This document shows positions 1 through 51,476 of a stretch of 51,476 nucleotides of DNA, piece by piece. The notes below the pieces were generated by a model. It worked only from the letters and a program-made list of their open reading frames with translations. It had not been told where the DNA came from and ran no database searches. A program made the translations under genes and the position numbers. Origin of the DNA: Chlorobiaceae bacterium (GTDB lineage Bacteria > Bacteroidota > Chlorobiia > Chlorobiales > Chlorobiaceae). How positions within the stretch are numbered: the stretch's first letter is position 1; each line of letters begins with the position of its first letter. Location of the stretch: positions 9,724-61,199 of the forward strand of contig JAAXVR010000015.1 of NCBI GenBank assembly GCA_013335405.1, read 5' to 3'.

Positions 1-28
1 TCCGGATACCGGTATAAAGAAGTCTGTG

Positions 29-48
29 CCTCATTGCCGGCAATGAGG
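29..48. other. Perfect 20-bp palindrome
   Basis: The arm CCTCATTGCC is followed directly by its exact reverse complement, with no loop. A second, 10-bp palindrome (ATACCGGTAT) lies at 6-15. With no loop it is a poor hairpin and looks more like a site for a dimeric DNA-binding protein, but the neighbouring gene to the left is outside the window. It lies about 90 bp beyond the stop of the transporter at 136-1140, so it may instead belong to the next gene. Function is inferred only. Confidence 0.35.
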
Positions 49-135
49 TATCCATTTATCACGGTCACAGGCAAACTGCTGCGTTGATTTCAAAGCGGCA
101 ACAGACATACATCCCGACCACCCGAGCCTCCCGGT

Positions 136-1140
136 TCAGGCTGTCCCGGCAGAACCGGTTGGCGAGGCCGGGTTTACAACCTCAGCTCCGAATAAACGGT
201 CCGTAAATTTCACATACCATGCCGCCGCCTGCACCTGAACGATATAGGCCAATGCGATCAGCAGAGCGGCATCCGTTCCCTTTTCACCGAAGACACCCAT
301 TGCGATCGCAAGCGCAATCGAAAGATTCCTCATGACCGTGCCGTAAACCAGGGCAATGGCATCGTTCCTTTTGAACATATTCCTGCCGACAACTGTGCTT
401 ATGGCAAAATTGAGCGCATAAATCAGCGAAAGAGGCAGGAGCAGGTTAGGCAAAATAGCCGGTTGATGAACGATACTTGTTGCCTTGAGGGCCATCGATA
501 CAAATACGATACCGAGCACGCCAAGGGTGGAGAACGGGGGGAACTTCAGTTTAAGACGCTGATGGTATTCCTGCTCGCCAAAACTCGCCACCAGCCAGCG
601 ACGTGTCAGTGCGCCCAGCAGCAGGGGCAGGAAAACGATCAGGGCGATCTGCAGGAATACCTGCTGCAGCGGGATTTCAACCACTGTACCAAGTAGTATC
701 TTGAGATAGAGCGGGGCGAGTAAAGAACCGGCTATCAGGCTGACAACAGTCATTTTAACGGCTGCCGGGACATTTCCCTTTGCAAAACCGGTCCAGGAGA
801 TGGTCATTCCCGAGGTCGGCAACAGTGATGTCAGCAGCAATGCAAGCCGGACCATGGGCTGATGAGCGAAAAACAGCAAGCCTGTTGCGTAACCGATGGC
901 AGGCATCAGCAGAAAGTTTATTCCCAGAGTCACACGCTGCAGTTTGCCTCCCCCCGGTTTTAACAGTTCATTTACATCCATGGTGACCATCATGGGATAA
1001 ACCATGAGAAACGTAAGCGGCAGGATGGTCCATCTGAGGAAAGACGGATTTGCCATCATTCCGAACAAGAGTCCTGCCAGCATCGAAAGGGGAATGCTCC
1101 AGATCATATATTTCTGGAGCCAGGAGAGTATTTTCCACAT
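136..1140 (-). CDS. Bile acid:sodium symporter / ACR3-like membrane transporter
   Basis: A 334-aa polytopic membrane protein with about ten hydrophobic segments from residue 10 to 315, the usual size of the BASS/ACR3 superfamily of inner-membrane carriers. The N-terminal third carries the ACR3-like stretch VYPMMVTMDVNELL. The region where ACR3 arsenite exporters carry their essential cysteine reads LLPTSGMTISWTG and has no Cys. That argues against arsenite export and for an organic-anion or other solute substrate, which cannot be named from sequence. The first residues (MWKILSWLQKY) fit a normal cytoplasmic start. It lies 23 bp downstream of the 1164-1553 gene on the same strand, so the two are probably co-transcribed. 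Confidence 0.75.
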   Translation of the reverse strand: MWKILSWLQKYMIWSIPLSMLAGLLFGMMANPSFLRWTILPLTFLMVYPMMVTMDVNELLKPGGGKLQRVTLGINFLLMPAIGYATGLLFFAHQPMVRLALLLTSLLPTSGMTISWTGFAKGNVPAAVKMTVVSLIAGSLLAPLYLKILLGTVVEIPLQQVFLQIALIVFLPLLLGALTRRWLVASFGEQEYHQRLKLKFPPFSTLGVLGIVFVSMALKATSIVHQPAILPNLLLPLSLIYALNFAISTVVGRNMFKRNDAIALVYGTVMRNLSIALAIAMGVFGEKGTDAALLIALAYIVQVQAAAWYVKFTDRLFGAEVVNPASPTGSAGTA

Positions 1141-1163
1141 GGTCGAGTCCTTTACTGCAATGG

Positions 1164-1553
1164 TTAAATGTTACGAAGACCAAGCGCCCAGGATTGCATG
1201 GCATCGTTTGCAATCTTCACAGGCGCATCCAGAAAACTGATCACGAAATGGTCTCCGAGGTCGGCGATACCGATAGACCGGGGACGGACAGCAAGTACCT
1301 GGGGATTGGGCAGGGTGTAGCCGAAGCAGAACAGCACATTCGTTGCCGCATGGATATCTGGCGCAATGTCACCGCCGTTTGCCATCGTATGGGCATAATG
1401 ATCGAAAATGCCGATATAGATGCTATTCGGCGTGCCTGAAATGCATGATTTGAAATAAACCGCGATATCGGCCACACTCTGAAACAGGGTTTCAGATTTT
1501 GCGACATCAACAACGGTAATCGGATACTTTTCCTGGAAATGCAGCTGCTTCAT
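1164..1553 (-). CDS. Conserved small protein of unknown function, partner of the transporter
   Basis: A 129-aa soluble protein without signal peptide or membrane segment. Recognisable conserved-looking blocks are IFDHYAHT (about residues 49-56), LFCFGYTLPNPQVLAVRPRS (about 73-92) and DHFVISFLDAP (about 100-110). I associate this pattern with an uncharacterised family found in anaerobes and archaea (possibly DUF6858, from memory and not checked). It precedes the BASS-type transporter by 23 bp in the same direction, which suggests a shared transcript. The aromatic and His-rich block could bind a ligand or metal, but that is a guess; no function is assigned. About 250 bp upstream are gene-free; they include an imperfect stem-loop at 1618-1646 (arms GTCCGGAAT and ATTCCCGGAC). 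Confidence 0.65.
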   Translation of the reverse strand: MKQLHFQEKYPITVVDVAKSETLFQSVADIAVYFKSCISGTPNSIYIGIFDHYAHTMANGGDIAPDIHAATNVLFCFGYTLPNPQVLAVRPRSIGIADLGDHFVISFLDAPVKIANDAMQSWALGLRNI

Positions 1554-1770
1554 CGGATTATCTTTTTTCGAATACGTTCAGTTGTTTCGGAGGCGCTTTG
1601 CAAACCGACTAAACGGAGTCCGGAATCTCTTCGAACATTCCCGGACCGAATCGGCCTGTTGATGACCTTCATATCAAGATCGAAAACAGGATGAGGGCGC
1701 TCTCTTATTTATTGGCATATGCCCATAATATAGAGCAGAAACACCTCTTTGTCAAACTTTTTTGCGGAAG

Positions 1771-2105
1771 CATGCAGCTGCACCTGGATAGTCCTTCGAT
1801 GAAATGAAGTGGCTCCTCCTGAAAAATGCAGAACCGATGCCTGTGTGGCCGTTCCTCCCGGAACAGACACCGATGGGGTGGACGGTTTGCAGGTCATCTC
1901 GGGTGGCCCCTATGCTGTCTGCGGCTTCAAGCTCGACCCTGACGATTTTACCCGTGCATGGGAGGAGGCATTCGTATGGCTCGTCAGCAGCGGCTACCCG
2001 TGCGATGACAAACCATGCTTCGAGATGTACCACAACAATGCCACGGTTTATCCCGAAGGAAAATGGAACGTCGATATCTGCATTCCCCTGAAACGCAAGA
2101 GATAA
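1771..2105 (+). pseudogene. Remnant of a GyrI-like (AraC effector-binding) domain protein
   Basis: The open frame from a GTG at 1809 encodes about 98 residues matching only the C-terminal part of the GyrI-like small-molecule-binding domain found after AraC-type helix-turn-helix regions. Landmarks are APPEKCRTDACV, then LQVISGGPYAVCGF, then CFEMYHNN and the final VDICIPLK. Just upstream, another frame (about 1771-1803) reads LHLDSPS, which fits the residues that normally precede PPEKCR. This implies a frameshift or small deletion near 1800. Neither the DNA-binding half nor the start of the domain is present in any frame back to 1554. It is probably a decayed gene; a short stand-alone GyrI protein starting at GTG 1809 or ATG 1804 (other frame) is the alternative. 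Confidence 0.6.
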
Positions 2106-2260
2106 ATTTCATGGTTTCCTGGCGCCTGAGGTTCCGTGATGAAAGCATACCGTTGTTCCCGACACCTCCGGCTGTTGCGGTTCATGAGTGCGTATCGCTC
2201 TCCTGGGCACGTTCTTCCCGTTTACCGTTCGCCCTTGTTGTTCCAGGGCCTGCAGACTGA

Positions 2261-2398
2261 GAAAAACACCGCGACGATGAGCAGCTGTCGGAACTGCAGA
2301 TACCCTGGGCGGAGGAAAAAAGCACCGGCATCGGACCGAAAGAGATGCAGGCAACGCTGGACATAGTACAGCTTCTTGTGAAGAGGTTCGAGGCCTGA
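2261..2398 (+). pseudogene. Possible C-terminal gene fragment, unidentified
   Basis: Between an in-frame stop at 2258-2260 and the stop at 2396-2398, one plus-strand frame gives a protein-like 45-residue tail (for example ELQIPWAEEKSTGIGPKEMQ, then TLDIVQLLVKRFEA). It is amphipathic and charged and has no start codon or upstream extension. It looks like the end of a degraded gene, in keeping with the GyrI remnant just upstream. I do not recognise the family. The rest of 2106-2446 shows only overlapping frames of low-complexity Arg/Ser/Pro composition. Confidence 0.25.
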
Positions 2399-2446
2399 TA
2401 CCGGCCTGCAGCACATTGTACCTGAATCAACACGATTCCTCACCCA

Positions 2447-3073
2447 TCATATGACACCGGAGATCAGGGCGAAACACCCAAGAATACCGTGAGAAAGCGA
2501 TACGACATAAAGGTTCATTTCCCTGATATAGGCTGCAGCCAGAAAAATACCGGCAATGAGTGCAAAAAGGAACACCATGAAATCGTGAAAAATGATATGT
2601 GCGAAAGCAAAGGGAATGATAAGGAATAAGGCCGCTGCACGACTATCCCTGACACCGCTCCGCTTCAGGAGGGCATAGATATATCCCCGATAGATAAATT
2701 CCTGGCAGGGTGCGGAAACGAGCACATAAAACAGAAAAAAAAGAGGAGGAGGCATAACGCTTCTGCTCACAAACCCGAGTTCAGGCGCAATGGACAGAAG
2801 CAGTAAAAAAACCAGCACCAGAGGAATCTGTATTCGCAATGCCCTCAAGATATTACCGCTTTTCACGCCCAGCTCTTCGGGCGTAAACCCGTGACGATAG
2901 GCCTGGTATGCGAAAAGCACCGCTATTGAAAGAAGCGCGAAAAAGCGCCACACGAAAGGGATGAAACCGGAAAAAATCATCGAGGGGACAAAAAACAGAA
3001 CAGAAAGAGAAACCGCAAGCTGTTTCCTCGCTTTCAGGACAAATTCGTCATATGGATACCTTGCCGACTCCAC
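2447..3073 (-). CDS. CPBP-family intramembrane metalloprotease
   Basis: A 208-aa protein with six to seven hydrophobic segments. The CPBP (CAAX protease / bacteriocin-processing, ABI) motifs are present in order: QEFIYRGYIY (motif 1, with QE in place of the more common EE), AHIIFHD (motif 2) and SLSHGILGC (motif 3). These Glu and His residues would coordinate the metal inside the inner membrane. Members process prenylated proteins or peptides or confer self-immunity in bacteriocin loci; no peptide gene is visible next to it. Two CTTCGGGC direct repeats lie just upstream at 3098-3105 and 3117-3124. Confidence 0.8.
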   Translation of the reverse strand: MESARYPYDEFVLKARKQLAVSLSVLFFVPSMIFSGFIPFVWRFFALLSIAVLFAYQAYRHGFTPEELGVKSGNILRALRIQIPLVLVFLLLLSIAPELGFVSRSVMPPPLFFLFYVLVSAPCQEFIYRGYIYALLKRSGVRDSRAAALFLIIPFAFAHIIFHDFMVFLFALIAGIFLAAAYIREMNLYVVSLSHGILGCFALISGVI

Positions 3074-3374
3074 CGCATTTTCTTTAAAACCATGAATCTT
3101 CGGGCTACCCTGACGTCTTCGGGCCCTGAAAAAATTGTATCAGACAAAATGGTGATTCAACCCGAAGAGTTCCCGGAGGCATCAATGAACAGAAAGCAAT
3201 ACGATTGCCTGCCCTGATAACCCAAAATTCGGCACCCGGTCTTGTTCAAACGGTACTGCCCGCATCATCGCCATCAATTCAACCGCACTCCTTCACCCGC
3301 AAGCAACAGATTCCGGCCTGCATAAGGATCAGGCTGAAAGAGATAGTTCACGGCAGGGAAAAATCTTTGCAGAG
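3074..3374. other. Gene-free stretch between CPBP protease and terminator
   Basis: About 300 bp with no convincing coding frame on either strand. It includes the upstream region of the CPBP gene, with a pair of 8-bp direct repeats (CTTCGGGC) starting 19 bp apart. The only open frame (3205-3402 +) has no recognisable protein character and runs into a terminator hairpin. Confidence 0.4.
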
Positions 3375-3440
3375 AATTAAAATACGGACCGGCAGCGGCT
3401 GAATGCCTAAAGAAAAAGCACTCGGTTGCTGCCGGTCCGT
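3375..3440 (-). terminator. Rho-independent terminator of the DUF2934 gene
   Basis: Arms ACGGACCGGCAGC (3384-3396) and GCTGCCGGTCCGT (3428-3440) are perfect 13-bp complements with a further imperfect stem inside. Read on the minus strand the stem is followed by a T-rich run (ATTTTAATT). It starts 35 bp beyond the stop of the 3475-3693 gene. Confidence 0.75.
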
Positions 3441-3474
3441 CAGAGGGGAAAAACCGCCAAAAGCAGAGAATTCG

Positions 3475-3693
3475 TTATTCAGCGTTCTCCGTGTTTTCTT
3501 CTTCTTCAGAGGTTTCTGCAACTGCAGCTTCGGCCTCTTTCCAGTCCCGGGCATCCGTCCCTTCAGGCTCGCCGTTTGCTTTCCAGATAGAGTAGGCAGC
3601 AAGCCTTATCTGCTCTTCACGCTCTGCAGCCGTCATCGGATCCATTTCAACCGCTTCGTCTGACATGGTTTCTTGATGTTTTAGGGTTACCAT
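3475..3693 (-). CDS. DUF2934 family small protein
   Basis: A 72-aa protein with the DUF2934 core: REEQIRLAAYSIWKANGEPE, then DARDWKEAEAA. The C-terminal tail is very acidic (EEEENTENAE). The family is short, soluble and of unknown function. Either the first Met (MVTLK) or the internal Met (MSDEA, residue 10) could be the start; the first has a purine-rich stretch (GGAAAGAGA) upstream. It stands alone and is followed by a strong terminator. Confidence 0.7.
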   Translation of the reverse strand: MVTLKHQETMSDEAVEMDPMTAAEREEQIRLAAYSIWKANGEPEGTDARDWKEAEAAVAETSEEEENTENAE

Positions 3694-3901
3694 TCATCTT
3701 TGTCTCTTTCCAACTTCACACAAGCAATCCATTACAGATTCATATTACTTTTTAATGGGACACACAACAAGGTCCGTTCCGTTACATTCATGAAAAATGT
3801 CGATCAGCGGGGCGGAAACACTGAATGCGATCTGCCGGGGAGCGGTTATCACTGAGATCGATTCGTCAAGGCAACCCGCTGCCTCGATCAACCTGCATCA
3901 T

Positions 3902-4444
3902 TCAGTGTTTCAGATCGAAATAGGACAATTCGAAAGCTGCGGTATTGTTCCCGGGATCACACTCCTCGCCGCTCGTGTAGGGAGAGCCGTCCTGCTTGAT
4001 GACGCGGAGGGTGAAAAGTCGCCTGGCGTTGGGGGCTGCACCCGCCGGGTTCCATCCCCCGAAGTCGGGAATCTGGTAAGAGGCATTGATCTTGAATGAT
4101 TCGCCTGCCTTGAGAGCAGTGAAGGGCTTGCTGGCAAGGATAGCCGACACTCCGGACATCGTGTAGGAAAACTTGGGGGCATAGGCCAGGTTCATGATGA
4201 CCTCGGCCACTGAAGGAATGTTGTAACTTCCTTTGCCCGCATTGGTCACCGTACCGAAAACGGTGACCTGGCCGTATGCCCCCCTGGTCAGCACGAGGGA
4301 GGCCTTGATGTCGGCACAGAGCTTGACATTGATGATCTGTACATCCTTTTGCAGGATGTTCGGACTGGCATGAACAGCGTTATTCGTTGTCAGCAGAATG
4401 AAAGCGCACAGAAATATCGACGTGACATGTTTCGAAGGTTTCAT
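3902..4444 (-). CDS. Secreted protein of unknown function
   Basis: A 180-aa protein with a clear Sec signal peptide (Lys-rich start, hydrophobic core, likely cleavage after VHA at about residue 26). The mature part has alternating hydrophobic strands (QVTVFGTVTNAG, then FKINASYQIPDFGG) and ends in a segment with a Cys-containing loop (GEECDPGNNTAAFELSYF). The layout resembles CARDB/Ig-like beta-sandwich domains, which is inference. A good ribosome-binding site (GGGAGAA) precedes the ATG. It stands alone on the minus strand; about 200 bp on each side are gene-free. The two Cys (about 43 and 161) could form a disulfide. Confidence 0.6.
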   Translation of the reverse strand: MKPSKHVTSIFLCAFILLTTNNAVHASPNILQKDVQIINVKLCADIKASLVLTRGAYGQVTVFGTVTNAGKGSYNIPSVAEVIMNLAYAPKFSYTMSGVSAILASKPFTALKAGESFKINASYQIPDFGGWNPAGAAPNARRLFTLRVIKQDGSPYTSGEECDPGNNTAAFELSYFDLKH

Positions 4445-4718
4445 GATTTTCTCCCGGTTTGCATTGATGACAGGGTTATTACTTCACCCTGCAAATTACA
4501 TAAACATATCTGTTTTTTCCTGTCGCAGCCAGACAGGGCAGTCTTTGAATCCTGAGGGCCTCATCCCGATCATGATCCTGCTTTTTCGAATTAAAAGATC
4601 AGCGGCCCGGAGAACTCCCTGTTGGAAATGTTCCTGCATTTCCTGAAACTTCAAGTCAGAGGGAATGCGAGGGCAAGACAACCCCTCTTTTCATATCACT
4701 CAACCGGCTCTGAACAGC

Positions 4719-5513
4719 ATGGCAGACATTCTGGTTTCCATATCCGACCTGCGCATTTTCTCATACGGCACAACCATCGGTTGCGGTCTGCTGCTCTGGA
4801 TGCTCGAAGGACTCAAGCCCTTTTTCTCCCCGCAGAAGAACCGCTCTGTCCATGCGAAGCTCAATCTTTCAATGGCCGGGCTCAACCTGCTGATCCTGCT
4901 CCCCTCGGGAATGCTCATGGCGTTCATGCTGGAGTGGTCGCGAAGCGTCTGGCCGGGGATCGGGATCCTGGCCCTTCCTCCATTTGCCGAAGCCATGGTG
5001 ATCATCCTGCTCATCGACTTGTGGATGTATGCCTGGCATCGTCTCAATCATGAAACGGCATTGCTCTGGAAATTTCACTCCATACACCACAGCGACGCAA
5101 CCCTCGACGTCACGACCAGCTGGCGGTTCCATTACATCGAGATACTGTTCTCGGAACTGCTGCGTTTTCCCCTCTTCATGCTGATCGGAGCCGGTATCGA
5201 ACACCTGCTGCTCTACTCGCTCCTCATGACACCGGTCATCGAATTCCACCACAGCAACATTTCCATTCCGCCCGCCATGGATCGTCTGGCCCGGCTCATC
5301 ATCCCCTCCCCCATGATGCACCGTCTTCATCACTCGAGGCAGAGGAGCGAGCATGACTCCAACTACGGCAGCATGCTCTCCCTGTGGGACCGTCTCTTCG
5401 GCAGCTTCCTGCTCAGCAACAATCTCGAAGGACTCCGCCTCGGTCTCGACAATGAAAGCGACCCCGGCAGACAGCGATTCTCTGCCCTGTTCATGAGACC
5501 GTTCCGCCCTTAG
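4719..5513 (+). CDS. Fatty acid hydroxylase / sterol desaturase family protein
   Basis: An integral-membrane di-iron oxygenase with the expected histidine clusters: HRLNH, then HSIHHSD, then EFHHSN and HRLHHSR. Hydrophobic segments lie before, between and after the clusters. Family members hydroxylate or desaturate lipids, sterols or carotenoids; the substrate is not evident. Such enzymes need O2, so in an anaerobic phototroph the role is open. I place the start at the ATG at 4719 (MADILVS), which removes a polar, non-conserved leader; a longer frame from 4665 is open. The stop lies 4 bp from the stop of the convergent rhodanese gene. Confidence 0.8.
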   Translation: MADILVSISDLRIFSYGTTIGCGLLLWMLEGLKPFFSPQKNRSVHAKLNLSMAGLNLLILLPSGMLMAFMLEWSRSVWPGIGILALPPFAEAMVIILLIDLWMYAWHRLNHETALLWKFHSIHHSDATLDVTTSWRFHYIEILFSELLRFPLFMLIGAGIEHLLLYSLLMTPVIEFHHSNISIPPAMDRLARLIIPSPMMHRLHHSRQRSEHDSNYGSMLSLWDRLFGSFLLSNNLEGLRLGLDNESDPGRQRFSALFMRPFRP

Positions 5514-5517
5514 CGTT

Positions 5518-5982
5518 CTACCGGCGCCGTTCGACCATCATACCCCAGACCGGATCATACCCGTGGATTTCGTCTGTCAAACCCGCCGCATCGATGACAG
5601 GCTTACCCTCGTTATACCAGCGAAAGATACCGCCCCTGAGGTTGCGGAAGCTTTTCGCACCCGCATTCCTGCAGACACTCTCCACCCGATCGAGCAGTTC
5701 CGAACTGCGCTGGCCAACCGAGCAGTAGAAGACAATGTCGCGCCCCCCCACGAGGGAGGCATAGCGGGCGGCGAAGTCATCCGGGCCGGTATCAGGATCG
5801 AGACGCACAGCCGTTGCGATACGGCTCTTTTCGTACTCTTCGGGGGTCCGAATGTCGAAGAGCAATGGCGGTTCCGGTCCGGCAAGCATTTCGGCCAGTT
5901 CGTCAGTAGCCAGGTGTTCCACCCGGTGCATACGCTCGATCATCATGATTGCGGCATCGAGCAGCCAGTCAGGACCTGACAT
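5518..5982 (-). CDS. Rhodanese-like domain protein
   Basis: A 154-aa single-domain rhodanese. The domain start (LLFDIRTPEEYEKSRI), the active-site loop YCSVGQRS with Cys87, and the C-terminal GG(I)FRWYNEGKPV are all present. The loop has the length of sulfurtransferases rather than Cdc25-type phosphatases, so it should accept or donate persulfide sulfur. No signal peptide is seen, so it should be cytoplasmic. In a sulfur-oxidising phototroph a sulfur-relay role is plausible but inferred. It converges with the hydroxylase gene. Confidence 0.8.
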   Translation of the reverse strand: MSGPDWLLDAAIMMIERMHRVEHLATDELAEMLAGPEPPLLFDIRTPEEYEKSRIATAVRLDPDTGPDDFAARYASLVGGRDIVFYCSVGQRSSELLDRVESVCRNAGAKSFRNLRGGIFRWYNEGKPVIDAAGLTDEIHGYDPVWGMMVERRR

Positions 5983-6174
5983 CGCTGAAAAAGGTTAAAT
6001 CGGAAATCAGTCACGTATCCGGGCATCGACCTTGCCGGGAAACAAGATCCCGACCCTGGAACCGGCATCCCAACATATCGAAAATTCCCGACTGCAAAGG
6101 ATACAGGCCTTCGGCAACCTTTGGAAGCCGGATTCAACTTGAGAAATGCGTTCAGATGAATCCCCCCCACTTGC

Positions 6175-6861
6175 TCAACCACCCCTGCCGAGGGAAGTAA
6201 GATATCGATGGGTATAGAGTTTGTCGATTCTTGACAGTTCACTCATCTGGTCGAAAAAAATCATCGGCACCCTGTACTGCTGACGAATCCGTTCGATCAT
6301 CGACAACCACAGATTCGCTGTCATCTCGGCATCTGCCAGGGCACGGTGAAACATGCCGGTCTCCGGGATACCCGCATGTGACACAAGGGTCTGCAGCCTG
6401 TGGTTCGGGGAATCCTGATAAATCCTTCTCGAGACAAGCAGAGAGCAGCAGCAGGCTCCCTCATATACACGGCGCGCCCGTTTCAGCTCGAAATCCAGAA
6501 AACGCCTGTCGAATGACGCATTGTGCGCGACAATATTATGACCGGCTATAAATTCCGAAAACTCGGCCATCACTTTTTCACAGCAAGGCTGGCCTTTCAG
6601 CATCGCATTGGTAATTCCGGTATAACTCTCGATAAACGGACTGATCCGGAAACCGGGGTTCATAAGCTTCTGAAAACGCTGGACAATCACCCCTCGCTCC
6701 AGAAGCACCGCACCGATCTCTATAGCCCGGTCACCATACTCGGGCGACAAGCCGGTCGTCTCGAAATCCAGCACCACAACACTGTCCGCCAGCGTTCCCT
6801 GCATTGCATTATTATCTGTTATCATTACTTGAATTTCGGAAAATTCGGGGACAATATTCAT
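6175..6861 (-). CDS. DEDDh 3'-5' exonuclease (DNA polymerase III epsilon-like)
   Basis: It carries all three exonuclease motifs: Exo[12 protein letters not shown], Exo[18 protein letters not shown] and Exo[13 protein letters not shown], giving the Asp-Glu-Asp-Asp plus His set that binds two metal ions. The fold is that of the DnaQ/RNase T/exonuclease X group. With no polymerase-binding tail recognisable, it may act in repair or RNA trimming rather than as a replicase proofreader. The frame is open from a GTG at 6954, but the residues before the domain are Ser/Arg-rich and unlike the family. ATGs at 6861 and 6825 are likelier starts; 6861 is used here and the choice is uncertain. Confidence 0.75.
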
Positions 6862-7015
6862 TTCACTCAGTTTCCGACTCGAGGACGACCGTTTCATCCG
6901 ACATGAAACGTATCTCTGACGGCTGTCAACTTCCTGAAATGAATGCCGTCCCACCGTTCACAGTTCACATCCCACGGCCATTGACGTTCCGCGATCATGA
7001 CTGGTCAAGTAAATT

Positions 7016-7849
7016 TCAGACGATCAGGCCGGCATGTCCCGGAATGACCGGAACCGTAAGCCGTCGACGGAATTGCTCAGCAACCTCCGACCCTGTGCAG
7101 TGACACGGAATCATGCGGCCGATGTCGTGGCTGCCAAGTCCTTCGATGGTTCGTTCGAGCCGTTCGGGTGAGGCGGCAAACAGGTGGAACCCGCCCAGTA
7201 TGGTGGCAATTCGGCGTTCGCCTGTCAATCCGATGATGTGGTCAAGGGTATTGACGATACCCGAATGACAGCATCCTGCGACAACGACAAGACCCTCGGC
7301 GGTCTCGATCCACAGCGACATGTCATCCTCTATCGGGTCGGGAATGCGGCCTTCGGTGTCAAGGTAAAACGGACCACCGGGATCTTCGAACCCGTTCAGG
7401 CGCGGGACAGTGCCTGTAACGCCGACTCCTTCGGATATCATTGACGGTTCGCCGGTCCTGATGACGCGCTCAGGAGGCAGGGCGACAAGCGCCTTTTGCG
7501 ATTCGGCAGGCATCATGGCTGGTTTCGGCACTCCTGTCCGGATGCTCCAGCGATCGGTAAAGACGCCAGGATGAAGCACGACCCTTGCTGCAGATGCGAA
7601 GGCAAGCGCTTCGGCGATCCCGCCGGTATGATCATAATGGCCGTGGCTCAGCACCAGGATGGTCGTTGTCGACAGGTCAATGCCGAGCGCGTTGCAGTTG
7701 GGAATAACTGCCTCCCCCTTGCCGGTGTCGAAAAGGATCCTTTCCCTGCCCGCCTCTATCCAGACTGAAAAACCGTGTTCCCCGTAAAGCCCTTCGGGAG
7801 CGGTATTATCGACGATGATCTGAATCCGGATCTCCTTTGCGCTCAACAT
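7016..7849 (-). CDS. MBL-fold metallo-hydrolase (dihydropterin-ribofuranosyl-aminobenzene phosphate synthase-like)
   Basis: A 277-aa metallo-beta-lactamase-fold protein. Visible metal-binding motifs are SHGHYDHTGG (HxHxDH), GCCHSGIVNTLDH and GGFHLF, plus a late conserved IPCHCTG. This combination is that of the family annotated as 7,8-dihydropterin-6-methyl-4-(beta-D-ribofuranosyl)-aminobenzene-5'-phosphate synthase, known from methanopterin biosynthesis but widespread in bacteria without methanopterin. The bacterial role is therefore undefined. Cytoplasmic, monocistronic, with a gene-free region upstream. Confidence 0.75.
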   Translation of the reverse strand: MLSAKEIRIQIIVDNTAPEGLYGEHGFSVWIEAGRERILFDTGKGEAVIPNCNALGIDLSTTTILVLSHGHYDHTGGIAEALAFASAARVVLHPGVFTDRWSIRTGVPKPAMMPAESQKALVALPPERVIRTGEPSMISEGVGVTGTVPRLNGFEDPGGPFYLDTEGRIPDPIEDDMSLWIETAEGLVVVAGCCHSGIVNTLDHIIGLTGERRIATILGGFHLFAASPERLERTIEGLGSHDIGRMIPCHCTGSEVAEQFRRRLTVPVIPGHAGLIV

Positions 7850-8134
7850 GTCGGAAAAACTAAGTTCAGGTTACCTTGTAAATTAAAAATACAATTGTTT
7901 CGCCAACAACCGCCGACACATCAGAAACAGCATCCCCTGGCTCAACACTGAACGCGAACAGGTCATCCCTGAAAAAGATCACTTGGCGGCAATCAGATAT
8001 AACCGTTGTGGGCGACATTCATTTCATGCATTTGCCGCCCCTTTGTACAACTGTTCAAGGCTGCATAAAAAAATAGCTAACGGCCGAAAACAATTAAAGC
8101 GCACGTCTGCGGTATCGTCAGGAGAAGGAACGGC
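7850..8134. other. Gene-free stretch
   Basis: No convincing coding frame on either strand. It contains the upstream region of the MBL-fold gene (AT-rich around 7870-7895) and runs into the dispersed repeat at 8135. Confidence 0.35.
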
Positions 8135-8236
8135 GGGCAAGGTGAACGAAGTGGAGCAGCCGGAGTGTACTCTGAGTTCTTGTGGATTTCGATCCCGACA
8201 CGTCGGGACCAAACCGGGCGATCGGGCTTAAAATAA
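8135..8236 (+). repeat. Dispersed intergenic repeat, copy A
   Basis: About 100 bp that align with copy B at 16113-16219 in the same orientation. Shared blocks, in order, are CAAGG, GCCGGA or equivalent, TGTAC, GGATTTCGATCCCG (14 identical bases) and ATCGGG(C/T)TT followed by AAATAA. Copy A has a near-perfect stem TCCCGA/TCGGGA just after the shared core. The copies differ in spacing, as expected of a degenerate structured repeat family. It lies immediately downstream of the usher stop. Confidence 0.6.
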
Positions 8237-8246
8237 CAGCAGTGAC

Positions 8247-10967
8247 CTAATGAATGTCCTCCTTCAGCTCATTGGCGTCCGGTGATGATACTGCCGGTAT
8301 GCTCATATCGATATCAAACAGATATTTTCCTGATACCTCGAATGGTCGTTCAACCAGATTTTTCTTTTCCACTGACTCCTTTTCCTGCACGAAAACGACA
8401 TAATGCCCGTTTCTCAAGCTATCGATTCGATAATATCCAAAGTCATTGGTGACTCCCGATCCTGCGGGCTCTTTTTGATCATAGCCTCTCACCATCACCA
8501 AAGATCCCGGAATTCCCCTCCCTGTGCCATCAGTCAATTGCCCTGAAATTCCGTATTCGGCATGCAAAGGAATATCGACTTTCGTTATTTGACAACCCCT
8601 GACTTCAACAATTTTTGCTTTTTTGTCGGGATTGACATAGACAGGAAGCGATTCCGGATCAGCACAAACGTTATAAAGACCGGGCTTCAGATTACCGATA
8701 AAGCAACTTCCATTCCGCTTGTTCTGTGGCATTTTGTAACCATTCACCAAAATACCGATATCGCGAACCTTTTTCATCTCTACCGTCGATTCCGTTTCCG
8801 GCAGGAATGCTACTGCAATTCCGCCCCTGGTTACCATCAGCGACGACCGGTTTATTGGTTTGAAACTCTTTCCTGACCATCCGAAATCCCATGTCAGCGT
8901 GCAAAAGAACGAATGTTTTCCACCAGGATTATACTCTGCGGGCTGATCTATATCGAGCTGAAGTGTATTTGGAATATTGTATTGATAGCTGAGAGCTATA
9001 TCAAATCCTGTTTGAGCAGCCCGACGAAATGAAATTGAAGCTCCTGTCTGGTTTTTGGAATGTGAGGCTACAAACTCAATGAGAGTGTTTCTTGCTCCGC
9101 CGATATACCAGTCAAGATACGCCGTGTTGATGGCGTCTTTTGTAAGAACGTAATATTGGCTGGAAAATCGGAGATTTAACTGACTGGCCGATTGCCACGA
9201 AACGGTTGTTTCCAATTTTTTCGAGTCATATGCCATGTTGGCAGTCAGCAGGTCTGAACCGAAATATGCCGCCTCATATCTGAGGTCACCATGCTGATCA
9301 TAATCCGGAGTAACTGATAACCTGAATCCCGGCTTGAAAAAAATGGAGCCCCCCGGGCGAAGGTACGTAACGCTGTTTTCTATACTTTCTTCACGACGAC
9401 CGATGAGCGACAGGTTGAAATTTTTAAGTGCGCTCCAGGTATAACGTAATGACTGACGAATCATTTGCGGCTGTAAATCAGACCCGAATTCCCGATCATA
9501 ATGGGTGCTGCCGATCAGCAAATCCGAATTTTTTCCACGACGCTCAATATTCAGGTCAGTCCCGTATTGCTGATTGGACGAGGCGGCATACGCAGAAACG
9601 TTCCATTTTGATCCAATTGATAAAACAGCTCCGGCAAGCATGTCACAACCATTGATTTCTTTACTTGCCTGGGTGGCTGTTTCCAGCGTCAGCCATTTAT
9701 TCAGACCGTACTGAACATGACCATAGGCTATCGGTTTTCCTGGACCTTCAAGGGCATGACTTCGGAGTAATGGATTTCCGGTCATGCCGATACCGCAGCT
9801 TGCAAGCACTGTATTCGGTTCAAGCGCACGACTTGAGACTGATTGGGTAAAATCAAGCACAGTGACCGGCTTTTCAAGAATGGAGCTCCTGTAAAGATAG
9901 ACCTCCGTTCTGCGAAAATCCATACCCATCTGTACTTTCGGAAAGCTGAACCGACCATCTAACAGGATAGTCTGCCGTGCCGCAATCTTTCCATCAAAAC
10001 GCAACTCCGCAATACCGGCCGGAGGCCCTTTTCCCTCGATGTTTCTTTGCTGGGCAGTGTTGAAGATCATGAAAGCATCTTGAGTCGAATAAAACGGCTG
10101 GTCAAAATATGGCGTGATATCGTTGTTACTCCAGCCAATCTGCATCCCGGTAAATTTCTGTGCCGCAAGCAATGAAGAACTTTCGGAATTAGCGGTACCC
10201 ACCCGAAACGCCATATGACTTGTCAGTGCTGTCCAGTGATAGTGGCAAGGATCAATTCGAATATCCGGATCACCCTGCAATTCGATATCCCAGACACCTC
10301 CGGCAGCTCTGCCGCCGAATTGCATATCAAGATTCCTGTACGTTGAGGACCGGAAATCGTTTGAGTGCTGATATTGTGCATGGATAAATGCAAGAGATGT
10401 ACCAGGCCCGGAAACATCCGGCGTCAATACCTTCGTTATCGTGGATGCAGAAGAAGCGGGTTGCCATGAAATCCTGAATTTGATGGCAAAAAGCGACTGG
10501 TCGAAGGTGGGAAAGACCCTGAATACTTCGTCAAGCATGTTGAATGACACATAAAGCTGCCCATCAAAATTGCGAAGCGTTCCTGTATCAAACAGGATGT
10601 TCCCGATTGTCGTTGCGAAAGTGACGAGGCCATCATGTTCCGCTGAAGCAGGGAAACCGGCAAGCGATAAAAACTTTTTCCAGGGCACCCAGAACTCTTC
10701 ATCAACAAATTGCACGGTCGTATTGCCGCAGTATCGTTTGGCAACATATATCCCTACAAGCAAAGACTTGCCCTTCGATTGCGATGCCCGGAAACTGTTC
10801 GCCTGAAAAAGCGGAACGGCATCTTCATGGCGGTTGATGTCTGCAAGCACTGGTTGGCTGAATAGCCAAAAGAATGCCGAAACGAAAACGATATACCATT
10901 GAATCAACCTTGCCAAAATGTCATCATTGGAAAAGTTTTTCAACAGGCTTGCCATCAAGTTCTCCAA
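8247..10967 (-). CDS. Outer-membrane fimbrial usher-like protein
   Basis: A 906-aa protein, the size class of chaperone-usher outer-membrane ushers. After an N-terminal hydrophobic signal segment (ending near SQPVLA) comes a non-barrel N-terminal part (about 50-170), then a long beta-rich middle of alternating strands (about 190-720) suited to a barrel. The C-terminal soluble part has a carboxypeptidase-regulatory-like beta-sandwich (YGISGQLTDGTGRGIPG, then VTNDFGYYRIDSLRNGHYVV). The C-terminal layout recalls TcfC/CooC-type (alternate) ushers more than PapC. It is the last gene of a four-gene minus-strand operon. From the first ATG it overlaps the chaperone gene by 44 bp; a TTG start nearer the signal core is possible. 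It should export and assemble the two upstream subunits. Confidence 0.7.
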   Translation of the reverse strand: MENLMASLLKNFSNDDILARLIQWYIVFVSAFFWLFSQPVLADINRHEDAVPLFQANSFRASQSKGKSLLVGIYVAKRYCGNTTVQFVDEEFWVPWKKFLSLAGFPASAEHDGLVTFATTIGNILFDTGTLRNFDGQLYVSFNMLDEVFRVFPTFDQSLFAIKFRISWQPASSASTITKVLTPDVSGPGTSLAFIHAQYQHSNDFRSSTYRNLDMQFGGRAAGGVWDIELQGDPDIRIDPCHYHWTALTSHMAFRVGTANSESSSLLAAQKFTGMQIGWSNNDITPYFDQPFYSTQDAFMIFNTAQQRNIEGKGPPAGIAELRFDGKIAARQTILLDGRFSFPKVQMGMDFRRTEVYLYRSSILEKPVTVLDFTQSVSSRALEPNTVLASCGIGMTGNPLLRSHALEGPGKPIAYGHVQYGLNKWLTLETATQASKEINGCDMLAGAVLSIGSKWNVSAYAASSNQQYGTDLNIERRGKNSDLLIGSTHYDREFGSDLQPQMIRQSLRYTWSALKNFNLSLIGRREESIENSVTYLRPGGSIFFKPGFRLSVTPDYDQHGDLRYEAAYFGSDLLTANMAYDSKKLETTVSWQSASQLNLRFSSQYYVLTKDAINTAYLDWYIGGARNTLIEFVASHSKNQTGASISFRRAAQTGFDIALSYQYNIPNTLQLDIDQPAEYNPGGKHSFFCTLTWDFGWSGKSFKPINRSSLMVTRGGIAVAFLPETESTVEMKKVRDIGILVNGYKMPQNKRNGSCFIGNLKPGLYNVCADPESLPVYVNPDKKAKIVEVRGCQITKVDIPLHAEYGISGQLTDGTGRGIPGSLVMVRGYDQKEPAGSGVTNDFGYYRIDSLRNGHYVVFVQEKESVEKKNLVERPFEVSGKYLFDIDMSIPAVSSPDANELKEDIH

Positions 10968-11757
10968 TCACTGCGACAACATACGGGCCGCTATTTTTGG
11001 GAATGGCAAGCTTCAGGTTATAGCTTCTTGCTGTTTTCGGCAGTACGGGATCGCCCGGAAAGAATCCCTGGGCAAGAAACCCTGATGGTTCATGACCCTG
11101 TTCGATCATTTCAGGCAGTTTTTTCATTGATCCAGAACCGGAAAACAAACTTTTTTTCCAAATGATATAGCGGCCGCGGAAACGGGCATGCACATTGCCC
11201 TCATTCAGAAGATGCACCGACAGGGTCGTAGATGCCCGATGAAATGATAAATCAATAATTTTAGGAGAATGGACAACCGGCTGTACATAACCGTATATGC
11301 CAACACCGAGTTTTGCCGTAATGAGCACACCATTTCCGGCATTAACAGGATCCGGTTCCTCTATCACATAGAGCATTGCCCTGTATTCACCCGGTTCAGG
11401 TTTTACTCTGGGGGTAATCGAAAATCTTATTGTTTGAATCCCTCCCGGCTCGATAGTAAACCGGACCGGATTGACGACCATCCATTGATCGAGTGTTTTT
11501 GGAGACGACGGCACCAACTTGATCTGAAAGTGTTCATTATATGTCCATGAATAAAGTTCAACCCGCATTGAAACGGGTTTCTTTTTAAGGTTGGTTATTA
11601 TGAGAGACTTTTCAACGGAATCGCTGCCGATTTCCACTTCGAACATTGCCGGATAAATACCAAACTGTGGTTTCAGCAACTCCTCCTCCTCAGCATTGAC
11701 TTTTCCGGGGAAAACAGTGCAAAGCAGCAGCGCTGCAATGAAAAAATACTTCTTCAT
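10924..11757 (-). CDS. Periplasmic PapD-like pilus assembly chaperone
   Basis: With the start at MKKYFF (11757) the protein is 277 aa with a Sec signal peptide (cleavage near KVNA). The first domain matches the PapD Ig-like fold: FGIYPAMFEVEIG, then SLIITNLKKKPVSMRVELYS, then FTIEPGGIQTIRFSI and PGEYRAMLYVIEEP, the G1-strand region used for donor-strand complementation. The second domain (about 155-275) is divergent and longer than usual. The start lies 1 bp beyond the stop (TGA) of the subunit gene, so translation is probably coupled; an upstream extension to 11814 would overlap that gene and is rejected. It should hold subunits in the periplasm and deliver them to the usher. Confidence 0.75.
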   Translation of the reverse strand: MKKYFFIAALLLCTVFPGKVNAEEEELLKPQFGIYPAMFEVEIGSDSVEKSLIITNLKKKPVSMRVELYSWTYNEHFQIKLVPSSPKTLDQWMVVNPVRFTIEPGGIQTIRFSITPRVKPEPGEYRAMLYVIEEPDPVNAGNGVLITAKLGVGIYGYVQPVVHSPKIIDLSFHRASTTLSVHLLNEGNVHARFRGRYIIWKKSLFSGSGSMKKLPEMIEQGHEPSGFLAQGFFPGDPVLPKTARSYNLKLAIPKNSGPYVVAVIGELDGKPVEKLFQ

Positions 11758-11758
11758 G

Positions 11759-12409
11759 TCAATAATATACTGTTGTGGTGAAAGTACTCTGATACGTGCC
11801 GCTATATCTGACATTGCTTACATCGATTTGCAGATTAAGCATCCTGATGAGGTAATGGGTAGAGCCGTTTTGATTCCACTGCTGAGCACCAGGTACGATG
11901 GTTACCGAAACCGTCGCTGTCGTTGGTGCGGTGGTATGCGCAAGCGTGCCGCCGGCGTTCCCGCTGCTCGCAAAAGCATATGTTTCATGTTCATTGGCTG
12001 TGTTATAATTGTTCCTGTCACTTGCATTCATTCGCAGGCGCCAGATATAATCGGAATATGATGTTTCAATCGTTCTTGATAGCTGGCCGCTGCTTGTCAC
12101 AATTCCTCCGATAGTGACCGGTACGTTTACTGAGGCATTGCTCAACAGTACATCGAGGGGATTGAGCTGGACCGCTGTGATTCCCGTCTGAGAACTTGCA
12201 CTTGCAGTAGAGGAAAGGCCGAAGTTGCTTAATGAAATGGCAACAGTATAGGTATTCGGATTTTTAAATTGACAGACAACGGCAGCATGGGAATCCGCCC
12301 CTGATGACAGCCAGAACAAACAGGAGCAGAAAAAAAGAACAGGGAAAAAGCAAACAGCACGGCACATCCGGAAGTTCCGTGCTGTCATGCGGAAAGCCAT
12401 GGAAGTCAT
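11759..12409 (-). CDS. Exported minor fimbrial subunit (spore coat protein U-like)
   Basis: A 216-aa protein with a long signal peptide (cleavage near SHAA) followed by a Ser/Thr/Ala-rich beta-strand protein. The C-terminus, YSGTYQSTFTTTVYY, has the alternating-hydrophobic final strand ending in aromatic residues that is typical of SCPU-type subunits of archaic chaperone-usher fibres. The start lies 3 bp after the stop of the major-subunit gene (TAACTGATG), so the two are coupled. Position between the major subunit and the chaperone suggests an adaptor or tip subunit. Family assignment is by pattern and context. Confidence 0.55.
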   Translation of the reverse strand: MTSMAFRMTARNFRMCRAVCFFPVLFFCSCLFWLSSGADSHAAVVCQFKNPNTYTVAISLSNFGLSSTASASSQTGITAVQLNPLDVLLSNASVNVPVTIGGIVTSSGQLSRTIETSYSDYIWRLRMNASDRNNYNTANEHETYAFASSGNAGGTLAHTTAPTTATVSVTIVPGAQQWNQNGSTHYLIRMLNLQIDVSNVRYSGTYQSTFTTTVYY

Positions 12410-12412
12410 CAG

Positions 12413-13012
12413 TTAATTGACCGTAACGGTAATGCTGTACTGACCACCGGTATAGGTTCCAGAGAGAACTCCGGAAGAGCCCGAATTGAGGGCTGACATA
12501 TCGAGAGTCATACCGACATTTCCAAGGACTGGGCTCATACCGGTTAATGGAACTGTAATTGGGGTGCCGGCTGCAACAGAACCAGATGAGACGTTCAAAC
12601 CTGTAATCGGGATATTTTTACCTGAATTACTGACCGTTGTTGACGTTCCTGTCGAACCTGCAATTGAAACCGAAGCGTTTCCTGAAGCGGAAACCCCTCT
12701 GATAGCCCATACATTGGGCACAGTCAACGACTTGGCAGCAGAATACGGTCCTGTCGATGATACCGTCAGCGACGGTGTTGGATCTACATTATTTTCTGTC
12801 CAATCTACTGAAGCTGTTGGAGATTGTGTTGTACCAATGTCCGCCAGAACGATGGTCAGGGCACTTGGATAATACAATACGACATAGGGCGGGACAGTTA
12901 CTCGGAGGGTTGTCGTTCCCGAAGCTGTTGCTGATTGAGCATCATAACTCGTTAAAGAAATGCTCGCGGCCGCAAAAATTGCCATACCCAAGTACTTAAG
13001 CTGTTTTTTCAT
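12413..13012 (-). CDS. Exported major fimbrial subunit candidate
   Basis: A 199-aa protein with a standard signal peptide (MKKQLKYLGMAIFAAASISL, cleavage near AQSA). The mature part is low in charge and extremely rich in Ser, Thr, Gly and Val, in beta-strand-like runs, and ends in SGTYTGGQYSITVTVN, a donor-strand-type terminal motif shared in pattern with the next gene. As first gene of the operon it is the likeliest abundant shaft subunit. I do not recognise a named pilin family; the function rests on composition and on the chaperone and usher downstream. Confidence 0.6.
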   Translation of the reverse strand: MKKQLKYLGMAIFAAASISLTSYDAQSATASGTTTLRVTVPPYVVLYYPSALTIVLADIGTTQSPTASVDWTENNVDPTPSLTVSSTGPYSAAKSLTVPNVWAIRGVSASGNASVSIAGSTGTSTTVSNSGKNIPITGLNVSSGSVAAGTPITVPLTGMSPVLGNVGMTLDMSALNSGSSGVLSGTYTGGQYSITVTVN

Positions 13013-13479
13013 TCAAGTGTAATTTTGAGGGTTGTTATGTAATTACCGAAGACAACTCGCTGTCAACAAAGATTGGAAGCATCCCCGAACAATTCCGGTA
13101 AAAGGTCTCCTGATTTTTTCCGTTTCATGTCAACCGTGTTTCAGGGGTTTGAAAAAAGCATGTCCTGATAAACCGCACAATTCGACGACTGCCTGAGAAC
13201 TTCATGCGCTGCAGAGAAACAGCCGCTTGCTATTGATTCGATAAATTGCGTTATTGTTAGCATTCAGTTGTCAATCAGGCGATTTCCCCCAGGATTCTCC
13301 CTTTGAAACGTATTGGCCGTAATGGCAAACATCATACAACTACCGGCATCCGATTTCACGGGTACCGCTGCTCATATCAGGATACCGGAAAATATGCGTG
13401 ATAACGCGAACGCTTTCGGGTATACGACGAATAATCACTGTGTTACAGGGACAAAACCGCTTGTTAATCACAGGAATTC
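13013..13479. promoter_or_regulatory. Divergent control region between fimbrial operon and S24 regulator
   Basis: 467 bp without coding potential between two divergent transcription units. It holds three copies of TGTCAA(C/T) at 13061-13067, 13129-13135 and 13269-13275, the first overlapping the candidate -35 of the fimbrial promoter. An inverted repeat with arms ATACCGGAAA (13382-13391) and TTTCGGGTAT (13414-13423), one mismatch, lies nearer the regulator gene. Either element could be an operator for the S24 protein. This is inference from position and symmetry. Confidence 0.35.
13037..13066 (-). promoter_or_regulatory. Candidate promoter of the chaperone-usher operon
   Basis: Read on the minus strand there is a perfect -35 hexamer TTGACA (13066-13061), an 18-bp spacer and a weak -10 TTACAT (13042-13037), about 25 bp before the first ATG at 13012. 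The good -35 and poor -10 would suit a regulated promoter. Confidence 0.35.
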
Positions 13480-14253
13480 ATGATAATAAAAGAATTTAAG
13501 GAAAGTTCACCATTTGTGAAAAGCGATTTTCAAAATGTGAACAAAATCATTGATCGGGCAAAGGAAGCATTGGAAGTAACCCTCGATGCGGATTTTGCCA
13601 GGAAAATCGGAATTTTGCCAAGCACACTGACAAACTGGAGGAAAAGAGGTACGATCAACTACCCTCTGCTCATGTCCAAATGCCAGGACACAAGCCTCGA
13701 CTGGCTTTTAACCGGTCATGGTGTGAAAAGACCGCCCGAGGGGAAAGATTATGAATATTCAGCCGCAAAAGATGAGAACTCGCGAATCTCTTATCTTGAA
13801 AACCAGATAAGGGAACTGTACCATCTCTATCATGAAAAACTCGAGCAGAATCCGTTAACCGAACAGTTGGTTGAAATCCCCCTTTTCATGCACCTTGTTG
13901 CGGACGGCTCCTATCACGATCCTGATCGGATCGACAGATACATGGTTGTATCGAAAGAGTTCGTCAGGGATAAAAACACCACATTTGCGATAAGGCTCCC
14001 GGACGACAGCATGATTGAAGAAGGGTTCATGCATAATGACCTGCTGATTGTCGATACGGCTCTTCCGATAAAAGATCATTGCCTTGCCATCGTGATGCAC
14101 AAGGGGGTGCAGTCGCTTAAAAAACTGTTCCTCCGGGAAGGGAAACTCTACATCGCGCCGGACCCCGGTCCGGATGGGCTGAAACAGGTCAGCTTCGGAA
14201 AGGATTTCAGGTTACTCGGCATCATCCAGAAAGTTATCCGCGAATTGTATTGA
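13480..14253 (+). CDS. CI-type helix-turn-helix / S24 (LexA-like) peptidase transcriptional regulator
   Basis: A 257-aa regulator. The N-terminal domain (about 25-85) matches phage CI repressors: DFARKIGILPSTLTNWRKRG, then LDWLLTGHG. A short coiled linker (about 95-125) follows. The C-terminal S24 domain carries the Ser nucleophile in DDSMIEEGFMHNDLLIVD and the Lys in QSLKKLFL. The usual self-cleavage dipeptide (Ala-Gly or Cys-Gly) is replaced by VADGS, so cleavage may be altered. A good ribosome-binding site (AGGA) sits 6 bp before the ATG. It is divergent from the fimbrial operon and has no phage genes nearby, so a domesticated regulator acting on its neighbour is the simplest reading. Confidence 0.8.
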   Translation: MIIKEFKESSPFVKSDFQNVNKIIDRAKEALEVTLDADFARKIGILPSTLTNWRKRGTINYPLLMSKCQDTSLDWLLTGHGVKRPPEGKDYEYSAAKDENSRISYLENQIRELYHLYHEKLEQNPLTEQLVEIPLFMHLVADGSYHDPDRIDRYMVVSKEFVRDKNTTFAIRLPDDSMIEEGFMHNDLLIVDTALPIKDHCLAIVMHKGVQSLKKLFLREGKLYIAPDPGPDGLKQVSFGKDFRLLGIIQKVIRELY

Positions 14254-14310
14254 AACTGATACACGATTTCCGTAGAGAGCGGGATTATCACCCTTACACG
14301 TTACACAAAC

Positions 14311-14348
14311 AAAAAAAAAGCGACAACGGAACTTGCCGTAATCGCTTT
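14311..14348 (-). terminator. Terminator of the tRNA-Arg/tRNA-Pro transcript
   Basis: Stem AAAGCGA (14317-14323) with TCGCTTT (14342-14348), and an inner stem ACGG/CCGT. On the minus strand the hairpin is followed by nine T residues (complement of 14311-14319). It begins 5 bp after the 3' end of tRNA-Pro. Confidence 0.8.
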
Positions 14349-14352
14349 ATTG

Positions 14353-14425
14353 TCGGGGTGGCGGGACTCGAACCCACGACCTCTGCGTCCCGAACGCAGC
14401 ACTCTACCAACTGAGCCACACCCCG
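14353..14425 (-). tRNA. tRNA-Pro (CGG)
   Basis: A 73-nt cloverleaf on the minus strand. Acceptor arms CGGGGTG and CACCCCG pair fully; the D-stem is GCTC/GAGT; the anticodon stem CTGCG/CGCAG encloses loop TTCGGGA with anticodon CGG; the T-arm is GTGGG-TTCGAGT-CCCGC. The discriminator is A and CCA is not encoded. It is the second tRNA of a pair, 15 bp after tRNA-Arg. Confidence 0.93.
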
Positions 14426-14440
14426 AATATGCTCACCTTG

Positions 14441-14513
14441 TGCCCTTGGACAGACTCGAACTGCCGACCTTTAGTTCCGGAAACTACTGCTCTATCCACT
14501 GAGCTACAAGGGC
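14441..14513 (-). tRNA. tRNA-Arg (CCG)
   Basis: A 73-nt cloverleaf on the minus strand. Acceptor GCCCTTG/CAAGGGC, D-stem GCTC/GAGC, anticodon loop TTCCGGA with anticodon CCG, T-arm GGCAG-TTCGAGT-CTGTC, discriminator A, CCA not encoded. The first pair of the anticodon stem is a G-A mismatch. A weak promoter (TTACAT, 18 bp, TACGAT) is visible about 14 bp upstream. It heads the Arg-Pro tRNA pair. Confidence 0.93.
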
Positions 14514-14639
14514 TCGTAACCTCATTTATCGTACGTTCAACGAGGACTCTAATGTAATAATTTCCGGGGCTTCGGAGAAACGATTTTTCTCCTTTTCCGG
14601 CATTTTTTTTACAAAACCGTTACAAAATGCAGCGTTGCA

Positions 14640-16025
14640 TCACTCCGGCATACCTTCCGCACGAAGGATTCCCTTTACGGCGAGGTTGGCACTCATGACC
14701 GCTCCACCCATCGAATCATAATACAACTGCTGAGAGAATCCTCCCGAAATGAAGAAGTTCCTCACCGGCGTTCTCTGCGTTGGTCTGAACCGCTCCATGT
14801 TGGGAATCGGCGCGTAGACCGATCGCGGAATCTTCACCACGGTTGATTTCAGGATATTCGCCCCCTGCGACGTCTCCGGGTAGCAGTTGCGCATGCTCAG
14901 ATCCACCTGCCTGACAATCTCCTCCTTCGACAACCCTATCAGCTCGCGCGCCGGAGCGACGCAGAATTCGAAACGGCTCCCATCCGTGAACGGCTCGCCG
15001 CGAAGCGTACGATATTCGGGCGTCGTCCGGGCAAGATTCGCGTAGACCGGTATCACCCCGTCGGGCGAAAAGAGCACGTTGTCATCAGAGGCTATCTGAC
15101 GGTCGTACCATATCTGCACCGAGATCACCGGTACCCCTTCGAGGTTCTCAAGTCCCGCGAAGAAAAGGTCCTTCGTCTTCAGCGATACAGGCAGCACGTT
15201 GACGAGATTGTGGACCGGAAGGGCCGAAAGGTAGTAGTCCGCGGTGAGGATCTCGCCGTTGCGGAGCAGCACTCCTTTAATCTCCCTGCCATCGAAAAGC
15301 AGTTCGTCAACCGTTGTCCTGCTTCTGAATTGCGCGCCTTTCAAGGCTGAAGCCTGAATGAGGGGCTGGTGCAGATACTCCTGCGGAGCGCCTTTCAGGA
15401 AGCCCATGCATGAGGAGTCAGGCACCCGGTAGAAAGTCTCGGTGACATCGAGGATGATCTTCGCCGATATCTCTTCAGGCGGAATGAATTTCAGGGCGAG
15501 GGCCATCGGGCGGAACATTTTCTCCATAAGCCGTTTGCCGAATTTCTTCTCTTCAGCCCACTCGGCAAAAGTGAGGTGGTCCTGTGTCGGCGGGTAGAGG
15601 TTCTTCTGCAGCGCAAGCGGGATGAGCGAGCGGGAGAAAGCCGCCATCTCTGCGATGGTGAAATAGCCGTTCCTGACGATTGCCGGCAGGAGATGCAGCG
15701 GACTCGGCATGTCCCAGGTACCGAAAGTGAATCGTTCCCCGCCCGAAAGCGTATAGGTGAGCTGGTGCTCCTTCCACGATACCGCGTGATAGGTACCGAT
15801 CTCCTTCATCAGGTCATAGAGAACGCCGTATGCACCGAAGAAACAGTGGGTGCCGGATTCAATCCAGTCTCCTTCTTCGTCTTTCCACGAGGAGACTTTT
15901 CCCCCGTAGATATCCCTTTTCTCAAGGACCTTTACCTGAAATCCCCTGTCAGCGAGCCGCTTTGCGGCAGTGAGGCCCGCGAGGCCGCCACCGAGGATCA
16001 GAACCGACTTGTTATCACTCGCCAT
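14640..16025 (-). CDS. CrtP/CrtQ-type carotene desaturase (phytoene or zeta-carotene desaturase)
   Basis: A 461-aa FAD-dependent desaturase of the plant/cyanobacterial type. The N-terminal dinucleotide-binding motif reads [20 protein letters not shown], followed by [20 protein letters not shown] and a HCFFGAYG block. Later landmarks are [37 protein letters not shown] and the FAD-binding C-terminus [20 protein letters not shown]. The PQEYLH motif is closer to CrtQ, the C-terminal half closer to CrtP, so the step is left open and no symbol is given. Green sulfur bacteria use CrtP, CrtQ and CrtH to make lycopene for chlorobactene or isorenieratene. It is separated from recR by a repeat-bearing gap and is probably its own transcript. 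Confidence 0.85.
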
Positions 16026-16112
16026 CGTTCAAGTTGAAATACCCTTTATTACGGTCTTGTTGTTCCAATAAACACACGCACGGACACCTCTGTTTCCTGT
16101 CGAGGGAAGCCC

Positions 16113-16219
16113 GGATACAAGGCGGAAAGAGCCGGAAAAACCGGATTGTACGTGAAAGTACCTGAGGATTTCGATCCCGGCAAGTCCGGATAACGCTGCA
16201 ATCGGGTTTCGAAATAAAG
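16113..16219 (+). repeat. Dispersed intergenic repeat, copy B
   Basis: It aligns with copy A (8135-8236). It contains GCCGG-AAAAA-CCGG, then the self-complementary GTAC-GTGAAA-GTAC, then the 14-base core GGATTTCGATCCCG and the tail ATCGGGTTT with AAATAA. The stem after the core (CCCGG/TCCGG) is less regular than in copy A. It sits between the carotene desaturase and recR, both on the opposite strand. Confidence 0.6.
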
Positions 16220-16242
16220 AAAGAGTGGTGCTCATATTCATC

Positions 16243-16857
16243 CTATATAGCTGACCGACCTTCGAGCGCCCTTGAAAGCGTGGCTTCATCGACGAACTCC
16301 AGCTCGGCGCCCACCGGGATGCCTCTCGCGATCCTGGTAACGGATATGCCGAGGGGCTTGAGGAGTCTGCCGAGATAGAGGGCCGTCGTTTCCCCCTCCA
16401 CAGTCGGGTTCAGGGCCAGCACGATTTCGCGGACGTCCTTATGCTCCAGGTCGCCGAGGCGCACGAGCAGTTCACGGATCTTGATATCGTCGGGCCCGAT
16501 GCCGTCGAGCGGAGAAATCACCCCGTGGAGCACATGGTAGAGGCCTTTGTAATAACCTGTTTTTTCGAACGCCAGCATGTCAACCGGCGATTCGACCACG
16601 CAGATGACCGAACGGTCACGCATCCGGCTGGAACATACGGTGCAGGGATCTGTATCGCGATCGGTCACGTTCTGGCATACCGAGCATCGGACCACCTTAT
16701 CCTTGACGTCGACAAGTGCCTGTGCGAGCTTTTCCGCTTCGTCCCTGGGCTCCTGAAGGATATGCATGGCAAGTCGCTGCGCTGTCTTGCGGCCGATGCC
16801 CGGAAGCTTCGCCAGCTCGTCGACGAGGGACTCGATTGCTGCCGAGGTATAGCGCAT
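16243..16857 (-). CDS. recR: Recombination protein RecR
   Basis: 204 aa, the usual length. Features in order: helix-hairpin-helix [20 protein letters not shown], the four-cysteine zinc finger (CSVCQNVTD, then CTVCSS), the TOPRIM domain starting [14 protein letters not shown], and the C-terminal Walker-B-like [16 protein letters not shown] and [10 protein letters not shown]. It acts with RecF and RecO in loading RecA at gaps. It follows ybaB by 6 bp, the classical ybaB-recR pairing, and the two should be co-transcribed. Confidence 0.96.
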
Positions 16858-16863
16858 GGAGGG

Positions 16864-17199
16864 CTATTTGCCGAGGTTGAGGTTCTTGAGCAGGTCGGTC
16901 GGGTTGATCATTCCTCCCGCCGCCCTGGAGATTTCTTCCTGCGCGAGCCTGGCCGACTCGTCAAGGGCGCTGTTCACCGCAGCGAGCACGAGGTCCTGAA
17001 CCATTTCAACGTCATCCATGATGTCCGGGTCGATCGAAATCGAAAGCAGCTTCTGCTTGCCGCTCACGCTCGTCTTCACCATGCCGCCGCCGGCCTCTCC
17101 GTGAACGACGATTTTTTCGAGCTGCTTCTGGACATCCTGCATCTTTTCGCCTGCCTGCTGGATCTGCTTCATCATGTCGCCTAAATTGGGCATTCCCAT
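16864..17199 (-). CDS. ybaB: YbaB/EbfC family nucleoid-associated protein
   Basis: A 111-aa protein with the family pattern: [20 protein letters not shown] (amphipathic coiled helix), then [20 protein letters not shown], then [20 protein letters not shown]. It forms dimers that bind DNA and is typically encoded next to recR, as here. It lies 48 bp downstream of the transketolase half. The ATG is preceded by a strong ribosome-binding site (AGGAGAG). Confidence 0.93.
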
Positions 17200-17247
17200 A
17201 CTCTCTCCTGGTATTGATGATTCGTTTTGTTCTCTCTTCCTGTCCGT

Positions 17248-18231
17248 TCAGTTCTTCCTGCGGAGCGCGAGATAGATCTTTTCGAGGATATCTTCGGTCG
17301 TGAGCTTGTATTTCCTGAGAAGCTCATCCGGCTTGCCCGATTCGCCGAACTGGTCCTCGACACCGACCATTTCGACCGGCACGGGAATGTTCATTGCACA
17401 GACGTGCGCAACGGCATCACCGAGACCGTTGTAGAACTGGTGCTCCTCGCAGGTGACAATGGCGCCGGTATCGTTCGCGGCGCGCACGATCGCGAGCGTA
17501 TCGATCGGCTTGATGGTGTGCATGTTGATCACCCTCACGCCTACCCCTTCCTTCTCGAGGATGAGGGCTGCCTCGAGGGCTTTCCAGACCATGATGCCGC
17601 AGGCTATGACGGTCACGTCCTTTCCGGGATGGAGTTCTATTGATTTGCCGATTTCAAATCCGTCTTCGTCGAGCGTGAAATCCGGGACGTTCGGCCTTCC
17701 GAAGCGCAGATAGACCGGTCCCGCGTGCCTGAGGACCGCATTTGTCGCGCGGACGGTTTCGCTGTAATCGCACGGAACGACCACGGTCATCCTCGGCAGG
17801 CCCCGCATGAGGCCGATATCCTCGAGTATCTGGTGAGTGGCGCCATCCTCTCCGAGCGTGAGGCCGGCGTGGGATGCGCAGATCTTCACATTCAGGTTCG
17901 AATAGCAGACCGACTGGCGGATCTGGTCGTACACCCTGCCGGTAGCGAACACCGCGAAGCTGGCGGCGACGGGAAGCTTGCCTGTCGTGGCGAGGCCTGC
18001 GGCCATGGAAATCATGTTCGCTTCGGCGATGCCTGTCTGGAAGAAACGATCGGGAAAAGCGTCGCGGAAGAGGTTCATATTGAGCGAGCCGGTCAGATCG
18101 GCGCAGAGAGCCACAATATCAGGGTTTTCCCTGCCCGCCGCGAGAAGGGCTTCGCCGAATCCGGTGCGGGTTGCCCTGTTACCCCGCGAAACATATTGCT
18201 TGCCAGCGGCAACGATAGTATTTTCTCCCAT
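17248..18231 (-). CDS. Transketolase C-terminal subunit (pyrimidine-binding plus C-terminal domains)
   Basis: A 327-aa protein corresponding only to the second half of transketolase: [29 protein letters not shown], the TPP-interacting [19 protein letters not shown], then the C-terminal domain ([17 protein letters not shown], then [16 protein letters not shown]). The start at 18231 ([10 protein letters not shown]) gives the family length and has a GGAAG ribosome-binding site; the frame is open much further upstream, but that part runs antisense to rsmA. The N-terminal TPP-pyrophosphate-binding partner is not in this window and must be encoded elsewhere. In an autotroph it should act in pentose-phosphate interconversion. 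It opens the transketolase-ybaB-recR cluster and is divergent from rsmA. Confidence 0.88.
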
Positions 18232-18303
18232 TACTTCCAGAATAACTTGAATTGAAAAAAGCAATTCCGCCCGGATGCAGCGCTGAAGGAAACCCCGGAC
18301 ATT

Positions 18304-19089
18304 ATGACAAAGGTTGAATATAAGCATACAGAGATAGCGGCGAAAAAAAATTTGGGGCAGAATTTTCTGCTCGACCGCAACATCACGAAAAAAATCACGG
18401 CGGCTTCGGAAGCTGCCGAAGGGGACAACGTTCTCGAAATCGGCCCGGGCTTCGGGGCACTCACCAGGGAGATCGCGGAAAAATGCACATCCTTCACCGC
18501 CGTGGAGAAAGACCCTGTCCTCGTCGAATTTATCCGCAGGGAGTACCCGCAGGTCCGGGTCATCGAAGCGGACTTCCTCAAGGTCGATCTCGAACCCCTG
18601 GCATCGATGAAGCCCCTGAAGGTGCTCGGCAACATACCCTACTCCATCACCTCGCCCATCCTCTTCAGGCTGCTCGACAATCGCAGGCACATCGAATCGG
18701 CCACCCTCATGATGCAGCTCGAGGTCGCAGAAAGAATCGTTGCCCGGCCGGGCACCAGGGAATACGGCATCCTCGCGGTGCAGCTCCAGGCGTTCTTCGA
18801 TATCGCATTCCTTTTCAGGGTCGGTCGAAAGGTTTTCCGCCCCCAGCCCAAAGTCGACAGCGCGGTCATCCGCATCGTGCCGAAAGCCTCCGACCCCGCA
18901 TCAGATCCTGACGGGTTCCGGCTTTTCGTGCGCACAGCCTTCCGGCAGCGGCGCAAAACACTGCATAACAACCTCAGAGGAAAGTACGACACCGGTGCAG
19001 TTGCCGGCGACCTCCTGAAGCTCAGGGCCGAAGCCCTTTCGGTAGGGGAACTGATTCTGCTTTTCGAGCGGCTCGTACCCCTCGGCTGA
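18304..19089 (+). CDS. rsmA: 16S rRNA dimethyladenosine transferase RsmA (KsgA)
   Basis: A 261-aa methyltransferase. Motifs: [13 protein letters not shown] (family N-terminus), [12 protein letters not shown] (SAM-binding motif I), FTAVEKDP, and the catalytic adenine-binding [14 protein letters not shown]. The C-terminal part has [11 protein letters not shown] and [11 protein letters not shown]. It dimethylates the two adjacent adenines near the 3' end of 16S rRNA. It is divergent from the transketolase gene across 72 bp, and 273 bp separate it from the propionate operon. Confidence 0.96.
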
Positions 19090-19362
19090 CGGGAACCGCT
19101 CAAAACCCCCCTGTTTCTCTCCGCCGAAAACAAGTGCACCTCGCTCAGTGGAATGCAATCCGCTTTCCGAAGCGCCCTGCCTTACCCCGGGCCCGCAGCA
19201 AGAGATAAATGTTTCATTGCGCCAGTCTGTATTTTTTCTTAACATAGGCTTTTACAAAAAAACGTTCTGTTCTTTCTTATACGCTGCAAAACCACCTGTT
19301 CTTGTATTCCATCTGATTGAATTTCCCTAATACTTATCAACTCATTCCAGGGGATCACTCGC

Positions 19363-21258
19363 ATGCCGCAATCCTTCAAATCCGTTTACGAGCAATCCAT
19401 CCAGAATCCCGAACAATTCTGGGCAGAGGCCGCAGAAAACCTTCACTGGTACAAAAAATGGAACCAGGTGCTCGACAAGAGCAACCCGCCATTCTACCGC
19501 TGGTTTGCCGGTGGTGTGACCAACACCTGCTACAACGCTCTTGACCGGCATGTCGACGAAGGAAGGGGTAATCAGACGGCACTCATTTACGACAGTCCCG
19601 TGACCGGCACGAAAACTCGCTATACCTACCGCGAGTTCCGCGACATCGTTGCGCTCTTTGCCGGTGCCCTGCAGTCGAGGGGTGTGCGCAAGGGAGACAG
19701 GATCATCATCTATATGCCGATGATTCCCGAAGCGGTGATCGCCATGCTCGCCTGTGCAAGGCTCGGCGCCATCCACTCGGTGGTTTTCGGGGGCTTCGCA
19801 TCTCACGAACTTGCCGTGAGGATCGACGACTGCAAACCCAAAATCATTATCTCGGCATCCTGCGGCATCGAGCACAACAAGGTCATCGACTACAAGAGAC
19901 TGCTCGACTTCGCCATCGAACTCGCGCACTTCAAGCCGGAAATCTGTATCATCAAGCAGCGTGACCAGCTCAAGGCCGAGCTGAACGAAGAGCGCGACCT
20001 CACCTGGAACCAGTCGCTTCTCGGCGCCGAACCCGTACAGTGCGTCCCGGTCGAATCGTCCGACCCCCTCTATATCCTTTATACCTCGGGAACAACCGGA
20101 CAGCCGAAAGGCATCGTCCGCGACAACGGCGGGCACATGGTCGCCCTGCAGTGGTCCATGAAGAACGTCTACAATATCGAACCCGGCGAAGTTTTCTGGG
20201 CGGCCAGCGACGTCGGCTGGGTCGTCGGCCACTCCTATATCGTCTACGCCCCGCTGCTCCACGGTTGCACGACACTGCTATTCGAAGGCAAGCCTGTCGG
20301 AACACCCGACCCCGGCACGTACTGGAGAATCATCAGCGAATACAACGTCTCTGCCCTCTTCACCGCCCCTACAGCTTTCAGGGCCATCAAAAAGGAGGAC
20401 CCGAACGGCAACTATATCAAACATTACGACCTCTCGAACTTCCGCACCCTCTTCCTCGCCGGTGAACGGGCAGACCCCGACACGGTGAAGTGGGCCGAAC
20501 AGAATCTCAAGGTTCCGGTCATCGACCACTGGTGGCAGACCGAGACCGGCTGGGCGATCGCCGCAAACTGTCAGGGCATCGAACCGGGTCCGATCAAGTA
20601 CGGATCCGCATCGAGGGCCGTCCCCGGCTATAACGTGCAGGTCGTCAATTCCGAGCTCCAGGAGCTTCCTCCGGGCCAGATGGGCGACATCGTCATCAAA
20701 CTGCCCCTGCCGCCGGCAACCATGCTCACGCTCTGGAAAGCCGACAAACGCTTTGAGGAGAGCTACATGACGCAGTTCCCCGGCTACTACCAGACCAGCG
20801 ACGCGGGATATATCGACGAGGACGGATATATCTACATCATGTCGCGCACCGACGATGTCATCAACGTGGCGGGCCACAGGCTCTCGACCGGAGCGATCGA
20901 AGGCGCGCTATGCGAGCACCCGGACGTAGCAGAAAGCGCCGTCATCGGTGTGCACGACGATCTGAAAGGCCAGGTGCCGCTCGGCTTCCTTGTGCTGAAG
21001 TTCAACGTCGACACGCCGCACAGCCAGATCATCAAGCACGTCATCGAATACGTTCGCGAGAACATCGGGCCCGTCGCCTCTTTCAAGCATGCCGTCATCG
21101 TCAATCGCCTGCCGAAAACCCGTTCGGGCAAGATCCTGCGGGGAACCATGCGGAAGATCGCCAACGGAGAGGAGTACACGATGCCCGCTACCATCGACGA
21201 TCCTGCGATCCTCGACGAAATAGCGGAGGCATTGAAAACGATCGGTTACGCAAAATGA
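19363..21258 (+). CDS. prpE: Propionyl-CoA synthetase (PrpE-type acyl-CoA synthetase)
   Basis: A 631-aa AMP-forming acyl-CoA synthetase. Motifs: ILYTSGTTGQPKG (A3), IDHWWQTETGW (A5), the C-terminal hinge after YQTSDAGYIDEDGYIYIMSR, and the catalytic Lys in KTRSGKILRGTM. KGIVRDNGGHMVALQWSM and FYRWFAGGVTNTCYNALDRH are characteristic of PrpE rather than AcsA. It should convert propionate, CoA and ATP to propionyl-CoA; acetate activity is possible. A good ribosome-binding site (AGGGGA) lies 9 bp before the ATG. It is the first gene of the operon; an AT-rich stretch at 19230-19290 (TTTACA and CTTATA-like boxes) could hold the promoter. Confidence 0.85.
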   Translation: MPQSFKSVYEQSIQNPEQFWAEAAENLHWYKKWNQVLDKSNPPFYRWFAGGVTNTCYNALDRHVDEGRGNQTALIYDSPVTGTKTRYTYREFRDIVALFAGALQSRGVRKGDRIIIYMPMIPEAVIAMLACARLGAIHSVVFGGFASHELAVRIDDCKPKIIISASCGIEHNKVIDYKRLLDFAIELAHFKPEICIIKQRDQLKAELNEERDLTWNQSLLGAEPVQCVPVESSDPLYILYTSGTTGQPKGIVRDNGGHMVALQWSMKNVYNIEPGEVFWAASDVGWVVGHSYIVYAPLLHGCTTLLFEGKPVGTPDPGTYWRIISEYNVSALFTAPTAFRAIKKEDPNGNYIKHYDLSNFRTLFLAGERADPDTVKWAEQNLKVPVIDHWWQTETGWAIAANCQGIEPGPIKYGSASRAVPGYNVQVVNSELQELPPGQMGDIVIKLPLPPATMLTLWKADKRFEESYMTQFPGYYQTSDAGYIDEDGYIYIMSRTDDVINVAGHRLSTGAIEGALCEHPDVAESAVIGVHDDLKGQVPLGFLVLKFNVDTPHSQIIKHVIEYVRENIGPVASFKHAVIVNRLPKTRSGKILRGTMRKIANGEEYTMPATIDDPAILDEIAEALKTIGYAK

Positions 21259-21283
21259 ACGACGAAACAAGAATAACGACAGC

Positions 21284-21691
21284 ATGATCAAAAAAATAGA
21301 CCATATCGCCATTGCCGTGCAGAATCTCGAAACCGCACTCGAGACGTTCGTCAACGTTCTCGGGTGCGACCCGGGCTCGATCCGGATCGAGGAGGTACCG
21401 ACTGAAAATGTCCGGGTGGCGTTCATCCCCGTCGGCGAATCGAAAATCGAACTTCTCGAGCCGATGAGCGAGGAGAGCCCGATATCGAAATTCCTATCGA
21501 AAAACGGCGACGGCATGCACCATATTGCGCTCGAGACCGATGACGTGGCAAACGAGGTGAAACGCATTGAACCTCTCGGCGTGCAGACGCTCGGACAGCC
21601 GAAAGAGGGAGCGGGCGGAAAAACTATTGTCTTCCTCCACCCCAGACAGACAAACAGGGTACTCCTTGAATTCTGTCAGAAAAAGCATTAA
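21284..21691 (+). CDS. mce: Methylmalonyl-CoA epimerase
   Basis: A 135-aa vicinal-oxygen-chelate protein. It starts IDHIAIAVQNLETALE and has VRVAFIPVGESKIELLEP, GMHHIALETDDV and the end NRVLLEF, giving the expected metal ligands (His7, His80, Glu129). It interconverts (S)- and (R)-methylmalonyl-CoA. It lies 25 bp after the synthetase and 28 bp before the carboxyltransferase, in the order in which intermediates are made. Confidence 0.92.
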   Translation: MIKKIDHIAIAVQNLETALETFVNVLGCDPGSIRIEEVPTENVRVAFIPVGESKIELLEPMSEESPISKFLSKNGDGMHHIALETDDVANEVKRIEPLGVQTLGQPKEGAGGKTIVFLHPRQTNRVLLEFCQKKH

Positions 21692-21719
21692 GTAAATCGA
21701 GACAAAGCAACTTCAGCCA

Positions 21720-23513
21720 GTGAAACACTTTTATCTTCCCTTCGAGAAAAAAGAAGGCTTCAGTTACTCCCGGGAAAGCATCGAACAGCTTTCCGAATAC
21801 GAAAAATACCAGCTCTCCTTCCACCCCGAACGCCCCAAACATCTCGACTACCTCACCGTTTTCGACAACGTGAAGGAGTGCCTCAGGAACGACAGGCACG
21901 GGAGCTGCATCATCCAGACACACCGGGCCACGCTGCGCCAGGGGGACAAGGAGTTCCCCGTCATGCTCATCGGACAGCAGTCCGCACCGACGTCCAATTT
22001 CAAGGAGCTGCACCAGCTCATGAAAAATCCCGAGCTGATCAGAAAATGGAACCAGGGCATGCCGACACCGGCGGCATTCGAAAAGGCAATCAAGGCAATA
22101 ACGCTGGCTGAAAAGGAAAATCGCACCATCATCACGGTCATCGATACAGCCGGTGCCGACCCCACCGAAGAGTCTGAAGGCGGAGGTATCGCCTGGAAGA
22201 TCGGGCGCTGCATGCAGCTGCTTGCGGAATCGAGCGTTCCGACCGTTTCGGTGATCATCAACAGGGGATGCAGCGGCGGAGCGATCGCACTGACCGGTTG
22301 CGATGCGGTGCTCGCGATGGAGTACTCCACCTATCTGGTAATTTCTCCCGAAGCATGCTCTTCCATCCTTTTCCGTACGAGGGATAAAGCCAGTCTCGCC
22401 GCCGAAATATCACAGATAACCGCACGGGAAGCCCTGAAAAACGGCATCGTCGACGATCTCATCCTCGAAAACGAAGGGCCTGCCCATCAGTTCCCCGAAG
22501 CCGCGAAGCAATCGTTCAAGGACACCCTGTTCCTCTGGATCGACAAATTGAACCAGACTCCGAAAAACGATATTTTCCGGAAACGATTGGAACGGTGGTC
22601 GAAAACAGGCCAATGGGAAACCATTACCGAAGAGAAGATACGCTCGTTCGAAAAGCATGTCTCCCTTTTCATTCCGAAACCGAAGAAAGTGCTTTTCGTC
22701 GCCCGTCACAAGAACTGCATCGACGGGGCCGGCAAGAAAAAGCTCGATCCGGTGCTCTATTCGAAGCTGTTTGCCGACAATTTCGTCTGCGAAACCTGTG
22801 GACACCGCTATGTGAGGCTCTCGGCGCACGATTACATCACCTTCATCCTCGACGAAGGCTCATTCACGGAACATCCCGAAACGCGCTACATCGTCGATAA
22901 AGACATCCTCAACTTCCCCGACTACGCGGACAAAATCCTCGAAGCCCGGCAGAAGACCGGAGCTGCATCATCGTTCCTGACCGGTGACGGAGCAATTCAT
23001 GGAGAGCCGGTGGTTTTCTGTGCAACGAATTTCAATTTCCTCGGTGGCTCGTTCTGCATGTCAACAGCGGAAAAAATCTTCCGTGCTTGCCGTATCGCGA
23101 TCGAACGGCAGACACCGCTCATCATCCAGGCCACAGGCGGTGGAGCGAGGATGCATGAAGGATGCTCTTCCATGGTCGGTCTGCCGAAAATGCACGTCGC
23201 GCTCTCGAGCGTGGAAAAAGCCGGTCTGCCGGTCATCACGATCATCACCGACCCGACCCTCGGAGGCGTCGCAATCGGCATGGGTTCGAGAGGCATCAAA
23301 CTTTTCGAACACAATGCCGGCAATATCGGATTTTCCGGTAAACGCGTGATCGAACAGTATACCGGCAAACCGACAACAAAGGATTTCCAGACGACATGGT
23401 GGCTTCAGCAGAAAGGATTTGTCGAAAACACCGCTCGACCCTGGGAGATGCGCGAGGAGATCCTCGGCATCATCCAGATGCACAAAACAAAACTCGACCT
23501 GCAGGAAGCTTAA
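21720..23513 (+). CDS. AccA-AccD fused carboxyltransferase, probable propionyl-CoA carboxylase component
   Basis: A 597-aa fusion of both acetyl-CoA-carboxylase-type carboxyltransferase halves, in the order alpha then beta. Residues about 1-290 are AccA-like (ITVIDTAGADPTEESEG, then GCSGGAIALTGCDAVLAME, then YLVISPEACSSILF). Residues about 340-597 are AccD-like: a zinc-finger remnant with only one clear CxxC pair (Cys357, Cys360), then FNFLGGSFCMSTAEKI, ATGGGARMHEGC and ITDPTLGGVAIGMG. Typical PccB has the two halves in the opposite order. No biotin carboxylase or carrier lies in the operon, so these must be supplied elsewhere. Position between epimerase and mutase argues for propionyl-CoA as substrate; an acetyl-CoA role cannot be excluded. 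Confidence 0.8.
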   Translation: MKHFYLPFEKKEGFSYSRESIEQLSEYEKYQLSFHPERPKHLDYLTVFDNVKECLRNDRHGSCIIQTHRATLRQGDKEFPVMLIGQQSAPTSNFKELHQLMKNPELIRKWNQGMPTPAAFEKAIKAITLAEKENRTIITVIDTAGADPTEESEGGGIAWKIGRCMQLLAESSVPTVSVIINRGCSGGAIALTGCDAVLAMEYSTYLVISPEACSSILFRTRDKASLAAEISQITAREALKNGIVDDLILENEGPAHQFPEAAKQSFKDTLFLWIDKLNQTPKNDIFRKRLERWSKTGQWETITEEKIRSFEKHVSLFIPKPKKVLFVARHKNCIDGAGKKKLDPVLYSKLFADNFVCETCGHRYVRLSAHDYITFILDEGSFTEHPETRYIVDKDILNFPDYADKILEARQKTGAASSFLTGDGAIHGEPVVFCATNFNFLGGSFCMSTAEKIFRACRIAIERQTPLIIQATGGGARMHEGCSSMVGLPKMHVALSSVEKAGLPVITIITDPTLGGVAIGMGSRGIKLFEHNAGNIGFSGKRVIEQYTGKPTTKDFQTTWWLQQKGFVENTARPWEMREEILGIIQMHKTKLDLQEA

Positions 23514-23544
23514 TCATGCAGCAAGAACAACAGAGAAAACAATC

Positions 23545-25320
23545 ATGACCAACTCCCTTCCTGATTCACTTTTTCAGGAATTTCCGGCAGTGAGCCGGGC
23601 CGAATGGAAAACGAAGGCAACAGCAGAACTCAAGGAAACGCCCTACGAAAAAATCGTATGGAAAACGCCGGACGGGTTCGAGCTCGAACCCTGGTACTCC
23701 TCTGAAGAACGAGACTCATTCCTCAAGGTACCCGCCGACAAACCTGTAAATTCCTGGACAAACTGCCGCCTCATCTCCGTAACGGATCCGCCGGAAGCGA
23801 ACAGTAGAGCGATGAACAGCTTCGTTGCGGACGTTTCAGCGATCGAATTCCGCATCACCGACCCGATTTTCTGCTCTCCGGAAAACCTCTCGACCCTTCT
23901 GTCCGGCATCGAAGCAACCGCACTGCCCGTCTATTTTTCGGGCAATCTGCCTCCGGCAGCCGAACTGCTTCCGGCACTCGCCTCACTTCCGGGGTTCAGA
24001 GGAAACAAAGGCGGTCTTCTGGCCTCACCGCCATTCGTTTCAAAGGAGGCGGATGCCGCATATGGCAAATGGGTGGATTCATTGCCCGGCTTCCGGCTTT
24101 TTCCGGTCGATATGGTACCCTACCATGAAAGAGGCGCGACGCCCGCACGGGAAATTGCCCTTGCCCTTGCCGGAGCGAGCGATTTGCTCTGTCGCTTCAC
24201 CGAAGCCGGCATTCCTGCCGACAGGGTCGCCGCAGCCATGGAAATCATCCTCCCGGTCGGAACCAGCCATTTCGCCGAACTTGCCAAACCACGTGCACTG
24301 CGCTACCTTCTCGGACACCTTCTGAACGCTTATGGAGCCGACGCAGCCCTGCTGCCCCGCCTTTTCGCGAAAACCTCCGGCCGCACGATCTCGCTTCTCG
24401 ATCCGTATACCAACGTACTGCGTCTGACCACCGAGGCGGTTTCAGCCATCCTCGGGGGATACGATACCCTGCAGATCGGAACCTTCGACAACGGGCTGTC
24501 GGTTGAAAACGACATAACCGAACGCATCACCGGCAACATCCATCTGATCCTGCGAAGCGAAGCCGCACTCGAGAGGGTTGTCGATCCGGCATCGGGTTCC
24601 AACTATATCGAAACGCTCACACGCAAGCTCGCCGGATCGGCCTGGGAGACGTTCAAACAGATCGAAGCCGCCGGAGGACTGAGAGCCGCTGAGGAAACCG
24701 GCGTGATCAGTTCCATGCTTGCCGGTTCCGCTGCCTCCGAGAAAAAAGAGCTCGGCAACCGGAAAAAGACCCTGATCGGCGTGAACCGCTACCCATGGCC
24801 TCTCACACCGGAACAGGAAGAGAATATGACCGCCATCGAAACAGCAATTGAAGCCGGTCTGGAAAAAAGCACAGCCGCGTCCTGGGAACTCCTGCGCCTG
24901 AAAACGCTTGCACATGCGAAGAAGAGCGGACACGCTCCTTCACTCTTCATCTGGACCATCGGCGATCCGGCGATCAGCTTCAGGCAGGCGGCTTTCTGCG
25001 AAGACTTTTTCAAATGCGGAGGGTTCCGCATTGAAGGAACGGCCTCCCTTCCCGTCGAAGAAGAATCCTGTCAATCCCTGCTGCAGACCAAACCCGATAT
25101 CGTTGTGCTCTGCATCGCGGACAAAGACCCGGTACCGGTCGCCGAACCGCTCTGCAGCGCGCTGCGTCAGCGACAGCCGGGCATCCTTGTGGTCATGGCC
25201 GGCAAACCTCCGCTTGGTCATGAAAAGCTCCTCGAGGCGGGCCTCGACAGCTTCGTCTATACCGGCGTGAATGTCCGGGATATGCTCGAAACCTACCAAC
25301 GTAAAACCGGAGTGCAATGA
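23545..25320 (+). CDS. mutA: Methylmalonyl-CoA mutase small (beta) subunit
   Basis: 591 aa from [10 protein letters not shown]. The TIM-barrel part includes [56 protein letters not shown] and [13 protein letters not shown]. The C-terminal B12-like domain lacks the DxHxxG cobalamin ligand, as in known small subunits, so it is structural or regulatory. An upstream extension to 23419 overlaps the carboxyltransferase gene and is rejected. The stop overlaps the mutB start in an ATGA, so the two are translationally coupled. Confidence 0.93.
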
Positions 25321-27452
25321 GACCCGACTTTTCAGCCATCGATATTTTTTCTCCTGCAGCAGCTTCGGGATATGACGTACAACCGTCAGTCTGGACAACC
25401 TCCGAAGGCATCGATATCCAATCGCGCTACGGCGAGAAGGACGTCGCCGGAGCGCACCACCTTGATTTCGCTCCCGGATTCGCTCCATTCATCGGAGGCC
25501 CGTATACTACGATGTATGCCACCCGTCCCTGGACCATCCGACAGTATGCGGGTTTTTCGACAGCGGAAGAATCAAACCGTTTCTACAGGCAGAACCTCGC
25601 CGCCGGTCAGAAGGGCCTTTCAGTGGCGTTCGACCTTCCTACCCACCGCGGCTACGACTCCGACCACCCGAGGGTTATCGGCGACGTCGGCAAGGCAGGC
25701 GTGGCGATCGATTCGGTCGAGGACATGAAAATCCTCTTCGACCAGATACCGCTCGGCGACATCTCGGTCTCCATGACCATGAACGGCGCGGTCCTTCCCA
25801 TCATGGCCTTCTACATCGTGGCGGCCGAAGAACAGGGCGTGACACCCGACCGGCTCAGCGGCACGATCCAGAATGACATACTCAAGGAGTTCATGGTGCG
25901 GAACACCTACATCTATCCGCCGGAACCTTCTATGAGAATCATCGCCGACATCTTCCGCTACACCAGCGAAAAGATGCCGAAGTTCAACTCCATCAGCATA
26001 TCGGGTTACCACATGCAGGAAGCGGGCGCCACGGCCGACCTGGAGCTTGCCTTCACCCTCGCCGACGGGCTCGAATACATCCGGACGGGATTGAAAGCCG
26101 GCCTCGACATCGACGCTTTCGCGCCCCGGCTCTCGTTCTTCTGGGCTATCGGCATGAACTATTTCATGGAAATCGCGAAACTGCGGGCTGCAAGGATGCT
26201 CTGGGCGAAAATCGTAAAGCAGTTCAACCCCGTGAGCCCGAAATCCCTCATGCTCCGTTCACACTGTCAGACTTCCGGCTGGAGCCTGACCGAACAGGAT
26301 CCTTTCAACAACATCAGCCGTACCTGCCTCGAAGCACTCGCGGCGGCGCTCGGCCATACCCAGTCGCTGCACACGAACGCGCTCGACGAGGCAATCGCCC
26401 TTCCGACGGAATTTTCCGCGAGAATCGCCCGCAACACCCAGCTCTACCTGCAGGAAGAGACCGATATCACGAAAAGTATCGATCCCTGGGCTGGTTCATA
26501 TTATGTTGAATCCCTGACACGTGAACTCGCAGCAAAAGCATGGAAGATCATCTGCGATATCGAAGAGGCCGGCGGCATGGTGAAAGCGATCGAACAGGGC
26601 ATTCCGAAACTGCAGATCGAGGAAGCCGCAACCCGCAAGCAGGCCCGGATCGACAGCGGGGACGATATCATCGTCGGCATCAACGGTTATCGGACCGAAA
26701 GCAGGACCGATATCGAGCTGCTCGAGGTCGACAACACGAAAGTGCTCCATCAGCAGATCCGGAGGCTCGAATCCATCAAGGCAGAGCGCAACGGCGCGGA
26801 AACGGAACGCGCCATCAAGGCAATCGAAGCGTGTGCGGCTTCAGGCGAAGGCAATCTGCTCGAACTGGCTGTGGACGCTGCCAGGAAAAGAGCTACCTTG
26901 GGAGAGATCTCATCGGCCTGCGAGAAAACCTTCGGACGCTACAAGGCTACGCTCAGGCTCAACACCAGTGTCTACATGTCCCAGATGCAGAACAACACAC
27001 TCTTCAAAAAAGCACAGCGGCTCGCCGACGATTTCGCATCCATCGAAGGCCGCCGTCCGAGAATCATGGTCTCGAAAGTCGGCCAGGACGGCCACGACCG
27101 CGGTGCCAAAGTGATCGCCGCGGCATTTGCGGACATCGGCTTCGACGTCGATATCAGCCCGCTCTTCCAGACCCCTGAAGAGGTCGTGCAGCAGGCGCTC
27201 GACAACGACGTGCATCTGGTCGGCATATCGAGCCTCGCCGCAGGGCACAAGACCCTGATCCCGAAAATCGTCGAGGGGCTGAAATCCCACGGGAGGGAGG
27301 ATATCCTGGTCATAGCTGGAGGCGTCATCCCCGAGAGGGACTATGAATTCCTCTATGAAAACGGGGTGGCAGGTGTTTTCGGTCCCGGCACGGTCATCGC
27401 GGAAGCCGCGATTACTATCCTTGAGAAGCTCATCGCGCGCCAGCAGCAATGA
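25317..27452 (+). CDS. mutB: Methylmalonyl-CoA mutase large (alpha) subunit
   Basis: 711 aa, full length. The barrel domain contains [20 protein letters not shown] (substrate-binding), [37 protein letters not shown] and [20 protein letters not shown]. The C-terminal cobalamin domain has the ligand motif [10 protein letters not shown] (Asp591, His593, Gly596) followed by [12 protein letters not shown]. It isomerises (R)-methylmalonyl-CoA to succinyl-CoA using adenosylcobalamin. It overlaps mutA and meaB by 4 bp each (ATGA), a tight operon that links enzyme and its chaperone. Confidence 0.97.
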
Positions 27453-28474
27453 GCACCGGAAAAATGCCGCCGGATGGTGCTCCCCGCCGACACGAACCGG
27501 ACGCAGACACCATTGTCGGCGGCATCCTCGGGGGCGACAGGCACATGCTGAGCCGGGCCATCACGCTCATTGAGTCGCAGAAGCCGGAGCACCGGCAGAA
27601 AGCCCACGAGATACTCGACCGCTGCCTGAAACACAAATCGGTTTCCATCCGCATCGGCATCACCGGTTCTCCGGGAGCCGGCAAAAGCACCTTCATCGAG
27701 GCTCTGGGTGAAGTTATCATCCGGAGCGGCCTCTCGCTCGCCGTCCTCGCCATTGACCCGAGCAGCCGCCAGACAAAAGGCAGCATTCTCGGCGACAAGG
27801 CACGCATGGAAAAGCTCTCGGGCAGGAAAGAGGCATTCATCCGCCCATCTGCCTCTTCAGGGCACCTCGGCGGCCTCTCGCCGAAAACGCATGAAACCAT
27901 CGTGCTCTGCGAAGCGGCTGGCTACGACGTGATCCTGGTTGAAACCGTCGGTGTCGGCCAGTCCGAAGTGGAGGTGGACACCATGGTCGATTTCATCCTC
28001 CTGCTGATGCTGCCCGGCTCGGGGGACGAACTGCAGGGCATCAAGAGGGGCATCATGGAGATTGCCGACGCCATCGCGATAACGAAAAGCGACGGAGCCC
28101 AGGAAGGGATCGCGCAGTTGTCGAAAGCCGAATTCGAGGCCGCCTTGAGGATGCTGCCGGCGAAATACCCGTTCTGGCAGCGGAGCGTGTTCCTCACATC
28201 GGCCCTTGGAGGGAGAGGAATTGACGAAGTCTGGGGGAACATCACCACATTCATCGAAGAAATCCGCCGTAACGGACTCCTCGCTGAAAACCGCCGCGAA
28301 CAGCTCCGAAACCTGCTTTACGGCATCCTTGAAGGTATGCTGAAAAAAGAGTTCTTCTCCTGTCCCGATGTGACGAAGCTCCGGGAAGGGATCGAACGTC
28401 AGGTCGTATCGGCGGAGCTCAGCCCTTTCACCGGTGCGAACCGGCTGATGGAAGCGTTCACTCGTCGGCGATAA
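27449..28474 (+). CDS. meaB: Methylmalonyl-CoA mutase-associated GTPase MeaB
   Basis: A 341-aa G3E-type GTPase. P-loop [16 protein letters not shown] (Gly73-Ser80), [19 protein letters not shown] (Mg and switch region), [14 protein letters not shown] (Walker B and switch III region) and TKSDGAQEG (base recognition, TKxD). The family (MeaB/ArgK) protects the mutase and gates adenosylcobalamin loading; the direct overlap with mutB supports that role. The last 17 bp overlap the 3' end of the convergent stress-protein gene. Confidence 0.95.
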
Positions 28475-28916
28475 ACTCCCTCTCCTCCGCTTTTACGGTT
28501 AGCACCGGACAATTCGCCTTGCGAACCACCGTTTCGGCAACACTGCCCATAATCAGTCGGCTGAGCCCTTTCTTGCCGTGCGAGCCCATGATGACGAGAT
28601 TGGCATCAAGCCTGTCGATGGCATCGAGAATGCTATCGGAAGGATTGCCGATCTGGACGCCGCATTCGGCCTTGATGCCTTCAGCCGAGAACTCCCCGAG
28701 GATTTCACGCAGATCGTCGCTTGCGGCTTTTTCGAGCTCTTCCTCGACGGGTACGTAATTGAGCGAAATATCGACCGCCATCGGTCTGGGCTCCACGATG
28801 TTGAGCAGATAGACCGAAGCATGCATGTTCCTGGCAAACTCCTTCGCATATCGCAAAGCGTTCCGGGAAGCGTCGGAAAAATCGACGGGACAGAGGATGG
28901 TCTGTATCCTGATCAT
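28458..28916 (-). CDS. Universal stress protein (UspA family)
   Basis: 152 aa, single Usp domain: ILCPVDFSDASRNALRYAKE at the N-terminus and the ATP-binding signature GSHGKKGLSRLIMGSVAETV (Gly-2x-Gly-9x-Gly-Ser), then CPVLTVK. It should be an ATP-binding soluble stress protein. Its 3' end overlaps meaB on the opposite strand by 17 bp. It lies 12 bp downstream of the slipin gene and may share its transcript. Confidence 0.9.
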   Translation of the reverse strand: MIRIQTILCPVDFSDASRNALRYAKEFARNMHASVYLLNIVEPRPMAVDISLNYVPVEEELEKAASDDLREILGEFSAEGIKAECGVQIGNPSDSILDAIDRLDANLVIMGSHGKKGLSRLIMGSVAETVVRKANCPVLTVKAEEREFIADE

Positions 28917-28928
28917 GGCTGCAATGGT

Positions 28929-29705
28929 TTAGGTTGCCTTGGATGAAGACGACTGCATGTGATCGAAAAACGGCTTGAACAGGTCCATCGGAATCGGGAA
29001 AACCGTGGTCGAGTTGTTCTCTGCGGCTATCTCCTTGAGCGTCTGCAGATAGCGCAGCTGCAGCGCTGCCGGGGTTCCCGATATGATCGCCGCCGCATCG
29101 GCGAGTTTCTGCGCTGCCTGGAATTCCCCTTCCGCATTGATGATCGCCGAGCGGCGTTCCCTTTCGGCTTCAGCCTGTTTCGCCATGGCGCGCCGCATCC
29201 CTTCCGGAAGGTCGATCTCTTTCACTTCGACCTTGCTGACCTTGACGCCCCACGGCTCGGTCTCCTTGTCGAGGATCCCCTGGATTCGTTCGTTGACCGC
29301 GTCACGCTCCGCAAGCAGCTGGTCGAGCTCACCCTGCCCGCAGACGCTCCGCAACGTGGTCTGGGCAAGCTGGGATGTGGCGAAATGGAAATCGGCCACG
29401 TCGATGATCGCCCTGTTGGGGTCGAGGACCCTGAAATAAACGACAGCGCTCACCTTTACAGAAACATTGTCCCTCGTGATGATATCCTGTGAAGGAACAT
29501 CGAGCGTGACCGTCCTGAGATCCACCTTGACCATCCTGTCGATGAGCGGAAGCAGGATGATCATACCGGGCCCTTTTGCGCTGATGACCCTGCCGAGCCG
29601 GAAAATGACACCTCTCTCGTATTCGCGCAGTATCTTGATTGAATAGAAGAGAAATAACGCAATGAAGATGAACAGCGTAATCAGATTGAATCCAAGCATT
29701 TGCAT
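28929..29705 (-). CDS. Slipin / stomatin-like SPFH (band 7) membrane protein
   Basis: 258 aa. One N-terminal transmembrane helix (about 6-24), then the SPFH domain: [35 protein letters not shown] and [20 protein letters not shown], followed by an Ala/Glu-rich coiled region ([20 protein letters not shown]) that drives oligomerisation. Slipins form ring-like assemblies in the inner membrane. The usual NfeD partner is not adjacent; a universal stress gene follows instead. It is divergent from the metallopeptidase gene. Confidence 0.92.
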
Positions 29706-29953
29706 CGTTATTGTAGTAATTGGAAGATCGCCCTTTGCCCATCAAACAGGCATCATATGAATAATACGTTTACCTCCGCAGATTCTCAAGACAAATACGA
29801 TCTCGGGTCGAAATGCCGCGCAGGTGTTTCCCCTTGCCTGTTTTTCACGAAGTAACTATTTTAAAGCCTGAAACTTATGATGTTCATACATTGTTTTCTG
29901 TTTGCGTAACGATCACTGAGACGAAGTCACTAACAAAAAACCAGAACGCAACC

Positions 29954-30643
29954 ATGTTTTTCGATCCGGCATATTTCGTATTTGCCCTTCCGCCAATGCT
30001 TCTCGGCTTATGGGCACAGTTCAAGGTCAAATCCGCTTTCAATAAATATTCACAGGTGCGGACCCAGTCCGGCATAAACGGTGCTGAAGCCGCACGCCGC
30101 ATCCTCGAACGGGGAGGGATCGGCAACGTAACGATAGAACCCTCAAAGGGAATGCTTTCAGACCATTACGATCCGCGAAGCAAGGCGCTCCGGCTCAGCG
30201 AGGAGGTTTACGGCCTGCCGAGCATCGCGGCTGTCGGTGTTGCCGCACACGAAGCCGGCCACGCCCTCCAGGACAAAACGGGCTATATGCCGCTCCAGCT
30301 CCGCTCGGTGATGGTCCCGGCAGTCTCCTTCGGGAGCAACCTCGGCCCCATCATCTTCATGGTCGGCATTTTCATGGCCGGCACCCTCGGAACCACGCTC
30401 GCATGGGCGGGGATCATGCTTTTCGGCGCGACCGCCCTCTTCGCACTGATCACGCTTCCCGTCGAATTCAACGCGAGCAGCCGTGCAAAGGAACTCCTTG
30501 TATCGCAGGGCATTGTCTCGAGCTCTGAAATGAAAGGCGTCAATGCCGTACTCGACGCCGCAGCCCTTACCTATGTGGCTGCCGCAGCCCAGGCAATCAT
30601 GCAGCTTCTCTATTTCCTTAACGTTATGAACAGGCGGGACTGA
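29954..30643 (+). CDS. YugP-type membrane zinc metallopeptidase
   Basis: 229 aa from the ATG at 29954 (MFFDPAYFVF). The family pattern is complete: an N-terminal membrane segment, the region SGINGAEAARRILERGG, the zinc site VAAHEAGHALQ (HExxH), three more membrane segments, and the late FNASSRAKELL. It is an inner-membrane M48-like peptidase of unknown substrate. A longer frame from 29813 is open, but the extra residues do not look like the family. A hairpin terminator follows the stop. Confidence 0.88.
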   Translation: MFFDPAYFVFALPPMLLGLWAQFKVKSAFNKYSQVRTQSGINGAEAARRILERGGIGNVTIEPSKGMLSDHYDPRSKALRLSEEVYGLPSIAAVGVAAHEAGHALQDKTGYMPLQLRSVMVPAVSFGSNLGPIIFMVGIFMAGTLGTTLAWAGIMLFGATALFALITLPVEFNASSRAKELLVSQGIVSSSEMKGVNAVLDAAALTYVAAAAQAIMQLLYFLNVMNRRD

Positions 30644-30655
30644 CCGCCGCTTTCG

Positions 30656-30680
30656 AGGGCATCTTCCGGGATGCCCTTTC
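30656..30680 (+). terminator. Terminator after the metallopeptidase gene
   Basis: Perfect 8-bp stem AGGGCATC (30656-30663) / GATGCCCT (30670-30677) with loop TTCCGG, followed by a short T-rich tail (TTTC). It lies 13 bp beyond the stop at 30643. Confidence 0.6.
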
Positions 30681-30794
30681 ATTACCGGCACCGGGATTTT
30701 CCACAGGGCCCGACACTCCCCTGCAACACTGAAGGCCCCTGAGCGTCCAGCGTTTTTTTGATGCCCTTTTCAATTAACAAACCCGCTCATAACC

Positions 30795-32282
30795 TTGAAA
30801 AACAGTTTCAGAAAAAAACCGCTGGCACTTCTCATGGAAGAGCTGAAAAGCGAGCACAGGCTCAACAGGGTGCTCGGACCTGTTGCCCTGACAAGCCTCG
30901 GAATCGGTGCAATCATCGGTACCGGGATATTCGTGCTCATCGGAGTGGCCGCACACGACAAGGCGGGCCCCGCAGTGACGCTCTCCTTCGCCCTTGCAGG
31001 CATAGCCTGCATCTTCGCCGCGCTCTGTTATGCCGAATTCGCCTCGATGGTTCCGGTGGCGGGTTCTGCCTACACTTACGCCTATGCGACGCTCGGGGAG
31101 CTGTTCGCCTGGATCATCGGCTGGGACCTCATTCTCGAATACGGGGTTGCATCGGCCACGGTCGCCCATGGATGGTCGCACTATTTTCAGGACTTCATCG
31201 GAATTTTCGGACTTTCCATACCCGAAATCTTCACCAAGGCACCGATCGACTTCGATCCGGCAACAGGTGTCATGAGTATGACCGGCGCTTGGTTCGACCT
31301 CCCTGCGGTGCTCATCACCGCCGTCGTAACCATTGTGCTTATCAAGGGTATAAAAGAGAGTGCCGGTTTCAACGCCGGCATGGTGATCGTTAAAATCGCC
31401 ATCGTGCTGCTGGTGATTATTCTCGGGGCAATGTATGTCAATCCTTCCAACTGGCAGCCTTTCGCTCCTTTCGGGTATTCCGGCCTGAGCATGTTCGGCC
31501 AGACCCTGCTTGGTGAAACCGGGACCGGAGGGGCCCCTGTCGGGGTTCTTGCCGGCGCGGCCATGATCTTTTTCGCCTACATCGGATTCGATTCCATCTC
31601 CACCCACGCGGAAGAAGCGAAAAACCCGAGCAGGGATGTCCCCCTGGCGCTCATCTCTTCCCTGCTCATCTGCACCGTACTCTACATCGCCGTCGCGGCG
31701 GTCATCACAGGCATGGTTCCCTATGACCGGATCAATATCGATGCTCCGGTATCGAGCGCATTCAAGCAGGTCGGCATCGGCTGGGCGCAGTTCGTCGTCT
31801 CGCTCGGCGCAATAACAGGCATCACCTCCGTACTGCTCGTGATGATGCTCAGCCAGCCGAGAATTTTCCTTGCCATGGCGCGAGACGGCCTGCTTCCGAA
31901 ATCGTTTTTCGGAGCTGTCCACCCGAAGTTCAGGACGCCCTGGAAATCGACCATCCTGACCGGTGTTTTCGTCGCCGTGCTCGGAGCGGCTCTCCCGCTC
32001 AGACTGCTTGCCGAACTCGTCAACATAGGCACCCTCTTCGCCTTCGTTATCGTGTGCGCTGCCGTGCTCATCATGCGCAGAACGAATCCGCAGGCGGAAC
32101 GCCCATTCCGGGCTCCGCTGGTGCCCTTCGTGCCGATCATGGGCATCATTACCTGCCTTGTACTCATGTTCTCCCTGCCTGCCGAAAACTGGCTCAGGCT
32201 TGTGGTCTGGCTCGGCATCGGACTGCTGATTTATGTGCTTTACGGCCAGAGGCACAGCGTCCTCAACAATCCGAAGCAGTAA
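30795..32282 (+). CDS. Amino acid permease (APC superfamily, cationic amino acid transporter-like)
   Basis: 495 aa with about twelve transmembrane segments. The first contains the APC signature LTSLGIGAIIGTGIFVLIG; later AALCYAEFASMVPVAGSAYT and FFAYIGFDSISTHAEEAKNP are typical of the CAT/YfnA group. It should import amino acids by proton symport. The first start is a TTG at 30795; the ATG at 30834 (MEELKSEHRL) would keep the whole core. Next genes follow on the same strand after 10 bp (SDR). A 561-aa open frame on the opposite strand is a shadow. Confidence 0.88.
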   Translation: MKNSFRKKPLALLMEELKSEHRLNRVLGPVALTSLGIGAIIGTGIFVLIGVAAHDKAGPAVTLSFALAGIACIFAALCYAEFASMVPVAGSAYTYAYATLGELFAWIIGWDLILEYGVASATVAHGWSHYFQDFIGIFGLSIPEIFTKAPIDFDPATGVMSMTGAWFDLPAVLITAVVTIVLIKGIKESAGFNAGMVIVKIAIVLLVIILGAMYVNPSNWQPFAPFGYSGLSMFGQTLLGETGTGGAPVGVLAGAAMIFFAYIGFDSISTHAEEAKNPSRDVPLALISSLLICTVLYIAVAAVITGMVPYDRINIDAPVSSAFKQVGIGWAQFVVSLGAITGITSVLLVMMLSQPRIFLAMARDGLLPKSFFGAVHPKFRTPWKSTILTGVFVAVLGAALPLRLLAELVNIGTLFAFVIVCAAVLIMRRTNPQAERPFRAPLVPFVPIMGIITCLVLMFSLPAENWLRLVVWLGIGLLIYVLYGQRHSVLNNPKQ

Positions 32283-32292
32283 CCCGGAAGAA

Positions 32293-32991
32293 ATGGAGGG
32301 AAAGGTCTTCATCATCACCGGTGCCTCGACAGGCATCGGTGAAGCTACGGCAAGGCGCGCCGTGGAAGCGGGTTTCAGGGTCGTGCTGGCTGCCCGTTCA
32401 ACAGGGAAGCTGGAATGCCTCGAAAGGGAACTCGGGCCTGAAAAAGCCATTGCCGTCACCTGCGATGTCTCGGACTGGCAGTCGCAGCGGAACCTGGTAC
32501 AAAAGGCTCTTGGGCATTACGGAAAAATCGATGCGGTATTCGCCAACGCCGGCTTTTCCAACGGCTCTCCCTTTCTCGGGGGAAGCGACAAACCGGACGA
32601 GTGGAAGGAAATGGTGCTGGTCAACGTCTACGGCGCATTCGCGACCGCCCGCCTCACCCTGCCCGAACTCGTGAAAACATCCGGCCATTTTCTCCTGACC
32701 GGATCGGTCGTAGGACATGTCACCTCGATCAGGAACTTCTATTCGGCGACGAAATGGGCAGTCACCGGCATGGCCCACGCCATAAGAAACGAAGTGGCCG
32801 GCAAGGGCGTACGAGTCACCCTTGTCGAACCCGGAGTGGTCGATACGCCTTTCTGGCAGAACCTTCAGAAACCAGGCACGCCCGAACTGCAGCCCGACGA
32901 TATCGCCCGTGCCGTCATGTTCGCCCTGAGCCAGCCGCCCCACGTCGATGTGAACGATATCCTCATCCGCCCGGCAGGCCAGCCCAACTGA
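32293..32991 (+). CDS. Short-chain dehydrogenase/reductase
   Basis: 232 aa, classical SDR: cofactor motif TGASTGIG at the N-terminus, NAGFSNG, catalytic Ser in LLTGSVVGH, and the catalytic YSATK. Arg residues after the second strand (LAARSTGK) favour NADP(H). The end (VDVNDILIRPAGQ) resembles the YdfG/serine-dehydrogenase subgroup. Substrate unknown. The ATG at 32293 has a GGAAG ribosome-binding site; a frame open from 32233 overlaps the permease. Probably co-transcribed with the permease. Confidence 0.87.
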   Translation: MEGKVFIITGASTGIGEATARRAVEAGFRVVLAARSTGKLECLERELGPEKAIAVTCDVSDWQSQRNLVQKALGHYGKIDAVFANAGFSNGSPFLGGSDKPDEWKEMVLVNVYGAFATARLTLPELVKTSGHFLLTGSVVGHVTSIRNFYSATKWAVTGMAHAIRNEVAGKGVRVTLVEPGVVDTPFWQNLQKPGTPELQPDDIARAVMFALSQPPHVDVNDILIRPAGQPN

Positions 32992-33066
32992 ACTGAATGA
33001 AGAAAACGGAGACCGCTTTGCGCAAAACCGTCGTATATTGACTGAACAGGAAGCAAGCGATTCATC

Positions 33067-33936
33067 ATGGCAGTACAGGACAAGTATATAACGCTCGGCG
33101 GTCACAGGCACCGTTTTATCGAAAAGGGCAGTTCTGAACACACCATGCTGCTCGTCCACGGCATTTCCTCTTCGCTCGATTTCTATGAACAGGTCATCCC
33201 TCACCTCTCCCGCTCCTTCAGGGTGATCGCGTTCGACCTGCTGGGGTTCGGGCTCTCCGAAAAACCGCGCGGCAAGGTCTACTCTCTCGAACTGTACGCT
33301 TCACTCATCCGCGAATTCCTCATAAAAACCGGAAGCCTCGACGACAAGCTGTCCGCGATCGGCCATTCGATGGGAGGGAAATACCTTATCGCCTCGGAGC
33401 TGATCGACCCGGGAACCTACAGCAGCCTTGTACTGAGCAATACGGACGGGTTCATCCACGTCCCGTTCTTCGCGAGAGGGATCAGCCTGCCCGGCGTCCG
33501 CAGGGTGCTGAAAAAAATCATAACATCGGAAAACGTCTCCGAAAAAATGTTCGCATCGGCCTTCCACGACACGAAAAAGGTCAACGAGGATTCTTACAAA
33601 AAAAACCTCGGCATTGCCAGGGATCCCGAAGCATTCGATACGGTCATGGCACTGAACCGCAACCTCCCGAAGCTTGATCTGAACCGAACCGGCCTGCGCA
33701 GGAGAATCGGCGAGATCAAGGTGCCGGTGCTGGTCATCTGGGGCGATAACGATCGGTTTTTCTCACCATCAGTGGCTGAGTCTGTCCGTAATGAAATTCC
33801 GTTGTCGACATTGGTAATGTTCGAAGAGTGCGGCCACGCCCCTATGCTTGAATACCCTGAAAAATTCACCCGTACCGTGACCGATTTCATCCTCTCCGAT
33901 CCATATTCCAGGCGGGACCATGCTGATAACCTTTGA
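33067..33936 (+). CDS. Alpha/beta hydrolase
   Basis: 289 aa with the full alpha/beta-hydrolase triad: oxyanion region LLVHGISSS, nucleophile elbow AIGHSMGGK (Ser), Asp in [10 protein letters not shown] and His in [11 protein letters not shown] lid region lies at about 130-190. No signal peptide. Substrate cannot be told; the fold is used by esterases, haloperoxidases and lipid hydrolases. The last 17 bp overlap tmk in another frame, so they are co-transcribed. Confidence 0.87.
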
Positions 33937-34558
33937 AGGCATCGACGGTGCGGGAAAGTCAACCCAGATCAAGAAGCTGACAGGGTACCTCTCCGGAAGG
34001 GGCATCGAATCCCTCTCCCTGAGAGAGCCGGGAGGCACAGAGACCGCTGAAAAAATCCGTCGGCTGCTTCTTGACAGCAGCGACGAGATAACCCCTCTCG
34101 GAGAGCTTCTGCTCTTTTCCGCCAGCCGTGCCGAACTTGTCCAGCGGATCATCATACCTGCTCTCGCAGAGGGAAAAACCGTGATCCTCGACCGTTTTTT
34201 CGATTCGACGACGGCATACCAGGGATACGGCCGGGGACTTGATCTCGAAATGCTGCGTTCCGTCATCGCCATATCGACCTGCGGCCTTCAGCCGGACATC
34301 ACCTTCTTTCTCGATCTCGATCCGGAAACAGCCCTGAAAAGGAAATTCTCGGAAAAATCCATCCCGATAGCGTTCGACCCGAACGAGCTCGACCGGATGG
34401 AACGCTCCGGCCTGGACTTCTACCGAAAGGTCCGCTCGGGCTATATCGAAACCATTCGACACGAAACGGGCCGGTTCGCATGCATCGACGCATTGGAAGC
34501 GCCCGATGAAATCCACCGGCGGATCACCGGAGTCCTTGAAAACCGTTTCAACCTGTGA
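33920..34558 (+). CDS. tmk: Thymidylate kinase
   Basis: 212 aa. P-loop [16 protein letters not shown], the dTMP-binding [13 protein letters not shown], the DR motif [19 protein letters not shown] and [13 protein letters not shown]. It phosphorylates dTMP to dTDP. Overlaps the hydrolase gene upstream. The 182 bp downstream are gene-free and precede the trehalose module. Confidence 0.96.
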
Positions 34559-34740
34559 ACATGATCTGTCCGGACATGGTATCCGGTATTGCATCCGGCT
34601 CAGCTTACAGGAGTAAAACCCTTCATTCTGACCCTGTTTTTAAACAACTTGTTAATTTTTCAGTTTCCTGAAGCTTTTGGAAAGATTTTGCTTAAATTAA
34701 AGGTCATATTACATCACCGTCACTTCCCGGCAGGCCACGC

Positions 34741-36003
34741 ATGCATGAAACAATTCTGAAAGAACGTGAACTGAACACTTGCACGAACCCGATAACGCTT
34801 CAGGACATCAGGACGTTGAAGGAGCTCTACCAGCTCAAGGCCGAAACGCGGGAACTGAGGGAGCCTGTCGTCAAGAACATCATCAAGCAGCGCACTGTCG
34901 GCCAGTCGGTAATCGAGTCCCTGAAAAACGCATTGTATTCCCTGGAAACGATTTACATTGATGACGACACAGGCCACCGACTGCTTCGCCTCGACGGGAA
35001 GAAACAGATCGAGGTGGATCTCACCTACGAAATCCGCGAACTGCAGAAGGACATCTACTACCTCGAATACGGCGAAGACAAGTTCATCGATTACCTGGCA
35101 AAGTTCATCCCCGATTTTCGCGTTTATGTGAACCAGGGGTTCAGATTGCTGAGGGGAAAACAATTCAATGCGTTCATCACGGACCGGGACGGGACGACCA
35201 ATAATTACTGCGGACGGTACCGCTCATCGGTGCAGCCGATCTACAATTCGGTTTTCCTGACACGCTTCGCAAAAAACTGCTGCAGGTCCCCGATCATCAT
35301 CACATCGGCGCCCCTGAAGGACTTCGGCATCCTCAACGTCTCGATCAACCCGAGCAACACCTTCGTTTACGCCGGATCGAAGGGAAGAGAGTTTATCGAC
35401 CTCGACGGCGAGTTCAACAGTTTTCCCATAGACGAGAACAAGCAGAAACTGATCCGCCTCCTGAACAGCCGCATGCTGGTGCTTCTGCAGGACCCGAACT
35501 TCGAGAAATTCAACTTCATCGGTTCTGCACTGCAGATCAAGTTCGGCCAGACCACCGTCGCACGCCAGGATATCAGCCGCTCCATCAAGGACGAGGAATC
35601 CCGGGCATTCCTCGAAAAGGTCAAGAGTATCGTGCGCGAGATCGACCCGAGCGGACGCAATTTCCGGATCGAAGATACCGGGCTCGACATCGAAATCATC
35701 CTCACCATCGACATGAAATCCGGTGAATCGGTCATCAAGGATTTCGACAAGGGTGACGGACTCTCCTTCATCTGCAGCAAACTCGACCTGGACAGTCATC
35801 CCGGGCCATGTCTCGTCTGCGGCGATACCCCTTCGGATATTCCCATGCTGAAAAAAGCCATGGAAATGTTCGACGATGTCTGGACCATTTTCGTCACAAG
35901 GGACGAGAAGCTGAAAAAGCAGGTACAGGATATCTGCCCGAACAGCTACACGGTTCCCTACCCCGACATCCTGCTGACGATCCTCGGCCTCCTGTCGCTG
36001 TAA
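34741..36003 (+). CDS. Trehalose-6-phosphate phosphatase-like HAD hydrolase
   Basis: A 420-aa protein whose C-terminal two thirds is a HAD phosphatase: motif [12 protein letters not shown] (Asp148, Asp150), motif [10 protein letters not shown], the Lys in FDKGDGLSF (Lys337) and motif [14 protein letters not shown] (Asp361, Asp366). The cap between motifs II and III resembles trehalose-phosphatase (OtsB). The N-terminal 130 residues (helical, charged) are not recognised. It lies 36 bp before the GH65 fusion gene, so the two almost certainly act together. The substrate could be trehalose-6-phosphate or a related sugar phosphate; there is no OtsA in the window. Confidence 0.7.
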
Positions 36004-36039
36004 ACCTGTTTTAACCATGAAAATCCATTAATTACCCAC

Positions 36040-39000
36040 ATGAGCTATCTCTTCAAAGGCGCGATTTTCGATCTTGACGGAGTCATCACAGGAACGGCTA
36101 AAGTGCACAGCCTTGCCTGGGAATCGATGTTCAACTATTTCCTGAAAAATTACGCGGAAGTCAACAACGAGCCTTTCGTGCCTTTCGATCCGGCTCATGA
36201 CTACCACAAGTATGTCGACGGAAAACCCAGGATGGAAGGGGTAAAAAGCTTCCTCGAGTCCCGCGATATCGAGCTCCCTTTCGGCGAACTCGACGACATT
36301 CCTGAAAAAGAGACCATCTGCGGACTCGGCAACCGCAAGAACATCCTCTTCACCGAAATACTCATCAAGGAAGGTCCGGAAGTTTACCACTCTTCGGTCA
36401 ACCTCATCAAGGAACTCATCGCGAAAGGCATCCGGATCGGCATAGCATCTTCGAGTCGCAACTGCAAGATCATCCTGAAGCTCGCCGAGCTCGAGCACCT
36501 CTTCGAAACCCGCGTCGACGGGGAGGTCTCCATTGAACTCGGGCTGAAAGGCAAACCAAATCCCGACATCTTCGTGACCGCTGCGCAGAACCTCGGCCTC
36601 GAACCCCATGAATGCATGGTCGTCGAAGACGCAATATCGGGCGTGCAGGCAGGATCACGGGGAAACTTCGGCCTTGTGCTCGGCATCGCCCGAGAAATCG
36701 AGGGGGAAAAACTCCGCGAACAGGGTGCCGACATCGTCGTCAGGGACCTCGGCGAAATCACCATCGACGAGATAGAAAAGTGGTTCTCCGACGGCCTGGA
36801 ATTCGAAGGATGGAATCTCACCTATACCGATTTTTCACCCAAAGACGAGAAGCTGCGCGAAACGCTTACGGCCATCGGCAATGGCTATCTGGGCGTCCGG
36901 GGCGCCTACGAAGGTTCGCGGAGTTCCCAGCACCATTACCCCGGAACTTACATCGCGGGCATCTTCAACAGGGTACCGTCCGATGTTCACGGCCAGACCA
37001 TCTTCAACAACGATTTTGTCAACACACCGAACTGGCTGCCCATTGAGTTCAGGATCGGAGGTGGAGAGTTTATCGACCCATTCGAACAGAAAATCCTCAG
37101 CTACCGCCATAACCTCTGTTTCCGCAACGGCCTGATGGAAAGGGAGATCGTCATCCAGGACAACCTCGGCAGGATATCGAGGATCGGAAGCCGCAGGTTC
37201 GCGAGCATGGACGATCCGCATATCTGCGCCATGAAATTCACCCTGAGGCCTGTCAACTGGAGCGCCACGGTCGAGTTTCGCACCGCTGTCGACGGCAGGA
37301 TACAGAACAAGGGCGTTGCACGCTACAGCGAACTTACCAGCGACCACCTCGTCCACCGGGAAAGCATGAGCGAAGGAGGCACGATGATGCTGCATGTCAG
37401 CACCAGCGTTTCGAATTACGATATCGTGGCTGTCGCGAAAACCAGGATTCTGTCCCACGGCAAGCCGGAAGAGGCCGAGCGCACGCCAATCAGCGAAGAT
37501 CGCTATGTCGGCGAGCTGTTCCGTGTCGCGCTCACGCCCGACAAGAGCTGCACCATCGAAAAAATCGTCGCCACCCACACCTCGCACGACCTCGGCAGTA
37601 CAGGTTGTATGAATGATGCGCGAGTCTCGATAGAACAGGCGGAATCGTTCGAAACGCTTTTCACGGCGAACGAGACGGCATGGGCAAAGATCTGGGCAAA
37701 AGCCGATATCATCGTCGAAGGCGACCGTTTCAGCCAGAAGGTGCTCAGGCTGCACAGCTATCACCTGCTCTGCACGGCTTCACCACACAATCCGCGTATC
37801 GACGCAGGCATGCCCGCAAGGGGCCTGAACGGCGAATCGTACCGCGGCCACATTTTCTGGGACGAGATCTTCATCCTGCCGTTTTTCAATCGCCACTTCC
37901 CCGACATTTCCAGGGCGCTGCTCATGTACCGCTATAACAGGCTCGACGCAGCAAGGGAATACGCGAGGGAGCACGGCTACAAAGGTGCGATGTTCCCGTG
38001 GCAGACTGCCGATGACGGCAAGGAGGACACCCAGATCATCCACTACAACCCGAAGAGCGGCAGCTGGGGGCCGGACCTCAGCTGTCTGCAGCGACACGTT
38101 TCGATCGCGGTCTTTTACAACGTCTGGCGCTATATTTACGACACGGACGACACCGAGTTCCTGAACGACTACGGAGCTGAATTGATGTTCGAAATCGCGA
38201 GGTTCTGGGCATCGATCGCGAGCCACGAGAACGGCACGGGAAAATACCATATCGAAGGCGTCATGGGCCCGGACGAATTTCATGAGACCCTTCCCGGAAG
38301 CGGCAAGGAGGGTATCAAGGACAACGCCTACACCAACATCATGGCAGTCTGGCTTTTCGAAAAAGCTTCCGAGATCGGTGAAAAAATCGATCCGGCCGTT
38401 CTGCGCCACCTGATCTCCAAAATCCATCTCGGGTTCGACGAACTGAACCACTGGAAGGACATCAGCAGGAACATGAACATTCTTGTCGACGGCGACGGAA
38501 TCATCGAGCAGTTCGACGGCTACATGAAGCTCAAAGAGCTCGACTGGACCCACTACCTTTCGAGGTATGGCAATATTCACCGCATGGACAGGATCCTCAA
38601 GGCAGAAGGCGATACCCCGGACAACTACAAAGTGGCCAAACAGCCGGACGTGCTGATGACCTTCTATACGCTCTCTCCCGGCGAGGTTGCCGAGATGCTG
38701 CAGAAAAACGGCTACAACGTGCCAGACGCATACACGCTCGTCAGGAAAAACTATGCGTATTATGAACCGAGGACCAGCCACGGTTCGACCCTCAGCAAGG
38801 TGGTGCACTGCATCATATCGAGTTACCTGCAGGACGGTCACGAAACCGCGTGGAAATGGTTCATGGATGCTCTGAAAAGCGACATCCAGGACACACAGGG
38901 CGGAACGACCCAGGAAGGCATTCACTGCGGGGTGATGGCCGGGACAATCGATACGGTCATGAGGTATTTCGGAGGCATTTCGTTCTACAACGAACAGCTC

Positions 39001-39198
39001 AATGTGCATCCCAACCTTCCCGAACGCTGGAAAGAACTCAAACTGAGCGTCTGTTTCAGAAGGAACAGGTATGCCATATCGATAAAGAAAAACGACGTCA
39101 CGGTAACACTCTTCGAATCGGAAGAGGAAGATGTTCCGGCATGCATTGTCGGAAAGCACATAACCCTGACGAAATCGGTGGCTTACCATTCAGCCTGA
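36040..39198 (+). CDS. Beta-phosphoglucomutase / GH65 disaccharide phosphorylase fusion (trehalose phosphorylase-like)
   Basis: A 1052-aa two-enzyme fusion. Residues about 1-250 are a HAD beta-phosphoglucomutase-like domain: [18 protein letters not shown] (Asp11, Asp13), GIASSSRNC and KPNPDIF, then [12 protein letters not shown]. Residues about 265-1052 are a GH65 phosphorylase: [16 protein letters not shown], then [20 protein letters not shown], catalytic acid Glu746 in VMGPDEFHE, and TSHGSTLS. Together they could turn trehalose (or kojibiose or maltose) and phosphate into glucose plus beta-glucose-1-phosphate and then glucose-6-phosphate. The specificity is not decided by these motifs; the TPP-like neighbour favours trehalose. 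A strong terminator ends the unit. Confidence 0.85.
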
Positions 39199-39211
39199 CC
39201 AGTTCCGGCAA

Positions 39212-39246
39212 TGAAGGTTTCGATAATCGAGACCTTCACTTTTTTT
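39212..39246 (+). terminator. Strong rho-independent terminator of the trehalose module
   Basis: A 12-bp stem (39212-39223 with 39227-39238, one G-T pair), loop TAA, followed by seven T residues (39240-39246) and more T-rich sequence. It is 13 bp after the stop at 39198. Confidence 0.9.
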
Positions 39247-39314
39247 GCGTTTTTTGAGTTTGTGTACATTATTTTGAGATTTTACTTCATTCTGCACCTA
39301 TTGAGATACTTTAC

Positions 39315-40355
39315 ATGCGCCTGTCAAACTTTAGATACACCCTGCCCAGAACCAAGATTGCGGACGAGCTTGCCTCGCCCCGTGACAAGTGCAGGCTGAT
39401 GGTGCTGAACCGGCGGAAAAAAGAGATCGAGCACAAGGTTTTCGATGATATTACCTCCTACCTGAAAAAAGGCGACCTTCTCATCCTGAACAACAGCCGT
39501 GTTTTTCCGGCCAAGATATTCGGACAGAAGGAAAAGACCGATGCGAAAATCGAGGTTTTTCTGCTCAGGGTGCTCAACAGGGAAGCCGGTTTGTGGGATG
39601 TTCTGGTCGACCCGGCAAGGAAAGTGAGGGTTGGCAACAAGATCTACTTCGAAGAGGACGTCGTCGCCGAAGTGGTTGACAATACCACCTCCCGCGGCAG
39701 GACCATCAGGTTCCTCAACCCCGATATCGACGTGTTCAGCCTGGTTGAAAGAATCGGCACCGTTCCGCTGCCTCCCTACTTTTCGAGAACGGCGCGCGAT
39801 GCGGACAAGGAGAACTACCAGACGGTCTATGCGAGCCAGACCGGAGCGGTCGTAGCCCCGATGGCCGGACTGCATTTCACGATGCCCCTCCTGCAGAAAA
39901 TCCAGAAAATGGGTGTCAAGATATTACCGATCACCCTTCACCCCAGCCTGAGCACCTTCAACGCCATCGAGGTCGAGGACGTCTCGAAGCACAAGATGGA
40001 TTCGGAATATTTCAATATTCCCTACCAGACGGCCATGGAGATCAACGAAACGAAGATGCACAAAAGCGGCAGGGTCATAGCCGTGGGGACGACCACCTGC
40101 AGGGTGCTCGAAGCGAATGCAACCGTCGACGGCAAGATCAAGTTCGGCAGGGGATGGACCGACAAGTTCATCTACCCGCCCTACCAGTTCAAGGTAACCG
40201 ATGCGCTCCTCACCAATTTTCAGCAGCCCGAAACAACGCTGCTCATGGCTGTCAGTGCATTCGCCGAGCACAGGCTGCTCATGGAAGCCTACAAGACAGC
40301 GCTGAAGGGCGATTATCAGTTCCTCGCCTACGGTGACGCCATGTTCATTTATTAA
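39315..40355 (+). CDS. queA: tRNA preQ1(34) S-adenosylmethionine ribosyltransferase-isomerase QueA
   Basis: 346 aa, usual length. Family blocks: FRYTLPRTKIADELASPRDK (variant of the YxLPxxxIA start), LLILNNSRVFPAKIFG, GTVPLPPYFSR, MAGLHFT, ITLHPSLSTFNAIEVED and VGTTTCRVLE. It adds the epoxycyclopentane moiety to preQ1 in tRNA during queuosine synthesis. It starts after the terminator of the preceding unit and is followed by ispD after 27 bp, so those two may be co-transcribed. Confidence 0.96.
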   Translation: MRLSNFRYTLPRTKIADELASPRDKCRLMVLNRRKKEIEHKVFDDITSYLKKGDLLILNNSRVFPAKIFGQKEKTDAKIEVFLLRVLNREAGLWDVLVDPARKVRVGNKIYFEEDVVAEVVDNTTSRGRTIRFLNPDIDVFSLVERIGTVPLPPYFSRTARDADKENYQTVYASQTGAVVAPMAGLHFTMPLLQKIQKMGVKILPITLHPSLSTFNAIEVEDVSKHKMDSEYFNIPYQTAMEINETKMHKSGRVIAVGTTTCRVLEANATVDGKIKFGRGWTDKFIYPPYQFKVTDALLTNFQQPETTLLMAVSAFAEHRLLMEAYKTALKGDYQFLAYGDAMFIY

Positions 40356-40382
40356 CCGGCAACGATATCCGGGCCCTTCATC

Positions 40383-41114
40383 ATGAATTCCATCGCCATC
40401 ATCGCGGCAAGCGGCATCGGCAAAAGGATGCAGCTCAAAGACGGCCTGAGCAAACAGCTCCTTGAAATCGGAGGCTTTCCGGTCATCTGGCATACCCTCA
40501 GGGCATTCGAACGTGCATCCTCTGTTTCGTCCGTCTATATCGCCACAAAATCTGAAAACATTGAACTCCTGAAGGAAATGGCCGCCTCGGCAGGCTTCTC
40601 CAAGGTGAAAGCGGTCATCGAAGGAGGCCGGGAACGCCAGGACTCGGTGAACAACTGCATCAAGGCTGTCGAAAGGGAGATCCGCAGTACCGGCAGTATC
40701 CCTGACGCCATTCTTGTGCATGACGGGGCCCGGCCGTTCATCCAGCCGACGGAAATCGACGAGATTTCGCGACTCTCGGCAGAATACGGTGCATGTGTTC
40801 CGGCAACGAAACCGAAAGACACGATCAAGTATATTGGCGCTGACCCCGGTTTTTTCGGCGAAACCCTCGAAAGGAACCGCCTCCTGCAGGTCCAGACCCC
40901 TCAGGGGTTCCGAAGCCCGCTGCTGATACAGGCACATGAACAGGCCCAGCTCGAAGAGTGGTACGCGACCGACGACGCAGCCCTTGTCGAACGCTTCTTC
41001 CCCGAGCAGCAGATAAAAGTTTTCGAGACCGGATACCACAACATCAAAATCACGACTCCGGAGGATATCCCGATCGCGGAGGCGATTTTCGGGCAGCTTT
41101 CCACGCTGCCCTGA
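40383..41114 (+). CDS. ispD: 2-C-methyl-D-erythritol 4-phosphate cytidylyltransferase
   Basis: 243 aa. The nucleotide-binding start is IAIIAASGIGKRM (Ser in place of the common Gly-rich residue), followed by KQLLEIGGFPVIWHTLRAFE, VIEGGRERQDSVNNC, LVHDGARPF and the end VFETGYHNIKITTPEDIPIA. It makes CDP-methylerythritol in the MEP isoprenoid pathway, which feeds carotenoids, chlorophyll tails and quinones in a phototroph. Two tRNA genes follow. Confidence 0.95.
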   Translation: MNSIAIIAASGIGKRMQLKDGLSKQLLEIGGFPVIWHTLRAFERASSVSSVYIATKSENIELLKEMAASAGFSKVKAVIEGGRERQDSVNNCIKAVEREIRSTGSIPDAILVHDGARPFIQPTEIDEISRLSAEYGACVPATKPKDTIKYIGADPGFFGETLERNRLLQVQTPQGFRSPLLIQAHEQAQLEEWYATDDAALVERFFPEQQIKVFETGYHNIKITTPEDIPIAEAIFGQLSTLP

Positions 41115-41151
41115 ACGATGCGGCGCTGAACAAATAAATCATGCGTCGGTA

Positions 41152-41180
41152 TTGTTTATTTTTTTATGCCGTTGTATATT
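41152..41180 (+). promoter_or_regulatory. Promoter of the tRNA-Met/tRNA-Gly pair
   Basis: -35 TTGTTT (41152-41157), 17-bp spacer, -10 TATATT (41175-41180). Transcription would start near 41187, 8 bp before the tRNA-Met 5' end. It is the best sigma70-like promoter I see in the window. Confidence 0.6.
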
Positions 41181-41194
41181 AGGAGCCCGAATCT

Positions 41195-41268
41195 GGTGAG
41201 GTAGCTCAGTTGGTTAGAGCACAGGATTCATAACCCTGAGGTCGAGGGTTCAATTCCCTCTCTCACCA
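41195..41268 (+). tRNA. tRNA-Met (CAT), elongator type
   Basis: A 74-nt cloverleaf: acceptor GGTGAGG/TCTCACC, D-stem GCTC/GAGC, anticodon loop TTCATAA with anticodon CAT, T-arm GAGGG-TTCAATT-CCCTC, discriminator A, CCA not encoded. It pairs fully at the first acceptor position, so it is not an initiator. The lysidine-type tRNA-Ile with the same anticodon is the alternative; the loop and variable region look like elongator Met. Confidence 0.9.
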
Positions 41269-41277
41269 CTATCGAAA

Positions 41278-41350
41278 GCGGGTGTAACTCAGTTGGTAGA
41301 GTGTTTGCTTCCCAAGCAAAATGTCGCGAGTTCGAATCTCGTCACCCGCT
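41278..41350 (+). tRNA. tRNA-Gly (CCC)
   Basis: A 73-nt cloverleaf: acceptor GCGGGTG/CACCCGC, D-stem ACTC/GAGT, anticodon stem TTTGC/GCAAA around TTCCCAA with anticodon CCC, T-arm GCGAG-TTCGAAT-CTCGT, discriminator T as usual for Gly. It lies 9 bp after tRNA-Met on the same transcript. Confidence 0.93.
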
Positions 41351-41399
41351 CAGTAAACGTTTCCCCTTTTCTCTCCATCTTGCAAGAGCGTTCCGGACC

Positions 41400-41837
41400 A
41401 TGGCATCTTCATCGATATTCTTCTCCCCTGTCACTCCGGATGAAATCAACGACAGCCAGATCATCGATGGCCAGATGGCGAGGCATCTCGGCATCGAGAT
41501 AACCGAGGTCGGACCCGATTTCATGACCGCAAGGATGCCCGTCGATCACAGAACCATTCAGCGCATCGGCATTCTGCACGGCGGGGCGTCGCTGGCACTT
41601 GCCGAAACCGTCGGAAGCATCGCCGCGTCCTGCTGCGTGGACAGTGAATCCTTCTATATCGTCGGACAGGAAATCAACGCGAACCACCTCCGTCCCGTGA
41701 GGAGCGGTTACGTCCATGCTACCGCACGTCCGCTGCACCTCGGCAGGAGCTCGCAGGTCTGGGACATCCGCATCTGCAACGATGAAGGCAAACTCACCTG
41801 CGTAAGTCGGTTCACGGTTGCGGTCCTGAAAAAATAG
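41400..41837 (+). CDS. Hotdog-fold thioesterase (PaaI / MenI-like)
   Basis: 145 aa from MASSSIFFSP (41400); the frame is open further upstream only because it runs through tRNA-Gly. The hotdog core has MARHLGIEITEVGPDFMTAR, RIGILHGGASLALAETVGSI (active-site Glu in ALAETVG) and INANHLRPVRSGYVHATARP. The motif set is that of 1,4-dihydroxy-2-naphthoyl-CoA hydrolase (MenI) and related thioesterases, which would suit menaquinone synthesis here, but the exact substrate is inferred. A terminator follows. Confidence 0.85.
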   Translation: MASSSIFFSPVTPDEINDSQIIDGQMARHLGIEITEVGPDFMTARMPVDHRTIQRIGILHGGASLALAETVGSIAASCCVDSESFYIVGQEINANHLRPVRSGYVHATARPLHLGRSSQVWDIRICNDEGKLTCVSRFTVAVLKK

Positions 41838-41843
41838 CCCCCC

Positions 41844-41892
41844 CGGGAAAGCTTCTCCCCCGCTGATTTTTTCAGAAGCCGTCCCGTTTTTT
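41844..41892 (+). terminator. Terminator after the thioesterase gene
   Basis: Arms CGGGAAAGCTTCT (41844-41856) and AGAAGCCGTCCCG (41874-41886) pair as 5 + 6 bp around a 2-nt internal mismatch, followed by six T residues (41887-41892). Confidence 0.7.
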
Positions 41893-41957
41893 GAAAAAGT
41901 TTTCATACCTTGTTCCTTGTTGTAAAGGATTTTCACACTCATTGCCGTTTTCCGGGT

Positions 41958-43358
41958 ATGCCGACAAAACCAACAGTATCTGTCGTAACACCGCTCAGAC
42001 CTTCCTCCGGGGATCACATCAAACAGCTTGCCGCACAGCAGAAATCGCGAAAGAAGTGGCTGCTTGTCCAGCCCAAGAGCAGCACCAGCATGATGGTCGA
42101 TTCCGGCACGGTCAGCATGCCCCTCAATCTCATCATGGTGGCGACCATCGTCGGGGAACTCTTCGATGTCACCTTCATCGACGAACGCCTCGGCGACAAG
42201 ATCCCCGAGGATTTTTCAGGCTATGACATCGTGGCGATCACGTCGAGAACACTCAACGCGACGAAGGCATACAAGATAGGCGACGCAGCGCGGGCACAGG
42301 GCCGGACCGTCATTCTCGGCGGTGTCCACCCGACCATGCTGCACGATGAAGCATCGCTCCACTGCACGAGCGTTGTTTACGGAGAAATTGAATCGATATG
42401 GGACGAGCTGGCAGCCGATGTCCTGCAGGGAACCATGAAACGCGTCTACCGGGCTTCTGCGCTCAAGCCGATGCATGAGATGCTCCGCCCGGACTTCAGC
42501 TACGCGATCACTTCGAAAAACGCGAAAAAGTACAGTTCACTCATTCCCATCCTTGCCACGAAAGGATGCCCTGTCGGCTGCAACTTCTGCACAACACCAA
42601 CCATCTACGGCAAGAACTACCGGTACCGCGAGATGGATCTGGTTCTCGACGAGATGCGCTACCACCAGCAGCGCCTCGGAAAGCAGAAAGTCAGTTTCTC
42701 GTTCATGGACGACAACATCAGCTTCCGTCCGCAGTATTTCACCTCCCTGCTCGAAGAGATGGCGAAGCTCGGCGTCCGCTGGAACGCGAACATTTCGATG
42801 AACTTCCTCGACAAGCCCGAAATCGCCGAACTTGCCGGACGTTCCGGGTGCGATCTGCTGAGCATCGGTTTCGAATCGCTCAATCCGGAAACCCTGAAAA
42901 CCCTCCACAAAGGATCCAACCGCCTCGGCAACTACGAGAAAGTGGTAGGCAACCTGCACAGGAACGGCATCGCGATCCAGGGGTATTTCATGTTCGGCTT
43001 CGACAACGATACCGAGGAGAGCTTCCAGCTCACCTACGACTTCATCATGAAGAACCAGATTGAGTTTCCTGTCTTTTCGCTGGTGACGCCTTTTCCGGGA
43101 ACGCCCTATTTCGACGAGATGAAACCCCGCATCCGCCATTTCGATTGGGACAAGTACGACACCTATCACTACATGTTCGAACCGAACAGGATGAGCGGCG
43201 ATAAACTGCTTGAAAACTTTGTGAAGCTGCAGAAAGAGGTTTACAAGGCAAGCTCGATCATGAAACGCATGAAGGGAAAACCGTTCAACTGGGTCTGGTT
43301 CGTGAACTACGCCATGAATCGCTTCACCAGCAAGCTGACCACGGATTATTACTATTGA
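41958..43358 (+). CDS. B12-binding domain radical SAM protein
   Basis: 466 aa from the ATG at 41958 (a TTG at 41910 is possible). N-terminal cobalamin-binding-like domain (about 30-150: MPLNLIMVATIVGELFDVTF, then ITSRTLNATKAY, then LGGVHPTML). The radical SAM core has the iron-sulfur motif CPVGCNFC, FSFMDDNISFRPQYF, LLSIGFESLNPETL and YFMFGFDNDTEESF, and PFPGTPYFDEM near its end. This is the class B layout shared by P-methylase, HpnP and the bacteriochlorophyll side-chain methyltransferases BchQ/BchR. The usual DxHxxG ligand is absent, as in that class. A methyltransferase on a pigment or lipid is possible but unproven. Confidence 0.82.
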   Translation: MPTKPTVSVVTPLRPSSGDHIKQLAAQQKSRKKWLLVQPKSSTSMMVDSGTVSMPLNLIMVATIVGELFDVTFIDERLGDKIPEDFSGYDIVAITSRTLNATKAYKIGDAARAQGRTVILGGVHPTMLHDEASLHCTSVVYGEIESIWDELAADVLQGTMKRVYRASALKPMHEMLRPDFSYAITSKNAKKYSSLIPILATKGCPVGCNFCTTPTIYGKNYRYREMDLVLDEMRYHQQRLGKQKVSFSFMDDNISFRPQYFTSLLEEMAKLGVRWNANISMNFLDKPEIAELAGRSGCDLLSIGFESLNPETLKTLHKGSNRLGNYEKVVGNLHRNGIAIQGYFMFGFDNDTEESFQLTYDFIMKNQIEFPVFSLVTPFPGTPYFDEMKPRIRHFDWDKYDTYHYMFEPNRMSGDKLLENFVKLQKEVYKASSIMKRMKGKPFNWVWFVNYAMNRFTSKLTTDYYY

Positions 43359-43425
43359 AAGGGTGCTGCGATAACGCTGGCCGTATTCCAATCCCGGATC
43401 CTCTCAAAAAACAGGCTGTCGTTCC

Positions 43426-44883
43426 ATGTCCCTGCTCCAGAATGTCATTATCCTCACAACAGGCTTTCTGCTCTCGCAGGTACTCATTGCCCGGAATACC
43501 CATTTCCGTCTTATCGCATTTCTGCTGCGGCACGGAGGAACCGGGCTCCGCTCTCTGCTGACCTCCGTTCTGCTCATCTCCTACAGCCTTTCGATATTCC
43601 TCTCCAATACCGTCGTGGTGCTTGCGATGCTCCCGGTCATCAACAGACTTATGGGATTCGTGACGGAAAAGGTATCGAAAAAAGAGATCGCAACGCTGTT
43701 CTATCTCTCCCTGACTTTCGGAGCCACAACAGGAGGGCTGGCATCCCTGATCGGCAATCCGCTCAACGCTTTCGCCGCAGGGCTTCTGGAGTTCTACCGG
43801 ATAGAGAACCGCGAAGAGGTCAACTTTTTTTCCTGGCTGATGGTCGGGCTCCCTGCTTCGCTTGCGATCATTGCAGCCGCACGTCTGATTATTCTGCGTA
43901 CGGCCCGGAACTGCAGCGACACGGCACTTCTCTATCCCGAAAGTCATGAAACGGCCCGTCTCCCTCATCGGGCTCTGTTGTTTTTCGCGCTCAATATGGC
44001 ATTCATCACCACCCTGTCGGGAGTCCAGTTCTTTGTCAAGCCTGCGCCGCTGTTCTCCGGCCTGTCGTGGATCGATCTTTCCTTCGTTTGCTATGGAACA
44101 CTCTTCGTCCTGTTCACCTTCATGTATCCGGTAAAAGAAGTTGCCGCCGCAAACATCCTGAAAAATGCGGTTTTCCTCATATTCTTTGTCGCCGCATTTC
44201 CGTTGCTCCTGCTCAGCAGAGTATCGATGGAAATAGAACGCCATATGCGCATTCCGCTTTCCCCCTTTTCCCTTTCCGCGGAAAGAGCGCTGCAGAAGTG
44301 GTTCGATTCGGTCTGGAACCGCCTGTTTCATGAACCGGCCGGCAGCATTGAATCACCGAACAAACAGGCCATACTCTCCATCAACACCATCATTCTCGAC
44401 ATTCCCTATTTCGGATTGCTGCTCGTCACCGTTTTCGGTTCGCTGCTCTATTTCGGTCTCAATGCCGGTGACAATCCTGCAACGCCGCAAAGCGACGGGT
44501 ATCTTGTCAGCGGAGTGACGGCAATGATTCTCAAGGTGCTCGAACCGCTCGAAACGCCCTTGCTCTTCATTCCGGTGCTCAATGCATCGGCAGCATTCTC
44601 TTCGGAACTGCTCAGCAATACCGCAATCGTCGTGATACTCTCTCCGCTGATGATCGCAACGGCACCGCATTCAGGTCTCAGCCCGCTGGTGCTGCTGCTC
44701 TCGCTCACAACGGCAGCCAGCGCCGCCTACATGACCCCGCTCGCTTCACCGGCAAACACGCTGGCATTCGGAGGGTTCGAACGTGTTTCCCTCAAAACAA
44801 TTCTTGCTGCCGGCATGTTCATGAACATCATCGCGGCAGGAATTATTTCTCTCGTATTTCTTGGGCTGTCGGTTCTGCTGTGA
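43426..44883 (+). CDS. SLC13/DASS-type anion permease
   Basis: 485 aa with about ten to twelve transmembrane segments. The two inverted-repeat signatures are visible: LSNTVVVLAMLPV (Ser60-Thr62) with GGLASLIGNPLNAFA in the first half, and LLSNTAIVVILSPLM with LASPANTLAFGGF in the second. These Ser-Asn-Thr pairs bind sodium and the anion in SLC13 carriers. The central loop (about 275-315) is long and charged. It starts 67 bp after the radical SAM gene and may be co-transcribed. Sulfate, a dicarboxylate or another anion could be the substrate. Confidence 0.78.
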   Translation: MSLLQNVIILTTGFLLSQVLIARNTHFRLIAFLLRHGGTGLRSLLTSVLLISYSLSIFLSNTVVVLAMLPVINRLMGFVTEKVSKKEIATLFYLSLTFGATTGGLASLIGNPLNAFAAGLLEFYRIENREEVNFFSWLMVGLPASLAIIAAARLIILRTARNCSDTALLYPESHETARLPHRALLFFALNMAFITTLSGVQFFVKPAPLFSGLSWIDLSFVCYGTLFVLFTFMYPVKEVAAANILKNAVFLIFFVAAFPLLLLSRVSMEIERHMRIPLSPFSLSAERALQKWFDSVWNRLFHEPAGSIESPNKQAILSINTIILDIPYFGLLLVTVFGSLLYFGLNAGDNPATPQSDGYLVSGVTAMILKVLEPLETPLLFIPVLNASAAFSSELLSNTAIVVILSPLMIATAPHSGLSPLVLLLSLTTAASAAYMTPLASPANTLAFGGFERVSLKTILAAGMFMNIIAAGIISLVFLGLSVLL

Positions 44884-44922
44884 CGAGAAGCGTTTTCACA
44901 CGTTCCGTTTACCTGAAGATCC

Positions 44923-44961
44923 GGGCGATTCAGACACAGGTTTTCCCGGTCCGAATCGCCC
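44923..44961 (+). terminator. Stem-loop after the SLC13 gene
   Basis: Perfect 9-bp arms GGGCGATTC (44923-44931) and GAATCGCCC (44953-44961) with a 21-nt loop, 40 bp beyond the stop. No T-run follows, so a classical terminator is uncertain. The remaining gap to 45144 shows no coding signal. Confidence 0.4.
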
Positions 44962-45144
44962 CCCGAACATCACTCCCCTGCCCGTTCCCTGTAAGGCCAT
45001 GGTTCCCGGCGCCTCAAGTTGCGGCTCTCTCGGCAAAGCGCAATACCATTGATGATGTCAAAAGACAACCTCTTTAGGAAATATACAATACTGTTACCAC
45101 ATCCTGACTTCTTGAGCTGCATCAGCTGATCCCTGAGAACCTTT

Positions 45145-45597
45145 TTACCTGGACCAGTTACAGGAAACTCCAGGATGACAACGGGCATTCAGAGAAAGTG
45201 AGCTTTCGGCAAGCCATCTGCGCCCTGATGACAACCATAATCTTATGTTTTCCAGCGGAACTCCGATGACTTGTGCTATTGTGCATGGCTTCAAACCGGA
45301 AATCTCCGAGAAGAGTACCGTTAGTTTGACATCGGCTTCCTGCTGAATTATTACCTCCCCTAAATGCGCGATCGTTTTACAGGATGGCTGAGGAATACAG
45401 GCAATCTTCTCGTGAATGTAACTGTCGAAATAGGAGTCTCTGAATGATTTGCATACTTCAAGTTCGGCGGTCCAGGTGCCGACGTTCAGATAGGTCCTGT
45501 AAACAAGATGGGATGCCGCCTCTTCAGACCCGGTCATCCAATACGCTATGGTGTAAATGTCATCCAGCAACTCTGCCGACGTTTTTTTTATTGCCAT
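45145..45597 (-). CDS. Small ECF-sigma-factor-like protein
   Basis: 150 aa. The first 55 residues (SAELLDDIYTIAYWMTGSEE, then FRDSYFDSYI) resemble sigma70 region 2. Residues about 90-135 (LTVLFSEISGLKPCTIAQVI, then GVPLENIRLWLSSGRRWLAE) resemble the region 4 helix-turn-helix. The middle is short, and region 2 lacks obvious -10-recognition residues, so it may be a degenerate or regulatory sigma-like protein. A textbook ribosome-binding site (GGAGGAAA) sits 6 bp before the ATG, so it is a real gene. No anti-sigma factor is adjacent. Confidence 0.55.
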   Translation of the reverse strand: MAIKKTSAELLDDIYTIAYWMTGSEEAASHLVYRTYLNVGTWTAELEVCKSFRDSYFDSYIHEKIACIPQPSCKTIAHLGEVIIQQEADVKLTVLFSEISGLKPCTIAQVIGVPLENIRLWLSSGRRWLAESSLSLNARCHPGVSCNWSR

Positions 45598-45719
45598 AGC
45601 TATTTCCTCCGTAAATGGTTGCTCAGATGTCCTGAATACAGGTCCTGTGACTGGATCGGGGAAACAATAATACCGAAGCTGTTACTGCTTTGACTTTTCG
45701 GGGACAAGCTTTTTTTTTG

Positions 45720-45738
45720 TACTTTATATTTTAAAGTA
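45720..45738. promoter_or_regulatory. AT-rich inverted repeat upstream of the small membrane protein
   Basis: TACTTTA-TATTT-TAAAGTA, perfect 7-bp arms, in a strongly AT-rich stretch (45710-45780), with a run of nine T residues just before it. It lies 62 bp upstream of the 45801 start. It could be an operator or part of a promoter. Confidence 0.3.
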
Positions 45739-45800
45739 ATTTAACAAAAGAAAATATAGATTCTTTAATAAATCATTAACGCTCTGTGAATCGGAGACCT

Positions 45801-46013
45801 ATGTTCAGATTCGGCTTACATGAATTGGTCGTGTTGTTCTACCTCCTCGGTGCTTATTTCTTGCCTTTCATCGTTGCTGCCGCAGGTTCTCATCCTCATA
45901 AACAGGCAATATTCGTCCTGAACCTGTTCGCCGGATGGACGTTTATTGGATGGTTGGGCGCTTTTATGTGGGCCCTGATAATTCGGCGGGCTCCTTCAAC
46001 AGAGATGGAGTGA
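45801..46013 (+). CDS. Superinfection immunity-like small membrane protein
   Basis: 70 aa with two transmembrane segments (about 5-26 and 37-60). The central FVLNLFAGWTFIGWLGAFMW matches the family named after phage T4 Imm (NxxxGWTxxGWxxAxxWA pattern), which is common on bacterial chromosomes. T4 Imm blocks DNA entry by later phages; chromosomal members have no proven role. The ATG at 45801 has a GGAG site 4 bp upstream; an in-frame GTG at 45786 is less likely. It stands alone, and 226 bp separate it from the efflux operon. Confidence 0.75.
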   Translation: MFRFGLHELVVLFYLLGAYFLPFIVAAAGSHPHKQAIFVLNLFAGWTFIGWLGAFMWALIIRRAPSTEME

Positions 46014-46239
46014 ATTTGGTAATGCAAGCATGCGGAGGAAATGGCGGAGAATTAACCTCAGGCAACAATGTTCATCGGAATTGGGGGGCTACCTGCTGCA
46101 AAATTCAGCCGTTTTCGGGGATTCCGGCGACCGGAACAGCGTTTCCGGATTATGGGATGGAAAAAAAGCAAAAACCGGAGCCTGAATTACACTGTTTTAT
46201 TCACCGTTCGCAAAGAACCGGAAACGGGTCGCGGTCTTT
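46014..46239. other. Gap upstream of the efflux operon
   Basis: 226 bp with no convincing gene. An inverted repeat TTCCGG-CGA-CCGGAA lies at 46122-46136. Short open frames here overlap the tolC-like gene in other frames and lack protein character. Confidence 0.3.
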
Positions 46240-47532
46240 ATGAGAAATACTTTGAGAGCATCATTGAGGAGAGCAGGAATCTATACAGTTCCTCTGTTAC
46301 TGAACCTCTTCTTTTTTATTTCGCTGCAAGCAACAGAGACCCTTACATGGCAACAGTGTCTCGATGAAGCGAAAAAGGCCCATCCGGACTTGTATTCAGC
46401 GCTTGCATCCATTCAGCAATCGGAGGCTGACAAACGCATAACCAGAGGCGCTCTTCTGCCTCGCCTCACCTCCAGTCTCAGTGCTCAGGAGAGCGGATCC
46501 ACGGAAAAAGGGGGCAGCTCTGCCCCGGTGTATTCCTATTCGCTTTCCGCACAGCAGCTCCTCTTCGACGGCCATAAAACGTCGAACATGATTTCCAGCA
46601 ATGAAGAGGCCGTCAAGGCTGCCAGGCAGAACTATATTGCTGTCTCCGGAGATGTTCGTTACGCGCTTCGTGCGGCATTCACGGAACTGCTCAAGGCACA
46701 GGACCTTCTTGGCCTTACCAGGGAGATAGCAGACAGAAGGCGAATGAATGTCAGGCTGATCAACCTTCGCTACAATGGCGGCAGGGAGCATGTCGGGTCG
46801 CTCGGGCAGGCTCGGGCAGATCTTGCTGAGGCGGAATTTGAAGTCTCCCGGGCCCAGCGCGGTCTTGTTCTGGCCCGGTCGAAACTTGCTTCGGCGCTCG
46901 GGCGCGATGCCCATACGCCCTTGAGTGTTCGGGGCACCTACAGTACCGCCCGGATGCCGCCCGGAATACCTTCCTTTGAACTGCTTGCAAAAAACAATCC
47001 TCTGTTTCAACAGCTCGATCTGCAGCGCAAAGCTGCTCGTTACGATCTCAAGGCAGCCAGAAGCGACTGTGTGCCGGAACTCTATCTGACCTCTTCAATC
47101 GGAAGAGGGGCTGTTGACAGGGTACCGTTCGACGCACTCGACTGGAATGCCGGGGTGACCCTCAGTGTTCCAATCTACGAAGGAGGGATCGGTCGGGCTA
47201 AAGTATCGCGGGCCATTGCGGTTGTCAGCCAGAGAAACGCCGAAGAAAAGAGCGGATATCTTCGGATTCTTGATACCCTTGAAGAGAAGTGGAAAAATTT
47301 TCTGGATGCATTCCAGATGGTGAGCGTCAGGAAAAAAAATCTTGCAGCTGCGATTGAACGTTCGACAATCGCCAATGCACAGTATTCGAACGGGCTTGTT
47401 TCGTTCAATGAATGGGTGATTATCGAAAACAACCTTGTCAGCGCAAAAAAGGATTTTCTCAATGCCGAGGCTGATCTGCTGATTGCCGAGGCACAATGGA
47501 TACAGGCAAAAGGAGAATGGCTCGATGGATAA
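46240..47532 (+). CDS. TolC-family outer-membrane efflux protein
   Basis: 430 aa with an N-terminal signal segment (Arg-rich start, hydrophobic core at about 14-30). The mature part starts ETLTWQQCLDEAKKAHPDLY, the usual OEP opening, and shows the two internal repeats of long helices and short strands (LLPRLTSSLSAQESG, YSYSLSAQQLLFDGHK; then VPELYLTSSIG, VTLSVPIYEGG). It forms the outer-membrane duct of a tripartite pump. It overlaps the adaptor gene by 8 bp. Confidence 0.9.
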   Translation: MRNTLRASLRRAGIYTVPLLLNLFFFISLQATETLTWQQCLDEAKKAHPDLYSALASIQQSEADKRITRGALLPRLTSSLSAQESGSTEKGGSSAPVYSYSLSAQQLLFDGHKTSNMISSNEEAVKAARQNYIAVSGDVRYALRAAFTELLKAQDLLGLTREIADRRRMNVRLINLRYNGGREHVGSLGQARADLAEAEFEVSRAQRGLVLARSKLASALGRDAHTPLSVRGTYSTARMPPGIPSFELLAKNNPLFQQLDLQRKAARYDLKAARSDCVPELYLTSSIGRGAVDRVPFDALDWNAGVTLSVPIYEGGIGRAKVSRAIAVVSQRNAEEKSGYLRILDTLEEKWKNFLDAFQMVSVRKKNLAAAIERSTIANAQYSNGLVSFNEWVIIENNLVSAKKDFLNAEADLLIAEAQWIQAKGEWLDG

Positions 47533-48496
47533 GAGGAATAAACTGCTGATATGGGGTATTGCAATAGTCGTGACGGCATGCGGAGTCGGAGGGTTCTTGT
47601 ACCTGAAGAGTACCCGTGCGCCAGAGCAGCGGTACACGGAAATCCGTCCGTCAAGAGGCCGTATAAGTTCATCCGTCTCGACGACCGGAGCCGTGGAACC
47701 CCGGAACCGTCTGAAAATAAAGTCCGCCGTCGGAGGCAGGATTGAGGAAATACGTGTCGGGGAAGGGGAGCTTGTCACGAAAGGACAGATTCTTGCCCTC
47801 CTCAGCTCTACCGAACGTGCTGCACTGCTCGACGCCGCGAAACTGCAGGGAAAGAGTGAACAGGCCTACTGGCAGAACGTCTACAAGGAGACTGCGGTGA
47901 TTTCACCCATGACGGGCCAGGTGATCGTGCGAAGCATCGATCCCGGCCAGACCGTGACGACAAGCGATTCGCTTTTCGTATTGTCCGACCGTCTGATTGT
48001 CAAGGCATACGTCGATGAAACCGATATCGGACGGGTGAAACTGGGCCAGACGGCCCGGATCGGTCTTGATGCCTATCCGGATATCAGGGTGAACGGTATT
48101 GTCGCCCATATTTACTATGAGTCACACCTCCAGAACAACGTCAATATCTACTATGTCGATGTAATACCGGAGCGGGTTCCCGATGTGTTCCGTTCAGGCA
48201 TGAGCGCCAATATCGATATCATTGTCGAGCAAAAGGAGAATGCCCTTCTTCTTCCGCTCAATGCCGTTCAGAGCCGGAACGGAGCTGCGGTTGTCATGCA
48301 GAAAAGGGGTGACTCACAGCAGGAGGTAAGCTATAAACCGGTCAGGACCGGCATGCAGGATGCCTCCAACATCGAAATTCTTGATGGGCTGACGGTTAAC
48401 TCGGTCGTGCTGCTTGCCGATACGACATTCGTGCTTCCGGGCAAAAAGGGTGGTTCGAACCCCTTTATGCCCCAGAGAAACAGGTCGAAAAAATGA
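47525..48496 (+). CDS. Periplasmic adaptor (membrane fusion) protein, MacA-like
   Basis: 323 aa from [10 protein letters not shown]. One N-terminal membrane anchor (about 7-28). Lipoyl-like halves ([20 protein letters not shown] and [20 protein letters not shown]) flank only about 30 residues, so the coiled-coil hairpin is very short. Beta-barrel and membrane-proximal domains follow ([20 protein letters not shown], then [13 protein letters not shown]). The end is Lys/Arg-rich. It links the TolC-like duct with the MacB-like transporter, and its stop overlaps the next start by 4 bp (ATGA). Confidence 0.88.
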
Positions 48497-50472
48497 GACC
48501 CATGCTTGAACTTCAGGATGTCCACCGGACATACCGGATAGGTGAAAGCACGGTGCAGGCGTTGCGAGGTGTTTCCGTCTGTATCGAACAGGGCGAGTTC
48601 GTTGCGATCATGGGCGCTTCCGGATCAGGCAAATCCTCTCTGCTTCAGATACTCGGTCTTCTTGACAATCCCGACAAGGGGGAGTACCTGCTGTTCGGCA
48701 GGAACGTCAACACGCTCTCCGAGGATGAACAGTCGGGCCTTCGCAACAACCTGGCAGGCTTTGTTTTTCAGCAGTTTCATCTGCTCAAGCGGATGAGCAT
48801 CGTAGAAAATGTCCGTCTTCCCCATATTTACAGCGGCCTGAAAGGAGATTTTCGCAAAGAGGCCATAGCATGCCTTGCCCTTGTGGGTCTTGAACAGCGG
48901 ATCGATCACACGCCGAACCAGCTGTCGGGGGGCGAGCAGCAGCGGGTGGCTATTGCCAGGGCTCTGATCCGCAATCCCCTGATCATTTTTGCCGATGAGC
49001 CGACAGGAAACCTCGATACGAAAAATTCCATCGAGATCATGAAGATTCTCAAAGGTCTCAACGATCAGGGAAAGACGGTTATCATGGTAACCCATGAAAA
49101 TGATATCGCCGCATTTGCCGGAAGGGTGATTACGATGCGGGATGGCGTCATTATAAACGATGACCTCAGGGGAAACGTTAAACCGGCAGGGGAAAAAATC
49201 CTGGAAGAGAGCGGTTTTGACCTTCATGCTGCCGGTCAGGGCAGCTCCATATTGCTGAACGGCAGGTTTGTCGGGTTTATGGCACAGGCATTCCAGTCCA
49301 TTCTTGCCAACAAGATGCGCTCTTTTCTCTCGGTTCTCGGTATTCTTGTAGGGGTTGCATCGGTGATTGCCATGATGGCGCTCGGTGAGGGCGCAAAAGG
49401 TGCGATGCAGGAACAGTTGAAATCCATGGGTTCGAACCTGCTCTCGATCAGAGGGGGGTCGGCCTCATTTCATGGTGCTGCCCAGGGGTCCGGTGCCGTT
49501 GCGCGTTTTACCTTTTCTGATGTCGATGATATCGCTTCACTCCGGACGCTCGTGAAAAATGCATCGGGTGTGGTAACCGGAAATGCCCGTATAGTTTACG
49601 GCAATAACAACTGGAGTTCGAGTCTTACCGGAACCGGTTATGACTACGGAGTCATGCGTTCGGCTGTGCCGGTATTGGGCAGGTGGTTTACCCTCGGGGA
49701 GATCGAGCGGCGGGAAAAAGTAGCCATCATCGGCGTCACGGTTGTCAAGGAGCTTTTCGGTGGCAGCAACCCTCTCGGCAAGACCGTGAAGATCAACAGG
49801 ATAAATTTTCAGGTTATCGGTATCGCTCCCGCAAAAGGTTTTTCCGGACCGCAAGACGAGGATGACGTGGTGATCATTCCGGCAACCACCGCCATGTATC
49901 GTGTGCTCGGCAAGGATTATCTGAGCGGGATTTTTGTCGAAGTCACCTCTCAGGCCCTCATTGAAAAGGCAAAATCCGAGATCGCCGCCCTTATCATCAA
50001 AAAGCACCGGCTCAAAGAAAACGATGAATCGTTCAACATCAGGGATATGACCGAAATGCAGAAGATGCTCAGCAGCACGACGCAGACAATGAGCCTTCTG
50101 CTGGGTTCCATCGCAGCCATCTCGCTTCTTGTGGGCGGCATCGGCATCATGAATATCATGCTGGTATCCGTTACTGAACGTACCCGTGAGATCGGCCTGC
50201 GAAAGGCCATAGGAGCAAGAAAAAACGATATCATGATGCAGTTTCTGGTTGAATCTGTAGGGCTCACCGTCTGCGGAGGATTTATCGGGGTCCTTGCCGG
50301 GATCGGAATTTCTCTTGTTCTCTCCTTCTTTGCCGGGTGGGCAGTTAAAACATCCCTTCTCTCGGTCGTTCTGGCGGCTGCATTTTCAGCACTTATCGGC
50401 ATGTTTTTCGGCCTGTGGCCAGCCAGAAAAGCCGCGGAACTCAAACCGCTGGAAGCGCTTCGGTACGAATAG
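48493..50472 (+). CDS. MacB-type ABC transporter (fused ATPase and permease)
   Basis: 659 aa. ATPase (about 1-230): Walker [12 protein letters not shown]-loop [11 protein letters not shown], signature [15 protein letters not shown], Walker [14 protein letters not shown]-loop [10 protein letters not shown]. Then a linker, one transmembrane helix (about 275-300: [20 protein letters not shown]), a large periplasmic domain (about 305-530) and three C-terminal helices with the FtsX-like [20 protein letters not shown]. This is the full MacB architecture. With the MacA-like and TolC-like genes it forms a tripartite exporter for an antibiotic, toxin or lipid-like substrate. Confidence 0.93.
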
Positions 50473-50540
50473 AAATGCAGGAATAAGAGTAAGAAAGAAA
50501 AAAAAGCATTGTACAGGTTAAACTCAACAGGATGTGTGTT

Positions 50541-50741
50541 ATGAAATGGACAGGTCTGTATCTTTTCGGCTATGTGGTTTTGATGGGTGGTATTATTGCC
50601 GGGCTGTGGCAATCGGGTATTCTGCAGAACATCAGTACGGTATGGATTGCAATCGGAGTCGTTATCGCGATCGGTATCGGGATCATGCTTGCAGTATCAA
50701 AAAGCGGCGTCAAAGAAAATATTGAAATCGATAAAAAATGA
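50541..50741 (+). CDS. Small two-helix membrane protein
   Basis: 66 aa from MKWTGLYL (AGG ribosome-binding site 10 bp upstream; an ATG at 50532 is also in frame). Two transmembrane segments (about 4-22 and 30-52) and a Lys-rich tail. It follows the MacB gene by 68 bp on the same strand and could be an accessory of the pump or independent. I do not recognise the family. Confidence 0.55.
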   Translation: MKWTGLYLFGYVVLMGGIIAGLWQSGILQNISTVWIAIGVVIAIGIGIMLAVSKSGVKENIEIDKK

Positions 50742-50851
50742 TGTGATCAATCTTCTGCAGGAAAGGCCGCACTGAATTGAGCGGAATCTGTTCTCATGGA
50801 GCCGGGGAGTCGGTTTGCCCGATTCTTGAAGGACGCAGCCTGACAACTCAA

Positions 50852-51476
50852 TCATCGATCCTTCAGCATGTAATTAACAGCATTCGCTCTCACGCCGAGC
50901 CGCTTTGCCGTTTCGGCCAGCGGGAGGCCGTACTCGAACACCGATTTCCTGGCAAGCTTTTTGCGCAGTTTCGGGAGCATTCCTATCCTGCTGCCGGACT
51001 GGAGAAACGCAAGGGTTACTCCTTCAGCTTCGCAAAGCCGAACGATTTCCTCATCCAGCTTCCGCAAACGGTCGGTCAATGGCAAAAGCGCATCCGCACG
51101 CTCTTCTGCCTCTTTCAGCACTTCCCTGACAAAGTCGCCGCCACCGAGAATCCTTTCGTCACCGAGCGCCTTTTCACCTCTTTTCCGCATGGTTTGAACG
51201 TTCGTCCATCCGCCTTGCGAACGCACCAGCCCGCCGCCAGACAGCTCCTGTTCACGGTCGATCCCAAGTTCTGATTGGAGAAAAAAGAGATAGGCCTTTC
51301 TTGCCGCACCCTCCGTTCTTCCGAAAAACTGCAGCACGTAATCCCTGTCCAGCCATTCATAATGAAGCTTGTTCATCAGCACCGCATGCCCGCTCCAGGG
51401 ATAGACTGCAAGCTGTTCAAACGATTCGACCAGTCCTGCCCGCAACGGATTGAGATGGATGTAAGCCACAAGCTTG
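50852..51476 (-). CDS. REP-associated tyrosine transposase-like protein, 5' end outside window
   Basis: The frame is open to the window edge; what is seen is the C-terminal 205 or more residues. It starts with the block YIHLNPLRAGLV, the hallmark after the tyrosine in the Y1 transposase (IS200/RAYT-like) fold; the His-x-His motif would be upstream. Next come YPWSGHAVLM, GDERILGGGDFVREVLKEAE and a C-terminal helix-turn-helix-like end (GLPLAETAKRLGVRANAVNYML) typical of the single-copy chromosomal branch. These enzymes act on short palindromic repeats. Confidence 0.8.
   Translation of the reverse strand, partial: KLVAYIHLNPLRAGLVESFEQLAVYPWSGHAVLMNKLHYEWLDRDYVLQFFGRTEGAARKAYLFFLQSELGIDREQELSGGGLVRSQGGWTNVQTMRKRGEKALGDERILGGGDFVREVLKEAEERADALLPLTDRLRKLDEEIVRLCEAEGVTLAFLQSGSRIGMLPKLRKKLARKSVFEYGLPLAETAKRLGVRANAVNYMLKDR

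What the first reader, a model, noticed from the sequence alone, without database searches (positions are those of the whole stretch)
21720..23513. AccA-AccD fusion in reversed order serving a propionate operon
Both carboxyltransferase halves are in one 597-aa protein, alpha first and beta second. Propionyl-CoA carboxylase beta subunits (PccB) usually have the order beta-like then alpha-like. The protein sits between methylmalonyl-CoA epimerase and mutase, and its zinc finger keeps only one clear CxxC pair. It may be an independently evolved propionyl-CoA carboxyltransferase derived from acetyl-CoA carboxylase.
Basis: partly seen in the sequence, partly recalled or inferred. Interest (0 to 1): 0.7.

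Follow-up and report, generated by a model that had tools for sequence, protein, structure and literature searches.

The report
AccA-AccD fusion carboxylating propionyl-CoA
Green sulfur bacteria, and a distant group of marine bacteria, appear to fix CO2 onto propionyl-CoA with a single fused protein built like the fat-synthesis enzyme acetyl-CoA carboxylase instead of the standard propionyl-CoA carboxylase; the fit is strong from genomes but the reaction itself has not been measured.

Summary
Window 21720-23513 (+) encodes one 597-aa protein, AccA-like half first, AccD-like half second, in the operon prpE-mce-CT-mutA-mutB-meaB of a Chlorobiaceae genome that also has stand-alone accA, accB, accC and accD. 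The fusion is in 55 of 65 genomes of its genus, always with methylmalonyl-CoA mutase. In one complete genome prpE and CT were each removed from the operon while mce, mutA, mutB and meaB stayed. Orthologues (57-61% identity) occur in Ca. Marinimicrobia, behind electron-transfer-flavoprotein genes; there 14/14 genomes have mutase and 13/14 lack a detectable PccB-type carboxyltransferase. No PccA-like biotin carboxylase was found and most CT genomes have only AccC, so CT most likely takes carboxybiotin from the AccC-AccB pair of acetyl-CoA carboxylase and carboxylates propionyl-CoA. Substrate and direction are inferred, not shown.

The parts
19363..21258 (+). PrpE-like propionate/acyl-CoA ligase (631 aa)
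   Evidence: best NCBIfam PRK10524 propionate--CoA ligase 768.7 bits, under its cut-off of 955; orthologue of 84-97% identity next to CT in nearly all CT genomes
21284..21691 (+). methylmalonyl-CoA epimerase Mce (135 aa)
   Evidence: TIGR03081 135.5 bits, over cut-off 114.95
21720..23513 (+). fused AccA-AccD carboxyltransferase (CT, 597 aa, GTG start)
   Evidence: AlphaFold2 model mean pLDDT 93.7, pTM 0.92
21768..22610 (+). AccA-like half of CT (residues 17-297)
   Evidence: PF03255 2.4e-57; Foldseek to E. coli AccA TMt 0.78-0.81
22260..22283 (+). NRGCSGGA motif (residues 181-188), the place of GEG[GA]SGGA in AccA and RKAYGGA in PccB
22707..22799 (+). variant zinc ribbon H330-x2-C333 ... C357-x2-C360
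   Evidence: invariant in 59 of 59 orthologues; zinc binding inferred
22746..23492 (+). AccD-like half of CT (residues 343-591)
   Evidence: TIGR00515 2.2e-51; Foldseek to S. aureus AccD TMt 0.86
23136..23159 (+). GGGARMHE motif (residues 473-480), the place of SGGARMQE in E. coli AccD
23545..25320 (+). methylmalonyl-CoA mutase small subunit MutA (longest ORF starts 23419; probable start 23545)
   Evidence: PF01642 1.1e-63; TIGR00642 272.7 bits
25317..27452 (+). methylmalonyl-CoA mutase large subunit MutB, with B12-binding domain (711 aa)
   Evidence: PRK09426 1291 bits, over cut-off
27449..28474 (+). MeaB GTPase, mutase chaperone (341 aa)
   Evidence: PRK09435 451 bits, over cut-off

Best explanation
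CT is the carboxyltransferase of a propionyl-CoA carboxylase that is not of PccB type. Propionate is activated by the PrpE-like ligase. The cell's AccC charges a biotin carrier, most likely AccB, with CO2 at the cost of ATP. CT, whose AccA-like and AccD-like halves together form the active site (probably as a dimer), moves the carboxyl group from carboxybiotin to propionyl-CoA. Mce, MutAB and MeaB then turn methylmalonyl-CoA into succinyl-CoA, which enters the reductive TCA cycle. Shown: gene order, domain make-up, kept glycine motifs of both halves, co-occurrence, no PccA found, presence of separate accA and accD. Inferred: substrate, direction, use of AccB/AccC, zinc binding, oligomeric state.
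For: Operon prpE-mce-CT-mutA-mutB-meaB in the window and in the orthologous loci read. CT in 55 of 65 congeneric genomes, all 55 with mutase. In G064 (100% complete, 352-kb contig) ksgA-mce-mutA-mutB-meaB lies without prpE and CT; both genes are gone, each from its own slot, and no PrpE orthologue remains elsewhere. Separate accA, accD, accB, accC in the genome, so CT is not the only ACC. Biotin carboxylases: only AccC and a pyruvate-carboxylase-like one here; 44 CT genomes have a single one. 26 CT genomes lack the transcarboxylase-type 12S protein. Marinimicrobia: CT directly after etfB-etfA-FeS oxidoreductase genes, mutase in 14/14, stand-alone AccA and/or AccD besides, PccB-type in 1/14. 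Propionate assimilation by Chlorobium limicola, probably via propionyl-, methylmalonyl- and succinyl-CoA, is in the literature (PMC11269200). In place of AccA's invariant E and its GQ, all CTs have R and GI, as the PccB-type sequences compared do.
Against: No activity data. The residue at the place of S. coelicolor PccB D422, a known specificity site, is Ala190 in CT, as in E. coli AccA, so the pocket does not by itself say propionyl-CoA. This genome also has a 5S/12S/1.3S transcarboxylase-like cluster and a Na+-pump decarboxylase that could interconvert propionyl- and methylmalonyl-CoA. In Marinimicrobia CT is not beside the mutase genes. No biotin carrier is encoded in the operon.
Confidence: 0.78

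Rival explanations
1. CT runs the other way, or without ATP: it takes the carboxyl group of methylmalonyl-CoA onto a biotin carrier (transcarboxylase or decarboxylase half-reaction), handing it to the Na+ pump or to the 5S subunit, and so makes propionyl-CoA from succinyl-CoA.
For: The genome has an OadB-type Na+ pump with a carrier and a PccB-type subunit (C62) and a 5S/12S/1.3S cluster (C34); the reaction is reversible in principle.
Against: Both of those clusters carry their own PccB-type carboxyltransferase. CT is lost together with the propionate-activating ligase, while mutase, epimerase and the Na+-pump-type carboxyltransferase stay.
Confidence: 0.1
2. CT is a broad acyl-CoA carboxyltransferase (acetyl-, propionyl-, butyryl- or another acyl-CoA) that happens to serve propionate in Chlorobiaceae and branched-chain or odd-chain acyl-CoA breakdown in Marinimicrobia.
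For: AccA-like Ala at the D422 place; an ETF operon in Marinimicrobia suggests acyl-CoA oxidation more widely. Promiscuous acyl-CoA carboxylases are known (PMC7835884, abstract).
Against: Strict link with methylmalonyl-CoA mutase in both phyla.
Confidence: 0.1
3. CT is a second acetyl-CoA carboxylase carboxyltransferase whose place in the operon is incidental.
For: Both halves are of AccA/AccD type by family models and fold.
Against: Stand-alone accA and accD are present; equivalog cut-offs are not met; active-site motif differs from every AccA sampled; never found without mutase.
Confidence: 0.02

Closest known systems
Acetyl-CoA carboxylase carboxyltransferase AccA + AccD (E. coli, S. aureus, Chloroflexus)
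   Same: Both halves by sequence and fold; SGGA and GGARM motifs kept; zinc ribbon in front of the beta half
   Different: One chain, alpha first; HxxC/CxxC instead of CxxC/CxxC; R-[GA]-C-SGGA instead of E-G-[GA]-SGGA; separate clade; sits in a propionate operon
PccB / transcarboxylase 12S type carboxyltransferase
   Same: Proposed reaction; two homologous halves in one chain; R four residues before GGA and a GI motif
   Different: Half order (PccB is beta-like then alpha-like), no partner PccA found in the genome, about 13-16% identity over whole-chain structural alignments
Shewanella oneidensis AccADCB (PDB 9kkm)
   Same: Alpha half before beta half in one chain; the best whole-chain structural match (TMq 0.62)
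   Different: Also carries biotin carboxylase and carrier, 1517 aa, named an acetyl-CoA carboxylase; much weaker sequence match (1.8e-14 against 1e-36 for AccD)
AccD-AccA fusion, beta first (650-aa ORF in G100)
   Same: Two-domain fusion of the same subunits
   Different: Opposite order; its halves fall with stand-alone AccA and AccD, on long branches

Membership tests
AccA/AccD acetyl-CoA carboxylase carboxyltransferase | ACCA and AccD-type carboxyltransferase domains | tested here: met
AccA/AccD acetyl-CoA carboxylase carboxyltransferase | NCBIfam accA and accD equivalog cut-offs | tested here: not met
   189.2 of 357 and 171.8 of 319 bits (accA models), 174.9 of 317 (accD)
AccA/AccD acetyl-CoA carboxylase carboxyltransferase | four-cysteine zinc ribbon CxxC...CxxC in AccD | tested here: not met
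   HxxC...CxxC in 59/59 orthologues
AccA/AccD acetyl-CoA carboxylase carboxyltransferase | GEG[GA]SGGA motif in AccA | tested here: not met
   NR[GA]CSGGA in all CTs; E at this place in 21/21 AccA scored
AccA/AccD acetyl-CoA carboxylase carboxyltransferase | acetyl-CoA as substrate | not testable with these tools
   needs an assay
PccB / 12S / MmdA family | beta-like then alpha-like halves in a chain of about 510 aa | tested here: not met
   alpha half first; mmdA model 79.8 of 998.8 bits
PccB / 12S / MmdA family | clusters with PccB halves rather than AccA/AccD | tested here: inconclusive
   rooted on PccB halves, CT lies beside AccA and AccD, but only one PccB row was used and both stems are very long; family models favour AccA/AccD
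Propionyl-CoA carboxylase (as a function) | encoded with epimerase, mutase and propionate activation | tested here: met
Propionyl-CoA carboxylase (as a function) | a biotin carboxylase and carrier available | tested here: met
   AccC, AccB on C4; which carrier is used is not shown
Propionyl-CoA carboxylase (as a function) | propionyl-CoA carboxylation activity | not testable with these tools
   needs an assay
Methylmalonyl-CoA:pyruvate transcarboxylase | 5S subunit beside the carboxyltransferase | tested here: not met
   no 5S in the CT operon; the 5S lies beside a 12S protein on contig C34

The most novel reading that the evidence does not exclude
An old lineage of fused AccA-AccD carboxyltransferases, separate from both acetyl-CoA carboxylase and PccB, is a dedicated propionyl-CoA carboxylase in two phyla. 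It borrows biotin carboxylase and carrier from fatty-acid synthesis and has reached PccB-like active-site residues (R at -4, GI) by convergence.
Probability: 0.55. Interest if true: 0.65.

Novelty: new variant of a known kind. Interest (0 to 1): 0.52.

Why it matters
Propionate assimilation by green sulfur bacteria through methylmalonyl-CoA has been inferred since 1980, but no PccA was found in these genomes and many lack the transcarboxylase-type 12S protein. This protein would fill the gap. It would be a second solution to propionyl-CoA carboxylation, would correct annotations that call such proteins acetyl-CoA carboxylase, and would give Marinimicrobia, which mostly lack a detectable PccB, a route from propionyl-CoA to succinyl-CoA. 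It also offers a natural case for testing how the AccA/AccD scaffold changes acyl-CoA choice.

Tried and rejected
Chance or artefact: rejected, orthologues in many genomes. Sole acetyl-CoA carboxylase: rejected, stand-alone genes present. Recent duplication of the host's own accA/accD: rejected, the host's genes group with those of other Bacteroidota and CT with Marinimicrobia CT. Loss of the zinc finger: rejected in favour of an HCCC variant. Absence of CT in G072, G074 and G085: set aside, contigs end inside the operon; G026 (80% complete, one mutase fragment) looks the same but was not read; G061, G019, G033, G088 are under 87% complete. D422-type specificity reading: not decisive. Plasmid search found only PrpE and mutase homology. 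Literature searches found no paper naming this fusion, but most subscription journals are not held. The first AlphaFold2 run (23 close sequences) was poor in the finger; the second, with Marinimicrobia CT and AccA/AccD rows, was good. Model coordinates could not be read, so zinc geometry is unchecked.

Full report
Observation. The frame 21720-23513 (+) reads as 597 residues without a stop, starting at GTG. Pfam places ACCA at 17-297 and Carboxyl_trans at 379-555; the best NCBIfam models are accA and accD, all far below their equivalog cut-offs. The order alpha, then beta, is therefore real and opposite to PccB. The genes around it are a PrpE-like ligase (19363), methylmalonyl-CoA epimerase (21284), mutase small and large subunits (about 23545 and 25317) and MeaB (27449), all on the + strand with short gaps or overlaps.

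The genome. The window lies in a 2.47-Mb, 99.99% complete genome. It has a stand-alone AccA next to AccB and AccC, and a stand-alone AccD elsewhere. There are two PccB-type proteins: one between a 5S-like and a 1.3S-like gene (best solved match the transcarboxylase 12S subunit 1on3, 5.6e-213), and one with an OadB-type Na+ pump subunit and a carrier. The only biotin carboxylases found are AccC and a pyruvate-carboxylase-like protein. No fused PccA was found.

Distribution in the genus. CT is in 55 of 65 genomes of the same GTDB genus, named in the genome collection as Chlorobiaceae, including Chlorobium ferrooxidans, Ca. Chlorobium antarcticum and Chlorobaculum thiosulfatiphilum. It was not found as a fusion in the sampled other families of the order and phylum. 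Mutase is in 59 of 65, and every CT genome has it. The operon order is kept wherever a locus was read in full. Of the ten genomes without CT, G072, G074 and G085 end a contig inside the operon; G026 (80% complete, with one mutase fragment) is probably alike but was not read; G061, G019, G033 and G088 are under 87% complete; G011 lacks mutase and the PrpE orthologue too. The tenth, G064, is telling: on one 352-kb contig of a complete genome the order is ksgA-mce-mutA-mutB-meaB, so prpE and CT are each missing from a different slot of the same operon while the genes between and after them stayed. That ties CT to propionate activation, that is, to the step before methylmalonyl-CoA.

Carboxybiotin supply. 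44 CT genomes have a single biotin carboxylase by Pfam search, and 23 of these also lack the transcarboxylase-type 12S protein. An ATP-dependent CT reaction in them must draw on AccC, and most simply on AccB. That is inference; carriers of the Na+-pump cluster remain possible.

Beyond the genus. In the five such loci read, CT follows etfB, etfA and a 4Fe-4S/CCG-domain oxidoreductase gene, a set-up that suggests acyl-CoA oxidation. All 14 of these genomes examined have methylmalonyl-CoA mutase. Most also have a stand-alone AccA and AccD (at least one in all 14), and only one has a PccB-type protein detectable from this query, which does detect PccB types in Chlorobiaceae. So a second phylum, with a different gene neighbourhood, repeats the link between CT and propionyl-CoA metabolism. 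How often Marinimicrobia without CT have mutase was not measured.

Descent. In trees of either half, all CTs from both phyla form one clade (100/100 for the alpha half in the careful tree; 98 and 100 SH-aLRT in the quick trees), while stand-alone AccA and AccD of Chlorobiaceae sit with those of other Bacteroidota and those of Marinimicrobia form their own group. CT falls outside every stand-alone AccA sampled, E. coli, S. aureus and Chloroflexus included, but its stem is very long and the PccB root even longer, so whether it branched from within or beside acetyl-CoA carboxylase is open. Presence in Chlorobiaceae only, within Bacteroidota as sampled, and in Marinimicrobia suggests transfer between the phyla; the direction is not settled.

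Active site and finger. The glycines of both halves are kept: SGGA in the alpha half, GGARM in the beta half. Four residues before GG, all AccAs scored have E and all CTs have R; the four PccB-type PDB sequences compared and the host 12S protein also have R there. AccA's GQ (two residues after its E-E/E-N) is GI in CT, as GGI, GGV or GGL in the PccB-type sequences. These are suggestive of convergence, not proof. At the place of PccB D422 (specificity site, from my own knowledge; PDB 3ib9 and 3iav are D422 variants) CT has Ala, like E. coli AccA. AlphaFold2 with 65 sequences gave mean pLDDT 93.7 and pTM 0.92. Foldseek matches each half to AccA and AccD, and the whole chain best to Shewanella AccADCB, which has the same alpha-beta order.

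Literature. A review reports that Chlorobium limicola assimilates propionate, probably via propionyl-, methylmalonyl- and succinyl-CoA, and lists a methylmalonyl-CoA decarboxylase that uses the Na+ gradient in Chlorobium phaeovibrioides (PMC11269200). No paper in the library was found that describes this fusion.

Verdict. The fusion is real, conserved and tied to the propionate route in two phyla. A propionyl-CoA carboxyltransferase of AccA/AccD type that shares AccC/AccB is the best reading (0.78). It is a new variant of biotin-dependent acyl-CoA carboxyltransferases rather than a new kind of system. Assay of substrate choice is the missing step.

Noticed in passing
L225:2598-5885 (+), L226:2803-6081 (+), L227:1690-5136 (-): In some Chlorobiaceae MutA residues 1 to about 385-399 are fused in frame to MutB residue 2, giving one chain of about 1,100 aa; MutA's C-terminal B12-like part is gone.
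   Followed up: partly
L010:4477-8190: Transcarboxylase-like cluster: 5S-like, 12S-like (best match 12S subunit 1on3) and carrier genes; the 12S gene is in 30 of 65 genus genomes.
   Followed up: partly
L011:3830-4966 and the BCCP and PccB-type genes beside it: OadB-type Na+ pump with a carrier and a PccB-type subunit; the PccB-type gene is in nearly all genus genomes, also in some where no mutase was found (incomplete or broken assemblies).
   Followed up: partly
G014, G028, G036, G013, G083, G018: A second, more distant mutase-family protein in an open frame of about 1,090-1,114 aa, the size of IcmF-type fused acyl-CoA mutases, in six genomes.
   Followed up: no
G100:C38:32221-33786: A beta-first AccD-AccA fusion in a MAG labelled Chloroflexi that also has the alpha-first CT.
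   Followed up: no
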